Assembly (NCBI GenBank): GCA_022360815.1
Contig: JAKSCC010000310.1
Span: 39,028 to 103,027, forward strand
Origin: Desulfobacterales bacterium
GTDB lineage: Bacteria > Desulfobacterota > Desulfobacteria > Desulfobacterales > Desulfolunaceae
Direction: 5' to 3'
Length of the DNA: 64,000 bases
Part shown: positions 1 through 64,000 of the stretch, one piece after another
How positions within the stretch are numbered: the stretch's first letter is position 1
Layout of the letters: every line of letters starts with the position of its first letter
The notes under the pieces: model-generated
Told to the model about the DNA's origin: nothing
Database searches by the model: none
What the model saw: only the letters and a program-made list of their open reading frames with translations
Translations under genes and position numbers: made by a program

Positions 1-759
1 GCATGGGGTTTTCAAGGTCTCCAAAACCCAGTCGTACAGGGGTCTGTGATCTTCGAATTCCAGGGTACAAAGGGAGTGGGTAATCCCCTCCAAAGCATCG
101 GAGAGGCAATGGGTAAAGTCGTACATGGGATAGATGCACCAAGCATCTCCTGTCCTGTGATGGTCGGCCTTTCGAATACGATAGATGGCTGGATCTCTCA
201 TATTCATGTTTGGAGAACCCATGTCGATTTTTGCGCGAAGTATGTGGGTTCCTTCCTCAAAATCGCCCCGTTTCATCCCCTCCAGAAGGGATACGTTTTC
301 TTCCACACTGCGATCACGGTAGGGGCTGTTTTTGCCCGGCTCGGTGAGGGTTCCACGATACGCACGGATTTCATCAGCAGGGAGACTGTCCACATAGGCT
401 TTGCCCATTTTCACCAGCTCCACAGCATACTCATAAAGGGTCTCAAAATAGTTGGAGGCGTACCGCTCTTCACCTTCCCAAGAGAAACCGAGCCAAGAGA
501 CATCCTCTTTAATGGCGTCGATGTACTCCACATCCTCTTTTTCAGGGTTGGTGTCATCAAAACGGAGGTTGCAGACCGCCCCCTCAAACTCTTGGGAGAT
601 GCCAAAATTGAGACAGATGGATTTGGCGTGACCGATATGGAGGTAACCGTTGGGTTCAGGAGGGAACCGGGTCACAATACTCTTGTGCTTTCCAGATGCC
701 AGATCCTCTTTGATAATGGTTCGTATAAAATCAACCGGTCTGTTTTCGGTTTCGCTCAT
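1..759 (-). CDS. glnS: Glutaminyl-tRNA synthetase, N-terminal part (runs off window start)
   Basis: Reverse-strand translation from ATG at 759 gives [53 protein letters not shown]; class I aaRS HIGH motif and GlnRS-type [15 protein letters not shown]. Absent from the ORF track because it is truncated. Confidence 0.93.
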
Positions 760-958
760 GCTTGGGCTCCCTCGTCTGTTTTGTCCGTCATATCCGCTTG
801 CCCGCCTGCAAAGATGCTCAGCGGGTCGTTTTTACTTCTTTTTTTAATTTTGATGGCTTTGCAAAATATACAGCGCTACGCAAAGCTGAAAGCGGTTATC
901 TCTACCACATGCAGCCTTCCAATTCAAAAACAATCAGCCATGAAAAAGGCGAAGAGAC

Positions 959-3127
959 CTATTCTACATGATCCTTTATAAACTCGCCCACCGCCCGATG
1001 CACACGCTCGCTTCCCTTGTGAAGCAATATGCCGTGTCGTTTAAAGTTAAAGAGACGATACTCTTTCTCTTCCGATGAGATGAGATTAAAAATTTTCCGG
1101 CTCCCCTTGGGATTGACCACCGGGTCTTGGGCCGATTGGATGACCAGTGCAGGAATAGAGATTTGCTCGAGTTTCGGGGCCAATTGGTCCATCAGCCGAT
1201 CGATCTCCCGCACGCCTGAGATAGGATTGCGAGTGTAGTTGATGTGAGGGTTCTCTGGTGAGTTTTCCACAAATTCTTTGCGAATGCTTTCAATACGAAA
1301 CCGCTTCATCAGTGCATTCCAGGTATCCACTGCCGGAACAAAACGCGTGGAGTAGTCTTGTAGTTTCATGGGAGGGGCCACGGCAAAAACGCCCTTCACC
1401 TTGGGCTGATTTTGCACACGCGTTGCCAAGTCAAGGGAAAGCCCCGCGCCTGTTGAGAACCCACCTAAAAAAAGGGTGTCGCACATAGTTTTCACCACAG
1501 CATACCCCTCTTCCACAGACACCACCCAATCCATCCAGGAACGCTCCGCCAAATCTTCTGGGGCTGTGCCATGCCCTCGAAGCCTCGGCGCATACACCCA
1601 ATACCCTTGCTTTTGAAGATACAGCGCCAGCTCTTTCACCTCTTCCGGGGTAGCCATATAGCCATGAATCAATAACACACCAATGCGCCGCTCATCTCCA
1701 TTGAGCAAATAAGGCTGACCAATGGCAAGGGACTTGCTTTCCCCTTCAATGGCATAGTGCAAATAGTCCTTTTCAAAATTGCGAATACTCCGGTGAAGAA
1801 GAAATCCTGAAATGCGGCGAGCAATCTGTTCGCTGCGCTCTTTGCCGATAAGCCTCAATTGGGCGACAAATTCGGTGAGGGGCTCCACCTCATTGGCCAT
1901 AACCATCAAAGGATTTTGAATCCTCAGGCTATGGAAATCCCCTTCATTGCATAACAGCTCTGCATTTCGAACAATCATCCCATCTTCATCCAACCGAACA
2001 ATTCCCTTTTCCTCGGCCAACTTAAGAATATTGGAGAACTTATCGTAGCGATCGTCTGTTAAAAGGTGGCTTTGGGGCTCTTGAAGACTGGAATGAACAT
2101 AGAATGTCTCTTGCTTTTTAAGCCAGTGGGCCATAACAAAGGCTCTGGATTTAAGGTCTTCAGGATCGATGTAGTCGCTTTCATGCTGCATGATTAAGCT
2201 GGAAAAGATGTGGTCATGATTGATCAGTGTCATACCGTATATCCGGGACATATAGTCCTGCATTAACGTGCAGGAAGCTTCTCTCAAAATATCCCGAGAG
2301 TTGATGGGATCGTCGAAATCAATGTGCTCCATGGAGGAGATGTCCCACTCCACCACCGGACTTTTCAAATAGGGCCTGACCTTAATCGGTTTTCCAAATC
2401 GAACATCCACATCCACACCATCCAGAAGCATGCTTCCTTCTGTCATCAACTCTTCAAGAGTTCGTTCAGACGGCTTTTCAACCAACTTGCCCGTAATTTT
2501 GCTAATAATCGATTCGCGGGCACGCATGGGATAGTAGGTAATATTAATAGGTACAATGGAGCTGGGCCGATCAAAGCGAACCGCCTCTTCTTCTACCTCA
2601 AAAAGCCCCAGAAGACGCTTAAACTCTTGGGGGTCACGCTCTTTGAGAAGTCTCAACCTTTCACGGTAAAACTCCGTACGCAGCCCAAGTGTCGCGGCTC
2701 CGGTATGCGGGCGATGCTTGCCTTGGTCGGCATGAATAATAAACTCTCCGTTTTCAAAAATCTTTTTATTCTTCACCATGCGACCTTCAGGAAAAATCAC
2801 CCAGTTGGCCTCTCCGGTCAGCAGAGATTTAACCATGACCTTGTCTCGGTCTGGATCGCGAGTGGAAACAGCTCCAGCCTTGCTGATATATTTTCCGACA
2901 AAGCCTTTAAACAGTGAAGCATCTGCAAGAGACCACACCGGTACACCTGTGATTTTATGGAGATGAAACGGAAGAAAAAGGGTTTCTATACGTGTGAAAT
3001 GGTTGGCGGCAAAGACAATGGAGCCGTCAGGGATATTCTCTTGATCGTGGAGATTTACGCGGGTGCGAGCCATCTCATATATGGTTTTGATGGCCAGGTC
3101 GGTGGAGTGAAAAGCGAATCGGTTCAT
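959..3127 (-). CDS. Two-domain protein: PlsC-like acyltransferase (N-term) fused to alpha/beta hydrolase (C-term)
   Basis: N-term NHFTRIE (HX4E variant of HX4D) and FPEGRM motifs; C-term LIHGYMATPEE, RLRGHG, GFSTGAG nucleophile elbow, late D (SAQDPVV) and H (RHGILLH). Confidence 0.85.
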   Translation of the reverse strand: MNRFAFHSTDLAIKTIYEMARTRVNLHDQENIPDGSIVFAANHFTRIETLFLPFHLHKITGVPVWSLADASLFKGFVGKYISKAGAVSTRDPDRDKVMVKSLLTGEANWVIFPEGRMVKNKKIFENGEFIIHADQGKHRPHTGAATLGLRTEFYRERLRLLKERDPQEFKRLLGLFEVEEEAVRFDRPSSIVPINITYYPMRARESIISKITGKLVEKPSERTLEELMTEGSMLLDGVDVDVRFGKPIKVRPYLKSPVVEWDISSMEHIDFDDPINSRDILREASCTLMQDYMSRIYGMTLINHDHIFSSLIMQHESDYIDPEDLKSRAFVMAHWLKKQETFYVHSSLQEPQSHLLTDDRYDKFSNILKLAEEKGIVRLDEDGMIVRNAELLCNEGDFHSLRIQNPLMVMANEVEPLTEFVAQLRLIGKERSEQIARRISGFLLHRSIRNFEKDYLHYAIEGESKSLAIGQPYLLNGDERRIGVLLIHGYMATPEEVKELALYLQKQGYWVYAPRLRGHGTAPEDLAERSWMDWVVSVEEGYAVVKTMCDTLFLGGFSTGAGLSLDLATRVQNQPKVKGVFAVAPPMKLQDYSTRFVPAVDTWNALMKRFRIESIRKEFVENSPENPHINYTRNPISGVREIDRLMDQLAPKLEQISIPALVIQSAQDPVVNPKGSRKIFNLISSEEKEYRLFNFKRHGILLHKGSERVHRAVGEFIKDHVE

Positions 3128-3430
3128 GAGTGTTTCTCCAGCACGTCAACTTTGTTACCCATGCATCAATTTGTCAAATTATTAAACCGCGTTTTCGTTG
3201 AAATGTCCATGCTATTGTCGTTGACAATCTCACCATCAGGGCATATCAAAGTCCATGATCTTTGGTGGCCATACAAAAAAATCGATTTGCATCACAAGGG
3301 CCTTCACCACATGAAACGTTGGCCTCGTCTCTTTTCCAGAGATGTCTAACCATCACGCTGACGCATCGACTTTTTAAAATCACCACCGAATCCTTTTGTT
3401 TCACCCTCTTTGGAGTATCAAATATCCCCC

Positions 3431-4321
3431 ATGGTTTCCTCACCCAACAGATGGCTTGGATTTGCATCGGTCTTTGCGTCAGCTCTCTTCTTCTATCTTG
3501 CAACGGCATCCCTGCGCTGGGCTCGGCTGCAAGGCGTAACCATAGACTCTGCCAACTTTGTCTTTGCTCGATTTTTTTTAGGATTTATCGTGGTTTCTGC
3601 CCTTCTCCTGATAAAACGGACACCTCTAAAAGTTGTAAGCTGGCATTATCTCTTTGGAAGAACCCTGGCCAACACCCTCGCCGTCTACTGTTTTTTCAAG
3701 GCTGTGGATCTAACCAGCGTGGCTGAGAGCAATATCCTCAACATGACATACCCCCTTTTTGTGGCCCTTTTTGGCTGGTTTACCCTTAAGGATGAACGCA
3801 ATTTTACCACCCTACTTGTGGTTGCCTTGGCCTTTACCGGTGTCGTAATGATTCTTGCTCCAGACCTTTTCCACGGCGATATTTTATCGCGTTTCAATGT
3901 TAATTCATTCTGGGGCCTTGCCTCTGGCATCAGCGCCTCGGTGGCCATTATCTACCTCAATCTTTCGCGCCGAGTACACTCCACTGAAACCACCCTTTTT
4001 TACATGTTTACCATCGGGTGCGTGGTTATCGCCTGCGTCTTCTACAAGCACCTGGTGATGCCTCAGGCCACCGATTTTATCTATCTTTTCATCTGCTCAT
4101 TTTTAAGCATTTTGGGACAGGTTACCATCACCTTTGGATTTCGATTTGTCACAGCTGTTGAAGGAAGCATCATCTCCTCTTCACGTATTCTTATGGCGGC
4201 CTTGCTGGGCCCCATTCTCGCTTCAGAGCCGGTTTTAAAGGCCACCGGCTGGGGTGGTGCCCTTCTTATTTTCGGTGGCAACGTCTATTTGGCCCTGAAG
4301 CCCACCTCTTCCAAAAAATAA
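3431..4321 (+). CDS. EamA/DMT-family permease
   Basis: About 10 hydrophobic segments, EamA-like repeats (ESNILNMTYPLFVALFGWFTLKDE; AVEGSIISSSRILMAALLGPILASEP). Confidence 0.85.
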   Translation: MVSSPNRWLGFASVFASALFFYLATASLRWARLQGVTIDSANFVFARFFLGFIVVSALLLIKRTPLKVVSWHYLFGRTLANTLAVYCFFKAVDLTSVAESNILNMTYPLFVALFGWFTLKDERNFTTLLVVALAFTGVVMILAPDLFHGDILSRFNVNSFWGLASGISASVAIIYLNLSRRVHSTETTLFYMFTIGCVVIACVFYKHLVMPQATDFIYLFICSFLSILGQVTITFGFRFVTAVEGSIISSSRILMAALLGPILASEPVLKATGWGGALLIFGGNVYLALKPTSSKK

Positions 4322-4814
4322 CGGGCTGCCCCTTATCCGTAAATAAGGGGGCATTAGATGATAACGTCATTTTGAAACTCACCGATAGCGAGCCCTCTCA
4401 ATTTGATACTTTTTCTTTGTATCGCACATCGCCCTCCTTCTCCCCCTCCAAGAGACTCATTATATATCACCATTAAATACAACGCATTACGTCTCTATAT
4501 TTGAATTTGGCCTGTATATTGCTTTTGTTTAAGGTGAAATACAAACCTGCAAAAGGTTTCCGCTATGGGGCCATGACCCAAAACATAGCCAGACCTTTTA
4601 GCAACTGCAATTCTAAGGTGAGAGCTTGCCCGTATTAGGGCACAGCGATGCCGGGTTTCTTCTCTGTTGCAACTCAGGAGAGGCGGTATCCTGACAAAAC
4701 CTAACCTTGATGAGTCGGCAATGTATTTTCCAGCAGGTAAAAAAGAGCCTTACCTTTTCTTGGGAGCATACGTTGCCGGTTTCATCAAGATGTTCAACAC
4801 ATGGAGACATCAAA

Positions 4815-5840
4815 ATGAAACGATTTATCGTTACACTATCATTCTTCTTTATCCTTTTGAGTAGCGCAGGATCCGCCCAAGCTTTCGACTTTATCGGAAA
4901 TGTGCGTGATAGACTGGGCTCAGACTTTACGTGGTCCGAGTATATCCAAACAATCAGACAATGGATTCCCGATTACATTCAAAATGTTCAAGACTATTAT
5001 AACACCCACCCAGGCACCAATTATCGCGATTATGCTGCACAGCGTAGATCGGCTATGTTATGCGATAATCGTACCTATGTGGAGATGAATGTTGAAGGCT
5101 ATGGCGAGCCTCAGCGTGTCTACTCAGGCTATGTCACCGATGGCCACACCCTGGCGGATGGTGAGCTCTATGCCAACAACTACTTGAGGCATAACCTGAC
5201 CGGTGACTGGATCTTTGACGGATCTCCGGAGATGTCGTGCGGTCGCTCGGTTGCGTATACAACCCGCTTTTCCGCCTCCATTAATGGTGTTGTTCGCGAC
5301 TTCAGAGTTAACATCACTCAGGATCTCAGCAGAAAGGACAGTTATGGCGGTTACATCATCACGGAGCAAGGAGAGTGGAGCATCGTTTACGAGAATACCG
5401 ATCCCAACCACCTTTCGGTAAATTCTCTGGGGATTCTCATGCGTCTTGTAAGCAACATGCTCACCGAGCAGCTGGGCGTCACGGTTACCCTAAATAATCA
5501 AGGCATCGAAGTTGTAGAATCCGGTACCCTTAACGACAACGCCGCATGGATGGCCGAAGTTGTACAAATCATGGGCAACTCCATCGTCGACTCCGAGTGG
5601 ATCGCTGGCACAGGTGACAATGCCAACGTCATGTACATCGATTACGACATCGTAACCGATGCCCAGACCAATGAAGAGACCATCAACCCCATCTACACCA
5701 TCACTCGATCGGTGCAGGATCGCAATAGCGTCGGTGTTCGAAACCTTCGAACTTTTACCCTCACCGAATACGGCTCTGTGGTGGGAACCTACCGATCTGC
5801 CCATGACGTTGCCATGGCGCTCATGGATCTTCGCGGATAG
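4815..5840 (+). CDS. Predicted secreted protein of unknown function
   Basis: ATG at 4815 gives Sec signal peptide MKRFIVTLSFFFILLSSAGSAQA; no family recognised. Confidence 0.75.
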   Translation: MKRFIVTLSFFFILLSSAGSAQAFDFIGNVRDRLGSDFTWSEYIQTIRQWIPDYIQNVQDYYNTHPGTNYRDYAAQRRSAMLCDNRTYVEMNVEGYGEPQRVYSGYVTDGHTLADGELYANNYLRHNLTGDWIFDGSPEMSCGRSVAYTTRFSASINGVVRDFRVNITQDLSRKDSYGGYIITEQGEWSIVYENTDPNHLSVNSLGILMRLVSNMLTEQLGVTVTLNNQGIEVVESGTLNDNAAWMAEVVQIMGNSIVDSEWIAGTGDNANVMYIDYDIVTDAQTNEETINPIYTITRSVQDRNSVGVRNLRTFTLTEYGSVVGTYRSAHDVAMALMDLRG

Positions 5841-5972
5841 CCCATAGTCCCTGAAAAGGCAGGGATATAATCAACGCGCAGGCTGACTCTTCTTTCAGTC
5901 TGCGCGTTTTTATTTGCCGTAAAAACTGAGCATTTCAGGTTAAAGCGCCCCTTTTTCTATTCGAAAAAAGGC

Positions 5973-7280
5973 CTATTCATCGTTGAGTTGAATATCTTTT
6001 CCGTCATGCACCCGTTTCATATTTCGAACCGCGCACATTTTTCCACACATGGTGCAGCTGTCCTGAAATTCAGGTTTTGAACCCTCACGGTAGGTACGGG
6101 CTTTTATCGGATCCATGGACTGGGCAAACATCTCGTCCCAATCCAAATCGGCTCGCGCTTTGCTCATGGCATTATCCCAGGCCCTGGCTCCAGGAATGTT
6201 TTTGGCAATATCTGCGGCATGCGCTGCAATACGTGTGGCAACAATACCCTCTTTCATATCGTCAAACGTAGGCAGTCGCAGGTGTTCGGCAGGGGTCACA
6301 TAACAGAGAAAATCTGCGCCATTGGCCGCTGCTATGGCCCCGCCAATCGCACTGGTAATATGATCGTAACCCGGCGCCACATCCGTGACCAAAGGCCCCA
6401 ACACATAAAAAGGCGCGCCATGGCAAAGGCGCTTTTCCATCATCATGTTGCCGGAGATCTCATTGATGGCCATATGACCGGGGCCTTCGATCATCACCTG
6501 AACATCTTGTTCCCACGCCCTTTTGGTAAGCTCTCCCAGGGTTACCAACTCTTCCACCTGTACTGCGTCTGTGGAATCATGGATGCTTCCCGGACGACAC
6601 CCATCGCCTAAGCTCAAGGTAAGATCGTATCGCGTGCAGATCTCCAGAAGGCGATCAAAGTGCTCATAAAAGGGGTTTTCAGCATCGTTTAACATCATCC
6701 AGGTGTAAAGAAGTGAACCACCACGTGAAACAATCCCCGTAAGACGCTCATTTGCCTTAATTTTTTCAGCGGTATATCGATTCAATCCAGCATGGATGGT
6801 GACAAAATCCACCCCATCTTTTGCATGGCGTTCCACCACCTTAAAAAACTGATCCACACTGATATCTTTAAGGTTTTTGTCGTAAAACCCCACGGCATCG
6901 TACATGGGAACCGTTCCCAGCATGGCCGGGCATTCAGAGAGAATACGCTGACGAAACGCCTGGGTTTTGCCAAAACAGCTAAGGTCCATGATTGCCTCGG
7001 CCTTCATGGCCACGGCCCCGCGCACCTTTTCCATCTCCACCTCAAGATCGCAGCAATCTTTGGAAATGCCAAGATTCACGTTGACCTTGGTGCGCAAGCC
7101 CTCGCCTACCCCTTCAGGATCCAGGGTGGTATGATTCTTGTTGGATGGAATAATCACACGCCCTTTGGCCATTCGCTCCATCAACGTCTCAATCGGCATC
7201 TCTTCCTTGATGGCAACGGTTTGCATCTCTTGGGTTACAATACCTTTTCGGGCCGCATTCATCTGAGTTGTAAACTGCAT
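5973..7280 (-). CDS. thiC: Phosphomethylpyrimidine synthase ThiC
   Basis: ThiC signatures ([34 protein letters not shown]-terminal [11 protein letters not shown] Fe-S motif); in thi operon. Confidence 0.97.
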
Positions 7281-7916
7281 CTACTTTCTCTCCATAATTT
7301 TTCTTATAATATCAATCTGCTTTACAATATCCTCGGCCCCAACAACCTCTGTCACCAGGGCAATGGTCTCTGCGCCGCACGCTTTCACTTGAGCCAGGTT
7401 GTGTGTCTTGATCCCTCCGATGGCTACAAAAGGGATTTTTTCCTTTTTCACCACATACTCCAGATAGGAAAGTCCCACGGGATCGCAGACATCCATCTTG
7501 GTTTTTGTAGAAAAGATGGGGCCCACACCAATGTAGTCGGCCCCGACTTCAACGGCTTTTCGCGCTTGCTGAGGCGAATGGGTAGAAAGACCGATGATCT
7601 TCTCTTTTCCCACCAGCTCTCTTACCACCTCAACCGGAAGGTCATCTTGGCCCACATGCACGCCATCGGCATCCACAGCCAAAGCAAGATCAATATGATC
7701 GTTCACAATAAAAGAGACCCCTGCTTGCTGCGTCAGCTTTCGAATGGCCTCGCACTGGCGATACTTCTCCAGCATGGACTTCTCTTTTTCCCGGTACTGA
7801 ATCAGGGTCACCCCCGAATCAATCATCGCCTTGACCACGGAAATAGTGTCTCTTCCCCGTGAGTGTTTCTCACTCGTGATTCCATATATGTCTGCCCCGA
7901 AGACAGATCGCATCAC
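7281..7916 (-). CDS. thiE: Thiamine-phosphate synthase ThiE
   Basis: TIM-barrel TMP synthase motifs (IQYREKEKS, FIVNDHIDLALAVDADGVHVGQDDLP, FVAIGGI). Confidence 0.95.
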   Translation of the reverse strand: MMRSVFGADIYGITSEKHSRGRDTISVVKAMIDSGVTLIQYREKEKSMLEKYRQCEAIRKLTQQAGVSFIVNDHIDLALAVDADGVHVGQDDLPVEVVRELVGKEKIIGLSTHSPQQARKAVEVGADYIGVGPIFSTKTKMDVCDPVGLSYLEYVVKKEKIPFVAIGGIKTHNLAQVKACGAETIALVTEVVGAEDIVKQIDIIRKIMERK

Positions 7917-8542
7917 GCCCCCTTCGGCATTTTGCCAGCAAGAAATGTAAAGATCAGGTCTGCCTGCTTTGCTGCGGCAATTCCGACCCCGGACGAGAGC
8001 GCAGGTGAGGCGGCACTCACCTCGGTTTCGCCGTCCCCCACCACAAAGAAATCCTTGAAGATCTCCCGATTTTTAAACCGATCACTCTCACCCCAACCCG
8101 AGATACCTGAGGCAGAGACCAAAAATATCTTTTTTTTCAGGCAATACTCCGTGAGAAGCTTTTTTGATGCAACCGCATCAAAGGCCTCCACAACAGCATC
8201 ACAAGCCCCAAAAAAAGTGTCCACATTGTCCTGGATAACGGTTTCTCCATAAAAATCCAAAGAGAGCCCCGAAGTGATCGCGCAAAGATTCTCTTTAAGA
8301 GCGTCGACCTTGCTCTGCCCCACCTGACGTTCAAAAAAGAACTGCCGGTTAAGATTGGATCGCTCCACCACATCGTCATCGACAACCACCAGGTGTTTGA
8401 CACCCATGCGCACCAAATGCATGGCGCAATTGGAGCCCAGTCCGCCCGCCCCCGCAATGCCCACACGGGCTGTGATAAGCCGCTCAAGCGCCCCAGCTGA
8501 AAGCGCCCCTTTCACATGCGTTAGCATCAGTGTCTCCTCCAA
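7913..8542 (-). CDS. thiF: ThiF-like sulfur carrier adenylyltransferase
   Basis: VGIAGAGGLGSNCAMHLVRMGVKHLVVVDDDVVERSNLNRQ nucleotide-binding motif; overlaps thiE start. Confidence 0.92.
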   Translation of the reverse strand: MEETLMLTHVKGALSAGALERLITARVGIAGAGGLGSNCAMHLVRMGVKHLVVVDDDVVERSNLNRQFFFERQVGQSKVDALKENLCAITSGLSLDFYGETVIQDNVDTFFGACDAVVEAFDAVASKKLLTEYCLKKKIFLVSASGISGWGESDRFKNREIFKDFFVVGDGETEVSAASPALSSGVGIAAAKQADLIFTFLAGKMPKGA

Positions 8543-9627
8543 TCTTGATAGACGGGCTGATACCCTCGCCTATTAAGACTTTCGGCCATTTCTACCACGC
8601 TACGCCCATCAGAAATCTCAAACTGCCCGCTCCCCTCGTTCAACGTATGGCTGCCCACAGAAGTGCATGAACCCGCAGACATTCGAGTCACTCCCAAGGG
8701 GAGAATATGATTTCGAAACGACGGACTCTCCCGAGTAGAGACCGTCATGCCCACCTGAGGAAGAAAAATTCTTAAGGCGATCATCATCTGAACGATGTCA
8801 GCGTCGGTCACGTCAAAATCGGGCTTAAAGCCACCGGCATGGGGGCGCATTCGAGGAAACGAAATGCCAAGTTCCACATCAGGAAAGGTATCCAAAAGCC
8901 ACCGAGCATGAAGGGCGGTGTAAAAAGCCTCTCGTCTCCAGTTATCCAGTCCCAGAAGGCCACCGATAGTGATTCCCCGTATTCGCGCTCGAGCAGCCCT
9001 TTCAGGCGCTTCCAACCGGTAAAAAAAATTCCGCTTGGGCCCGGCCGGATGGAGGGTTTTATAAAGGGATTTGTTGTAGGTCTCCTGATAAAGGGTCAGT
9101 GTATCGGCCCCGGCATCGATAAAGCGGGCATACCCCTTTTCATCCACCGGATAGATCTCAATGCCAACCGATGTAAAATAGGTGGATAAAAGCGATATAG
9201 AATCGCCAATATAATCAGGAGTGGAAAGCGAAGGGGCTTCACCAGTCAAAAGCAAAATATGTTTTAGGCCTGTCTTCGATATGGCCCGGGCCTCAATATC
9301 CACTTCTGCCAGAGAAAGATGACGCCTTTCGATGCGATTGGATACGTTAAATCCACAATAGGCGCACTGATTGACACAATGATTCGAAATATAGATGGGG
9401 GTAAACAAAAGAATCTGTCGCCCAAAATGACGCAAGGTTTCATCGTGAGCACGCTGTGCCATCGCCTCAAGAAAAGGGGTTGCAGAGGGCGAAAGAAGGG
9501 CCGCCAGTCCCTCTTCATTGCAGAACCTGGTTGAAAGTGCCTGCGCAACCTGTGCGGCAGTGGCCGACTCAATGCGTTTAAGCGTCTCTAAAGGGCATGT
9601 CTGCTCCCAAAACTCACGAAATCCCAT
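8527..9627 (-). CDS. thiH: 2-iminoacetate synthase ThiH (radical SAM)
   Basis: [10 protein letters not shown] radical SAM motif, LLTGEAP; overlaps thiG and thiF. Start set at MGFREFW (9627). Confidence 0.95.
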
Positions 9628-10417
9628 TGCCCCCCTCCTTTTCCCTTTCATGAAGAAACCCGGTAAGGGGAGATGACGCAGAGGCCCTCTGGCGAACCGC
9701 TCCAGCTCCGGCGAGAAACGCCTCACGGCCTGCCTTGACAGCCCTGCCAAAGGCGCGTCCCATGGCAATCGGATCATCAGAGGAGGCAATGGCTGTGTTA
9801 ACAAGACAGGCGGCTGCTCCCATCTCCATGGCCTCACACGCCTGAGACGGCTTGCCAATACCCGCATCCACGATAATGGGAATCTTGATCTCATCAATCA
9901 AAATCTGAACCATCTCACGGGTCATCAGCCCTCTGTTGGTACCAATGGGTGCGCCCAGAGGCATCACGGCAGCAGCCCCAGCATCCACAAGCCGTCTTGC
10001 ATCCATCAGGTCGGGGTTCATATAGGGAAAGACAAAAAAACCTTCTTTGGAAAGCGTTTCTGTGGCCTTTATGGTCTCCATATTATCGGGAAGCAGGTGC
10101 TTCTGATCGCTGATGGCCTCAATTTTAATCCAGTCTCCGCAACCCGATGCCCTTGCAAGCCTGGCAATACGAACGGCTTCATCGGCATTCCGTGCTCCTG
10201 AGGTGTTGGGCAGAAGGACCATTTCCGAAGGAATATGCTGCACCACATTATCGGTTTTGGATGCAAAATCCACTCGACGCAAGGCCACCGTGATCACCTC
10301 GGATCCTGAGCTGCGACATACCCCTGGAATAAATGCGTCATTGGCGTATTTTCCCGTGCCGATAAAAAGCCGACTCGTCAGCTTTCGACCTCCAATTTCA
10401 AAAGGATCTCTCTCCAT
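9614..10417 (-). CDS. thiG: Thiazole synthase ThiG
   Basis: [51 protein letters not shown]. Confidence 0.96.
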
Positions 10418-10418
10418 C

Positions 10419-10628
10419 TTACGCCCCCCCTCCCACAAACCTTAAAATCTCCAGATGATCTTCTTGGGAAAGTATCACTTCATCAAATCGTGTACTCTCA
10501 ACCACCTCACCGTTTCTCTCCACCACAACAGCAGAGGGATCAAGCCCCTTGTGATGGAGATAGGTGTTCAGACTCACGCTTTTTGAAAAAAACTCAGGAA
10601 GAGATTCTTCGCGACCGTTCACAAACAT
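10419..10628 (-). CDS. thiS: Sulfur carrier protein ThiS
   Basis: 69 aa starting [11 protein letters not shown], ubiquitin-like fold sequence ending ..FVGGGA (GG tail). Confidence 0.9.
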
Positions 10629-10766
10629 GGAGACACCTCCTTGGGCATGAAAATGGATTGAATGCTGAAGGAAAACTCTTGGATCAAGAGCCATGATCTG
10701 AATGAATTGATGCATCCGAAGAAAAGCGTCAGGCTCAAAAAATGGAATAGCCTTGGAAATCAGCCA

Positions 10767-10792
10767 TAAAAAAAGGCCGCCCAAGGGCCGCC
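10767..10792 (-). terminator. Intrinsic terminator, expression platform of TPP riboswitch
   Basis: GGCGGCCC-TT-GGGCGGCC-like stem (one mismatch) followed on the minus strand by a run of T (10774 to 10767), between the TPP aptamer and thiS. Confidence 0.8.
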
Positions 10793-10837
10793 TGAAAGAT
10801 AGAAACCGTTTCGCTTCTGCGCTTCGGTTTATGCGTG

Positions 10838-10926
10838 ATGTGGCTTCCCTACGGCAGTATAAACTGCATCAGGTTCAAAGGGTTGGAATCTCTCCGTCTC
10901 AGCCCCCTTCGGGGCGCCCCCAGCAA
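10838..10926 (-). promoter_or_regulatory. TPP (thi-box) riboswitch
   Basis: Minus strand: ..GGGGGCTGAGACGGAGAGATTCCAACCCTTTGAACCTGATGCAGTTTATACTGCCGTAGGGAAG: canonical CUGAGA and ACCCUUUGAACCUGAU..CUGCGUAGGGA elements upstream of thiSGHFEC. Confidence 0.95.
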
Positions 10927-11177
10927 AAAACTGAAATGTGATGATAGGTTTAACAAAGCTCAAACGAGGAGGCAATGCAAAAAAATCTCTTATTTTGATA
11001 GCCCCCCCTTTCCCCCCTATCATTATGCAAGAGCGCCCCTCCTCATTCCAGGGACAAACACACCCTTAGCGGGTTTCCCCACTGTGGCATACCCCTTGCT
11101 ACTTATGTAAAGCAACAGCGGTCAGCCCACCCAAACTTAAAGAGACCGCCTGATGACGGCAAGCAGGATGTGGCACT

Positions 11178-12347
11178 ATGAAAACAAAAAGCACCGAACG
11201 CCATGAAAATTCTAAGTTTTGGGTTATCTCAAACGGCAGAAACATCACCATAAAGGAAAAAGATGGGGATGAGACCCATCATGCTGTCAGAGAGTACAAA
11301 ATATCCCAATTCGGCTATTACCTTGTAAGCCCTGCTATGATTGAAGTGAAGGACCGCCTTGTAGGAACACGCGTTACCGTTGGAACCCACAGCTTAAAAA
11401 ACCGTCTTCACCACCTCTTCTCTGGAAAAAAGGCAACGCCAGACACACCTTTTGAAGAGGTAACCCTCTACTCCTCCTTTCAGCCCAAAAGCACAAGCGC
11501 TGGAGATTCTCACTTCTCAAAACACATAAACAACCTCTTTACCAAACTCGCCCCGTATGACCCGTTCCAAAAGCAGTTAAAGGAACTGGCCCAAGAGCAA
11601 ATAATGGACGTGACAGGCATCTGCAGAGATATTGCAGACAACCGATACAAGCTGGACCTTCATGGAACCGTTAACGAAAAGCTGGAGTATGTGGCTAAAA
11701 ATATCGGCACTCCCGTACACATCAACATGAAGTGCGCCCACTTAACCAAGGGGCTCTTTGAGCTTCGTGCTTTCGATTTTAAAGCCTTTGACAGCTCCCA
11801 TGAGATCACCCTCTACTCCTTTTTGAAAAAAGGGGTGCCCACCTTCTATGTGTCACCTCATCAAGGTGCCGAGGGTTTTTTCATTGAAGAGCCTGCTCTT
11901 TTCTATTGTCTCCACATTCTTCAGCAGTCTCTTGAGGTCAACTCAGACTTAAAGGATCTTTTTGGAGCCTGTGTGGACGGCACACTGCACCCCTTCAAGC
12001 TCTTTTTCTCCAAGCAGCTTGAATTTCAATACTCCCGTGAACATCTTCCCCTGCTGATTCGCCAGGAGCTTCGCCACACCATGATGAACGATCAGGAAAT
12101 TGGCACCATTGCGGATCTTCTAAATGACTGCCAGCGTGTGGTCTCCTTTAACTATGTGCCCAATGCCGTTAAGGGCCGCGAAAAGATGCTTACCAATATC
12201 TCTGTAATGCACGACTTTAAAGCGTTGGAGCCCCTGAAAAAAAACCACCCGGATCTCTATAATCGAATCAGCCTCAAGGCTCCCACCACCGAAGTAGGAA
12301 AACTCTATCTCTTGGATACTATTAAAGGAAGCACAGACGATGACTAA
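11178..12347 (+). CDS. Protein of unknown function, translationally coupled to Lon-like protease
   Basis: 389-aa ORF, stop overlaps start of the next ORF by 8 nt; no recognisable family or signal peptide. Confidence 0.8.
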   Translation: MKTKSTERHENSKFWVISNGRNITIKEKDGDETHHAVREYKISQFGYYLVSPAMIEVKDRLVGTRVTVGTHSLKNRLHHLFSGKKATPDTPFEEVTLYSSFQPKSTSAGDSHFSKHINNLFTKLAPYDPFQKQLKELAQEQIMDVTGICRDIADNRYKLDLHGTVNEKLEYVAKNIGTPVHINMKCAHLTKGLFELRAFDFKAFDSSHEITLYSFLKKGVPTFYVSPHQGAEGFFIEEPALFYCLHILQQSLEVNSDLKDLFGACVDGTLHPFKLFFSKQLEFQYSREHLPLLIRQELRHTMMNDQEIGTIADLLNDCQRVVSFNYVPNAVKGREKMLTNISVMHDFKALEPLKKNHPDLYNRISLKAPTTEVGKLYLLDTIKGSTDDD

Positions 12348-14634
12348 GACCTTTACCGATAAGGATTACAAAGCGATTCGGGATATCCTGCAGTATCCCA
12401 AACGGCTAAAACAGAACCTTGGCTGGTTTTCAAACACCTCTGAGATTGTTCTTCCAGAAGATCCTGTGGACCGAGTGGTCTTCCAGAAAAGGGCAAGAAA
12501 GGCCATTCGAAAAGTCGCCCAAGCCAAAGGCAGCATGCTCATGGTGGGCCGCCCCGGCACGGGAAAATCGATGCTGGCCAAGATGTTTCGTGAAATTGTA
12601 GACCGTTCCATGGGAGACCATCTTCGCCCCAAAGAGGCCATTGTCGCCTACCCTGGAAAAGATGAAACCCATGTCCGCTTCTCCTATATGGAGCCTGAAA
12701 TAGCCGACGAGCAAATTGACGCCATGCGTGAAGCCTTGGAGTCCGCGCGTTTTTCGGCAACGCCTTTCTCTCTTGCCCAGGAAATTGAAACAGTAAAGCG
12801 CTGGAGAAATGGAGCCCTTGCCCTTGCTGCAGCAACCGCCATTCTTGGATTTTTCATCCCCACAGCCTTTATCTTTACCGGTATTTTTGGCATGGCAGCC
12901 GTCTTCATGCTGCTTCAAGAAAACAACCACAGAGCCCAGGAAAAGCTCCAAAACGAGAAAGGGGGTCGTCGAAACGACGTAAAACACCTTGCCGATCAGC
13001 TTCCTGAAGTCCTCTACGATCCGAGGCATGAGCGGGAGCTGATGGTCTCTGTGGCCGAACCCGATGCACGCTCCATGAAGGGTGGCTTTCGCCACGACCC
13101 CTATCAGTCTGGCAACCTTCAGACCCCTATTCACAAGCGCACATTCTTAGGCGCCCACGCCACCGCGCCCATCATCTTTATGGATGAAATCAAAACCCTC
13201 ATCTCTGCGGGATACATGTCCAGCCTTCTGGAGATCATGCAGAACAAACGTTACATCCTTGAAGGCGGAAAATCGACGGGAAGCGGTGCAGCTGACCGGT
13301 CTGAGAATCACCTGAAAGCCGAGAATATCATCATCGCCTGCTGCAACTACGACACCCTGGGTTATCTCCAAAAAGAGGGCAATGGCGCTTTTTTAAGTCG
13401 CATTGAAGAGCGCGGTGAGATCATTCATATGGAGGGCAGTGTTCCCGAAGATGAGGAGAGCATTCGTGAAGTGGCTCAGTATATTCGCCAAGAGGTGATC
13501 GCCACCCAAAAGGAGTATACCGAAACCTGGGGACCTATCCTCGTAGAGGAGGGGTATGAAGGCGTCCGCAAACGCTCTGCCCACATCTTTGGGCGCGAAC
13601 TTCCTGAGACCTATGAGCTCAGAGCCCGCGACTTCACCTGCGAGGCGGTAGCCGAAGTGGTAAAAGAACTTCGATGCCGCGCCTCAGATGGCAAACTCTC
13701 CGCCCTTCTCAGGCCCATCAACGGTATTGTAAGGGCGGCCCAGCATGAAGCGATTCTGGAAAACGCGCCCATGGTTACCGAATTTCACGTACGAAAGGCC
13801 ACAGAGAGCCAAGAAAGCTTAGAAGGGGCGCTCTCCCGTGAAGTCATCGCCCATAAGAAGGACCTTAAAGAGTACATCACCTCCATGACCGATGCCATTG
13901 GTTACGTTGTTGGCCTGGCTGTGGTCACCGCTCCGGCGGGCGGGCAGATGTATGGTCAACCCCTGCCCATCCACTGCCAGATCAACGCCGGTGGAAGCGA
14001 TCGTGTGGCAGCTCCAGGAAAACTGGGAGAAATCGCCAAAGCTGCGGCCCAGAATGTTCGAGCCTCCATTAAAAAAACCTTAAGAAAGGTCGGCGTACCC
14101 TATGCCGGATACGAGATGCACATCGAATACATTCAGGCCCACGGAGGTGTTGAGGGCGACAGTGCATCCATGGCCATGGATATTGGGCTGATCAGTGACT
14201 TTATTAAAATTCCGGTGGATCAACAGATCGCCATTACGGGATCACTCACCGGAGACATCGTTTTGGCTGTGGGAGGGGTCACGGAAAAAGTGCGATGCAT
14301 CATGGATGTAGACCTCAATATGAAAGGTGCCTGCATTCCCTGGCAAAACAGACACGACATCGAGCCTCTTCTCGTCAACCGAGACACCGAGGTGATCGCC
14401 CATGGAGAGATCCCCGGCATTCGAATTTTCAGAGAAGATGATCGGCAAGCCCCCTTTGATGTCTTTTTCATCAAGACCAAGTTCAACGCCTATGAAATCA
14501 TGATGGGTCTCTCACGCCACCAAGTGGAGAAAAAAATGGCAGAGCGTTCCGTGGCCGACATGAACCAAGCATGGCGTTCCCGAAAGGGAGAAGACGCGCA
14601 GGATCAACTTCCTCCTGTATCCTGCACGGCATAA
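12340..14634 (+). CDS. Membrane AAA+ Lon-type protease, archaeal LonB-like architecture
   Basis: Walker A GRPGTGKSML, two TM segments (LALAAATAILGFFIPTAFIFTGIFGMAAVFMLL) inserted before Walker B IIFMDEI, C-terminal Lon protease domain with GGVEGDSASMAMD (Ser) and VGGVTEKV (Lys). Confidence 0.9.
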   Translation: MTKTFTDKDYKAIRDILQYPKRLKQNLGWFSNTSEIVLPEDPVDRVVFQKRARKAIRKVAQAKGSMLMVGRPGTGKSMLAKMFREIVDRSMGDHLRPKEAIVAYPGKDETHVRFSYMEPEIADEQIDAMREALESARFSATPFSLAQEIETVKRWRNGALALAAATAILGFFIPTAFIFTGIFGMAAVFMLLQENNHRAQEKLQNEKGGRRNDVKHLADQLPEVLYDPRHERELMVSVAEPDARSMKGGFRHDPYQSGNLQTPIHKRTFLGAHATAPIIFMDEIKTLISAGYMSSLLEIMQNKRYILEGGKSTGSGAADRSENHLKAENIIIACCNYDTLGYLQKEGNGAFLSRIEERGEIIHMEGSVPEDEESIREVAQYIRQEVIATQKEYTETWGPILVEEGYEGVRKRSAHIFGRELPETYELRARDFTCEAVAEVVKELRCRASDGKLSALLRPINGIVRAAQHEAILENAPMVTEFHVRKATESQESLEGALSREVIAHKKDLKEYITSMTDAIGYVVGLAVVTAPAGGQMYGQPLPIHCQINAGGSDRVAAPGKLGEIAKAAAQNVRASIKKTLRKVGVPYAGYEMHIEYIQAHGGVEGDSASMAMDIGLISDFIKIPVDQQIAITGSLTGDIVLAVGGVTEKVRCIMDVDLNMKGACIPWQNRHDIEPLLVNRDTEVIAHGEIPGIRIFREDDRQAPFDVFFIKTKFNAYEIMMGLSRHQVEKKMAERSVADMNQAWRSRKGEDAQDQLPPVSCTA

Positions 14635-14741
14635 GGCCGGAGTCTCTTCCAGCATGCACGGTCGGGCGAGAATGATCCTCCCCCCCATTCATTCCCCCGG
14701 TCGTGCATGCAACCAAAACCATAAAAAATCGGGATACTTCA

Positions 14742-15953
14742 ATGAAAAAACTACTTATCTCTATTTTGCTTGTACTTTCTGCATCTGCAGTAAAAGCTCA
14801 GCAACTCTATACGGACAACCTGATCCAGCCCGCCCACAGCATGACCCGATCCTTCCATTATCCATGGAACGGGTTGACTCTTACGGTAGACTTTCAAATC
14901 AATCGTGTTTTCCGAACTCAAGTGGATTTAAATCGCACGCTTTTCGGGCGGGCCATGTCTGGTATGGGGCAAGCGGTAAAGCAGGCGTGGAGCCAAGGCT
15001 ACACAGGACAAAACGTCAATATCGGCATTCTCGATGCCATCCGTCCCAATGACCGCCGTTTCCCCATTGTCCTCTCAAATGTTAACGTAAGGCCTCAGGC
15101 TTTAACCCAAGTCCAATACACCGTAAATTTCGAATACCAGGGTTCCCCACAGCGCAACCGCTCCTTCCAATTGAGCTCAGAGCATGACACGCCGTGGAGG
15201 GTCAGAAACAATGGAACATTTTCCGGCCGCTACACGCACGGGCAAATTGCATCTCTCATTGCAGGCGGACGCCATACGGATGCCGATGGAACGGTTCTTT
15301 ACGGTATCGCAAAGGATGCAAACATCACGTTTATACAATCGGATTACGGCAACTATGCCGCAAAATTCACGCAAAAACCTTTTGATTTCATCAACGCCAG
15401 TCTCAGTCGAACCATCGCATACAACCGTGAATTTATGGAAAATCTCTACACCGCCATTGACCGCTCCGGAAAATATTCAGACGGCAAACTTCCCGTTTAC
15501 ATCACCTCGGGAGGCAATTACCACTACACCCTCGGTACCCCCACCTACGAGGGACTAAAACAAGGGCGATCCTACATAGCTGACTACAATGCCGTCACCA
15601 TGGCCATGAGTGACAACACCCATGACGGCCGCCCCTTATCAGACTACCTTCTTGTTGTTGGAGCAGACCACGGAATCACCAACAGGCCGGGTGAGGTGGT
15701 GGAACTTCAGAAACGATGGATCGTTGCGCCATATCATGTTCCACATGATAGAGGAACCATTCAAGGCACTTCGTTTTCGACACCTTTTGTCACCGGCATT
15801 GCAGGCGTTGTTAAAAGCAAATTCCCCACCCTGGATCCGGCTGACGTGGCCAACCTTCTTCTTGAAACAGCACGGGATATAGGAGCCCCCGGAATGGATG
15901 CTGTCTATGGACGTGGTATGGTCGATCTGGCCAATGCCCTTTCCCCTCAATAA
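14742..15953 (+). CDS. Secreted subtilisin-like (S8) serine protease, paralog 1
   Basis: Signal peptide MKKLLISILLVLSASAVKA; VNIGILD (Asp), THGQIASLIAGG (His), ITSGGN, GTSFSTPFVTGIAG (Ser). Confidence 0.85.
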   Translation: MKKLLISILLVLSASAVKAQQLYTDNLIQPAHSMTRSFHYPWNGLTLTVDFQINRVFRTQVDLNRTLFGRAMSGMGQAVKQAWSQGYTGQNVNIGILDAIRPNDRRFPIVLSNVNVRPQALTQVQYTVNFEYQGSPQRNRSFQLSSEHDTPWRVRNNGTFSGRYTHGQIASLIAGGRHTDADGTVLYGIAKDANITFIQSDYGNYAAKFTQKPFDFINASLSRTIAYNREFMENLYTAIDRSGKYSDGKLPVYITSGGNYHYTLGTPTYEGLKQGRSYIADYNAVTMAMSDNTHDGRPLSDYLLVVGADHGITNRPGEVVELQKRWIVAPYHVPHDRGTIQGTSFSTPFVTGIAGVVKSKFPTLDPADVANLLLETARDIGAPGMDAVYGRGMVDLANALSPQ

Positions 15954-16218
15954 CAAGCTAAAGCATCACCTTTTCAGGCATTTTCAGACAGAAACAAAGT
16001 CTCATTTTGATAAACCAGGCTTCAAATGAACTATCAAAATGAGCTTAACCTAATCTCCAAAAAGAAAAAGGATACAACCACAACGCCCCTCTATACAGCA
16101 TCTTGAGGCAAACACCCTTCACGGAATATTTTTTGCATATATGTTTGTCAGGATGAAGAATGTTCAAGCCATTGTGAAAACGGCACACGCCTTATTTTGC
16201 ACTTTGGGGGGTATTTAA

Positions 16219-17430
16219 ATGAAAAAAATAGTCATCCTACTTGCCTTGCTATTTTCAGTGTCCATGGCGGAAACACAACAGCTCTATACGGACACCCAAA
16301 TAGACGCGCCCTTTAATTCCTTAGCTCTATCTTTTCATTACCCAAGTATTGAACTTGCCATGACGGTGGACATTGAATTCAGCCGCATGTTTCGAACCCA
16401 AGTGGATCTGGATCGCACGCTTTTTGGACGGGCCATGTCCGGTATGGGCCAAACGGTAAGGCAGGCATGGAGCCAGGGCTATACCGGACAAAATGTCAAT
16501 ATCGCCATTGTGGACTTTATAAAACCCACGGCTCCTAAATTTTCTCTTACACTCTCCAATGTCAACCGCAACCCCCAGGCCTTGACCCACGCTCACTACA
16601 CTGTGGAGTACATCTATGAAAATACCCCCCAATTAAACCGAACCTTGGAGTTAACCTCAGAGGCCAACACCCCCTGGAGAGTAACAAACAACCGGACATT
16701 TTCCGGTAATTTCACACACTGGGAGTTTGCAGCCATTCTTGCTGGTGGCCGACATGTGGATGCCGATGGAACAGTTCTCTATGGCATTGCCAAAGACGCC
16801 AACATCACCCTTCTGCACTACAACCAACCCAGTTATGTGAACGAAGTTTCTCGAAAACCCTTTGACTTCATCAATGCCAGCTTAAGCCTGACCATCCCCG
16901 ATGGGGGAGCCATGGAGACTGTCTACACGACCATTGACAACTCCGGAATTTACCCGGATGGCCACCTTCCCGTCTACATCACTGCAGGAGGAAATACTTA
17001 CTACACTATCGGTACCCCCACCTACAGTGGGCTGGAGCAAGGCCTGCATAGCATAGCCGACTACCATGCCGTCACCATGGCCATGAGTGACAACACCTAC
17101 GACGACCGCCCCTTGTCGGACTACCTTCTCATTGTTGGAGCAGATCACGGAATCACCAACAGGCCAGGAGAAGTGGTGGAACTTCAAAGGCGATGGATCG
17201 TTGCGCCATATCAATTTCCGCATGATGGTGGAACCCTTCAAGGCACATCGTTTTCGGCACCTTTTGTCACCGGCATTGCAAGCGTTGTTAAAAGCAAATT
17301 CCCTACCCTCGCCCCGGCGGATGTGGCCAACCTTCTTCTCGAAACCGCACGGGACGTAGGTGCCCCCGGAATGGATGCTATCTATGGACGCGGCATGGTC
17401 GATCTGGCCAATGCCCTTTCTCCTCAGTAG
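16219..17430 (+). CDS. Secreted subtilisin-like (S8) serine protease, paralog 2
   Basis: Collinear with the previous ORF over its whole length; VNIAIVD, THWEFAAILAGG, ITAGGN, GTSFSAPFVTGIAS. Confidence 0.85.
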   Translation: MKKIVILLALLFSVSMAETQQLYTDTQIDAPFNSLALSFHYPSIELAMTVDIEFSRMFRTQVDLDRTLFGRAMSGMGQTVRQAWSQGYTGQNVNIAIVDFIKPTAPKFSLTLSNVNRNPQALTHAHYTVEYIYENTPQLNRTLELTSEANTPWRVTNNRTFSGNFTHWEFAAILAGGRHVDADGTVLYGIAKDANITLLHYNQPSYVNEVSRKPFDFINASLSLTIPDGGAMETVYTTIDNSGIYPDGHLPVYITAGGNTYYTIGTPTYSGLEQGLHSIADYHAVTMAMSDNTYDDRPLSDYLLIVGADHGITNRPGEVVELQRRWIVAPYQFPHDGGTLQGTSFSAPFVTGIASVVKSKFPTLAPADVANLLLETARDVGAPGMDAIYGRGMVDLANALSPQ

Positions 17431-17695
17431 CATATTCTTCAAATTGCCTTCAGGCAGTGATATTTCCTGAAGGCGCTCCAAATATTGACCCTCCTGCCCT
17501 GCTGGGTTATAATTACCGAAATTTACAGCAAACGCACAGCGCTCCTTTTCCCACCCCGCCCACCGTGATAACACCACCTCCTTTTTCACGATTTTCTCGC
17601 CCAATCGCCAACGCGTCTGCGATAAATTTTCTATTTTTTACCGGTCTGTTTCGCCACCTGTTAAGAAAAAAAGGTTCCCTCAAGAGAATTTAACA

Positions 17696-17723
17696 TTGAC
17701 AATCATATGCTTTTGTATATATT
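17696..17723 (+). promoter_or_regulatory. Candidate sigma70-type promoter of fusA
   Basis: TTGACA (17696-17701), 16-nt spacer, TATATT (17718-17723). Confidence 0.55.
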
Positions 17724-17922
17724 CGGTGCCCTTGATTGCTCCTGACTCCAGCCTCTTGTCTGGTCTAAGCAAACAATTACCAAGTGCAAAACCTGGAAAG
17801 GATCGCTAAACCGAGGTAATGTGTGACTCATCACCCACCGGACAGGGAAGGATACGTTTATCCTGCCCTATGGGTATGTCACGTGCTGCCTCGATCGTTT
17901 TTTCAAGTAAGGATACGTGACA

Positions 17923-20007
<2,085 letters not shown>

Positions 20008-20130
20008 CCTTAAGGGATATTCCCTGTTGAGCCCGGCAGCAACCGATTGTCAGCATTGTTTTTCGAGTGAACTGCCGGGTGATACCAAGGTTCATGCTTT
20101 ACACGAACCTCAGCGACAAGAGAGGATGAT

Positions 20131-20817
20131 ATGACAAAGAAGGAATTGATCTTCAGAAACCCCTTCGGTGCCCTGGGCATCGACTGCGATGATATGATCA
20201 ACGGTGGTGAGCTCGGTGCCGTGATGGCGCGTGCCGGCCTCGGAAAAACCTCCCTTGTGGTTCAAATGGCTCTTCACGCCATGGCTCGAGGCAAAAACGT
20301 TCTTCACGTCAGCCTTGATGAGCCTGTGAAAAAGGTCAACGTCTGGTACAGTGAAATGTTCACCAACCTGGCTGACCTCAACAAGGTGGAAGAGCCTCAG
20401 TCGGCCTATGACGAAATCCTTCCCAATCGTATGATTCTCACCATGAATGTGGATGGATTTTCTGTGGATCGCCTTGAAGAGCGAGTCAATGATTTCATGG
20501 AACAAGGCATCTTCAAGCCTGACATGATGATTATTGACGGCTATCCCTTTGAAGAGATGAACCGTGAACAGATGGCAGAGGTAAAGGCTCTGGCAGCCCG
20601 TATCGGTGCTTTTGCCCTCTTTACTGTAAAAACCCATCGCCACGAGTCTCCCTCTGAAAATGGTCTGCCCGTTCAGCTGGGTGGTGTCGATGATCTGTTC
20701 AGCACACTGCTTCAGATTGTTCCTGAAAACAACACCATCTTTGTCAAGTCCGTAAAAGGCGTCAAAGCTGGGGAAGAAGGGGCCGTTATTGACCCCGAAA
20801 CCATGATCATCCGTTAA
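20131..20817 (+). CDS. RecA/KaiC-like P-loop ATPase of unknown role
   Basis: ARAGLGKTSLVVQMALHAMARGKNVLHVSLDEP Walker A region, DMMIIDGYPF Walker B-like. Confidence 0.65.
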   Translation: MTKKELIFRNPFGALGIDCDDMINGGELGAVMARAGLGKTSLVVQMALHAMARGKNVLHVSLDEPVKKVNVWYSEMFTNLADLNKVEEPQSAYDEILPNRMILTMNVDGFSVDRLEERVNDFMEQGIFKPDMMIIDGYPFEEMNREQMAEVKALAARIGAFALFTVKTHRHESPSENGLPVQLGGVDDLFSTLLQIVPENNTIFVKSVKGVKAGEEGAVIDPETMIIR

Positions 20818-20851
20818 ACTTTGCTGGGCAATGCCCATAAAGCATGACGAT

Positions 20852-20890
20852 AAAAGGCGCCTGCAACTCTTTCTGTTGCAGGCGCCTTTT
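20852..20890. terminator. Bidirectional intrinsic terminator
   Basis: AAAAGGCGCCTGCAAC-tctttct-GTTGCAGGCGCCTTTT, 16-bp perfect stem between convergent genes. Confidence 0.9.
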
Positions 20891-20917
20891 TTGTTCTTCC
20901 CTGAAGTTGCAATCAAA

Positions 20918-21820
20918 TCAATAATGTGATTGCACACGGATAATATTCGTTGCCATCTTTTTTAAATTTTTCAGATAGTCTTCTGAAAGAGGATCCAAGG
21001 CAACAACGCTCCCACCTATGGCATGGGCTATCTTTTCAGCCGCATGGCGATCAAACTGAGGCTGTACAAAAATCACACGGGCCTTGTCGCGCTTTGCTTG
21101 CTGGATAAATTTGGACAATGTTTTTCCTTTGGGGCGCTTTCCTTCAACCTCCACCGCTTTTTGCACAAGCCCGTAAGCTTCGGCAAAATATCCAAATGCC
21201 GGGTGGTAAACATAAAGCACGCTTCCCTTAACCGGTTCAAGGGCCTGCTTCAATTCATCATGAAGCGCATCCAGCTCCGATGCAAAGGTGAGATAGCCCT
21301 TTTCATAGGTCTTGCGGCCCTGCGGATCAAATGCACTCAGGGCATCGCGAATGATCTCTGCCTGACGCTTGACACGCATGGGGTCCAGCCAAATATGCGG
21401 ATCGGCTCCTTCATGATCCTCGCCATCGTGATGGTGATCTCCATGTTCATGGTGGCCACGCATCTGACGAAGCGCAATGCCCTTTCGTGTATCCACAACC
21501 AAAAGTTCTCTGGAGAGCCCCTTCACTTTAGGCAGCAACTGATTTTCAAAGGGAACCCCAACTCGAAAATAGATATTTGAGGCTGCAAGTTTTGCAATAC
21601 GAGACGGTTTTGGACGGTAAGTAGCCGGGCTTTCACCTGGAGAGACCAGCACAGAGACATCCACGCGATCGCCACCAATATGCTCAACAAAGGCTTTCTG
21701 AGGAAGAATGGAGACAAAAACCTGAACTTTTTTTAGCTCGCTCGCCTCACCACCCGATAAAATCCCCCCCAAAAAAATCATAGCCCCTACAACAACGAAA
21801 CCAATACGCTTCACAAGCAC
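20918..21820 (-). CDS. Zn/Mn ABC transporter substrate-binding protein (ZnuA-like)
   Basis: Signal peptide, His-rich loop MRGHHEHGDHHHDGEDHEGADPHIWLDP, YHPAFGYFAEAYGL; GTG start. Confidence 0.9.
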   Translation of the reverse strand: MLVKRIGFVVVGAMIFLGGILSGGEASELKKVQVFVSILPQKAFVEHIGGDRVDVSVLVSPGESPATYRPKPSRIAKLAASNIYFRVGVPFENQLLPKVKGLSRELLVVDTRKGIALRQMRGHHEHGDHHHDGEDHEGADPHIWLDPMRVKRQAEIIRDALSAFDPQGRKTYEKGYLTFASELDALHDELKQALEPVKGSVLYVYHPAFGYFAEAYGLVQKAVEVEGKRPKGKTLSKFIQQAKRDKARVIFVQPQFDRHAAEKIAHAIGGSVVALDPLSEDYLKNLKKMATNIIRVQSHY

Positions 21821-21900
21821 GTCTCCTTTGATAGATTCAATATAAGGCTCTTGTAGACAAGAGCATCATGAACACCCAGCGGACTCAACCCTTTGCCTAC

Positions 21901-22551
21901 CTACTCAATAAGATGGTTCTGCATGGCAAACCGCGAGAGCTCGGCATTGTTTCTCAGGTTCAATTTTTTAAGGATACGCAATCGATACGTATCCACAGTT
22001 TTTACGCTGATGGCATAACTTTCCGCGATTTCATGATTGGTGGCTCCCAAGGCAAGCCGCCGCAATACCTGCAGCTCACGAAGCGAGAGGGCATCCACTT
22101 TCGAAGAGCCCTGACTTCCCTTGGTCACTTTAAGGGCCAGAGCCTCGGTGGCTTCCGGTGAAAAATAACAGCCTCCGGAAACCACCTTGTGGATGGCGTC
22201 CACAAGCTGCTCGGGCGCGGCCTGCTTGGTCATGTACCCTCGAGCGCCCTCTTCCACCGCCCGCACCGCATACTGGTTTTCACTGTGCATGGTCAAAATG
22301 ATCACAGGAAGATCAGGGTAGAGCTGCCTTACCTGACAAAGCACCTCCAAGCCATCAAGCCCAGGCATGGAGATATCCACCACAGCCACCTGGGGGCGCT
22401 CTCGCTTGATGGCCCTCAAAGCGTCACGGCCATCGGCAGCTTCTGCAACCACACGAATGTGAGGGCTCTCTTCAATGATACGCCTCAACCCAGCACGAAC
22501 CATGCTGTGATCATCGGCCAAAAGAACGGTGATGGCGGTGGACGCTTCCAC
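21901..22551 (-). CDS. NarL/FixJ-family response regulator
   Basis: VLLADDHSMVRAGLRRII receiver, VAVVDISMPGLDG, LuxR-type HTH LSLRELQVLRRLALGATNHEIAESYAISVKTVDTYR. Confidence 0.93.
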   Translation of the reverse strand: MEASTAITVLLADDHSMVRAGLRRIIEESPHIRVVAEAADGRDALRAIKRERPQVAVVDISMPGLDGLEVLCQVRQLYPDLPVIILTMHSENQYAVRAVEEGARGYMTKQAAPEQLVDAIHKVVSGGCYFSPEATEALALKVTKGSQGSSKVDALSLRELQVLRRLALGATNHEIAESYAISVKTVDTYRLRILKKLNLRNNAELSRFAMQNHLIE

Positions 22552-22575
22552 AATATGCCTCCAAAAAAGTCCGTT

Positions 22576-25047
22576 TTAAACAGGTCGTTCCCCATTGAGA
22601 GGGGAGAGAAAGGGAATCGTACAGGTGATGGTGGTGCCCTTATCGAGTTCAGAAGAGATTGACAAAGAGCCCCCAGCCAGTGCGGCGCGCTCGGTCATTC
22701 CCGTAAGACCAAACCCTGTATGCCTCTTCTCTTCGGCGTCAAACCCGGCCCCATTGTCCACAATTGTCACCGTAAGGCCGCTTTCACCCGTGTGAAGGGT
22801 CACGTCAACACGGCATGCCTGTGCATGTCGAGCGACGTTGGTCAAAGCCTCCTGAACAATACGGTAAACGGCCGTCGAGACCCCTTCTCTCTCTTCATAG
22901 GCACCCGTATGCCGGCATACCGACGCCACTCCCGTATGGGCTTCAAAATCGGCCACCAGAGATTCAAGCGCAGCCACAAGCCCCAGGTCATCTAAGATTA
23001 CCGGGCGAAGTCGGTACGCCATGCTGCGTACATCTTCAATGGTTTTATCAACAAGTTGACGCATGGATGCTGCACGTGTTGTTCCTTCAGCATCGCCTGA
23101 AGAGAGCCGTCTCTCCAACCACACCGCATCCATACGAAGCACAGTCAAGACCTGCCCCAGTTCATCATGGAGCTCTCGGGCCATGGAAGCCCGCTCCCTC
23201 TCCTGAGATGCCATAATGCTTCCCGAGAGAGAGCGCAATTGATCTTGTGTCTGTTGAAGTTCTGTCACATCGGTGGAGACCGAACAGATCCCTGAAATCG
23301 ACCCATCTTCATGGTAAAAGGGAAACTTTGTGGAGAGCCAGGTCAAACGTCCCTTTGCTCCCGGAGTCCACTCGGTCACTTGAATCACTCGATTCTCCTC
23401 AATCACCCTCTGATCATGGGTTGTAAACTGATCGGCCACACGGCGCGGAAGAACTTCATGGGCCGAGAGCCCCACCACCTTCGAAGCTGTCACAGAGAAT
23501 ATCTTTTCAAAAAACGTATTGACCAGCCGAAAGGTTCCATCGGGGTTTTTAACGTAGATCAGGGCCGGGGTGTGCTCAAAAATGGCCGTAATCTCTTTGG
23601 TCCTTTTTCTTACCAAAACTTCAAGCTCACGCGAGTAGTGGCTGAGCTTCTCTTTGGCCGCCTCCAAGGCACGCCTGGCACGGTTGCGATCGGTCACATC
23701 CACTGAAACGGCAATGGAGCGCTCGACCTCTCCCGCTTCATTTCGCAACCCATACCCTGAGGTAAGAATGTCGATTAGTGATCCATCGCGCCTTACAAAC
23801 TGATACGGAATATTCCGCACCACCCCTTCCCTAAAAAAAGTAGGCAATACCTGGGTCTCTGCCCGCTCTCTGGAAGCTTCTGTAAAAAAATCGGTCAAGG
23901 GTCTGCCGATCACTTCAGGCCTTGAGTACCCTGTCCACTCCAACCAGAAATCACTAACGGTAATCAGCTTTCCCTCACGATTGATTGAGTGGAGCATGGC
24001 TGGCGTGTGATGGTATATGCTTCTGTAGCGCTTTTCACTGTCCCGAAGCGCCCCTTCGGCCATCACACGCCGCCGAATCTCCAAAGAAGCCATTCTGTAA
24101 AGCACCACAATCAACGCCCCGATACAGGCGGAGAGCATTACCACCACCCATGTGGTGGTACGGATAAGCGGCGCGAAGACCAACTCTGAAATGTCGGAGA
24201 GACTACGAAGGTGAAGCACTTCCCACCCCTTAAAACCCGGCACCGACGCACGGTTCAAGAGGTAGCGATACCCAAAGACGTCCAGCAGTTCTCCTTTTTG
24301 ATTGAATTGAAAACCAGACCAGCCCCAGGGCCCCTCTCCAAATTGACGTGATGCGGCCAGGCCCTCTACAGAGTCTGAAGGCAATGCATTAAAAAGAGTA
24401 TAGAGATAGCTGGATCTATTGGAGATAAAAATCATGCCATGGGGATCGATCACAAAAACGGCCTCATGAAGACCCGAAAGACGATCCCGCTCCACCTGTT
24501 CAATAGAGACTTTCAATACCACCACCCCAAGTATTCGATACCCATCTTCGCTGTAGACGGGATGGCTGCAATAAGCGCCTCTTCGCATTGAGGTAACCCC
24601 CAATGCCAAATAGTTCACCGCCTGCCCCTCAACTCCCCTTTTAAAATAGGGACGAAATGAGAAATCTTTTCCAACAAAGCTTTCAGGCGTTTTGCGATTG
24701 CTGGAAGCAAGGGTGATACCTGAAAGATCCATCAGGTAGGCAGCCTCCAGGCCCAGGGCATCGGCGTAGTTATCCAACACCTGGTTTGCTTCCATCAGAT
24801 GAGAGCGCGTCCTCGACTCCAGATAGTTTCGCAGGGGAGGCATACGCGACAATGCCTTGACCGGTTTAATATTTTCGGAAAAATAGGAACCAAGATGCCG
24901 GCTGAGCATCTCCACACGCACCTCAGCCTGATAGTTGGCGTCTTTGAGCGTAGAGCGTTTGAGGGAGAGGTAGTAGAACCAGCAGCTCAACAGCGCAGAG
25001 ACAAAGGCTAGAAAAGAGAGGGTCAAAAGAATTCTCTTCAGCTTCAT
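22576..25047 (-). CDS. Membrane sensor histidine kinase (extracytoplasmic sensor + PAS + HisKA_3/HATPase)
   Basis: Two TM segments flanking a Cache-like domain, PAS repeats, ERASMARELHDELGQVLTVLRMD, DNGAGFD ATPase motif. Confidence 0.9.
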   Translation of the reverse strand: MKLKRILLTLSFLAFVSALLSCWFYYLSLKRSTLKDANYQAEVRVEMLSRHLGSYFSENIKPVKALSRMPPLRNYLESRTRSHLMEANQVLDNYADALGLEAAYLMDLSGITLASSNRKTPESFVGKDFSFRPYFKRGVEGQAVNYLALGVTSMRRGAYCSHPVYSEDGYRILGVVVLKVSIEQVERDRLSGLHEAVFVIDPHGMIFISNRSSYLYTLFNALPSDSVEGLAASRQFGEGPWGWSGFQFNQKGELLDVFGYRYLLNRASVPGFKGWEVLHLRSLSDISELVFAPLIRTTTWVVVMLSACIGALIVVLYRMASLEIRRRVMAEGALRDSEKRYRSIYHHTPAMLHSINREGKLITVSDFWLEWTGYSRPEVIGRPLTDFFTEASRERAETQVLPTFFREGVVRNIPYQFVRRDGSLIDILTSGYGLRNEAGEVERSIAVSVDVTDRNRARRALEAAKEKLSHYSRELEVLVRKRTKEITAIFEHTPALIYVKNPDGTFRLVNTFFEKIFSVTASKVVGLSAHEVLPRRVADQFTTHDQRVIEENRVIQVTEWTPGAKGRLTWLSTKFPFYHEDGSISGICSVSTDVTELQQTQDQLRSLSGSIMASQERERASMARELHDELGQVLTVLRMDAVWLERRLSSGDAEGTTRAASMRQLVDKTIEDVRSMAYRLRPVILDDLGLVAALESLVADFEAHTGVASVCRHTGAYEEREGVSTAVYRIVQEALTNVARHAQACRVDVTLHTGESGLTVTIVDNGAGFDAEEKRHTGFGLTGMTERAALAGGSLSISSELDKGTTITCTIPFLSPLNGERPV

Positions 25048-25420
25048 GACTCACCTGTTAACGGTATTGACAAGGGACTCTTGTGGTAACAGACAACGTA
25101 CCATAAGTTCGATGCCCTTGTAAAAAAGTCGATACCCCCATGGGCTTTTTCTTAAGTCATCAAAATAAAATCAACCGTCTTGTTTTGTCTTGAGCACCTC
25201 ACCAAAACCACCGCACACCATGGAAGATTCCCTATTCATTTAATCATGTTACCCAAAACCAACATTATTGGTTTATCAAAAATAAAACTATGAAAGATTA
25301 ACACATTGACTTTCTCTACGTTGACAATCTGAGAATTCATGATATATGTGTAAAATCCTATAAACAATGTACCAGCAAACTTATCAATAGACAGCAATAG
25401 TTACGAACGAGGCACACGCG

Positions 25421-25909
25421 TTGGAAAATGAACAAGAAATCAAACGTCTTGTAGGCGCCATTCGAAGATTCTATCGGGTGGTCCAACATGACGGCTCCAA
25501 AGAGAGCAAACAGTTCGGCCTCACCAGCGCCCAAAGTCACGTGCTTCGAACCCTCTATTATGTCGGGCCCCTCTCTTCTGTGGATCTCAGCCGCCACCTC
25601 TATGTGACGGCATCCAACATGACGGGGCTCATTGACCGCTTGGAAAAAAAAGAGCTGGTTTCCAGAGTTCGCAAAGAGGGGGATCGACGTGTCACCCTCA
25701 TCACCCTCACCGCAAAGGGACTGGGAGTCGCCCAAAGCCTTCCGGACCCGCTGGAGACCAAACTCATATCAGGTCTCGGCCATATGCCCGTGGAGCAGGT
25801 GAGTCAGCTCAACGATGCCATGGAACAAATTCTCTCCCTTCTCAATGTAGAGAATGGTGAAAACTGCGATCTTCCCATGGGCCTTGACACCCAGGCGACC
25901 ACCTCCTAA
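25421..25909 (+). CDS. MarR-family transcriptional regulator (TTG start)
   Basis: wHTH SSVDLSRHLYVTASNMTGLIDRLEKKELVSRVRKEGDRRVTLITLTAKG. Confidence 0.9.
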   Translation: MENEQEIKRLVGAIRRFYRVVQHDGSKESKQFGLTSAQSHVLRTLYYVGPLSSVDLSRHLYVTASNMTGLIDRLEKKELVSRVRKEGDRRVTLITLTAKGLGVAQSLPDPLETKLISGLGHMPVEQVSQLNDAMEQILSLLNVENGENCDLPMGLDTQATTS

Positions 25910-26084
25910 TCCCACCCTCCTGCTGGCTGCATCAAAAATGTTGAGCCGTCCAATGATCTATCTGTTGTCGTTTTCAACCATCTAAAACAACCGATCAAAC
26001 AGAATCATCTGGACTCACACAGTATCGATCATCGCGAAGCCGTATCGTTTCAACGAGGTCGTGTCATTCTTTTATGGAGGACGT

Positions 26085-27671
26085 ATGACGAAGTGGAAGC
26101 AGTTGGAAGCCGAGCATAAGAAGGGACGCATAACGCGTCGTGAATTTATTCAAAGGGCAGCTGCCCTGGGTATTACCCTGACCGCTTTTTCTGGACTCAC
26201 TCCCCCTTCTCTTTTTGCATCAGAAGGACCAAAAAAAGGGGGACGCTTTCGCATGGGGGTTTCCGGTGCATCCACGACAGAGACCCTGGCAATCACAGGC
26301 CTTTCCGGCATTATGATGGAAAATGTGGTTTACGGCCAGCTGGGCAACAGCCTTCTTGAGATAGATGCCAATGGCAACATCGGGTATGAGCTTGCCACGA
26401 GCTACGAAGCATCCCCTGACGCCAAAAACTGGACCTTCAAACTTCAAAAGGGCGTTACCTTCCACAACGGAAAATCCCTCACCGCAGAGGATGTGATCCA
26501 TTCCATCAACCTTCACCGCGGTTCAAAAAGCAAATCGGCAGCCAAGGCCATTGCGGCTCCCATCGAAAATATTGTCAAGGTAGACCCCTGGACCGTTCGG
26601 TTTGAGCTCAACGGCCCCAATGCTGACTTTCCCTTCACCCTTACAGACTATCACATGGTGATTGTTCCAGAGGGAAGTGACGGCAGTGACGGGATCTTTA
26701 CCGGTCCGTACAAGCTCAAAGAGTTAAAACCCGGGGTACGGGTTCTTGCCACTCGAAATGAAAATTACTTTCAAAATGACCGCGGCTGGTTTGATGAGGT
26801 GGAGACCCTTGGCATCAACGATGCCAACGCTCGAATCAACGCCCTTAAAACCGGCCAGGTGGACGTGATCGACCGCTGTGAACTGAAAATGCTTCGTTTT
26901 CTTGAGCGCACCCCCGGACTTCAGATCATTAAAGGCAAAGGGTACAAACACTTTTCGTTTCCCATGCTGACCGATCAATCTCCGTTCAGCGATAACAATG
27001 TCCGCATGGCTCTCAAACATGCCGTGGACCGCGAGCAACTTGTAAAGGCCGTCTTCAGAGGTTATGCCGCCGTGGGCAACGACCACCCCATCAGTCCTGC
27101 CAACCGATATCACGCAACAGACCTTCCCCAGCGAGCCTACGACCCGGACAAAGCCAAATTCTACCTTAAGAAAGCGGGCCTCAGTCGATTGGAAGTTCCC
27201 CTTCACGTTGCTGATACGGCCTTTATGGGTGCGGTGGATTCCGGCCTTCTCTTTCGAGAAAGCGCTGCCAAAGCTGGGATTGACCTGAAAGTGGTCAGAG
27301 AACCCGAAGATGGCTACTGGAGCAATGTCTGGCTTAAAAAACCTTTTTGCGCCTGCTTTTGGGCAGGCCGTGCCGTGGAAGACATGATGTTCACCACCGC
27401 TTATGCCGCAGGCGCCCCATGGAACGATACACGATGGGCCCACCCACGATTCAACGAACTGCTGGTGGCTGCCCGTGGAGAGCTTGACAAAACCAAGCGG
27501 CAGACCATGTACACCGAAATGCAGCAACTCCTGCGTGACGAAGGTGGGGTTATCATTCCAGCTTTTGGTATGAACATTGCCGTGGCCAGCTCAAAAGTAA
27601 AATTCAACTCTGTTGCCCCCAACTTGGAGCTTGATGGTTTACGGGCGTCCCAACGCTGGTGGTTTAAATAA
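26085..27671 (+). CDS. Peptide ABC transporter substrate-binding protein with Tat-type signal
   Basis: RITRREFIQRAAALGITLTAFSGL twin-arginine signal; SBP_bac_5-like body (YELATSYEASPDAKNWTFKLQKGVTFHNGKSLTAEDV). Confidence 0.9.
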   Translation: MTKWKQLEAEHKKGRITRREFIQRAAALGITLTAFSGLTPPSLFASEGPKKGGRFRMGVSGASTTETLAITGLSGIMMENVVYGQLGNSLLEIDANGNIGYELATSYEASPDAKNWTFKLQKGVTFHNGKSLTAEDVIHSINLHRGSKSKSAAKAIAAPIENIVKVDPWTVRFELNGPNADFPFTLTDYHMVIVPEGSDGSDGIFTGPYKLKELKPGVRVLATRNENYFQNDRGWFDEVETLGINDANARINALKTGQVDVIDRCELKMLRFLERTPGLQIIKGKGYKHFSFPMLTDQSPFSDNNVRMALKHAVDREQLVKAVFRGYAAVGNDHPISPANRYHATDLPQRAYDPDKAKFYLKKAGLSRLEVPLHVADTAFMGAVDSGLLFRESAAKAGIDLKVVREPEDGYWSNVWLKKPFCACFWAGRAVEDMMFTTAYAAGAPWNDTRWAHPRFNELLVAARGELDKTKRQTMYTEMQQLLRDEGGVIIPAFGMNIAVASSKVKFNSVAPNLELDGLRASQRWWFK

Positions 27672-27880
27672 AACCATAAAAAACCGACACGCGCCTCTGC
27701 AGATGGGTTCCTGTAAAAGAGGCGCTTCTTGCAACACAACCAAGACAAGGAGGAATTGAAAGCGCGTCCCCAAAGGCTTTTCGCATTATTACTAAAAAAG
27801 CTTGTAAAGGATCACTTTCCGCCCTGCAGACACCCCGGCCCTTATCTCTTCTCGTTTAAGAAGGTTTCAAGAGAACCCCG

Positions 27881-28897
27881 GTGGGTGGCACGGCACCCGG
27901 TATGACTGTTTCCCAATTTGCCTTAAAACGGATACCCTTTCGCCACCCCGTTGCCATCATGATCGCCAAGCGACTGGGCATTGGCCTTGCTATCTTATGG
28001 ATCATCTCTCTTCTCATCTTTGCGGGAGTTGAAGCCCTGCCCGGTGACCTGGCCGAGGCGGTGCTGGGACAAAGTGCCCTTCCCGAAACCGTGGCAGCCT
28101 TCAGAAAAGAGCTTAAACTCGATCTGCCCGCCCATGTCCGCTACGTCTCCTGGCTGGGGGATGTGCTTCATGGAGACCTTGGCAACTCCCTTGCCAGCGG
28201 AAAGCCCATCACAGAGCTGATTGGATGGCGTTTTAAAAACACCCTTTTCCTGGCTGGTAGCACAGCCGCCGTTGCCATTCCCCTGGCTCTTTTTCTTGGC
28301 ATGATCTCTGCGCTTTATCGAGAGAGTTGGCTGGACAAAACACTCTCCATCAGCACGTTAAGCGCCATCTCGTTTCCCGAATTTTTTGTGGGCTATATCC
28401 TCATCACCCTTTTCTCCGTCAAAATGGGACTTTTTCCCAGCATCTCATCCATCTCATCAGAGATGTCCTTTCTGCAAAAAGTCCATGCCATTGCCCTGCC
28501 CTGCTTGACTCTCACCCTGGTGGTACTGGCCCACATGATGCGCATGACCCGAGCGGCACTGATCAACGTTATGGATCTTCCCTTTATTGAAATGGCCCGT
28601 CTCAAGGGAATGTCAAGACGCCGCATTGTCTTCTACCATGCCTTGCCCAATGCCCTGGCTCCCATCATCAATGTCATTGCCATCAACCTGGCTTATCTGG
28701 TGGTAGGGGTGGTGGTGGTGGAGGTCGTCTTTGTCTACCCGGGCTTGGGTCAGCTGCTTGTGGATTCGGTTTCCAAACGAGACCTGCCCCTTGTACAGGC
28801 CTCCGGTCTCATTTTCGCCGTCACCTACGTGGGCCTCAACCTTGCCGCCGATATTCTTTCCATGATCAGCAACCCGCGCCTGCGGCATCCGAATTAA
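27881..28897 (+). CDS. Peptide ABC transporter permease (DppB-like)
   Basis: ARLKGMSRRRIVFYHALPNALAPIINVIAINLAYLVVGVVVVEVVFVYPGLGQLL. Confidence 0.92.
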   Translation: MGGTAPGMTVSQFALKRIPFRHPVAIMIAKRLGIGLAILWIISLLIFAGVEALPGDLAEAVLGQSALPETVAAFRKELKLDLPAHVRYVSWLGDVLHGDLGNSLASGKPITELIGWRFKNTLFLAGSTAAVAIPLALFLGMISALYRESWLDKTLSISTLSAISFPEFFVGYILITLFSVKMGLFPSISSISSEMSFLQKVHAIALPCLTLTLVVLAHMMRMTRAALINVMDLPFIEMARLKGMSRRRIVFYHALPNALAPIINVIAINLAYLVVGVVVVEVVFVYPGLGQLLVDSVSKRDLPLVQASGLIFAVTYVGLNLAADILSMISNPRLRHPN

Positions 28898-28909
28898 GGG
28901 GGAAAGTCC

Positions 28910-29728
28910 ATGAGTGTTTTGGCTGTAAAAGCGATCAAAAAACGAATCTCCATCAGCGCCACCCTGGGCCTTATCATTATCTGTGTCAATCTCTCCATGT
29001 TTATTCTGGCACCCCTTTTGGCTCCCTATGGCGAAACCCAGGTGGTTGGAGATGTTTGGCTTCCCGCATCCCAAGAATTTCTTCTTGGCACCGATCATAT
29101 TGGCCGGGACCTTCTCTCTCGCATCCTCTTTGGGGCTCGAAATACCATCGGTCTTGCCCTTGCTATCACAGGCATCGCCTTTTTTGTGGGAACCTTTGCC
29201 GGCTTTGTGGCTGCGACTTTGAAAGGCTGGACCGATCAGTTTCTGGGACGACTGGTCGATATCATCATGGCCTTTCCGCCTCTGATTTTTGCCTTGATGA
29301 TTCTTTCGGTGATGGGAACTTCGGTTCCGGTGCTTGTCTGTGTCATCTCACTGCTTGATGCCACCCGTGTTTTCAGACTCGCCCGTGCCGTTGCCATGGA
29401 CATTGAAGTGATGCCCTATGTCGAGGCCGCCAGACTCAGGGGCGAAGGAATCTGGTGGGTCATGCGAAAAGAGATTCTTCCCAACGCCTTGCCTCCGCTT
29501 GTTGCCGAATTCGGCATGCGGTTCTGTTTTGTGTTTCTCTTTATCAGCGCCTTAAGCTTTCTAGGATTGGGTATTCAGCCCCCCACAGCCGATTGGGGAT
29601 CCATGGTGCGGGAAAATGCCGGGGCCATCACCTTTGGAATTCCTGTGGCCCTGTGGCCCGCTTCGGCCATCGCCCTTCTCACCATTGGGGTCAACCTTGT
29701 GGTGGACTGGTTTTTAAGCAAAAAATAG
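28910..29728 (+). CDS. Peptide ABC transporter permease (DppC-like)
   Basis: LGTDHIGRDLLSRILFGARNTI; EAARLRGEGIWWVMRKEILPNALPPL; FLGLGIQPPTADWGSMV. Confidence 0.92.
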   Translation: MSVLAVKAIKKRISISATLGLIIICVNLSMFILAPLLAPYGETQVVGDVWLPASQEFLLGTDHIGRDLLSRILFGARNTIGLALAITGIAFFVGTFAGFVAATLKGWTDQFLGRLVDIIMAFPPLIFALMILSVMGTSVPVLVCVISLLDATRVFRLARAVAMDIEVMPYVEAARLRGEGIWWVMRKEILPNALPPLVAEFGMRFCFVFLFISALSFLGLGIQPPTADWGSMVRENAGAITFGIPVALWPASAIALLTIGVNLVVDWFLSKK

Positions 29729-29778
29729 AGACCTCGCAAAAAGACCCGCTGGTTCAACAAAACTAAAAGGAAAAAGAG

Positions 29779-31401
29779 ATGAATGCCAAAAAAAGAGCAC
29801 CGCTTCTAAGCATGAAGCAGATTCAAATATCCGCAGGCAAAAAAGAAAATGAAAAAAACATTATTCACGGACTAAACCTTACCCTGCAACGGGGTGAAGT
29901 TCTGGGACTGATTGGGGAGTCTGGCGCAGGAAAGTCCACACTGGGCCTTGCCGCCATGGGCTACACGCGAGGAGGTTGCCACATTTCATCGGGTTCCATC
30001 CTCTTTGACGGACAAGAGCTCACCACCCTAAGCCAATCCGACCTGCGAAAGCTTTGGGGCACCCGAATCGCCTATGTGGCCCAGAGTTCTGCCGCCTCGT
30101 TCAACCCGGCCCACACCCTTATGCGTCAGTTTACAGAAGTGCCGGTACAGCACGGAATTACAGGTAAATCTTCCGCCCAAAAGCGTGCAAAAAACCTCTA
30201 CCAAGCCCTTCAGCTCCCCCAGCCCGAAACCATTGGAAGCCGCTACCCCCACCAGGTCTCTGGAGGCCAACTCCAACGGGCCATGGTGGCCATGGCCATG
30301 GCCGCAGATCCAGATATTATTATCTTTGACGAACCCACCACCGCCCTGGACGTGACCACCCAGATTGAAGTGCTGGCCGCCATCCGTGAGGTGATTCGAG
30401 GAAAAGATACCGCCGCCATCTATATCAGTCACGATCTGGCCGTAGTAGCTCAACTGGCCGATCGCATCATGGTTCTCAAAGATGGGCACCTCGTAGAAGA
30501 GGGAGATGCCACAAAACTTCTTGAAAAACCACGGGAAACCTACACGCGAGAGCTCATCTCTGTTCGTCTCAAACGCAAAAAAACGGCACCAGAGGATTTG
30601 AATCGCACCACCCTTTTAAAAATTGAGGATATTACGGCCGGATACAAACGAGGTGTGACGGTTCTAAGAAACATCTCGTTGCATGTGAAGCGAGGCAGCA
30701 CCGTTGCTGTGGTGGGTGAGTCAGGAAGTGGCAAAAGCACGCTTGCCCGTGTCATTACCGGACTTTTGCCGCCAACCAAAGGCCGCATTCGTTTTGGAGG
30801 CGATCTTCTCAAACCTCGATCATCCCAAAGGGATCGAGACACCTTAAGACGCCTTCAGATGATCTACCAGATGCCTGATGTGGCCGTAAACCCACGCCAG
30901 ACCATTGAGACCATCATCGGCCGTCCATTGGCCTTTTACTTTGAAATGAAAAAAGAGGCCATCAGCCAGCGTGTGGCGGAACTTCTGGAGATGGTGGAAT
31001 TGCCCGCCACCTATGCAAAACGGTTTCCTTCGCAGCTCTCCGGCGGTGAAAAGCAGAGAGTCTGCATCGCCAGGGCCCTGGCCGCCGACCCAGAGCTCAT
31101 CATTTGCGATGAGGTGACCTCTGCCCTTGACCAACTGGTGGCCGAAGGGGTGCTGAAGCTTCTCAAAAAACTTCAAGATGAACTGAAGGTCTCCTATCTC
31201 TTCATCACCCACGACCTCAACACCGTGCAAGCCATGGCCGATGATGTGGTGGTGATGTTTGAAGGGAGAATCATTGAACAGGGTACCAGAAAGGAGATCT
31301 TCTCTCCGCCCCACCACGCCTACACGGAAAAACTTCTCTCTTCAGTTCCTGAGATGGACCCCCAATGGCTCGACAACCTTCTCAGCGGACGCGTGGCATA
31401 A
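29779..31401 (+). CDS. Fused tandem peptide ABC ATPase (DppD-DppF-like)
   Basis: Two Walker A (GESGAGKST, GESGSGKST) and two signature motifs (VSGGQ, LSGGE) in one ORF. Confidence 0.93.
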   Translation: MNAKKRAPLLSMKQIQISAGKKENEKNIIHGLNLTLQRGEVLGLIGESGAGKSTLGLAAMGYTRGGCHISSGSILFDGQELTTLSQSDLRKLWGTRIAYVAQSSAASFNPAHTLMRQFTEVPVQHGITGKSSAQKRAKNLYQALQLPQPETIGSRYPHQVSGGQLQRAMVAMAMAADPDIIIFDEPTTALDVTTQIEVLAAIREVIRGKDTAAIYISHDLAVVAQLADRIMVLKDGHLVEEGDATKLLEKPRETYTRELISVRLKRKKTAPEDLNRTTLLKIEDITAGYKRGVTVLRNISLHVKRGSTVAVVGESGSGKSTLARVITGLLPPTKGRIRFGGDLLKPRSSQRDRDTLRRLQMIYQMPDVAVNPRQTIETIIGRPLAFYFEMKKEAISQRVAELLEMVELPATYAKRFPSQLSGGEKQRVCIARALAADPELIICDEVTSALDQLVAEGVLKLLKKLQDELKVSYLFITHDLNTVQAMADDVVVMFEGRIIEQGTRKEIFSPPHHAYTEKLLSSVPEMDPQWLDNLLSGRVA

Positions 31402-31426
31402 ACTATTTAGCGTGCAGAGCCACGTT

Positions 31427-33238
31427 TTATTTCAAGGCACCCAATATGGATTCGGCTAATTTCGGGGTGATGCCAGGAAGGGAAGCGACCTCTTCAACAG
31501 AGGCGTTTTTAAGGGCCGTCACCCCACCGAAATGCTTGATGAGCATGGTTTTTCGCTTCTTCCCCACCCCGGCAACGCCGTCAAGCCTTGAGTGGAGCGA
31601 GTGTTTTCCACGCACCTTTCTCTGAAACGTGATCACAAACCGGTGGACTTCGTCTCGAATGCGCTGAAGAAAGAGAAGGATTTCGCCTTGTCTGCCCATA
31701 TTCACCGGATTGGATCGGTTGGGCAGATAGATTTTATCCTGAGTTTCACCAGCCTCCTCCCGCATTTTGGCAATGCCAATAACGGTAAAGGCCCCCATAA
31801 GTCCCAGCTCTTGCAAAACACGCAAGGCCACATTTAGCTGGCCCTTTCCCCCATCCACCATAAGAAGATCGGGCATATCCGGGCTCTCCAGCCCTTGGGC
31901 AAACCTTCGGGAGAGCACCTCTTCCATAAACGCATAGTCGTCGTGGCCGTCGGCACCACTTTTCATGTGATACGTTCGATAGGCGCTCTTTTTGGGCTGA
32001 CCGTTTTCAAAGACCACCATGGCCGAAACCGGATTGGTTCCCGCCATATTGGAGTTGTCATAGGACTCAATGCGCATGGGAAGCCGATCCATACCCAGCT
32101 TTCGCATCAGAGACTCCAAAACCCGACGATCGGCATCGGCCCCCGAGATCACCTCTGCCAGCTTTTTTTCACCGTTTTTGCGGGCCATCTCCATCACTTT
32201 GGCCTTTTCCCCTCGGCTGGGATAGAGAATCTTTACTTTTCGCTCGGCCACTTCAGAAAGACGCTCCATCATGGCCTCTTCGCCTTCAAAACAATGAGAC
32301 GCAAGAATCTCTTTGGGGGCCGCGTGTTTGGCATAGTATTGAATAAGAAAGTTGGCCAAAACCGTCTCAGGCCCTGCCATGGTCTCCAAAAGATGCTCAC
32401 TGCGGCTCCCCAGAAGCACCCCGCCTCGCACCTGCATCAATGTAATGCAGACCGCAGGCCCCTGCATGCAGACATGGACCACATCCCGATCGCCCTGATC
32501 GGATGCGACCACCACCTGACGTTCCAACGTCTTTTCCACGGCAAAAAGGCGATCCCGAAGCTCGGCCGCCTCTTCAAACCGCTCTTCCTGGGCGGCCTTC
32601 ATCATCCCTTCTCGAATGCTGGCCACCAATTCTGGGGCTCGCCCTTTAAGGAAAAGGACCACCTGCCTCACCATCTCCATGTAACTCTCTCGATCCACCT
32701 CCAAACAGCACGGGGCCAAGCAAAGCCCCATCTGATGGTTGAGACAAGGGCGGGTTCGGCTCTTCAGGGTAGAATCTTTGCATTTCCTCAGTTTGAAGTG
32801 TTTGTTGATAAATTTTAACGTACCATGCACCGCCGCTGAAGAGGTGTACGGACCAAAATAGTAAGCCCCATCCTTTTCTACTTTGCGTACAATAGAAAGC
32901 ATGGGCCAGGGCTCGTTGGGATCGATACGAAGGGATGGATAGCGTTTGTCATCTTTGAGGATGATGTTGTACCGCGGTTTGTACCGGGTGATGAGGCTGT
33001 GCTCTAAGATAAGAGCCTCTTTTTCTGTGGCGGTAACCACCGTCTCCAAAGCGGCCACTTTTTTTACCAAGGCCGCTGTTTTGGGATCGGTATGGGTTCG
33101 GTTAAAGTAGGAAGTCACCCTTTTCTTGAGATTCTTGGCTTTGCCCACATAGATGACCGTGCCTGTTTCGTCTTTGAAGCGGTAAACCCCCGGGTCGGTG
33201 ACCAACTGTTTTAAAGCGCTCTCAATGGCCTCATTCAT
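31427..33238 (-). CDS. uvrC: Excinuclease ABC subunit C
   Basis: GIY-YIG N-term [41 protein letters not shown]-type RNase H region; HhH C-term. Confidence 0.96.
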
Positions 33239-35235
33239 ACACTGCTCTCCATGCGCTCTTTGATCTGTTTGATCTGATCGCGTAAGCGGGCAGCCTGTTC
33301 AAACTCCAGGTTTCGAGCGGCTTCCTGCATTCTCTCCTCCAGGGTCTCCAAAAGAAGCGCCTCATCAAGGCCCTCTTCTCCAAAGGCTTCGACCCCTTCT
33401 GAAACAACGAGTTCCTCCTCTTCATCCTCAAAAGTATAAAGATCACCAAAACTGTTTTGAATTTCGCGGGAGACTGTGGTTGGTGTGATGCCGTGCTTCT
33501 TATTGTGAGCCATCTGAATATCACGACGTCTGAGGGTTTCATCTATGGCGTACTGCATGGACCCGGTGACCGTGTCTCCGTAAAGAATTACCGTGCCATT
33601 GGCATTTCGAGCGGCACGACCGCAGGTCTGAACCAAAGAGCGCTCTGATCGCAAAAACCCCTCTTTATCGGCATCAAGAACCGCCACCAAAGAGACTTCA
33701 GGAATATCAAGGCCCTCGCGAAGCAGGTTGATTCCCACCAACACATCAAATTTTCCCAACCGCAGGTCTCGAACAATCTCGATGCGCTCCATGGTCTTGA
33801 TATCCGAATGCATATAGCGCACACGAACCCCAAGATCTGTCAGATAATCGGTCAAGTCTTCTGCCATGCGTTTGGTCAGGGTCGTCACCAGCACCCGCTC
33901 CCGTGCGGCGGTACGCTTTCGAATCTCTTCATAGAGATCATCCACCTGGTTTTCCGCAGGTTTCACCACGATTTCAGGGTCCACAAGACCTGTGGGGCGG
34001 ACAATCTGCTCCACCACGGCCCCCTTGGCAACCTCCATTTCGTAGTCTGCAGGCGTTGCAGAGACAAAAACGGCCTGACCCCTTTTCTCTTCAAACTCCT
34101 CAAACTGAAGGGGACGGTTGTCCAGGGCCGAAGGGAGCCTGAATCCAAACGTCACCAGAGTCTCTTTTCGAGAACGATCGCCCCGGTACATGGCCCGCAG
34201 CTGAGGAAGCGCAATGTGACTCTCATCCACCAGCAGAAGAAAATCCTCTGGAAAGTAGTCCAAAAGGGTTGGGGGAGCTTGGCCTGGGTTGCGGCCCGAA
34301 AGGTACCGTGAATAGTTCTCAATGCCGTTGCAGTAGCCAATCTCTCGAAGCATCTCAAGATCAAGGTTGGTACGCTCTTCAAGGCGCTGGGCTTCCACCA
34401 GCTTTCCCATGCTGTGAAAATATTCCAGTCTCCTTTTCAGATCTCCCTCCACCTGGAGCAGCATGCGCTTCAACGTACTTTTTTGAGTCACATAGTGGCT
34501 GGCCGGATAGATTACCGAACGGTGCATTTTTCGAATGGTTTTTCCGGTTAACGGATCAAACTCCGCCAGGGTGTCGATCTCATCACCAAAAAATTCCACG
34601 CGAATTCCCACCTTCTCTTCGTAGGCAGGGAAAATCTCGACCCGGTCCCCGCGTACACGAAACGATCCGCGGTGAAAATCGATATCGCTTCGTTCATACT
34701 GAATGGCCACCAAATCTTTAAGGAGCACTTCACGGCTCTTCTCATCACCTGTCTCCAACTCCACCCTGAGGGCCAAATAATCTTCTGGTGCACCCAGACC
34801 ATAGATACAAGAAACACTGGCTACCACCAGCACATCGCGGCGTGAAAGCACGTTCCGTGTGGCAGAGTGGCGCATCTTGTCAATAAGCTCGTTGATGGCG
34901 GAGTCTTTCTGGATATAGGTGTCGCTTGTGGGAATATAGGCTTCAGGCTGATAGTAGTCGTAGTAGCTGACAAAATACTCCACAGCGTTTTCTGGAAAAA
35001 TTTCACGAAACTCATTGTAGAGTTGAGCTGCCAGAATCTTGTTGGGAGCCAGAACCAATGTAGGTCGCTGCACTGTCTCCACCACGTGGGCCATGGTAAA
35101 GGTCTTGCCCGATCCGGTCACCCCGAGAAGAACCTGATTCTTCTCCCCATCTTCAAGCCCGTTCACCAAACGCCGAATGGCGCCGGGTTGATCACCTTTT
35201 GGGGTAAACTCCGATACAATTTTAAATCTCTCCAT
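33235..35235 (-). CDS. uvrB: Excinuclease ABC subunit B
   Basis: [47 protein letters not shown] overlap with uvrC. Confidence 0.97.
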
Positions 35236-35410
35236 AACGCCTCACCAACGCTGCTATAGATGAAAAAGGTAAAAAAATCATGTCCGGAAATGGTTCATCG
35301 GCATATGATAACCCGCTACACATGCATCTATCTTAGCTCAAAAAAGATTGCAAATACCATATCCCGAATGCGTTCCACTCAAATCCCTTCGCCCTAATTT
35401 TGACGCACAC

Positions 35411-35456
35411 AAAAAAAACGCACACCCTTAAGTGAATCAAGGACGTGCGCTTTTTA
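35411..35456. terminator. Intrinsic terminator
   Basis: A-run, CGCAC..CCTT / AAGG..GTGCG stem with T/A tracts on both sides. Confidence 0.7.
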
Positions 35457-35485
35457 TTAAACCTTCGCTAAGGCCCTTTTGTGAG

Positions 35486-36502
35486 CTATTCGCCGAAGCG
35501 ATGAATCATCGCAGCCCATGTAAGACCAGCACCCAAAGCCACAAAAAGAACCGTGCTCTTCTTGGGATCCACAAGACCCTGCTCAATGGTCTCATCAAGG
35601 GCCAGAGGAATGGTCGCCGCTGTGGTGTTGCCGTATTTCTGAATGTTGTTAAAGATCTTCTCTTCGGGAATCTTCAACGTCTTCTGGTACGCCTCGTTGA
35701 TACGCAGGTTGGCCTGGTGAGGAATGATCATGTCGATATCATCCAGACTCATGCCGGCCTGCTCCAGAACCTCAAGGGTCACTTCAGGAAGTTTTCTTAA
35801 GGCAAGCTTGAAAATTCGAGTGCCATCCATGGAGGGGAACTGACCGCCTGAGGCGAGCATCTCGGCGTTGATGCGCTCAGGATACTTGGAACCGGGAAGC
35901 TCAAGCATCAGTTTCTCTGCAAATTTTCCATCGGCTTTCAGCACAGAACCCAAAACACCAATATTGGCATCGGTCTCTACAGCCTCCACGCAGGCCGCTG
36001 CCGCTCCGTCCCCAAAGAGAACCGCCACATCACGGCCCGCGGTGGTCTTGTCCAACCCTGTGCTGTGTACCTCGGCCCCAACCACAAGAATGCGATTGTA
36101 CATGCCGCTTCGAATATAGGCATCGGCAGTGCTCATGGCATAGATAAAGCCGGTGCACTGCTGCCGAATATCCAACGCAGGGGTATCGCTCAGGCCCAGC
36201 TTGGTTTGAAGCAGACAACCGGACCCAGGGAAAAAAATATCGGGGCTTAAGGTGGCGAAGATGATGAGGTCGATATCTTCAGGCTGCCATCCGGCATTGT
36301 CCAATGCTATTTTCGACGCCTCAAGGGCAAGGTCTGAGGAGCCGACGATCTCACCTTCGGGAATCCAATAACGGGTTTTAATGCCTGTACGCTGCTGAAT
36401 CCATTCGTCGTTGGTGTCCATCATCTTGGAGAGGTCGTCATTGGTCACACACCGTGATGGGATAAAGCGGCCAGTACCTTTGATCACACTTCGTTTCATC
36501 AA
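35486..36502 (-). CDS. fabH: Beta-ketoacyl-ACP synthase III
   Basis: SDLALEASKIALDNAGW, DIRQQCTGFIYAMSTADAYIRSG (Cys), IPHQANLRINEA (His). Confidence 0.95.
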   Translation of the reverse strand: MMKRSVIKGTGRFIPSRCVTNDDLSKMMDTNDEWIQQRTGIKTRYWIPEGEIVGSSDLALEASKIALDNAGWQPEDIDLIIFATLSPDIFFPGSGCLLQTKLGLSDTPALDIRQQCTGFIYAMSTADAYIRSGMYNRILVVGAEVHSTGLDKTTAGRDVAVLFGDGAAAACVEAVETDANIGVLGSVLKADGKFAEKLMLELPGSKYPERINAEMLASGGQFPSMDGTRIFKLALRKLPEVTLEVLEQAGMSLDDIDMIIPHQANLRINEAYQKTLKIPEEKIFNNIQKYGNTTAATIPLALDETIEQGLVDPKKSTVLFVALGAGLTWAAMIHRFGE

Positions 36503-36937
36503 GAATTATCCTTTCCATTAAGGTCCTATGCTTAAAGAAACATGGGAATCCGTTTTCATCGGTTTTTCACTGTTTCATCTTATCCGTTTTATACAACCGG
36601 TTCTATTCTTATCCAATGTATGAAAGGCTTTGTCAAACCCAATTCACCACGTGACGCTGTGTGTGGCACGTATCGGAGATTATCACAAAAAACCCTGTAT
36701 CTTGTAGCAAAATAGGCGTTCAAACCCAAATAAGGCCTCAGAGAATCTTCTTTACACCTGTGGGGGGACGTATTAAATTGAGCTTTCAATGCTCTTGGGC
36801 CTTTTCAAAGAGCCAATGGTGTTGAATGCGAACCTGTCCAGGCAGCTCAGAGCTGCTTTTTTTAATGGTCCCAATAATGGATGCACCTCAAGTCGTATGT
36901 TTGCATCCTGCAACTCACCACGGATACAATTAATCGG

Positions 36938-37879
36938 ATGGCTATAGAAATATTTCTTCTCGTCCTGGGTCTTACCGGCCTCTACTTCGGATCTGAATGG
37001 CTTGTGTGCGGTGCGTCTCGGCTGGCACGCAGCTACAATGTCAGCCCCTTGATTATCGGTTTAACCATCGTCTCTTTCGGCACATCTGCGCCGGAACTTC
37101 TCGTCAGCCTTTTTGCCTCGGAAAGTGGAGCCGCAGGTCTATCCATTGGCAACATCATCGGCAGCAACATCATCAACATTGCCCTTGTTTTGGGAATGAG
37201 TATCCTTTTAAAGCCCATGGTGATCCATCGCCAAAAAATAGCTACCGAACTCTATTTTATGGTGGGTACTTCTCTGCTCTTCTGGATACTCTGCATGAAC
37301 GGCACCATCAGCAGAGCAGATGGCACCATTCTCATAGGGCTTCTGGTAGCCTACCTGATTTACCGATTTTTCAACCCCAAAACCCACGACTGCGATGCGC
37401 AAGAAGAGTCCGCCTTCAGCAAAGGGCCTCTCATCAATGGCATTGCCGTTATTATTGGAACCGTGGTGCTGTGCACAGGAGCTCACTTTGTAGTAAAAAG
37501 TGCCATGGCCATGGCCGACTATTTTCAAATCAGCAACACCTTTATTGGACTCACCATTGTTGCTTTTGGGACCAGCCTTCCCGAACTGGCCGCCTCTTTG
37601 ATGGCCGCAAAAAAAATGGAGAGCGACATTGCCATTGGCAATGTGGTGGGCAGCAACATTTTTAATGCCTGCATGGTTATGGGTGCTGTGGGAACCATCT
37701 CTCCCCTTGAGGTAGAATCTGGGCTTCATCGATTTGAGTTCCCCTTTATGATTCTGATCTCCATCTCACTTCTCTTTCTCGTTCACAAAAACAGCCTCCT
37801 CAAACGCATTCACGGCATGGGGTATGTGGGCTTCTTCCTTCTTTATATCGGCATCTCCTGGTACGTAACCGGTCTTTAA
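36938..37879 (+). CDS. Na+/Ca2+ exchanger family (CaCA, YrbG-like)
   Basis: Duplicated alpha repeats: SPLIIGLTIVSFGTSAPELLVSL..GNIIGSNIINI and SNTFIGLTIVAFGTSLPELAASL..GNVVGSNIFN. Confidence 0.95.
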   Translation: MAIEIFLLVLGLTGLYFGSEWLVCGASRLARSYNVSPLIIGLTIVSFGTSAPELLVSLFASESGAAGLSIGNIIGSNIINIALVLGMSILLKPMVIHRQKIATELYFMVGTSLLFWILCMNGTISRADGTILIGLLVAYLIYRFFNPKTHDCDAQEESAFSKGPLINGIAVIIGTVVLCTGAHFVVKSAMAMADYFQISNTFIGLTIVAFGTSLPELAASLMAAKKMESDIAIGNVVGSNIFNACMVMGAVGTISPLEVESGLHRFEFPFMILISISLLFLVHKNSLLKRIHGMGYVGFFLLYIGISWYVTGL

Positions 37880-37989
37880 GAGCCAAAGTAAACCAAAGCT
37901 TTCACATGAAAATGAAACCATTGAGTGGATGCCTTAAAAAGCCTGGCTCCCGCAGCAAATGGAAACGCAATGGTTCCGCTAAAAAACGA

Positions 37990-38027
37990 AAAAAAGGCCC
38001 GGAGACGAATCGCCTCGGGCCTTTTTT
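37990..38027. terminator. Intrinsic terminator
   Basis: AAAAAGGCCCG..CGGGCCTTTTTT hairpin between convergent genes. Confidence 0.88.
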
Positions 38028-38053
38028 ATAATCTCTTTGTGAGAGAAAACCGC

Positions 38054-39001
38054 CTATTTCATAAGCTGTTTGATTTCAGCTTTTTTAAGTATAGCCTGTT
38101 CATGAACCAGGCGATTGGCACCAATGCGCTCTCGAACGATGCTCTCTTTGATAGACTCTTTTACATCCTCAAAAGGAAGTGTTGCCGCATGAATGCGATC
38201 CATCACTTCAAGGATATGAAAACCATCCAAGGATCGAATGATGCCACTGCGTTCACCCTTTTTCAGGCTGAATGCCGCATCAAGAAGAGACTTTGCGACT
38301 TTGGAATCCCGCGTGATGTAGCCAACCACACCCCCGTTTTCCCGATCTTCCGCTTCAGACTTCGCTTTGGCCAACTCACCAAAATCTTTGCCGGCTTTTA
38401 GCTCTTTTTCAAGGGCCTGAATCTTTGTAAGCTGACGATTCACAACGTCCTGAGTCGCATCGGTGGGAACCACCACCTGAATGTGGCGTACACGAACTTT
38501 TTCTGGCTTGTTAAAAAGAGAGGGCTGCTCTTTGTAGAAGCGCTTCAGCTCGTCATTGGGTACTGTAACGTTAACCTTTTCATCCACAGACTTGAGATAT
38601 GCATTCACCATCAGCTGCTGGCGAATTCCCTCTTTGAGCTCTGCTTCTGTGGTACCACGCTCTTTCAGCAGATTCACAAAGGCCTCTTCGCCGCCTCGAA
38701 CACCGGCTCGAAGTCTTGCAAAGCCGTCCTCCACCTGCGTCTTTTCAACCTTAATCCCCGCTTTTTTACTCTCTTGGATATAGATCTTGTTCAGAATAAG
38801 CCGTCGCAAAACCTCCTGTTGGAGCTTTTGAAAGTCAGGCAAGTTCATCACCGCGCGGTTCACTTCTTCCAAGGTTATGATTTCACCGTTTACCGAAGCA
38901 ACATCAGCGGCACCCGCAACACCAACTCCAGCAAGTACAAGACAGAAGGTGGCTATAAAGGGTTTAAGGTAAGATTTCAGCATGTGTGTGGTCTCCACCA
39001 T
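38054..39001 (-). CDS. SurA/PpiC-type periplasmic peptidyl-prolyl isomerase
   Basis: Signal peptide, SurA_N-like helices, parvulin domain VRVRHIQVV..KDFGELAKAKSEAEDRENGGVVGYI. Confidence 0.9.
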   Translation of the reverse strand: MVETTHMLKSYLKPFIATFCLVLAGVGVAGAADVASVNGEIITLEEVNRAVMNLPDFQKLQQEVLRRLILNKIYIQESKKAGIKVEKTQVEDGFARLRAGVRGGEEAFVNLLKERGTTEAELKEGIRQQLMVNAYLKSVDEKVNVTVPNDELKRFYKEQPSLFNKPEKVRVRHIQVVVPTDATQDVVNRQLTKIQALEKELKAGKDFGELAKAKSEAEDRENGGVVGYITRDSKVAKSLLDAAFSLKKGERSGIIRSLDGFHILEVMDRIHAATLPFEDVKESIKESIVRERIGANRLVHEQAILKKAEIKQLMK

Positions 39002-39195
39002 TGATGGTCAAGGTTATAAAAATACGGTGATGTGCATCACCGAAAATCAACAAGAATCATACGAAAAGACACTCTATCAAAAGCGTGGCAGATGTCAAAC
39101 CGCAGCGCCACCGTGAGAGGATATGACGAAAAGGACTCAAGAGCCCTCCTCATTGGAGACTGGCTTGATCCTCTTTTTTTCGATATAACGGCGCC

Positions 39196-40482
39196 ATGAC
39201 AACAGATAAAATATTACAATTTGCACTTTTTCATAAACTGCCAGAAGCGCAGCAGAAGTGGCTAAGTTCGCTTTCCAATGCCCACCCGTTCTCCCACCAG
39301 CAGCTGAAAATGCTCATCGAATTCACAGCAGACCTGATCTGCTGGAAGGCTGGCTCTCTGGATCAATTTTATCATCCAAATGCAGTTGGGCAAACCCAAG
39401 GGAAACAGGCTGCAACCAAAATCTTCAACCAAATTCAGCAAGGCTACGAAAACCTTAAAAACAGCCAAAAGCAATACACCGCAAACCAACGTTTTTCTGC
39501 TGACGAAACAAAATTCCCAGAAGCCCAGATGGTGGAAGTGGAACTGAAAGGCAATATCATGGGGCGCTGCCCTGTGGCCTCGGAAAAAACCCGTTGCTGC
39601 AACCTCAATACCCTGGATGCGGTTCAACAATGTGGGTTTGATTGCAGCTACTGCTCTATCCAGTCATTCTATCATGGAAACCAGGTGCGCTTTATTCAGA
39701 ACCTCATGGAACACCTCAAGGGACTGAAACTGGAAAAAGAGAAAAAATACCACATTGGAACCGGGCAATCCTCTGACTCTTTGATGTGGGGAAATCGGTT
39801 TGGCCTTTTGGATGCCTTGTGCCAATTTGCCGCGGACAACCCCAATGCCATCCTTGAGATGAAATCCAAAAGCAGCCGAATTGATTATTTTTTGAAACAC
39901 CGCCCCCCTGAAAACATGGTATTTACCTGGTCGCTGAACACCCCTGCGGTGATTCACCATGAAGAGAAGGGATCGGCCCCTTTGGATAAACGGCTAAAGA
40001 GCGCTCGCAAACTTGCCGATCAGGGCATTCCCGTTGGATTCCACTTTCACCCCATCGTCTGGTACCAAGGATGGAAAAACGATTACCTGGAGCTCGTCTC
40101 TCGATTGGTGGAGATGTTCCGGCCCGAAGAGATTGTAATGGTCTCCCTTGGAACCCTCACTTTTATAAAGCCTGTTCTTAAAAGAATTCGTGAAAGGATG
40201 CCCGAAAGCTCCATTTTACAAATGCCCATGGAAGATTGCGCCGGCAAACTGAGCTACCCCTTGGATATCAAAGAGGAACTTTTCACCACGGTTTACAATG
40301 CATTTCCCTCCACCTGGAAAAAATCGGTCTTCTTTTATATGTGCATGGAGCACATCGATTTATGGGAGAGAGTTTTCGGACGGGAGTACGCCTCCAACGA
40401 CATGTTTGAAACAGATATGATTGAGACCTATTTCAAAAAAATAGCTCGAATTCGAGAGTCTCACCATCCCTTACCGTCATAA
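39196..40482 (+). CDS. Spore photoproduct lyase-like radical SAM protein
   Basis: Radical SAM CGFDCSYCSIQ (CX3CX2C), SPL-type layout (HIGTGQSSDSL.., MVFTWSLNTP, GFHFHPIVWYQGW). Confidence 0.8.
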   Translation: MTTDKILQFALFHKLPEAQQKWLSSLSNAHPFSHQQLKMLIEFTADLICWKAGSLDQFYHPNAVGQTQGKQAATKIFNQIQQGYENLKNSQKQYTANQRFSADETKFPEAQMVEVELKGNIMGRCPVASEKTRCCNLNTLDAVQQCGFDCSYCSIQSFYHGNQVRFIQNLMEHLKGLKLEKEKKYHIGTGQSSDSLMWGNRFGLLDALCQFAADNPNAILEMKSKSSRIDYFLKHRPPENMVFTWSLNTPAVIHHEEKGSAPLDKRLKSARKLADQGIPVGFHFHPIVWYQGWKNDYLELVSRLVEMFRPEEIVMVSLGTLTFIKPVLKRIRERMPESSILQMPMEDCAGKLSYPLDIKEELFTTVYNAFPSTWKKSVFFYMCMEHIDLWERVFGREYASNDMFETDMIETYFKKIARIRESHHPLPS

Positions 40483-40520
40483 GCAGATCGGCTTGTCCAA
40501 ACACCGCCTTATAAAAGCCA

Positions 40521-40559
40521 AAAACCCGCCGTACCACAGGGTACATATCGGCGGGTTTT
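40521..40559. terminator. Intrinsic terminator
   Basis: AAAACCCGCCG..CGGCGGGTTTTT hairpin. Confidence 0.85.
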
Positions 40560-40583
40560 TGATTTATTGAAACCGTTTAGAAA

Positions 40584-41204
40584 CTAAACGCAGATCCTTC
40601 GAATATGGGCAGAAAGAAATTCTGCGCCCTCGTCTTGCAAACTCATGATGGTTCGATCAAAAATCCAGAGTTCAATAATACCCCAGGTAAAAGCGATAAT
40701 TGATCGCGCACAGCGAGCAGGGTCAAGCTCTTTTCCAACCACCCCTTTTTCGATGAGTTGCTCGATTCCCCTCGTAAGTGAATAAAGGGCACCGGTGGTC
40801 ATCTTTTTTTCTCTATCAAGGATAGACTGCATCTCTTCCGTGTATTCAACTTTATAAATTGAAAAACGGTAGAACTTCTCGTACCGCTCGTCACTCTCCA
40901 GAATGGCAAAATAGCTAAGGAAAGCTTGGACAAGCTCCTCCACAGAGTTAAGATTTTCAAAAGAATCAACCCTGCCAACAGGGCCCCTTTCCCCCAGCTC
41001 CACCTCCATTTGATCTCTCAATTTAGCAACGATATCCACCTTGTCTTTAAAGTGCCAGTAGATGGCTCCACGGGTTACTCCCGCACGGGTGGCAATGTCG
41101 GTAAGGGTGGTTTGGTTAAACCCCTTTTCGTCAAAGGTATCAAGTGCTGCATTTAAAATGGAAAGCCTTGTCTTTTCAGCTTCTTCTTTTGTTTTCCTGG
41201 CCAT
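40584..41204 (-). CDS. TetR/AcrR-family regulator
   Basis: RLSILNAALDTFDEKGFNQTTLTDIATRAGVTRGAIYWHFKDKVDI. Confidence 0.94.
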   Translation of the reverse strand: MARKTKEEAEKTRLSILNAALDTFDEKGFNQTTLTDIATRAGVTRGAIYWHFKDKVDIVAKLRDQMEVELGERGPVGRVDSFENLNSVEELVQAFLSYFAILESDERYEKFYRFSIYKVEYTEEMQSILDREKKMTTGALYSLTRGIEQLIEKGVVGKELDPARCARSIIAFTWGIIELWIFDRTIMSLQDEGAEFLSAHIRRICV

Positions 41205-41265
41205 ATGATTTCCAACTCACATTTTGTTTAATTAAAGGAGTCCTTATCATATTTCCTTATCCATT

Positions 41266-41964
41266 TCATCTCTCTTCCGACCTCTGGAAAGGCGAAGAGA
41301 CCAGCTGTCGAAGCATCTCCAGCACCCCCACAAGTATCAGAGTATACCCCATCAGCTCAAGCCCCTCTTCCACAGCCAGCTTTACGATTCGCATGTACCC
41401 GTCTCCCATTATCACCTTCCAGAGTGTGGCCCGCCCCAAAAGGCGTGAAACCACAAGCACCATCATACTCCCTGAAGCCATCACCCCAAATGCAGCGGTA
41501 GGGATAAACCCTTTTACATTCTCAGAGAGTGAAACTCGGCACCTTGAAATATGATATTTAGTCAGGGCCGCAATCCCCAAAACCAGAGTCTGCCATGCTC
41601 CGTCAAAAACCATACGATCCAAAACAGCATCCAGCTCTCGAACCACTGCCATGGTTGCAAGGCCCATAATAAGAGTTGAAAGTGCTCGCAGTTGAGGGGC
41701 CACCTTTCCAGACACCCACCCCAGCAAACCAGTAAAGAGAAGCACCACAATCTGGAGCATCTCAACCAGAGACTCCTCCATAAAACGACCCGTCAATGGC
41801 CCGTGACACGCTTCCCATGTGATGGCCAAAGCCATGGCCACCAAAAGCAGACTGTAAACCAGGTAACGAAACGCCGCAGAAGCCACCGGATGCTCTCCGG
41901 TGGTCTGTCCAACAAAACCAAAATGTGACGAATGAGATATCGTCTGCATTGTTTTCTCCAACAC
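41266..41964 (-). CDS. Multi-pass membrane protein of unknown function
   Basis: Several hydrophobic segments; lies between mipA-like gene and tetR, same strand. Confidence 0.65.
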   Translation of the reverse strand: MLEKTMQTISHSSHFGFVGQTTGEHPVASAAFRYLVYSLLLVAMALAITWEACHGPLTGRFMEESLVEMLQIVVLLFTGLLGWVSGKVAPQLRALSTLIMGLATMAVVRELDAVLDRMVFDGAWQTLVLGIAALTKYHISRCRVSLSENVKGFIPTAAFGVMASGSMMVLVVSRLLGRATLWKVIMGDGYMRIVKLAVEEGLELMGYTLILVGVLEMLRQLVSSPFQRSEER

Positions 41965-41979
41965 ACTCTAATATTTTTT

Positions 41980-42092
41980 GATGGCATCGTAAAAAGTCAG
42001 TTTACGCCATGACGAGGCGCAACACATGAAATTTTCCTTCATGCTGTCGCGCGGGTGCCGCGTCGAAGCGTCTCCTTTTTTGCGATGCCATC
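41980..42092. repeat. MITE-like inverted-repeat element, copy 1
   Basis: Left arm GATGGCATCGTAAAAAG (41980-41996), right arm CTTTTTTGCGATGCCATC (42075-42092), reverse complement GATGGCATCGCAAAAAAG; ~113 bp, intergenic. Confidence 0.65.
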
Positions 42093-42103
42093 TCTTTCTG
42101 CTG

Positions 42104-42862
42104 CTAAAGCAGTGTGACAATTATCCCCGCATAGGCGGAGAGTACATAATCCTCATGAACCAAGGGGCTGTTTCGCACATCGCAGCCAAAATATTCGGCT
42201 TTGCCCCCTGCAACCAAACTCCAACGAGGCGACACCGGCATCTCCACGTTCAAAGCAAGAAAACTGCTGATATCGCCTGAAGGGTTATAGGCCGGGCGAT
42301 CCGATCTGGCTTCATCAGGCCTGACGCCAAAATAGTACTGAACCTTTTTGGCGCTTCGCCACGTTCCACCAACCGAGGGCACCAGCGCAAGGTGGTATAG
42401 CTCCAATGGCATCATGTATGCAAGGCTTACTTCGCCACCATCATACTCTCCTGTGATATCGACGAGCCCACTCATCGAAAAACCACCCACAGGACTCCAC
42501 CATGTCACATCAAGTCCGGCATCAATGCCCTCTTTGCGTCTCTCCATTCCTTCCAGAAACGGGCTGTCCGACGCTTCATACCCATTCACACCACGAGCCA
42601 CCTTGTAATCCACGGAAAACCCTTCATAATCAATAGCTTTAACCCCGAGGCTAAGGCCATCTATAAACAGTCGCCCATAGCGCCCCTGAATTAATGGAAA
42701 AGGTGTGTAACGTTTTCTGTTTTTAAGATCCTTATAAAGGCGAGAACTCGCTGCTCCGCCCACCCCCAACTTAACCTCTCGAGCAAATTCAGCGGCATGG
42801 GTTTCACGAACGATAAATGCCAAAACAAGGCTCATCAAAGCCACTTTTAGAATTGATTTCAT
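42104..42862 (-). CDS. MipA/OmpV-family outer membrane protein
   Basis: Signal peptide MKSILKVALMSLVLAFIVRETHA; VKLGVGGAASSRLYKDLKNRKRYTPFPLIQGRYGRLFIDG; beta-rich. ORF-track N-terminal extension into the RND gene rejected. Confidence 0.75.
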   Translation of the reverse strand: MKSILKVALMSLVLAFIVRETHAAEFAREVKLGVGGAASSRLYKDLKNRKRYTPFPLIQGRYGRLFIDGLSLGVKAIDYEGFSVDYKVARGVNGYEASDSPFLEGMERRKEGIDAGLDVTWWSPVGGFSMSGLVDITGEYDGGEVSLAYMMPLELYHLALVPSVGGTWRSAKKVQYYFGVRPDEARSDRPAYNPSGDISSFLALNVEMPVSPRWSLVAGGKAEYFGCDVRNSPLVHEDYVLSAYAGIIVTLL

Positions 42863-42867
42863 AGAGC

Positions 42868-45800
42868 TTACCTTTCCTTTTTTATTGAGCGACATGCAAA
42901 AAGAACAAAAAGTGCCGGTACCAAAACGAGAGAGACGCCGGTTGAAACGAGAAGTCCAAAAATGATGGCCAGGCACAACGGCTGCCACATGGGGCTGGAG
43001 ATGGCCAAAGGCACCAGGCCTGCAGTGGTGGTGAGTGTGGTGCCGAAAATGGGCCGAAGACGATCCGCAGCGCCCCTTGCTGCTGCTTCGGTCACCGAGA
43101 GTCCTGACGCCACATGCCGGTTGATGGTCTCTACAATAATGATGGCATTGTTCACCACAATGCCCACCAGTGAGACAATGCCAATGGTGGCCAGAAACGA
43201 AAAGGAGATACCCGCAAGGAAAAAGCCCCCAAACACACCGATCATGGCAAAAGGAACAGTACACATGATAATGAGAGGCTGAGAAAAGGACCCAAAGAGA
43301 ATGGCCAGAACTGCAAACACCATAAAAAGGGCCAGCACAAAGACCTTTCCTACAGAGCCGAAGGTCTGGTCTGCACTCTCCTTTTCACCCGCATAAGAGA
43401 ATGAATAACCCGGTGGCCAAGAGGACTTCATCTCTTTTAAAACAGGATCAATACGCGCCACCACATCGTTCACAGTGGATCCGTCCAGTTTACAACTTAC
43501 CGTGACACATCGAAATCCATTTTTACGGGTGATCACCTGGGGGCTTTGATCAATTCGATACCCCACCAAAGAGGCCATAGGGATTCGGCGTCCATCGTCA
43601 CTGATCATATGAAGCTGTTCGATCTCTTCAAAGTTTCTGGGACCTCCCATGGCCCCTTTTCGGCTTTTCCAAAGACCGCCCAGACGAATGTCAAGGTCAT
43701 CCGCAATGCCGTCTACTCTGTAGTCGCCTATGTCGTCGTTTTCCATCCAGATTCGAATCTGATCATTCACCTCCTGCTGCCCAACACCATAAAAATCGAG
43801 GGATTCACGAAGAGGATAGGCGGTCACCTCTACCCGTGAGGCTCCAAGGGTGTCCCGAACGTCCAGGGCTCCCGGCACTTCAAAAAGAGCCTCCTGAACC
43901 TGGCGTGAAATTTTTCGAAGGAGGTTCAGATCGTCTCCGGTCAGGTCAATCTGAACCGGATCTTCAGAAGAGGATCCCCCCATCTCACCGGAGAGAACCA
44001 CCACACTACCCGGGATTCCGGAAAGGGCTGTCTCTACGGTTTTTCGAAGTTCATCGAAACATTCAAACGCAAGGCGTTCACGCTCTTTTTTCTTCGTAAA
44101 GAGGCAGGAAAACCCCACAATATAACTGGCTTCATTGACCCCCAACTGCTCGCCCATGGTGCGTATGCTAAAAGGGCTTCGCTGCCCCACATACCGGGTG
44201 ATGGTTTTCAGATACGGAACGCCCTTTAGGGCCACGCCTGCCTTATCTGCAATCTGGCGCGCCTCCTCCAGCTGCACACCAGGTTCCAGTTCGATGGTGA
44301 TGCCCAAATTCCGCCCATCATCTTTGGGGTAGAGGATCTGAGGGATATAGGCACTTGCCATCAGGCTCAGCACCAGAAGAGCCACTGTCCCGCCAAGCCA
44401 CAGGCCCGCTTTTTTACGATTGGAAAGGGCCGCACGGGTTATCCACTCTCGAAATCGCCCCTGAACCGACTCGGTCAGCCTGTCCATGGCTGTCTTCCTG
44501 GGTTTCTCCTTGCCCCTGCCCAAAAGAAACTGGCTCATGGGAATATCAACCAGAAAGGCGAGGATGTAACTGACCACCAGACAGATAATGGTGGTGACCG
44601 GAATCACTCGAATAAACTTTCCATCAATCCCCTGAACCACCAGAAGCGGAAAAAGAGCCAGGATGGTGGTCAGCTGGCCGGCAAAGGCGGGCATGGCATA
44701 ACTTTTTATGGTATCGGCTGCCGCTTCCCTAAAGGTAAGCCCCCGCACATAGATGGCATCGTGCATCCCTTCCATCACAAGAATGAAAACATCCACCAGC
44801 ATCCCCAGGGCCAGCACCATGCCGATGATCACCAACTGATTGAGTGTGTTCCCGTTTAACAAGAGCAGGCCAAAGGCTCCCATAAATGTAATGGGAATAG
44901 AGAGTCCCGCTATGATCGCTTCCCGCCAGGTCAAAAGAGCCAGAAGAATGGCCCCCACGATCAGCATGGCCTGCCAGGCATTGTTAAAAACCTGAAGCAG
45001 CGCATCCATAATCTGCTCGGACTCGTCACTCACCTTGCGAAACGCCATACCCCAAGGCCACGCCTCACCTTTTGAGGCCCTTTCCATGGCTGCGGTAGCC
45101 CTTTCAATCAGGGCAATGGTGTCTCGCCCCGGAATTTTGAACACCGACAGCATAACCGCCTTTTTGAAGTCAGCCCCTTTCCAGGAGAGGGTGGTGATCA
45201 CCTTCTCCTTTTCAATGTCCCGACGCACACGGGCCACCTCTTTAAGGCGGACCACCCGGCCCCCCTTGATACGTGCCACAGGAACCTCTCGAATCTCCTC
45301 CACACTGCGAAAGGCCCCGTTCATCTTCATAGAGAATGCAAGCACCGGGCTTTCAAAATTTCCCAATGGAAAATCCCGGTTCATGGCCACCAGTTGATCT
45401 CGAACCTGCGACGGAGAGATGCCAAGGGCTGTGATGCGATCCGGCAAAAGGTCCACGCGAACAATCTCTTTGCGCTCTCCAGCCAGATCCACCTTACGAA
45501 TCCCCGGAATACGCTCCAGCATGGTCTCAAGTTTTCGCCCTGCCTCTCCCAGGGTTCGATCATCCAGATCCCCAAATATGGCAAAGGTGACAATGGGGGT
45601 GTTGTTGACCGAAATCTGCTCTATCTTTGGCTTTTCAGCGTCCTTTGGAAGCTCTGACTCGGCATCGCTTACCTTGCTTCGCAAAAGCTGCATGGACTCT
45701 TCAATGGGAGCATCGGCCAGAAACTCAACCGCAACAAGAGAAGCTGAATCCCGGGAGCCACTCTTGTAGGTTTTGAGCCCCTTCATGGATTTGATCTTCT

Positions 45801-46032
45801 TCTCAATCTTGGCTGAGATCTCTTTTTCAATAATCTCAGGCGAAGCACCCGGCCACTCGGTGGTGATAATGGCTTGCGGAATGGCAAGATCCGGATAGTT
45901 CTCCTTCACCATGGACGAAAACCCCATGACCCCGCCGACCATGATAATCATCACCAAAAGAAGGGAGAAAACAGGTTTGACAAAGAAAAACTCAAACAGT
46001 AGAGCTCCCTCTCTCTTCTCTTTGCTATTCAT
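42868..46032 (-). CDS. RND-family efflux inner-membrane transporter
   Basis: AcrB/MdtC-like: FFFVKPVFSLLLVMIIMVGG, GMVLALGMLVDVFILVMEG, SLVGIVVNNAIIIVETI. Confidence 0.95.
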   Translation of the reverse strand: MNSKEKREGALLFEFFFVKPVFSLLLVMIIMVGGVMGFSSMVKENYPDLAIPQAIITTEWPGASPEIIEKEISAKIEKKIKSMKGLKTYKSGSRDSASLVAVEFLADAPIEESMQLLRSKVSDAESELPKDAEKPKIEQISVNNTPIVTFAIFGDLDDRTLGEAGRKLETMLERIPGIRKVDLAGERKEIVRVDLLPDRITALGISPSQVRDQLVAMNRDFPLGNFESPVLAFSMKMNGAFRSVEEIREVPVARIKGGRVVRLKEVARVRRDIEKEKVITTLSWKGADFKKAVMLSVFKIPGRDTIALIERATAAMERASKGEAWPWGMAFRKVSDESEQIMDALLQVFNNAWQAMLIVGAILLALLTWREAIIAGLSIPITFMGAFGLLLLNGNTLNQLVIIGMVLALGMLVDVFILVMEGMHDAIYVRGLTFREAAADTIKSYAMPAFAGQLTTILALFPLLVVQGIDGKFIRVIPVTTIICLVVSYILAFLVDIPMSQFLLGRGKEKPRKTAMDRLTESVQGRFREWITRAALSNRKKAGLWLGGTVALLVLSLMASAYIPQILYPKDDGRNLGITIELEPGVQLEEARQIADKAGVALKGVPYLKTITRYVGQRSPFSIRTMGEQLGVNEASYIVGFSCLFTKKKERERLAFECFDELRKTVETALSGIPGSVVVLSGEMGGSSSEDPVQIDLTGDDLNLLRKISRQVQEALFEVPGALDVRDTLGASRVEVTAYPLRESLDFYGVGQQEVNDQIRIWMENDDIGDYRVDGIADDLDIRLGGLWKSRKGAMGGPRNFEEIEQLHMISDDGRRIPMASLVGYRIDQSPQVITRKNGFRCVTVSCKLDGSTVNDVVARIDPVLKEMKSSWPPGYSFSYAGEKESADQTFGSVGKVFVLALFMVFAVLAILFGSFSQPLIIMCTVPFAMIGVFGGFFLAGISFSFLATIGIVSLVGIVVNNAIIIVETINRHVASGLSVTEAAARGAADRLRPIFGTTLTTTAGLVPLAISSPMWQPLCLAIIFGLLVSTGVSLVLVPALFVLFACRSIKKER

Positions 46033-47344
46033 TTCTGGAGAGCTCCCTACCATCGTAAACAATCTCAACTGCCGCCCCATCTACCAATCGATACTTACCC
46101 TGGGTCACCACAAGAGCGCCTTCGGAAAGCCCCTCAACAATCTCTGTCTCTTCTCCTTCCTGAATCCCCATAACCACACTCTGTCGTGTGACCCTTTTCG
46201 TTTCAGGATTCACCACAAAAAGATAGGGCCGACTGTTTTCAAAAAGGAGGGAGTCGCGGGGCACTAAAATGGCATCGGCCCTCTTTTCTACTGCCACACG
46301 CCCCATCACGTAGCTTCCATCAATCAGCATCTGAGAGTCTTTATCCGTGCGAATTCTGACGCGAATGGTTCGCTTTCCAGGGGTCACCGCAGGTGTTACC
46401 GAATAGACTCGACCGGAAACATTTTCAGTGGCAGACTCTCCTGGCAGGGCCATTCCACTGAAACGAACGCGTGCGGCCTGCCCCTCTTTCACCATGGCCC
46501 CATAGTAGAGGGGCAGATCCAGTGTCACCTCAAAGGCGGTGGGATCCACCACCACCACAGCAGCGGTACTGAAAAGGGTGGCTTCATCGTGGGTGTTTAG
46601 TGGATTCAAGGAGGCGTAATCCCCCACTCGAATATTCATGCGGGTGATCACCCCATCAAAAGGCGCAAAGATACTCGTTTTTTCAATTGCAAGACGGGTT
46701 CTCTGAACTTGCGCCTTGACCGCTGATATGCGGGATCGGGATGACTTCAGACGGGCCTTTGCCCCCTGAAGAGCCGATCGGGCAGAGTAGCAGGCAGACT
46801 TCTCGCTTTCAAAACGGCTCAGGGCATATGCGCCTTGACGATAAAGCTCCTGAGCCCGCTTAAAGTTGGATTCTCGAAGCTCAAGCTCCACACGGGCCTG
46901 TTCGACCTGTGCCTCCGCAGCCTGTACCCCTTGCGTTGCCTGAGCCATTTCCGCCTCATACACTTTTAAGGTCTGAAGTTGATCTCTGCTGTCCACTCGG
47001 GCTATCAGCTGGCCAAGGGCTTCGCCCTCGTCCGGTCCCTTCACAGGAGACCCCTCCCGAAGGGTGGTGCCATCCTCTTCTTCACCAAGGAAAACAACCC
47101 GCCCCTGATTTTCAAAGGTAAGAAACTCCCTTCGTACCGCTCGCGCTGTGCCTTCCCCGCTCACCCAGTGTTCAATACTTCCCCGCGCCACCACAGCCGT
47201 TTTAACTTTGACCGGCCTTTTCGACGCAGGCCGCCTCTCCGAAAGACTCTTCGCCTCCATAATGCGCACGGCAGAGAGCAGCGCCATCCCCACCAAAACC
47301 ACACTGAAGGCCCAGATCATTTTATTTGCGTACCATCTTTTCAT
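46025..47344 (-). CDS. RND efflux periplasmic adaptor (MFP/HlyD family)
   Basis: N-terminal anchor, coiled-coil, FAPFDGVITRMNIRVGDYASL; overlaps RND start. Confidence 0.92.
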   Translation of the reverse strand: MKRWYANKMIWAFSVVLVGMALLSAVRIMEAKSLSERRPASKRPVKVKTAVVARGSIEHWVSGEGTARAVRREFLTFENQGRVVFLGEEEDGTTLREGSPVKGPDEGEALGQLIARVDSRDQLQTLKVYEAEMAQATQGVQAAEAQVEQARVELELRESNFKRAQELYRQGAYALSRFESEKSACYSARSALQGAKARLKSSRSRISAVKAQVQRTRLAIEKTSIFAPFDGVITRMNIRVGDYASLNPLNTHDEATLFSTAAVVVVDPTAFEVTLDLPLYYGAMVKEGQAARVRFSGMALPGESATENVSGRVYSVTPAVTPGKRTIRVRIRTDKDSQMLIDGSYVMGRVAVEKRADAILVPRDSLLFENSRPYLFVVNPETKRVTRQSVVMGIQEGEETEIVEGLSEGALVVTQGKYRLVDGAAVEIVYDGRELSRNE

Positions 47345-47368
47345 TGTGTTTTTCCTGCAAGTTTGAAT

Positions 47369-47428
47369 TATACATACACAAATGTATATTAACACACCCA
47401 CAACTTTTAAACATACAAGAATGTATGT
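47369..47428. promoter_or_regulatory. Two AcrR/TetR-operator-like inverted repeats upstream of RND operon
   Basis: TATACAT-acacaa-ATGTATA (47369-47388) and ACATAC-aagaat-GTATGT (47411-47428). Confidence 0.65.
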
Positions 47429-47537
47429 GTCAAATACTCTTTATTTATCGCTAAAAAAAGCGCACCTCTTTGGCTTTATTTTTCATGGCAATGGAGGATG
47501 GCGTCTGACAAATATCAAGCAAAAGAAAAAAACAAAT

Positions 47538-48269
47538 CTATAAAGCCCCATTGCCGGACCAGGGGAACTTTAGGTGGTCCTCATTAAGAAAAAAGATGGC
47601 AAGCATACAGGTAAAGGGGGCGGAAACCAGGTTATCCACAATGTTTCTCACGGTTTCAAAAACCGACGTTTCAGGCAGAGGAGACAAAATCACTTCAGCA
47701 CCGGTTTGGGCCAGGGACATGATAAACCCAATGGCCAAAGCATACCCAAAAGTGCGCCACCACTTCCCTTTAACCAGGGATTTTGAATAGGCAAGAGCCT
47801 TCATCCCGGAGACCCCGCGCAAAGCAACAGCAAATACGAAAAAATAGTAGTAGATCGACCAGACAATCCCGGGAACAAGAAAGAGAAGAAAAAACCCCAT
47901 CACAATCCAAAAGGCTACAAACCCGGTCCACAACGCCGGAAGCCACCGCGTCACCGCAAAGTTCAAGGCCTCACCCCAGGAGAGTGAATGGCCATGAATC
48001 TTCTGATCCACAATCACGGCAAGCCCCATGGTGGCCACCACCCCAAAAAGGGCTTCGACAATCTGCAAAATACCGATAATAATTTTAATGGGGACTCCAA
48101 AGCCCCCCAGACCCGAGGACACCCAAAACTCCAGCAACAGACTCAGGGGCGTGTAGACCACCAGATAGATGGGAACAATGGCAGCCGCACTCTCCCAGAA
48201 CAGGTTCCATCCCACAGAAACCACACGTTCCAGATTGTACGAAGCGTGCATCACATCATCATAGCCCAT
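47538..48269 (-). CDS. Integral membrane protein of unknown function
   Basis: Several TM helices (AAAIVPIYLVVYTPLSLLLEFW; LWTGFVAFWIVMGFFLLFLVPGIVWSIYYYFFVFAVAL). Confidence 0.7.
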   Translation of the reverse strand: MGYDDVMHASYNLERVVSVGWNLFWESAAAIVPIYLVVYTPLSLLLEFWVSSGLGGFGVPIKIIIGILQIVEALFGVVATMGLAVIVDQKIHGHSLSWGEALNFAVTRWLPALWTGFVAFWIVMGFFLLFLVPGIVWSIYYYFFVFAVALRGVSGMKALAYSKSLVKGKWWRTFGYALAIGFIMSLAQTGAEVILSPLPETSVFETVRNIVDNLVSAPFTCMLAIFFLNEDHLKFPWSGNGAL

Positions 48270-48339
48270 GGTTTTCTCCTTTGCTCTTTCGGTGCTGGCG
48301 CCTTCAAAACCTGTATTGAACCTGTATTGAAAAGGTAAC

Positions 48340-48376
48340 AAAAAAGCCCCAACAGAACCATCTGCGGGGCTTTTTT
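48340..48376. terminator. Intrinsic terminator
   Basis: AAAAAAGCCCC..GGGGCTTTTTT hairpin. Confidence 0.8.
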
Positions 48377-48402
48377 CATTTAACAGGGCATATCGTCAAA
48401 CA

Positions 48403-49914
48403 TCAAGCCGCGCCTGCCATCATCAACCCCACGCGGGATCTTTTTTCGGTATCACTCACCTCAAACACATCCACAATTCGCCCCTCAAACATCACAGCAA
48501 TGCGATCCGAAAGGGAAAAAGCTTCGTTTAAATCTCCGGTCACCAGCAGAATGCCCGCGTTTTTTCGGGCATCCACCAGGTGTTCCCAGATCGCCTTGGC
48601 AGTGGCAATATCAAGGCCTTGCGTGGGCTGTTCGGCCACAATCAGCCCCGGGTTTCTGAAAAACTCCCGCCCCAAAACCAGTTTCTGGAGGTTGCCTCCC
48701 GAAAGGTGGCGCGCCTGCGACGAAAGCTGTCCGGGCAGTACGCTGAAACGGTCCACCACATTTTTGGACTCGCTGGTGGCACGCTTTCGTTTCAGCCAGG
48801 GGCCTTTTTTAAACCCTTTTCGTGTGGTCAGAAGAAAGTTATCGGAGAGATCCATCGATGGACAGGTTGCCAGCCCGATGCGATCTTCAGGGATATAGCT
48901 TAAGGCTTCCCGCACGTTGCGTTTTGAATAGAAGGTCTTCCAGCTGTCACCCAGTATGGAGATCTCTCCCTCCTCAATGGACTGAAGCCCGCAGATGGTC
49001 TCCACCAGAGGTTTCTGACCGTTTCCCGCCACCCCGACAATCCCCAGAATTTCTCCCCTTTTCAGGCTCAGAGAGATCTCTTTCATGCCGCCTCCGCTGA
49101 GACCAGAGACCGAAAGCACCTCACCGCCCTCTTCCACCTCTTCTCTGGCCACTTCAAGGAAGGTCTCTTTGCCCACCATCATACGCGCCAGATCATCTTG
49201 AGAGGTGACCTCTGAAATGGGCATGTCGTGAATCACTTCGCCCTTTCGAAGAATGGCCACCTCATCGGCAACACTCATCACCTCGCCCAGCTTGTGGCTG
49301 ATAAAGACGATGGATTTGCCCTGATCGGACATATGGTGAAGGGCTTTAAAGAGCTGTTCGCCCTCTTGAGGCGTCAGCACCGCCGTGGGTTCATCAAAAA
49401 TCAGAATGCGGCTTTCCCGAAGCAGAAGTTTTAAAATCTCAACCCGCTGCTTCTCTCCCATGGAGAGACTGGAGACCCGCATGGCCGGATCGATCTCAAG
49501 GGAGTGGGCCTTTGCCAGCTCTGCCACCCTTGCCTCCATCTCTCGAGGCTTTAAAATGGCACCGCCCTCCTGACCCAGAAAGACGTTTTCCGCAACGCTC
49601 ATGGACTCCACCAGCTTAAAGTGCTGATAGACCATGCCAACGCCTGCGGCGATGGCATCTTTGGCCGATGAAAAGCGCATTTCGCTGCCATCCACCACAA
49701 TCCGGCCCGAATCGGGCTGAAGGCGTCCGGCCAGCATACTCATCAGGGTGCTCTTTCCCGCACCGTTTTCTCCCAGAAGCGCTTTGATCATCCCTTTGCG
49801 AATGGTCAGGCAGATATTGCGGTTGGCGTGCACCTTCCCAAAGGATTTGCTGATCCCTTCAAGGGCGATCACCGTTTCGCCGCGGCCCGCTCTCTGAATC
49901 TTTTTCGAACTCAT
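48403..49914 (-). CDS. BMP-type (purine nucleoside) ABC transporter ATP-binding protein, tandem domains
   Basis: [52 protein letters not shown]; YufO/RbsA-like. Confidence 0.92.
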
Positions 49915-50414
49915 TTTTTTCGATCCAGTCCGGCTATGGGTTCCACAAACTGGGACTCGGAGTCCCAGGGGAAAAGGATCCAGGTATCCTGCCCCACCTC
50001 GGTGATAAAGGTATCCACCATGGGCTTGCCTTCGGGCTTGGCGTAAAGGGTTGCAAAATGGGCGCCGGGAAGCATATCCCGTACGATGTGAGCGGTTTTT
50101 CCGGTGTCCACCAGGTCATCGATAATCAGCCAGTTCTCGCCAGAGTCATGCAGAGGCTTCAGCACATCGGCCTTGCCCTGATCTTTCCAGGTGTAGGTGG
50201 AGACACAGATGGTCTCCACCAAATGAATATCCAACTCTCGAGCGATAATGGCCGCCGGAACCAGACCTCCCCGGGTGACAGCCGCAATGCCCTTCCACTC
50301 GGTCTCCATATCGAGAAGACGCCAGGCAAGTGCCTTGGCATCCCGATGAAGCTGTTCCCAGGAAATGGGGTAATTTCGACGATATCGTGAGGATTTGCTC
50401 ATGTTTTTCTCCAT
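49911..50414 (-). CDS. gpt: Xanthine-guanine phosphoribosyltransferase
   Basis: [58 protein letters not shown] motif. Confidence 0.9.
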
Positions 50415-50612
50415 ATTTTCAAATTCTTTGTAACGATTTGGTTTTGGCGAGTCGCTTTTTTGAAAAAAAGCTCCGCAAAAAACTTTTCTATTGATGGTAA
50501 AACAGGTGCTGTAAAAAACCTGTTTAAAAACCCCATGATTCATAATCAGGCAAAACGTTGCCTCTATAAAGGCAAGGCCCTGAATGGTCACAGGTCTCTT
50601 ATATATTGCCGA

Positions 50613-51533
50613 TCAATCGGCAGGTTCAATGTTGACTCCCAGAGCTTGAGGCGTTGCGACATTGCTTCCCTTCCAGGAAGAAAAAACCAAAACAATCAAA
50701 GTTAATCCATAGGGAAGCATCAGAAGAAACGAAGAGGGAATGTGGGTTCCGGAGGCCTGAAGCCGAAACTGAAAGGCCATGATCCCGCCAAAAAGATACG
50801 CCCCGGCAACGGCCCGTAAGGGGTTCCAGAAGGCAAAAATAACCAGTGCCACGGCAATCCAGCCGCGACCGGCCGAAAGATGGTTGGCCCACATGTGGGT
50901 ATAGGCAAGTGAGAGATAAGCCCCCCCCAGCCCCATAAAAAAACCGCCGCCCAACACACCCAGCCACCGATAATTTACCGGATTGATGCCCGAAGCCGAA
51001 GCGGCATCGGGGTTTTCACCCACCGAGCGCAGACGAAGGCCCGCCCGGGTGTTCTGAAAAAAGAGCCAGAGAATAAGAGGAATAAGATAGGAGATATAGA
51101 CCAGAGCATCCTGCTTGAAAAAGATGGGGCCCATAAAGGGGGTGGAAGAGAGCCCGGGAAGGGCCATCGGTGTAAACCCAGGGGCATTTTGTCCGATGAG
51201 CGGGGTGCCCAAATAGTTGGCCAACCCCACCCCTAAAATGGTCAAAGCCAGGCCCGAGACCACCTGATTGCCCAGAAAACCAAGACAGACGATGCCATGG
51301 ATGGCTCCCATAAGCACACCGGAAAGACCGCCTGCCAGAAAACCCAGCCAGCAGTTGCCCGTCACAAAGGAGATATAAAAACCGGCCAGAGCCCCCATGG
51401 CCATGGAGCCTTCCACACCCAGGTTTAAAACGCCTGACTTTTCACAGCAGATGGCGCCCAGTGTGGCAAAGAGAATCGGGGTTCCAGACTGAACCGTTGC
51501 CGCCAGAAGCGGAATAAGAATCTCTGGTGTCAT
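50613..51533 (-). CDS. BMP-type ABC transporter permease
   Basis: PILFATLGAICCEKSGVLNLGVEGSMAMGAL; RAGLRLRSVGENPDAASASGI. Confidence 0.93.
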   Translation of the reverse strand: MTPEILIPLLAATVQSGTPILFATLGAICCEKSGVLNLGVEGSMAMGALAGFYISFVTGNCWLGFLAGGLSGVLMGAIHGIVCLGFLGNQVVSGLALTILGVGLANYLGTPLIGQNAPGFTPMALPGLSSTPFMGPIFFKQDALVYISYLIPLILWLFFQNTRAGLRLRSVGENPDAASASGINPVNYRWLGVLGGGFFMGLGGAYLSLAYTHMWANHLSAGRGWIAVALVIFAFWNPLRAVAGAYLFGGIMAFQFRLQASGTHIPSSFLLMLPYGLTLIVLVFSSWKGSNVATPQALGVNIEPAD

Positions 51534-52594
51534 GCGCCCCTCCTCCGCTCAAAACGGTAGTTCACGAAAAAAGTACCTGCCAAAATGGTGAGGAGAATGA
51601 GCCCCTCCATGATTTCCCCAAAGGCTGCGGGAATCTGAAGCTCCAACTGAAGGTTTTCCACCCCCACGCGAAGCCCGGCCAGAAGAAACGAGGAGATTCC
51701 AATATAAAGAGGGTTCAGCCTTGCCAGCCACGCCACCACAATGGCGGTGTAGCCATAGCCGACCATGATGGTGGGCTGAAGACGATTCAAGGTGGCCGAG
51801 GCTTCGATCCAGCCCGCCCACCCGGCAAAGGCGCCGCTTAAAATCATGGAGATGATCACCAGCCTCTCATAGGGAAACCGGGCGTACTTGGCGGCTCGAA
51901 CGTTTTCGCCGCTTGCTTTGAGCTCGTACCCCATAAGGGTATATCGAAAGAAGATAAAGATGAGGATGCCTGAAATAAGGCAGAGAAGAATCCCCCAGTT
52001 GAGGTTGGTCTCCCCGATGTGACCGATCACCGCCCCGGAGGTGAACTCATCGGTCATGGGAAACCCAAAGCTGTCTTTGGATTTCCAGGATCCGTAGACC
52101 AGATAATCCAGGATCAAAATGGCGATGTAGTTGAGCATCAGGGTTACGATGATCTCGTTTGCGCGTGTTTTAAGTTTTAAAACCGCGGGAATCATCCCCC
52201 AGATCCCACCAAAAAGAGATGCTGCCACCATCATGGCCGGCATCATCACCCAAGCCGAGTGCCCGGGAAAAGTGATGGCCACCCAGGTGGCACCGATGGC
52301 ACCCAGGGCAAACTGCCCTTCGGCACCGATATTCCAGATCTGAAGCCGAAAAGCGATGGCCACGCCCAGAGAGCAGAGATAGATGGGAACCGCCTTTACA
52401 AGGCAGTCTTCAATGGCATAGCTTGAGCCAAATGCGCCTTCCAAAAGGAGCTTCAGTCCTTCAAGGGGAGAGTTCCCCTGAAACAAAAGCATGGCAGCAC
52501 TGATGATAAGCGACAGTACCAGAGCGCCCCCGTAGACAAGAACCACGTTCCATCCAAGGGTCTCCTGACGTTTTCTGATGGTTAAAACAGACAT
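51530..52594 (-). CDS. BMP-type ABC transporter permease
   Basis: GVAIAFRLQIWNIGAEGQFALGAIGA; GYELKASGENVRAAKYA. Confidence 0.93.
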   Translation of the reverse strand: MSVLTIRKRQETLGWNVVLVYGGALVLSLIISAAMLLFQGNSPLEGLKLLLEGAFGSSYAIEDCLVKAVPIYLCSLGVAIAFRLQIWNIGAEGQFALGAIGATWVAITFPGHSAWVMMPAMMVAASLFGGIWGMIPAVLKLKTRANEIIVTLMLNYIAILILDYLVYGSWKSKDSFGFPMTDEFTSGAVIGHIGETNLNWGILLCLISGILIFIFFRYTLMGYELKASGENVRAAKYARFPYERLVIISMILSGAFAGWAGWIEASATLNRLQPTIMVGYGYTAIVVAWLARLNPLYIGISSFLLAGLRVGVENLQLELQIPAAFGEIMEGLILLTILAGTFFVNYRFERRRGA

Positions 52595-52747
52595 CGTGTT
52601 TGTTATTTAAAGACCTGTGCAAAAAGGGGGCCCGGGAGCATGCCACGTGATCTCTAACGTGCACGACTCTTCGATTGCCACCCAGGATTTTTGGAAAAAG
52701 TGATGATTTAGGTAAATTGTTACCGGAAAAAAAGAGGGAGCACAAAT

Positions 52748-52848
52748 GATGAAATCGTAAAAAGTCGACGCGCCTTTGTCAGGCCCACAATATAAAATTC
52801 TCATATTGTGAGCCACTCAAAAGCCCCCTGACCTTTTGCAGAGCCATC
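52748..52848. repeat. MITE-like nested inverted-repeat element, copy 2
   Basis: Left arm GATGAAATCGTAAAAAGTC (52748-52766), right arm GACCTTTTGCAGAGCCATC (52830-52848); internal GTCAGG/CCTGAC and CACAATAT/ATATTGTG. Confidence 0.55.
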
Positions 52849-52889
52849 AAAAAAGCTCCCCCCTACAAACGGCTTGAATCCGCACTCGG

Positions 52890-53957
52890 TTACTCGGTGG
52901 TTCCCACCACGCCCTGAACAAACCAGTCCATGCCCAGAAGCTCGCCATCGGAAGCCTTGGCACCTTTGGCAATGCGAACCACGCCGGCCTGGTCTTTCAC
53001 AGGGCCTGCAAAAACAACAAGGCTGCCTTTTTTGATCTCATCACGGCATGCAAAGACCTTCTCTTTTACGGTATCAGGAACCATGGAACCCATGGGACTC
53101 AAATCCACAACACCTTCTGCCAGACCATTCCAGGAAGACCCGCTCTTCCAGGAACCCTCTTTGACGGAGTTGATCACATCCATATAAAAAGGCGTCCAGT
53201 TCCAGATGGGGGCCACAAGGTGTGACTTGGGAGCAAAGGAGCTCATGTCGGTGTTGTATCCCACAGAGTAGGCACCGCGCTCCTGGGCTGCTTCCTGAGG
53301 ACCGGGAGAGTCCTGATGCTGGGCGATCACGTCGGCACCGATATCCAGAAGGCTTTTGGCACCCTCTTTCTCTTTTGCCGGATCGTACCAGGTTTTGGTC
53401 CAGACCACACGTACTTCAGCCTTGGGATTGACCGCCTTAACCCCAAGCGTAAAGGCGTTGATCCCGCGAATCACCTCAGGAATGGGAAAGGCCGCCACAT
53501 AACCGAGGACATTGCTCTTGGTCATGGAACCGGCCACCATACCGGAGAGGTAGCGGGCCTGGTACATGCGACCAAAATAGTTGCCCATATTCTTGGAGGT
53601 TTTGTACCCAGAGCAGTGCATAAAGACGGTCTTGGGGAATTTTTTGGAGACCTTGAGCATGGGGTCCATGTAGCCAAAGCTTGTTCCAAAGACCACATCG
53701 TACTTCTTGCGGGCCATATTGAGAAAAACGCGCTCTGAATCAGCGCCCTCTTTAACTGCTTCAAGATATTTCACATCAACGTCGGGGAGATTTCCCAACG
53801 CCTGGCGAGCCACATCATGGGCATAGGACCATCCGGCATCACCCACGGGTGAGACATAGACGAAACCAACTTTAAGCTTCTTTTGGGCAGCTTGAGCGAC
53901 TCCCCCTGCCACAAGCAGCGAGAGAAAAACCAGAAACAGGACCTTGCGCATTTTCAT
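52890..53957 (-). CDS. BMP-family ABC transporter substrate-binding protein
   Basis: Signal peptide MKMRKVLFLVFLSLLVAGGVAQA; KVGFVYVSPVGDAGWSYAHD; VFGTSFGYMDPMLKVSKKFPKTVFMHCSGY. Confidence 0.93.
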   Translation of the reverse strand: MKMRKVLFLVFLSLLVAGGVAQAAQKKLKVGFVYVSPVGDAGWSYAHDVARQALGNLPDVDVKYLEAVKEGADSERVFLNMARKKYDVVFGTSFGYMDPMLKVSKKFPKTVFMHCSGYKTSKNMGNYFGRMYQARYLSGMVAGSMTKSNVLGYVAAFPIPEVIRGINAFTLGVKAVNPKAEVRVVWTKTWYDPAKEKEGAKSLLDIGADVIAQHQDSPGPQEAAQERGAYSVGYNTDMSSFAPKSHLVAPIWNWTPFYMDVINSVKEGSWKSGSSWNGLAEGVVDLSPMGSMVPDTVKEKVFACRDEIKKGSLVVFAGPVKDQAGVVRIAKGAKASDGELLGMDWFVQGVVGTTE

Positions 53958-54355
53958 CCTCCACATGAGTTGTTGGGTGAAATCCAAAAAAGAATCGAGG
54001 CGTTACCGAAAAACAGAAAACAGGCCCGTCATGCATAGTCCCCTTGCGGAACGATGACGGCCTGTATTGACGTAGCCACGCTCTGTTTCAGATATCCGTG
54101 AAATCAGTGACCCCACGAAATATATGAAAGTCATTCTTTCAGCAAGAAGAAAGCTCATCAAGAAGGTAGAAAAAAGAGAGCTTGCAATCCTTGCTCAAAA
54201 ATGATTATTCTATTTTTTGTGTGAAAATTCCAAACCCTTTTCCAACACCCATGGATATCAATAGAAAGCAAGATTCAGCAAGCCCCCACAGCCGGACCTC
54301 TCTTTTTTATATGAAGTAAAAAATATAGTACAAAACCATTTGAAATAAAAGTACA

Positions 54356-55678
54356 ATGTCAGATAAAAACAGCCCGTCAAATCCCATCGCCGTCTACGGC
54401 TCTCTTCTTTACTTCACCGCCGACCCCATGACCCATGGCGAAAAGGCGTGCCACCACCACAGCAAGGGAATGCTTCTCATTGAAAACGGACGCATCACCT
54501 ATGTGGGGTCCCGCAGCATGGGGCCAAAACCACCTTTGGGGTCCACGATTTTTGACTACGGTGAAAAACTCATTCTTCCCGGATTTGTGGACACCCACCT
54601 CCACCCACCACAGCATGGGGTCATCGCCTCCAACAGCACCGAACTTCTCCACTGGCTCGATACCTATACCTTCCCGGAAGAGGCCCGCTTTTCAGACCCC
54701 GCACACTGCGAAAAAGCAGCCAAGGCTTTTTTTGATGAGCTTCTAACCCACGGAACCACCACACTCCTTGCCATGGCCACCGTGCACAGCAGCTCTGCCG
54801 AAGCCCTTTTCAAGGAGGCCCACAGGCGAAACATTCGGCTTATCACCGGCAAAACCCTGATGGATCGCAATGCTCCGGACTATCTTACCGATACCCCCCA
54901 AAGCGCCTACGATGAGAGTCTTTCCCTGATAAGGAAATGGCATGGCAAGGGACGTCTCGCCTACGGCGTCACCCCCCGGTTTGCCGTCAGCTCGACCCGT
55001 GAGCAGCTTGAGGCGTGCGGGGCGCTTCTTCAAAAAAGCCCCGGCATCTACCTGCACACGCATCTCTCTGAAAACCACCAGGAGATAAAGACCGTCAAAG
55101 AGCTCTTTCCCGAAGCCAAGGACTATCTGGATGTCTACGACCGCTACGGACTTGTAAAAGAGAGATCGATCTTTGCCCACGCCATCCACTTAAGTGAGCC
55201 GGAGTTTGCCCGCCTCAAAGAGAGCCGGGCCGCCATCTCCTTTTGCCCCTCATCCAATCTCTTTTTGGGAAGCGGCCTTTTCAGACTGAAAAAAGCCCGC
55301 GAATACGACATTCCCGTGGGACTGGGCAGCGATATCGGCGGTGGAACATCCTTTTCTCCCTTTCACACCATGGCCGAAGGCTTCAAGGTGTGCCAGCTCC
55401 TCAAAGAGCCCATCTCGGCCATGGGGACCTTCTATCTGGCCACCCTGGGCGGCGCCATCAGTCTGGGGCTGGAAAAAGAGGTGGGAACCTTTGCACCGGG
55501 ATTAGAAGGCGATTTTGTCGTGATCGACCCCAAGACAACCCCCCTTTCGGCCATGCGAACCGACCGATGCAAAAGCATAGAAGAACTTCTTTTTGTGCTG
55601 ATGATTTTAGGAGATGAGCGCTTTGTCTCAGCCACCCATGTGATGGGTGAGCAGGTAATGACAAAGCGCCCATTCTAA
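54356..55678 (+). CDS. guaD: Guanine deaminase
   Basis: GFVDTHLHPPQHGVI, HTHLSENHQEI, FAHAIHLSEPE, GLGSDIGGGTSFS. Confidence 0.92.
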   Translation: MSDKNSPSNPIAVYGSLLYFTADPMTHGEKACHHHSKGMLLIENGRITYVGSRSMGPKPPLGSTIFDYGEKLILPGFVDTHLHPPQHGVIASNSTELLHWLDTYTFPEEARFSDPAHCEKAAKAFFDELLTHGTTTLLAMATVHSSSAEALFKEAHRRNIRLITGKTLMDRNAPDYLTDTPQSAYDESLSLIRKWHGKGRLAYGVTPRFAVSSTREQLEACGALLQKSPGIYLHTHLSENHQEIKTVKELFPEAKDYLDVYDRYGLVKERSIFAHAIHLSEPEFARLKESRAAISFCPSSNLFLGSGLFRLKKAREYDIPVGLGSDIGGGTSFSPFHTMAEGFKVCQLLKEPISAMGTFYLATLGGAISLGLEKEVGTFAPGLEGDFVVIDPKTTPLSAMRTDRCKSIEELLFVLMILGDERFVSATHVMGEQVMTKRPF

Positions 55679-55711
55679 ACGCATCGCCTCATGAGAGTAA
55701 AATAGCAAAAC

Positions 55712-55746
55712 ACAAGGGTACCCTGGATGGTTCAGGGGTACCCTTG
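55712..55746. terminator. Strong hairpin downstream of guaD (possible terminator, no clear U-tract)
   Basis: CAAGGGTACCCTG..CAGGGGTACCCTTG. Confidence 0.5.
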
Positions 55747-55822
55747 GTTGATCTACCAGAAATGGATTTGGGAGTGATCTTTACGAAATCAAAAAGAGCA
55801 TGTCCCCTTATTCTTCTTCCCT

Positions 55823-56173
55823 TTACACCTTTTTGACAACAGAACATTTAAGATACATGGCGCCGAAGCCTGTAACCTTGCAAGAGATATCGTGTCCATT
55901 TACAGGATCATCAAGAAGCTTAATATTTTTGACCTTCGTACCACATTTCACTGTGTCTTTCCCGGCCTTAAGATCTTTGATGATGGTGACTGTATCCCCA
56001 TCCTTCAAGGGAGTGCCATTGGCATCAAGAAACTGGGACACATCTTCTGAAGATGTATCGGAAGCCTGATCAGGTGCCCACTCATGACCGCATTCAGGGC
56101 ATACCCACATGAGCCCATCGGGATATACATAAGGTGAATTACATTTGGGACACATCTTCTCTTCAACTGACAT
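55823..56173 (-). CDS. PhnA/YjdM-family zinc-ribbon protein
   Basis: CPKCNSPYVYPDGLMWVCPECGHEW; DANGTPLKDGDTVTIIKDLKAGK..KCGTKVKNIKL. Confidence 0.9.
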   Translation of the reverse strand: MSVEEKMCPKCNSPYVYPDGLMWVCPECGHEWAPDQASDTSSEDVSQFLDANGTPLKDGDTVTIIKDLKAGKDTVKCGTKVKNIKLLDDPVNGHDISCKVTGFGAMYLKCSVVKKV

Positions 56174-56248
56174 AGCAAAATTCCTGATTTTATTTATATA
56201 AACTTGGTTTAAAATATTTTTCTCATGCAACGAAACACTTAGCACGAA

Positions 56249-56581
56249 TTATCCAACCAACGCTTGGTTCTCAGCGTGATGACGCTTGTAACATGTCAAA
56301 CAGATCAAAGCCATAGTGGTTTTCGCTGTAAAGAGGGCCAGCAAAAAGACCAACCCAAATCGCATCCAAGCCAAACACCATTTGGGAGTTCGAGGCCTTT
56401 TCCAGTCAAATTGATCTCTGAACTGATGAGACATGCCTTCGATAAACGCTTTGGACCCAATGGCCCCGGAGTGCGTAAAATAACAATCATAAAAAGCATG
56501 TTCCCTTACTCCAATCCAGTGATGTCCGGTTACGTCTTTGCACGTCGCTTTTTTGATTTTTTTATCGAGACTTTTCCCCAT
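56249..56581 (-). pseudogene. Small ORF, possibly a remnant related to a transposase-like protein
   Basis: VTGHHWIGVREHAFYDCYFTHSGAIGSKAFIEG resembles the C-terminal end of IS200-like/REP-associated transposases (weak); adjacent to an IS1 remnant. Confidence 0.35.
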
Positions 56582-56639
56582 GCTCCTCGTAGCAGTATAT
56601 TGCCATCAAAAGGTAGGAGATCAAACCGGCAAAAATTTG

Positions 56640-56875
56640 GGTAGTGTATGTTAATTCCAAATTCTACTTTGTTTATGAGTAGACCAATGACAGTGTCATG
56701 CATTATTTCGGTTTTTGAAAAGCAAATTGTTTTTCTGGCAAGCCGCTTTATCCATGTCTTCAACTTCAGATTTTTGCGTTCAATTTTTTGGGTGTTTTTT
56801 TGCCGACGTCATGCTTTCCCTCGTCAAGAGCACGACTATATGTTCCCCAGCATAGGAGCGAGAAAGGGTATGTGA
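56640..56875 (-). pseudogene. IS1-family transposase C-terminal remnant with frameshift
   Basis: Minus strand: TQKIERKNLKLKTWIKRLARKTICFSKTEIMHDTVIG (IS1 InsB-like C-term); upstream KHDVGK is in another frame, joined at a 7-A run. Confidence 0.75.
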
Positions 56876-57099
56876 GCTACTTTGTTTCTGAAACCGGCTT
56901 CTTCAACGCTAAAGCCACAAAAAAACGGACCGTCCAACATCTGTCCAGACGATCCGCCTTTCCTCAATTCTATCGTATCTCTATTTGTATAGGTAACGCC
57001 CAGCGCCCCACAACACCCGAAGCGCCACCATCGCTGATGGAACCGTGTGGTGAAAGCCATGCCATGGCGTTAGCTTTTTACGATTTCACGAATTTGGGA

Positions 57100-57432
57100 T
57101 CAAATCCCCATACTGGCGAAAAAGCTGCACACCTGATTGACCGCAGCCACCAACCGAGGGTTGGACGCCTCAAACCCCTCCACGGAGGCAAGGAGCCCCT
57201 CTTTTGAGATATCCACCAACTTGGGGTCCGGATGTTCTCGCACCGCTTCATGGGTGGTCAAGCCTGTAAACCCGGCAATGCTTTCAGCCTCCTCCTTGTG
57301 ACTCTCCGCCAGCACCGCCACTTCACTTTTCAAATTTTCCATAAGGGCAAGCAGTTCCTCACGTCTTGCCGGATCCATCTTATCCGCTTCTGCAAGGGTC
57401 TTTTCGATACGTTTCATGGTGGTTTCAATCAT
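57100..57432 (-). CDS. Small helical protein of unknown function (possibly DUF4404-like)
   Basis: 110-aa ORF MIETTMKRIEKTLAEADKMDPARREELLALMENLKSEV. Confidence 0.6.
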   Translation of the reverse strand: MIETTMKRIEKTLAEADKMDPARREELLALMENLKSEVAVLAESHKEEAESIAGFTGLTTHEAVREHPDPKLVDISKEGLLASVEGFEASNPRLVAAVNQVCSFFASMGI

Positions 57433-57488
57433 AACGACGCCTCCATCATATCTTTTACAAAAAAGCCCACCTTAATCTGGCCTTCGGC

Positions 57489-58160
57489 CTAGTCGCAAAC
57501 GTAGGAAGAGTGATCCTCTTCATAAGAGGTGAGCACTTTAAGCCCCAAAGATTCCATAGCCTCAATGGCTGCCTGTCTCTTTTCATCCCGCACGCGAAGC
57601 ACCAGCTGAAAAACCCCTTCCAGGTCTTTTTCGGGCCAGGTGATCAAGCTGTTTATATTGATCCCCTCATCCCTCAGTTTGGTGCAGATATCCGCCAGAA
57701 CACCAATGCGATTTCGAACCAGAACAATCAAGCGTGCGTTGGGCTGACCAAGACCCATGGCATCCATCAGCACCCCCATCACATCTGTTTTGGTCACAAT
57801 CCCCACCGGTTTTCCCTCCTCCATAACAGGAAGAGAGCTGATCTCATTTTTACGAATGATCTGGGCGGCGTCCTCTACCGTGGTATCCGGCGTGACGGTA
57901 ATCACCTTTTTCACCATGATCATGCCCACATTCATCTGATCGAGAAGGTAGTTGAGCTCATGGGTGCTGAACGTGGTCGCTGGCGATGCCAAATTGTGCT
58001 TGATGTCTCGATCCGAAAGAATACCTATCATTTGCCCCGATTCATTCACCACAAGAAGATGCTCAATATGATTCACATTCAAAAGATCCATGGCCTCTTT
58101 AACCGACGCATCAGGGGAGACAGTGATCAAATGTTTGTGCATTATTCGTCCAACGTACAT
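57489..58160 (-). CDS. CBS-pair plus ACT domain protein (AcuB-like)
   Basis: Two CBS repeats (MHKHLITVSPDASVKEAMDLL; MVKKVITVTPDTTVEDAAQII) and C-term NRIGVLADICTKLRDEGININSLITWPEKD. Confidence 0.9.
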   Translation of the reverse strand: MYVGRIMHKHLITVSPDASVKEAMDLLNVNHIEHLLVVNESGQMIGILSDRDIKHNLASPATTFSTHELNYLLDQMNVGMIMVKKVITVTPDTTVEDAAQIIRKNEISSLPVMEEGKPVGIVTKTDVMGVLMDAMGLGQPNARLIVLVRNRIGVLADICTKLRDEGININSLITWPEKDLEGVFQLVLRVRDEKRQAAIEAMESLGLKVLTSYEEDHSSYVCD

Positions 58161-58711
58161 GGCAACAGCTCCTGTGTTTTAAAAAAATAGAAATCGATAT
58201 TGTGATATGCCTTCTCGGGGTTACCCCACCATCACTTCGCTTTGGTCAATTTAAAAGCATCATAACATCGTTTTATTAAATTTAAAGTTTACATTCTACC
58301 TTTTCCTTATTACCTCAACCTTAACAGGTTGTTATAAAACCATTTTCGAACAACCTCTTAAAAATTAAATGTTCCAAACAATAAAAACTGACCGCAGGAC
58401 ACCCAAAACCCAGGCCTTCTACTTCATAAAAGGGATCTTTTTGAAGAGTATGCCATGGACTTTTACCTGTCAAGTAAAAGTCCGGAAATACAAGACAAAA
58501 CAACTGTAATATTTGAGGATTTTAACTTTACCCCCTTAAGCAATTCAATGAATTGCAATTGACATTTACGCTAAGGTTATATTATGCATCAAAGATTACT
58601 GACTTACCCCCCATGTATTGACTCTCAATCACATACCAGCTGGGGTACATTATCGATTTGTTCTAAATATTTACGACGGGAAATAACTCAATTTCAGCAA
58701 GAGGGAGACTC

Positions 58712-59842
58712 ATGAAAAGGTTCCACACTTCACTTATCGGAACGGCTCTCACGGTGTTGCTCGTGCTCTGTCTCACAGCAGGCCAGGTTTCAGCGGCAAA
58801 GACCATCAAACTGGGTGTTGCAGGCGCCCACAGTGGCGACTTGGCCTCCTATGGTCTCCCCAGCGTCCGTGCTGCAGAGTTTGTTGTCGCCGATAAAAAC
58901 GCCGCCGGTGGCATTCTCGGCAAAAAGATAGAGCTGGTCATCGAAGACGATGTCTGCAAACCCGAAGTGGCCACCAGTACCGCCACCAAGCTCGTCACCA
59001 ACGAGGTCGACATGATTCTCGGGCACATCTGCAGCGGTGCCACCAAAGCGGCCCTTGGAATTTACAGTGGCGCTGGTCTTCTCTGCATCTCCCCATCGGC
59101 AACAGCCCCTGACCTGACACTCAGCGGCGATTACCCCAACTTTTTCAGAACCATTGCACACGACAAGGTCCAGGCTCAGCTTCAGGTAAAGTTTGTCCTT
59201 GAAACACTCGGCGCGAAAAAAATCGCCATTCTTCACGATAAAGGCGATTACGGCAAGGGAGCCGCCAGCCTCGCCAGAGAGTTTGTCGATGCCGCCCCCA
59301 ACGCCAAAGTGGTTCTCTTTGAAGGCGTGACAACCGGCTCCGTCAGCTTTGCTCCCATCGTTCAAAAGGTAAAACGCTCACGTGCCGATGCGGTTATCTG
59401 GGGTGGGTACCACTCGGACGCATCAAAAATCATTCGCCAGATGAACAAAAAGAAGGTCAAGGCCCACTTTATCGGTGCCGACGGTCTCAAAGACGAAACC
59501 TTTATCAAAGTGGCCGCCAAAGATGCCGAAGGTGTTTACGTCTCGGGTCCCATGGACTACTCCAAAAACCCTCTGGCCATCAAAGCCAAGAAGCAGCACA
59601 TCGCAAAATACGGCGAAGATCCCGGCGCTTTTTATCTGGAAGCCTATGCCGCCGCCATCGCCATCCTCAATGCCGCTGAAAAGGCGGGGAACACCGATTA
59701 CGATACCATGGTCAAGGTTCTCCACTCCCAATATGTGGAGACCCCCCTTGGAAAGATCAGCTTCAACCAAAAGGGTGACCCCATTGGTGTGGGATTTACC
59801 ATGTATCAGGTGCGAAACGGCCAATTTGTTGAACTGGAGTAA
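58712..59842 (+). CDS. livK: Branched-chain amino-acid ABC transporter substrate-binding protein
   Basis: Signal peptide; KLGVAGAHSGDLASYGLPSVRAAEFVVADKNAAGGILGKKIELV; ATSTATKLVTNEVDMILGHICSGAT. Confidence 0.93.
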   Translation: MKRFHTSLIGTALTVLLVLCLTAGQVSAAKTIKLGVAGAHSGDLASYGLPSVRAAEFVVADKNAAGGILGKKIELVIEDDVCKPEVATSTATKLVTNEVDMILGHICSGATKAALGIYSGAGLLCISPSATAPDLTLSGDYPNFFRTIAHDKVQAQLQVKFVLETLGAKKIAILHDKGDYGKGAASLAREFVDAAPNAKVVLFEGVTTGSVSFAPIVQKVKRSRADAVIWGGYHSDASKIIRQMNKKKVKAHFIGADGLKDETFIKVAAKDAEGVYVSGPMDYSKNPLAIKAKKQHIAKYGEDPGAFYLEAYAAAIAILNAAEKAGNTDYDTMVKVLHSQYVETPLGKISFNQKGDPIGVGFTMYQVRNGQFVELE

Positions 59843-59902
59843 TGTCTGAAGGCGATTCTGCAGAACGTGGCACAAAAAAGTCTGCAGAACCTTAAAAAAT
59901 AA

Positions 59903-59936
59903 AGGGGCGCTCCCAAAAAAATGGGATGCGCCCCTT
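59903..59936 (+). terminator. Intercistronic hairpin between livK and livH
   Basis: GGGGCGCTCCCA-aaaaaaa-TGGGATGCGCCCC stem, T-rich flank. Confidence 0.65.
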
Positions 59937-60039
59937 TCGCTCACACCACGGGATCTGCAAAAAAAAGGAATCCTCTTCAAGTCAGAGCGATTCACCCAGG
60001 CAGTATCGGCCCCTGCAGGGGCCACGGGAGAGGGAGATT

Positions 60040-60948
60040 ATGGATCTGGAGTATTTCCTTGAACTTTTTTTAGGGGGGCTTGTCAAAGGGAGCATCTATG
60101 CTCTCATCGCCCTCGGATACACCATGGTTTACGGTATCATTGAGTTGATCAACTTTGCCCATGGTGAAATTTACATGCTGGGTGCTTACACGGCCCTTAT
60201 TGTCGCCAGTGTTTTAACGGTACTTGGGTTTCCCTACCTCGCCATTTTGGTGATTGCCGGTCTCGCTGCGGTTATCTACGCCGCCGCCTATGGCTTTACC
60301 ATTGAAAAGGTCGCCTACAAACCCCTGAGACAGGCACCGCGCCTCTCTCCTCTTATCAGCGCCATTGGCATGTCCATCTTTCTTCAGAACTATGTGCTTC
60401 TGGCCCAGACCGATAAATTCCTCCCCTTTCCTGAACTGATTCCTGAGTTTGACTTCTGGGAGCCCTATTCCCACATCATCGATTCCCCCTCACTGATGAT
60501 TCTTGTCTCCACGGTGTTGATCATGATTCTGCTCACCTACATCATCAAATACACCACCATGGGAAAGGCCATGCGCGCCACAGCCCAGGATCGCACCATG
60601 GCCATGCTGGTGGGCATCTCCGTCAACAAGGTGATCTCCTTTACCTTTGTCATGGGCTCGTCTCTTGCTGCCATTGGCGGGGTTCTTGTGGCATCGCAGA
60701 TGGGTCAGATCAACTTTTATATCGGGTTTATGGCAGGTATCAAAGCTTTTACGGCTGCGGTGCTGGGAGGCATTGGAAGCATCCCAGGAGCGGTGCTCGG
60801 CGGCCTGGTTCTGGGCCTGACCGAAAGCTTTGCCACCGGCTACTTCGCCAGTGATTACGAAGATGTTTTCGCCTTTGCCCTGCTGGTTCTGATTCTTATC
60901 ATCAGACCCTCTGGCCTTCTGGGACGCAACACCACACAAAAAGTGTAG
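60040..60948 (+). CDS. livH: Branched-chain amino-acid ABC transporter permease LivH
   Basis: GSIYALIALGYTMVYGIIELINFAHGEIYMLGAY; KAFTAAVLGGIGSIPGAVLGGLVLGLTES. Confidence 0.95.
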   Translation: MDLEYFLELFLGGLVKGSIYALIALGYTMVYGIIELINFAHGEIYMLGAYTALIVASVLTVLGFPYLAILVIAGLAAVIYAAAYGFTIEKVAYKPLRQAPRLSPLISAIGMSIFLQNYVLLAQTDKFLPFPELIPEFDFWEPYSHIIDSPSLMILVSTVLIMILLTYIIKYTTMGKAMRATAQDRTMAMLVGISVNKVISFTFVMGSSLAAIGGVLVASQMGQINFYIGFMAGIKAFTAAVLGGIGSIPGAVLGGLVLGLTESFATGYFASDYEDVFAFALLVLILIIRPSGLLGRNTTQKV

Positions 60949-60959
60949 ATGGTGCGCCA

Positions 60960-62249
60960 TTGAACCGCAACCCAACGGACGCAGGTATCAGGATGTTCAC
61001 GTTATCTGAAGTAAAAAAATCCCTTATTGTTGCCCTCTGGTTTGCCTTTTTGTGCTTTCCCATTGTGGTGATAAAAGTCAACACCATCGAAAATGTCATC
61101 ATCTGGAGATGGCACAACTTGGCGATGATTGCCATTGGCTCATTTTTCCTCTCGCTTATCTGGCGCTACTTTCAAGAAAATGATCAGGCAGGAAAAAAGA
61201 TCGCCCGCTTTTTCACCACCCGTGGCCCCATTGCAGCTGCGCGCTCCATGATGGCGGCAAGCAGACCCGACGAAGCCGGTATCGTTCGAGAGTCCAACCC
61301 CACCATCCAACGCATCTTCTACGGCCTGCTCCTCACCGTGGCCATTGCCTTTCCCCTGGTCAGTCAATACCAAGCCAACATTCTCACCCGCGCCCTTATG
61401 TTTGTGATTTTGGGACTCGGTCTTAACATCGCCGTGGGACTGGCCGGCCTTCTCCACCTGGGATATGTGGCCTTCTGGGCTGTGGGGGCCTACACCTACG
61501 CCCTTGTCAACATCCACTTCGGTATCGGTTTCTGGATGGCTCTCCCCTTAGGGGGTGTCGTGGCCATGATCTTCGGCATCGCCCTGGGTATTCCGGTCTT
61601 ACGACTTCGAGGAGACTATCTGGCCATTGTCACCCTAGGGTTTGGCGAGATCATCCGCATCCTTCTGGAAAATATGGACTGGCTCACCAACGGCCCCAGC
61701 GGCATCGCCCAGATTCCCAAACCGGGATTTTTCGGCATGACCCTTTCCACCCAGCAGGGCATCATGTACTCCTACTACCTGGCCGTTGGCCTTGCCATGC
61801 TCACCGTCTTTGCCACCTATCGCATCCAAAACTCGCGCATCGGAAGGGCCCTTATGGCCATGCGGGAAGATGAGATCGCCTCCCAGGCCATGGGCATCGA
61901 CATCACCCGAACCAAACTCACCGCCTTTGCCGTCAGCGCTTTTTTCGCAGGCATGGCCGGAGTCCTTTTCGCTGCCACCTTCAACTTTATCAACCCCCAG
62001 AGCTTCACCTTCATGGAGTCGGCCATTATTCTCTCCATCGTGGTTTTGGGCGGCATGGGGTCGATCATGGGGGTGATCATCGGCGCCCTTCTCCTTATTC
62101 TTCTGCCAGAGTATTTAAGGGAGGTCGGCACCTATCGCATGCTTCTCTTTGGGGCCAGCATGGTGGTGATGATGATTTTCAGGCCCCAGGGAATTGTGGC
62201 CAACGTTCGCAAGATCTACACTATAAAACGTGGAGGCACCAAAGCATGA
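60960..62249 (+). CDS. livM: Branched-chain amino-acid ABC transporter permease LivM
   Basis: NIAVGLAGLLHLGYVAFWAVGAY; LRLRGDYLAIVTLGFGEIIR; TTG at 60960 or ATG at 60993 as start. Confidence 0.94.
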   Translation: MNRNPTDAGIRMFTLSEVKKSLIVALWFAFLCFPIVVIKVNTIENVIIWRWHNLAMIAIGSFFLSLIWRYFQENDQAGKKIARFFTTRGPIAAARSMMAASRPDEAGIVRESNPTIQRIFYGLLLTVAIAFPLVSQYQANILTRALMFVILGLGLNIAVGLAGLLHLGYVAFWAVGAYTYALVNIHFGIGFWMALPLGGVVAMIFGIALGIPVLRLRGDYLAIVTLGFGEIIRILLENMDWLTNGPSGIAQIPKPGFFGMTLSTQQGIMYSYYLAVGLAMLTVFATYRIQNSRIGRALMAMREDEIASQAMGIDITRTKLTAFAVSAFFAGMAGVLFAATFNFINPQSFTFMESAIILSIVVLGGMGSIMGVIIGALLLILLPEYLREVGTYRMLLFGASMVVMMIFRPQGIVANVRKIYTIKRGGTKA

Positions 62250-63043
62250 GCCAAACAAAGGTATTGGATGTGAAAAAGCTCACCATGGACTTTGGTGGCC
62301 TGCGCGCCTTAAACAAGGTGAACATTGAAATTTTTGAGGGCGAAATTGTGGCCCTTATTGGCCCCAATGGTGCCGGAAAAACCACCTTTTTCAACTGTGT
62401 CACCGGTATCTACACCCCTACGGCGGGTGATGTTTTTTTAGGGTGTCGGGAGAAAAAAAGCATTCGCATAAACGGCATCAAACCCAACCGCATTGCCGGA
62501 TTGGGCATGACGCGAACCTTTCAGAACATTCGGCTCTTCCAAAACATGACCGTCCTTGAAAACGTCATGATCGGCCGCCATATTCGAACCCGATCCGGCA
62601 TCTTAAACGCCCTTTTTCGCCCTCCGGGGTGCGTTTCCGAAGAGAAGAAGATCCTTGACGACGCCTACGACCTGCTTGAGAAGGTGGAGCTTGCGGATTG
62701 GGCCAATGAGTTCGCCAAAAACCTTCCCTACGGGGATCAAAGACGACTGGAGATCGCTCGGGCCATGGCCACGGATCCAGTACTTCTGCTTCTTGATGAA
62801 CCGGCCGCCGGGATGAACCCCCAGGAGACCAAAGAGCTGGACCGTCTTATTCGAAAAATCCGTGATAAAGAGGGGATCACCATCCTTCTTATTGAACACG
62901 ACATGAAGCTTGTGATGAATCTTTCCGAGCGCATCTATGTGATGGACTACGGCAGCCGGATTGCCACCGGCACCCCCATGGAGATCAAAAACAACCCCGC
63001 TGTCATCAAAGCGTATCTCGGAGAAGAGGTGGTCGATGCTTAA
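62246..63043 (+). CDS. livG: Branched-chain amino-acid ABC transporter ATPase LivG
   Basis: ALIGPNGAGKTTFFNCVTGIYTPTAG; LPYGDQRRLEIARAMATDPVLLLLDEPAAGMNP. Confidence 0.96.
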   Translation: MSQTKVLDVKKLTMDFGGLRALNKVNIEIFEGEIVALIGPNGAGKTTFFNCVTGIYTPTAGDVFLGCREKKSIRINGIKPNRIAGLGMTRTFQNIRLFQNMTVLENVMIGRHIRTRSGILNALFRPPGCVSEEKKILDDAYDLLEKVELADWANEFAKNLPYGDQRRLEIARAMATDPVLLLLDEPAAGMNPQETKELDRLIRKIRDKEGITILLIEHDMKLVMNLSERIYVMDYGSRIATGTPMEIKNNPAVIKAYLGEEVVDA

Positions 63044-63743
63044 ACTGTCCAATGTCAATACCTACTACGGAAACATTCAGGCCCTAAAAGACCTCTCCAT
63101 TGAGATCAACGAAGGGGAGATCATTACCCTTATCGGTGCCAACGGCGCAGGAAAAACCACAACCCTCATGTCCATCTCCGGAGTGGTAAAGCCCCGATCC
63201 GGAGAGATTCTCTTTGACGGCCAACCCATCCACACCATGAACCCCGAGAAAATCGTCACCATGGGGCTTTGCCAGGTTCCCGAAGGTCGCCGCATCTTTC
63301 CGCAACTCACCGTCCTCGAAAATCTTGATATGGGGGCCTACCTTCGAGAGGATAAAGAGGAGGTGAAAAAGGATCTCGACTATGTCATGGACCTTTTTCC
63401 CATCCTCAAAGAGCGTCGCAATCAGGCTGGCGGCACACTTTCCGGGGGTGAGCAGCAGATGCTGGCCATCTCAAGGGCCCTTATGGCCCGACCCCGGCTT
63501 CTTCTTCTGGACGAGCCCTCACTCGGCCTTGCACCCCTCATTATCAAGCAGATCTTTGAGATCATCAAACGCATCAACAAAGAGAACGGCACCACCATCT
63601 TTCTGGTGGAGCAGAATGCCAACCTGGCTCTTAAATCGGCTCACCGGGGCTACGTCATGGAAAACGGAGTGGTCACCCTTTCGGATACCGCTCAAAACCT
63701 TCTCTCCAATCAAGAGGTGAAAAAAGCTTACCTTGGCTTATAA
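63036..63743 (+). CDS. livF: Branched-chain amino-acid ABC transporter ATPase LivF
   Basis: MLKLSNVNTYYGNIQALKDLSIEINEGEIITLIGANGAGKTTTL; LSGGEQQMLAISRALMARPRLLLLDEPSLGLAP. Confidence 0.96.
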   Translation: MLKLSNVNTYYGNIQALKDLSIEINEGEIITLIGANGAGKTTTLMSISGVVKPRSGEILFDGQPIHTMNPEKIVTMGLCQVPEGRRIFPQLTVLENLDMGAYLREDKEEVKKDLDYVMDLFPILKERRNQAGGTLSGGEQQMLAISRALMARPRLLLLDEPSLGLAPLIIKQIFEIIKRINKENGTTIFLVEQNANLALKSAHRGYVMENGVVTLSDTAQNLLSNQEVKKAYLGL

Positions 63744-63788
63744 CGGACCGTGAGGCGTTTTCAAAACACCGTAAAATGTCAAGCACCA

Positions 63789-64000
63789 TCAGCCAGCAAA
63801 ACCAACAAACCCTCTGTCTTCGGGCAGAGGGTCTCCTTTTCGAGTTACCTCATTCACCAAAGCATCACAGCGCTCATTTTCCGGATGACCGGCATGCCCC
63901 TTGACCCACTGAAAACGAACCGGCATAGAAAAGCCATCCAAAAGATCAAGCAGCTGCTCCCAAAGGTCTCTGTTCAGGACCGGGTTTCCGTCGGCCTTGA
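63789..64000 (-). CDS. rnhA: Ribonuclease HI, C-terminal part (runs off window end)
   Basis: Reverse-strand translation [51 protein letters not shown]. Confidence 0.92.

Follow-up and report, generated by a model that had tools for sequence, protein, structure and literature searches.

The DNA examined here, a 64-kb stretch of a Desulfobacterales genome (hereafter, the window), carries two overlapping genes. The second, ORF B, is predicted to encode a membrane-anchored Lon-type protease, and the first, ORF A, encodes a 389-residue protein of no recognizable family. Is A a dedicated partner of the protease and, if so, in which process might the two proteins act? A preliminary description, made from the sequence alone, had proposed that A could be an adaptor, substrate, or regulator of a membrane-anchored quality-control protease.

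The A-B gene pair and its inheritance

The coordinates of the two ORFs and the 8-nt overlap between them had been given correctly in that description (Table 1). The TAA of A (positions 12345 to 12347) falls within the first codons of B, and this arrangement recurs well beyond the window, with an overlap of 8 nt in 42 and of 11 nt in 16 of the 67 pairs compared (together 58/67, in two phyla); in four pairs, the genes are separated by short gaps. The ribosome-binding site of B would sit within the codons for the conserved C terminus of A, where homologs have purine-rich GGAGG-like stretches at the position equivalent to the probable Shine-Dalgarno sequence of the window.

Table 1. Features of the A-B locus and its immediate surroundings (window coordinates)
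Feature	Position	Strand	Remarks
TPP riboswitch	10829..10931	-	Rfam RF00059, 74 bits; before thiS-G-H-F-E-C operon
Sigma54-type -24/-12 promoter (predicted), TGGCATACCCCTTGCT	11085..11100	+	79 nt before A start codon
ORF A	11178..12347	+	389 aa; family unrecognized; dedicated partner of B
Probable Shine-Dalgarno sequence of B, AAGGAAG	12325..12331	+	Read from sequence; inside codons for conserved C-terminal IKG of A
Overlap of A (stop) and B (start)	12340..12347	+	8 nt
ORF B	12340..14634	+	764 aa; LonB-type membrane-anchored AAA+ Ser-Lys protease (predicted)
Walker A of B, GRPGTGKS	12547..12570	+	Residues 70-77; K76 and S77 invariant
Hydrophobic helical hairpin of B, predicted membrane anchor	12775..12957	+	Residues 146-206
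Walker B of B, IIFMDE	13171..13188	+	Residues 278-283; D282 and E283 invariant
AAA+ LID domain of B, LonB type	13633..13815	+	Residues 432-492; PF20436, 1.9e-5
Catalytic Ser608 of B in EGDSAS	14161..14163	+	Invariant; Asp precedes Ser, LonB-type center
Catalytic Lys650 of B in GGVTEK	14287..14289	+	Invariant; 41 residues between Ser608 and Lys650
C-terminal beta-beta-beta-alpha-alpha part of B	14383..14586	+	Residues 682-749; exceeds archaeal LonB in length
Two tandem similar ORFs, apparently secreted subtilases	14703..17430	+	Directly 3' of B; first ORF, Pfam Peptidase_S8
fusA (EF-G), then KaiC-like ATPase	17917..20817	+	

Two apparent departures from this layout were artifacts. A 1,300-aa extended B in genome G036, seemingly a fusion, was discarded since the extension to the start of B is not stop-free in translation and tblastn places a normally running B at L041:11062-8837. 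The seemingly truncated A of G277, a genome with no flagellin, is explained by a stretch of N in the scaffold sequence and not by gene decay.

A is present in 62 of the 390 genomes of the class, and among 58 relatives A and B occur in the same 15 genomes, with neither in the other 43. Scanning GTDB contigs with an alignment of A gave 68 loci, whose depositor names are mainly Desulfobacterales/Deltaproteobacteria and Nitrospirae/Thermodesulfovibrionia. The preliminary description had singled out a lack of conserved adjacency as evidence against a joint system; in all 66 testable contigs, from Desulfobacterota and Nitrospirota, B lies directly 3' of A on the same strand, the remaining two contigs ending inside A. 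When B was searched alone in 395 genomes of the phylum, nine copies were found, eight of them outside the genome of the window; the matches are all at 59 to 62% identity, with none in between, and wherever a B locus from the phylum and relatives searches was examined, A lies upstream. A and B are thus an obligate pair. No third conserved gene was found around them.

The two genes also share a common history. The maximum-likelihood tree of A largely agrees with that of B, most Nitrospirota rows being kept apart from Desulfobacterota rows in both, and the pairwise distances of the two proteins correlate (Spearman 0.83). A is the faster evolving of the two (mean identity, 41% versus 70% for B). 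The window copies lie on long branches (1.17 for A and 0.84 for B, against medians of 0.23 and 0.16), with the core catalytic residues intact. Recent horizontal transfer of A-B was considered and is unsupported, the trees being largely structured by phylum. The recurrent overlap and the pairing in all testable loci are more than chance would produce, and these observations, together with the congruent trees, leave a negligible probability that an orphan ORF and a Lon gene are ordinary neighbors overlapping by accident.

Several neighbors recur at individual loci. Several Desulfobacterota have, near A-B, an HDOD zinc-ribbon protein, an ATPase of PilB type with MshEN and cyclic-nucleotide domains, or both, and a T2SSE-family ATPase related to the PilB-type one adjoins B in two Nitrospirota-group loci (L089, L113, L120, L100, L109, L102, L066, and L069 for these neighbors as a whole). 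PilZ-domain proteins flank the pair in the Nitrospirota loci L065, L068, L073, L112, and L116, a possible link to c-di-GMP. In the window, the tandem subtilase-like ORFs that follow B are absent from that place in related genomes and lie outside the conserved pair. The thi operon runs away from A, its riboswitch having ~90% DNA identity in congeners.

Within the family to which the window belongs, two other genera have the gene order A-B-fusA-KaiC-like, while five congeners have the thi genes followed by fusA and the KaiC-like gene without A-B and without any detectable remnant of the pair in the gap. The window shares the linkage of fusA and the KaiC-like gene to A-B with the two other genera, and both genes are kept in the congeners that lack the pair. 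The presence of A-B in those genera and the clean gap in the congeners indicate that the family probably had the pair ancestrally and that the five congeners lost it, a loss that marks the pair as accessory. Contamination of the metagenome-assembled genome was rejected as a source of A-B, as the flanking thi genes and fusA stand in the same order in the five congeners; fusA of the window is 91 to 93% identical to theirs.

Searches of plasmids and IMG/VR yielded no A, and B gave only distant Lon-family matches in plasmids, phage records (where B was the sole query), and IMG/VR. An anti-phage defense module was considered and rejected: A has no PADLOC match, B matches only generic AAA and weak BrxL domains, and the absence of A from plasmids and IMG/VR and the tree-like inheritance also speak against a defense setting. 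The same data bear on the idea that A acts on B as a regulatory lid or inhibitor, keeping a potentially harmful membrane protease off until a signal arrives. As is common for inhibitors, A is translated first from the shared message, its frame overlapping that of B, and B is never found without A; however, A is likewise never without B in testable loci, the pair is inherited by descent and is not mobile, and it has no match in the defense library. We regard a lid or inhibitor as unlikely.

The two proteins and their nearest relatives

The preliminary description had noted a hydrophobic double segment between the Walker motifs of B and a Ser-Lys dyad in EGDSAS and GGVTEK, and both features are general to the family. 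The hydrophobic stretch covers approximately residues 156 to 196 (KD19 maximum of 2.14 in the window copy), a segment of this kind lies between the Walker motifs in 61/61 B proteins compared, and the AlphaFold2 model of B (pLDDT 76.5, pTM 0.70) folds it as a hairpin of helices 146-170 and 176-206. About 206 residues separate the Walker A Lys from the Walker B Asp across the family. S608 and K650 are invariant, as are D607 and all other core catalytic residues, and the spacing between Ser and Lys is 41 residues in 59/59 homologs measured automatically; two more members, each with one substitution in the motif, were checked by eye and stand outside the 59. Only ~45 residues precede the AAA+ module. 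Pfam recognizes Lon_C (4e-15) and LonB_AAA-LID in B, and the C-terminal beta-beta-beta-alpha-alpha part is modeled at a pLDDT of ~88 to 93 over most of its length.

LonB proteases are defined by a membrane-anchoring insert of >100 aa with helical hydrophobic segments between Walker A and Walker B and by an Asp directly before the catalytic Ser, and the Ser-Lys spacing described for both LonA and LonB is exactly 42 residues (PMC9569914). B has the insert and the Asp-Ser center. Its nearest solved structure, by sequence and by fold, is 3k1j, the LonB of T. onnurineus (best PDB fold match of the model, E 1e-31), although the sequence match ends at B residue 674 and the alignment has a one-residue gap at TGSLT-GD. 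The NCBIfam LonB model TIGR00764 scores B at 253.4 bits (4.5e-75), below its cut-off of 516.6, and the LonA model TIGR00763 at 51 bits against a cut-off of 608. Because of the 41-residue spacing and the missed TIGR00764 cut-off, we describe B as LonB-like and do not assign it to LonB itself. The resemblance to archaeal LonB put forward in the preliminary description hence stands for the insert, the catalytic center, and the nearest structure and falls short in the spacing and the family score; by its sequence, B is a divergent LonB-like Ser-Lys protease.

B can be compared with the individual Lon types. Archaeal LonB (MEROPS S16.005; 3k1j) combines, like B, an AAA+ module and a Ser-Lys domain without a large N-domain, a hydrophobic insert between Walker A and B, an Asp before the catalytic Ser, and a LonB-type LID. 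B, in contrast, is only ~25% identical to it, reaches about half the NCBIfam LonB cut-off score, has the shorter spacing and a longer C terminus, and occurs in bacterial hosts with an obligate partner gene. The bacterial LonBA of B. subtilis is also filed near LonB and also lacks the LonA N-domain (PMC9569914), but LonBA proteins, from Firmicutes, have an A-type center and an N-terminal anchor without a large insert (PMC9569914), whereas B has a B-type center and an anchor inside the AAA+ module, which rules out LonBA. LonA was rejected because B has no large coiled-coil N-terminal domain and has Asp, not Pro, before the catalytic Ser. The second-best fold match is the LonC of M. taiwanensis (MtaLonC), a class that has lost ATPase activity (PMC9569914), in contrast to B, which retains the Walker A and Walker B residues.

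That A belongs to no recognizable family was upheld at every level compared. It has no match in Pfam, NCBIfam, PHROGs, or PADLOC; 58 homologs scanned individually gave scattered chance-level matches only; and a profile of A found nothing below E 0.87 among PDB sequences. The AlphaFold2 model is good (pLDDT 83.5, pTM 0.82) and depicts a mixed alpha/beta protein that has no strong hydrophobic segment (KD19 maximum, 0.92) and whose conserved C terminus ends as a beta strand, not a free tail. Foldseek found no counterpart of this model in the PDB (best E 0.07, probability 0.05) and nothing in BFVD. Judged from the model, A is a folded, soluble protein unlike known folds, and a known unrelated function, which the preliminary description had listed as evidence against its proposal, was not found for it.

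These properties of A weigh on whether it might chiefly serve B as a substrate, or assemble with it as a client, to be matured or destroyed by the protease while working in a membrane or flagellar system. Tight one-to-one pairing would suit a client, as would the faster evolution of A, but a well-folded protein without a strong hydrophobic segment, whose conserved C-terminal strand offers no loose degron, makes this role improbable. The role of substrate, one of those originally suggested for A, accordingly looks less likely.

Promoter sites and the association with flagellin

The predicted promoter TGGCATACCCCTTGCT is the best sigma54-type site of the window and the sole 8/8 match (scored positions besides GG/GC) in its 64 kb. 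Comparable sites precede A in two genomes of the same family (L053 and L054), and in all three family members the sites lie 93 to 160 nt before the gene. The sigma54 consensus reported for Desulfovibrio is tGGcacg/tTGCt, and the largest sigma54 group in Desulfovibrio vulgaris concerns flagella and the cell exterior (PMC4641369). Across Desulfobacterota, a sigma54 site occurs within 300 nt of A at 11/42 loci (the window plus 10 others) compared with 15/479 control ORFs from the same loci.

Nitrospirota loci carry a different signal. Here, a sigma28-like site, scored as [TC]AA[AGT]-N15-[GA]CCG[AT][AT], lies within 300 nt of A in 16/19 cases versus 4/181 same-locus control ORFs, usually 60 to 115 nt before the gene; the motif was noticed in the A upstream sequences before being tested on them. 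The reference sigma28 consensus is TAAAGTTT-N11-GCCGATAA (PMC2859248, PMC7286023), and in many of these Nitrospirota the flagellin genes have TAAAG...GCCGATA promoters. The -35 box of the sites before A deviates from TAAA. One variant, CAAG-N15-GCCGTAT, matches sigma28 weakly and, genome-wide, occurs almost exclusively before A, and it could therefore be the site of another regulator. Neither promoter type is present in 26 of the 61 scored loci.

Flagellin was detected in 55/62 carriers of A-B and in 160/328 non-carriers (Fisher P 1.3e-9, not tree-corrected), and with one genome per family the proportions are 10/12 and 17/38 (P 0.024). All 20 Nitrospirota carriers have flagellin. It went undetected in seven of the 62 carriers, including the 97%-complete G040 and G110; half of the non-carriers are flagellated, and five flagellated congeners are without A-B. 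Connections between Lon and motility are on record elsewhere: in Caulobacter, Lon degrades the hook-length regulator FliK (PMC8545394), and in B. subtilis, the Lon adaptor SmiA acts with LonA in motility control (PMC9204741). Membership of A-B in a motility regulon is, on these promoter and gene-content patterns, an evenly balanced proposition.

The pair might instead be a general stress or membrane quality-control protease, in which case the promoter and flagellin signals would reflect the common descent of motile lineages and not function. In archaea, LonB acts as a protease at the membrane and has global roles (PMC4510384), and both the many flagellated non-carriers and the loci without promoter sites would fit such a function. 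Yet the sigma28 and sigma54 sites are enriched over same-locus control ORFs in two phyla, the flagellin association persists in the one-per-family sample, and the pair can be cleanly lost, all of which render general quality control doubtful. This label was the weakest part of the preliminary description: promoter sites and the flagellin link favor a regulated, motility-associated role over a constitutive or heat shock function.

A possible role for the pair

Overall, the reading we prefer, with a probability of roughly 0.5, is that A is dedicated to a membrane LonB-like protease expressed with the motility program and serves it as a partner, probably as an adaptor that selects substrates. Its elements differ in strength. 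The A-B partnership is well supported by genomics, and a physical complex of the two proteins is probable; the adaptor role of A in particular is plausible, if a shade less than evenly poised. By analogy with its family, B would form a hexameric AAA+ ring, anchored in the inner membrane by the two-helix insert, that feeds a Ser608-Lys650 proteolytic chamber in an ATP-dependent manner. In common with archaeal LonB, B lacks the large domain that LonA has at its N terminus for recognition. A, soluble and encoded on the same message, would be made just before B and coupled to it through the overlapping codons. Most probably it binds B and either selects or delivers specific substrates, as a recognition domain in trans, or gates the protease. 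As motility sigma factors appear to govern expression, the pair would probably serve to remove particular membrane, flagellar, or surface proteins in a regulated way in the motile program and not as general housekeeping.

A bolder version, which we advance tentatively, would see in A-B a previously undescribed two-part membrane protease of sulfate-reducing and related bacteria (Desulfobacterota and Nitrospirota), in which a new LonB-like subfamily depends on an obligatory recognition subunit of new fold and, under flagellar sigma factors, governs the motile state through the breakdown of membrane or flagellar proteins.

An open-access literature library yielded no description of the A-B pair. 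Few dedicated adaptors or regulators of Lon are known. Those encountered here, such as SmiA and LarA of Caulobacter (PMC10665427), are, like A, separate proteins that direct or activate Lon, but they serve soluble LonA, and none was found for membrane LonB. A has 389 aa and matches no solved fold, and its pairing with B in one overlapping operon was invariable here. A and B have the appearance of an undescribed machine for protein degradation, built of two parts and perhaps tied to swimming motility. A partner so strictly paired, and of unrecognized fold, would provide a clean two-protein system in which to study substrate choice by a membrane-anchored Lon, and would define a family for genes that every curated library tested here leaves unrecognized. 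It could also link regulated proteolysis to motility in two anaerobic phyla about whose regulation little is known.
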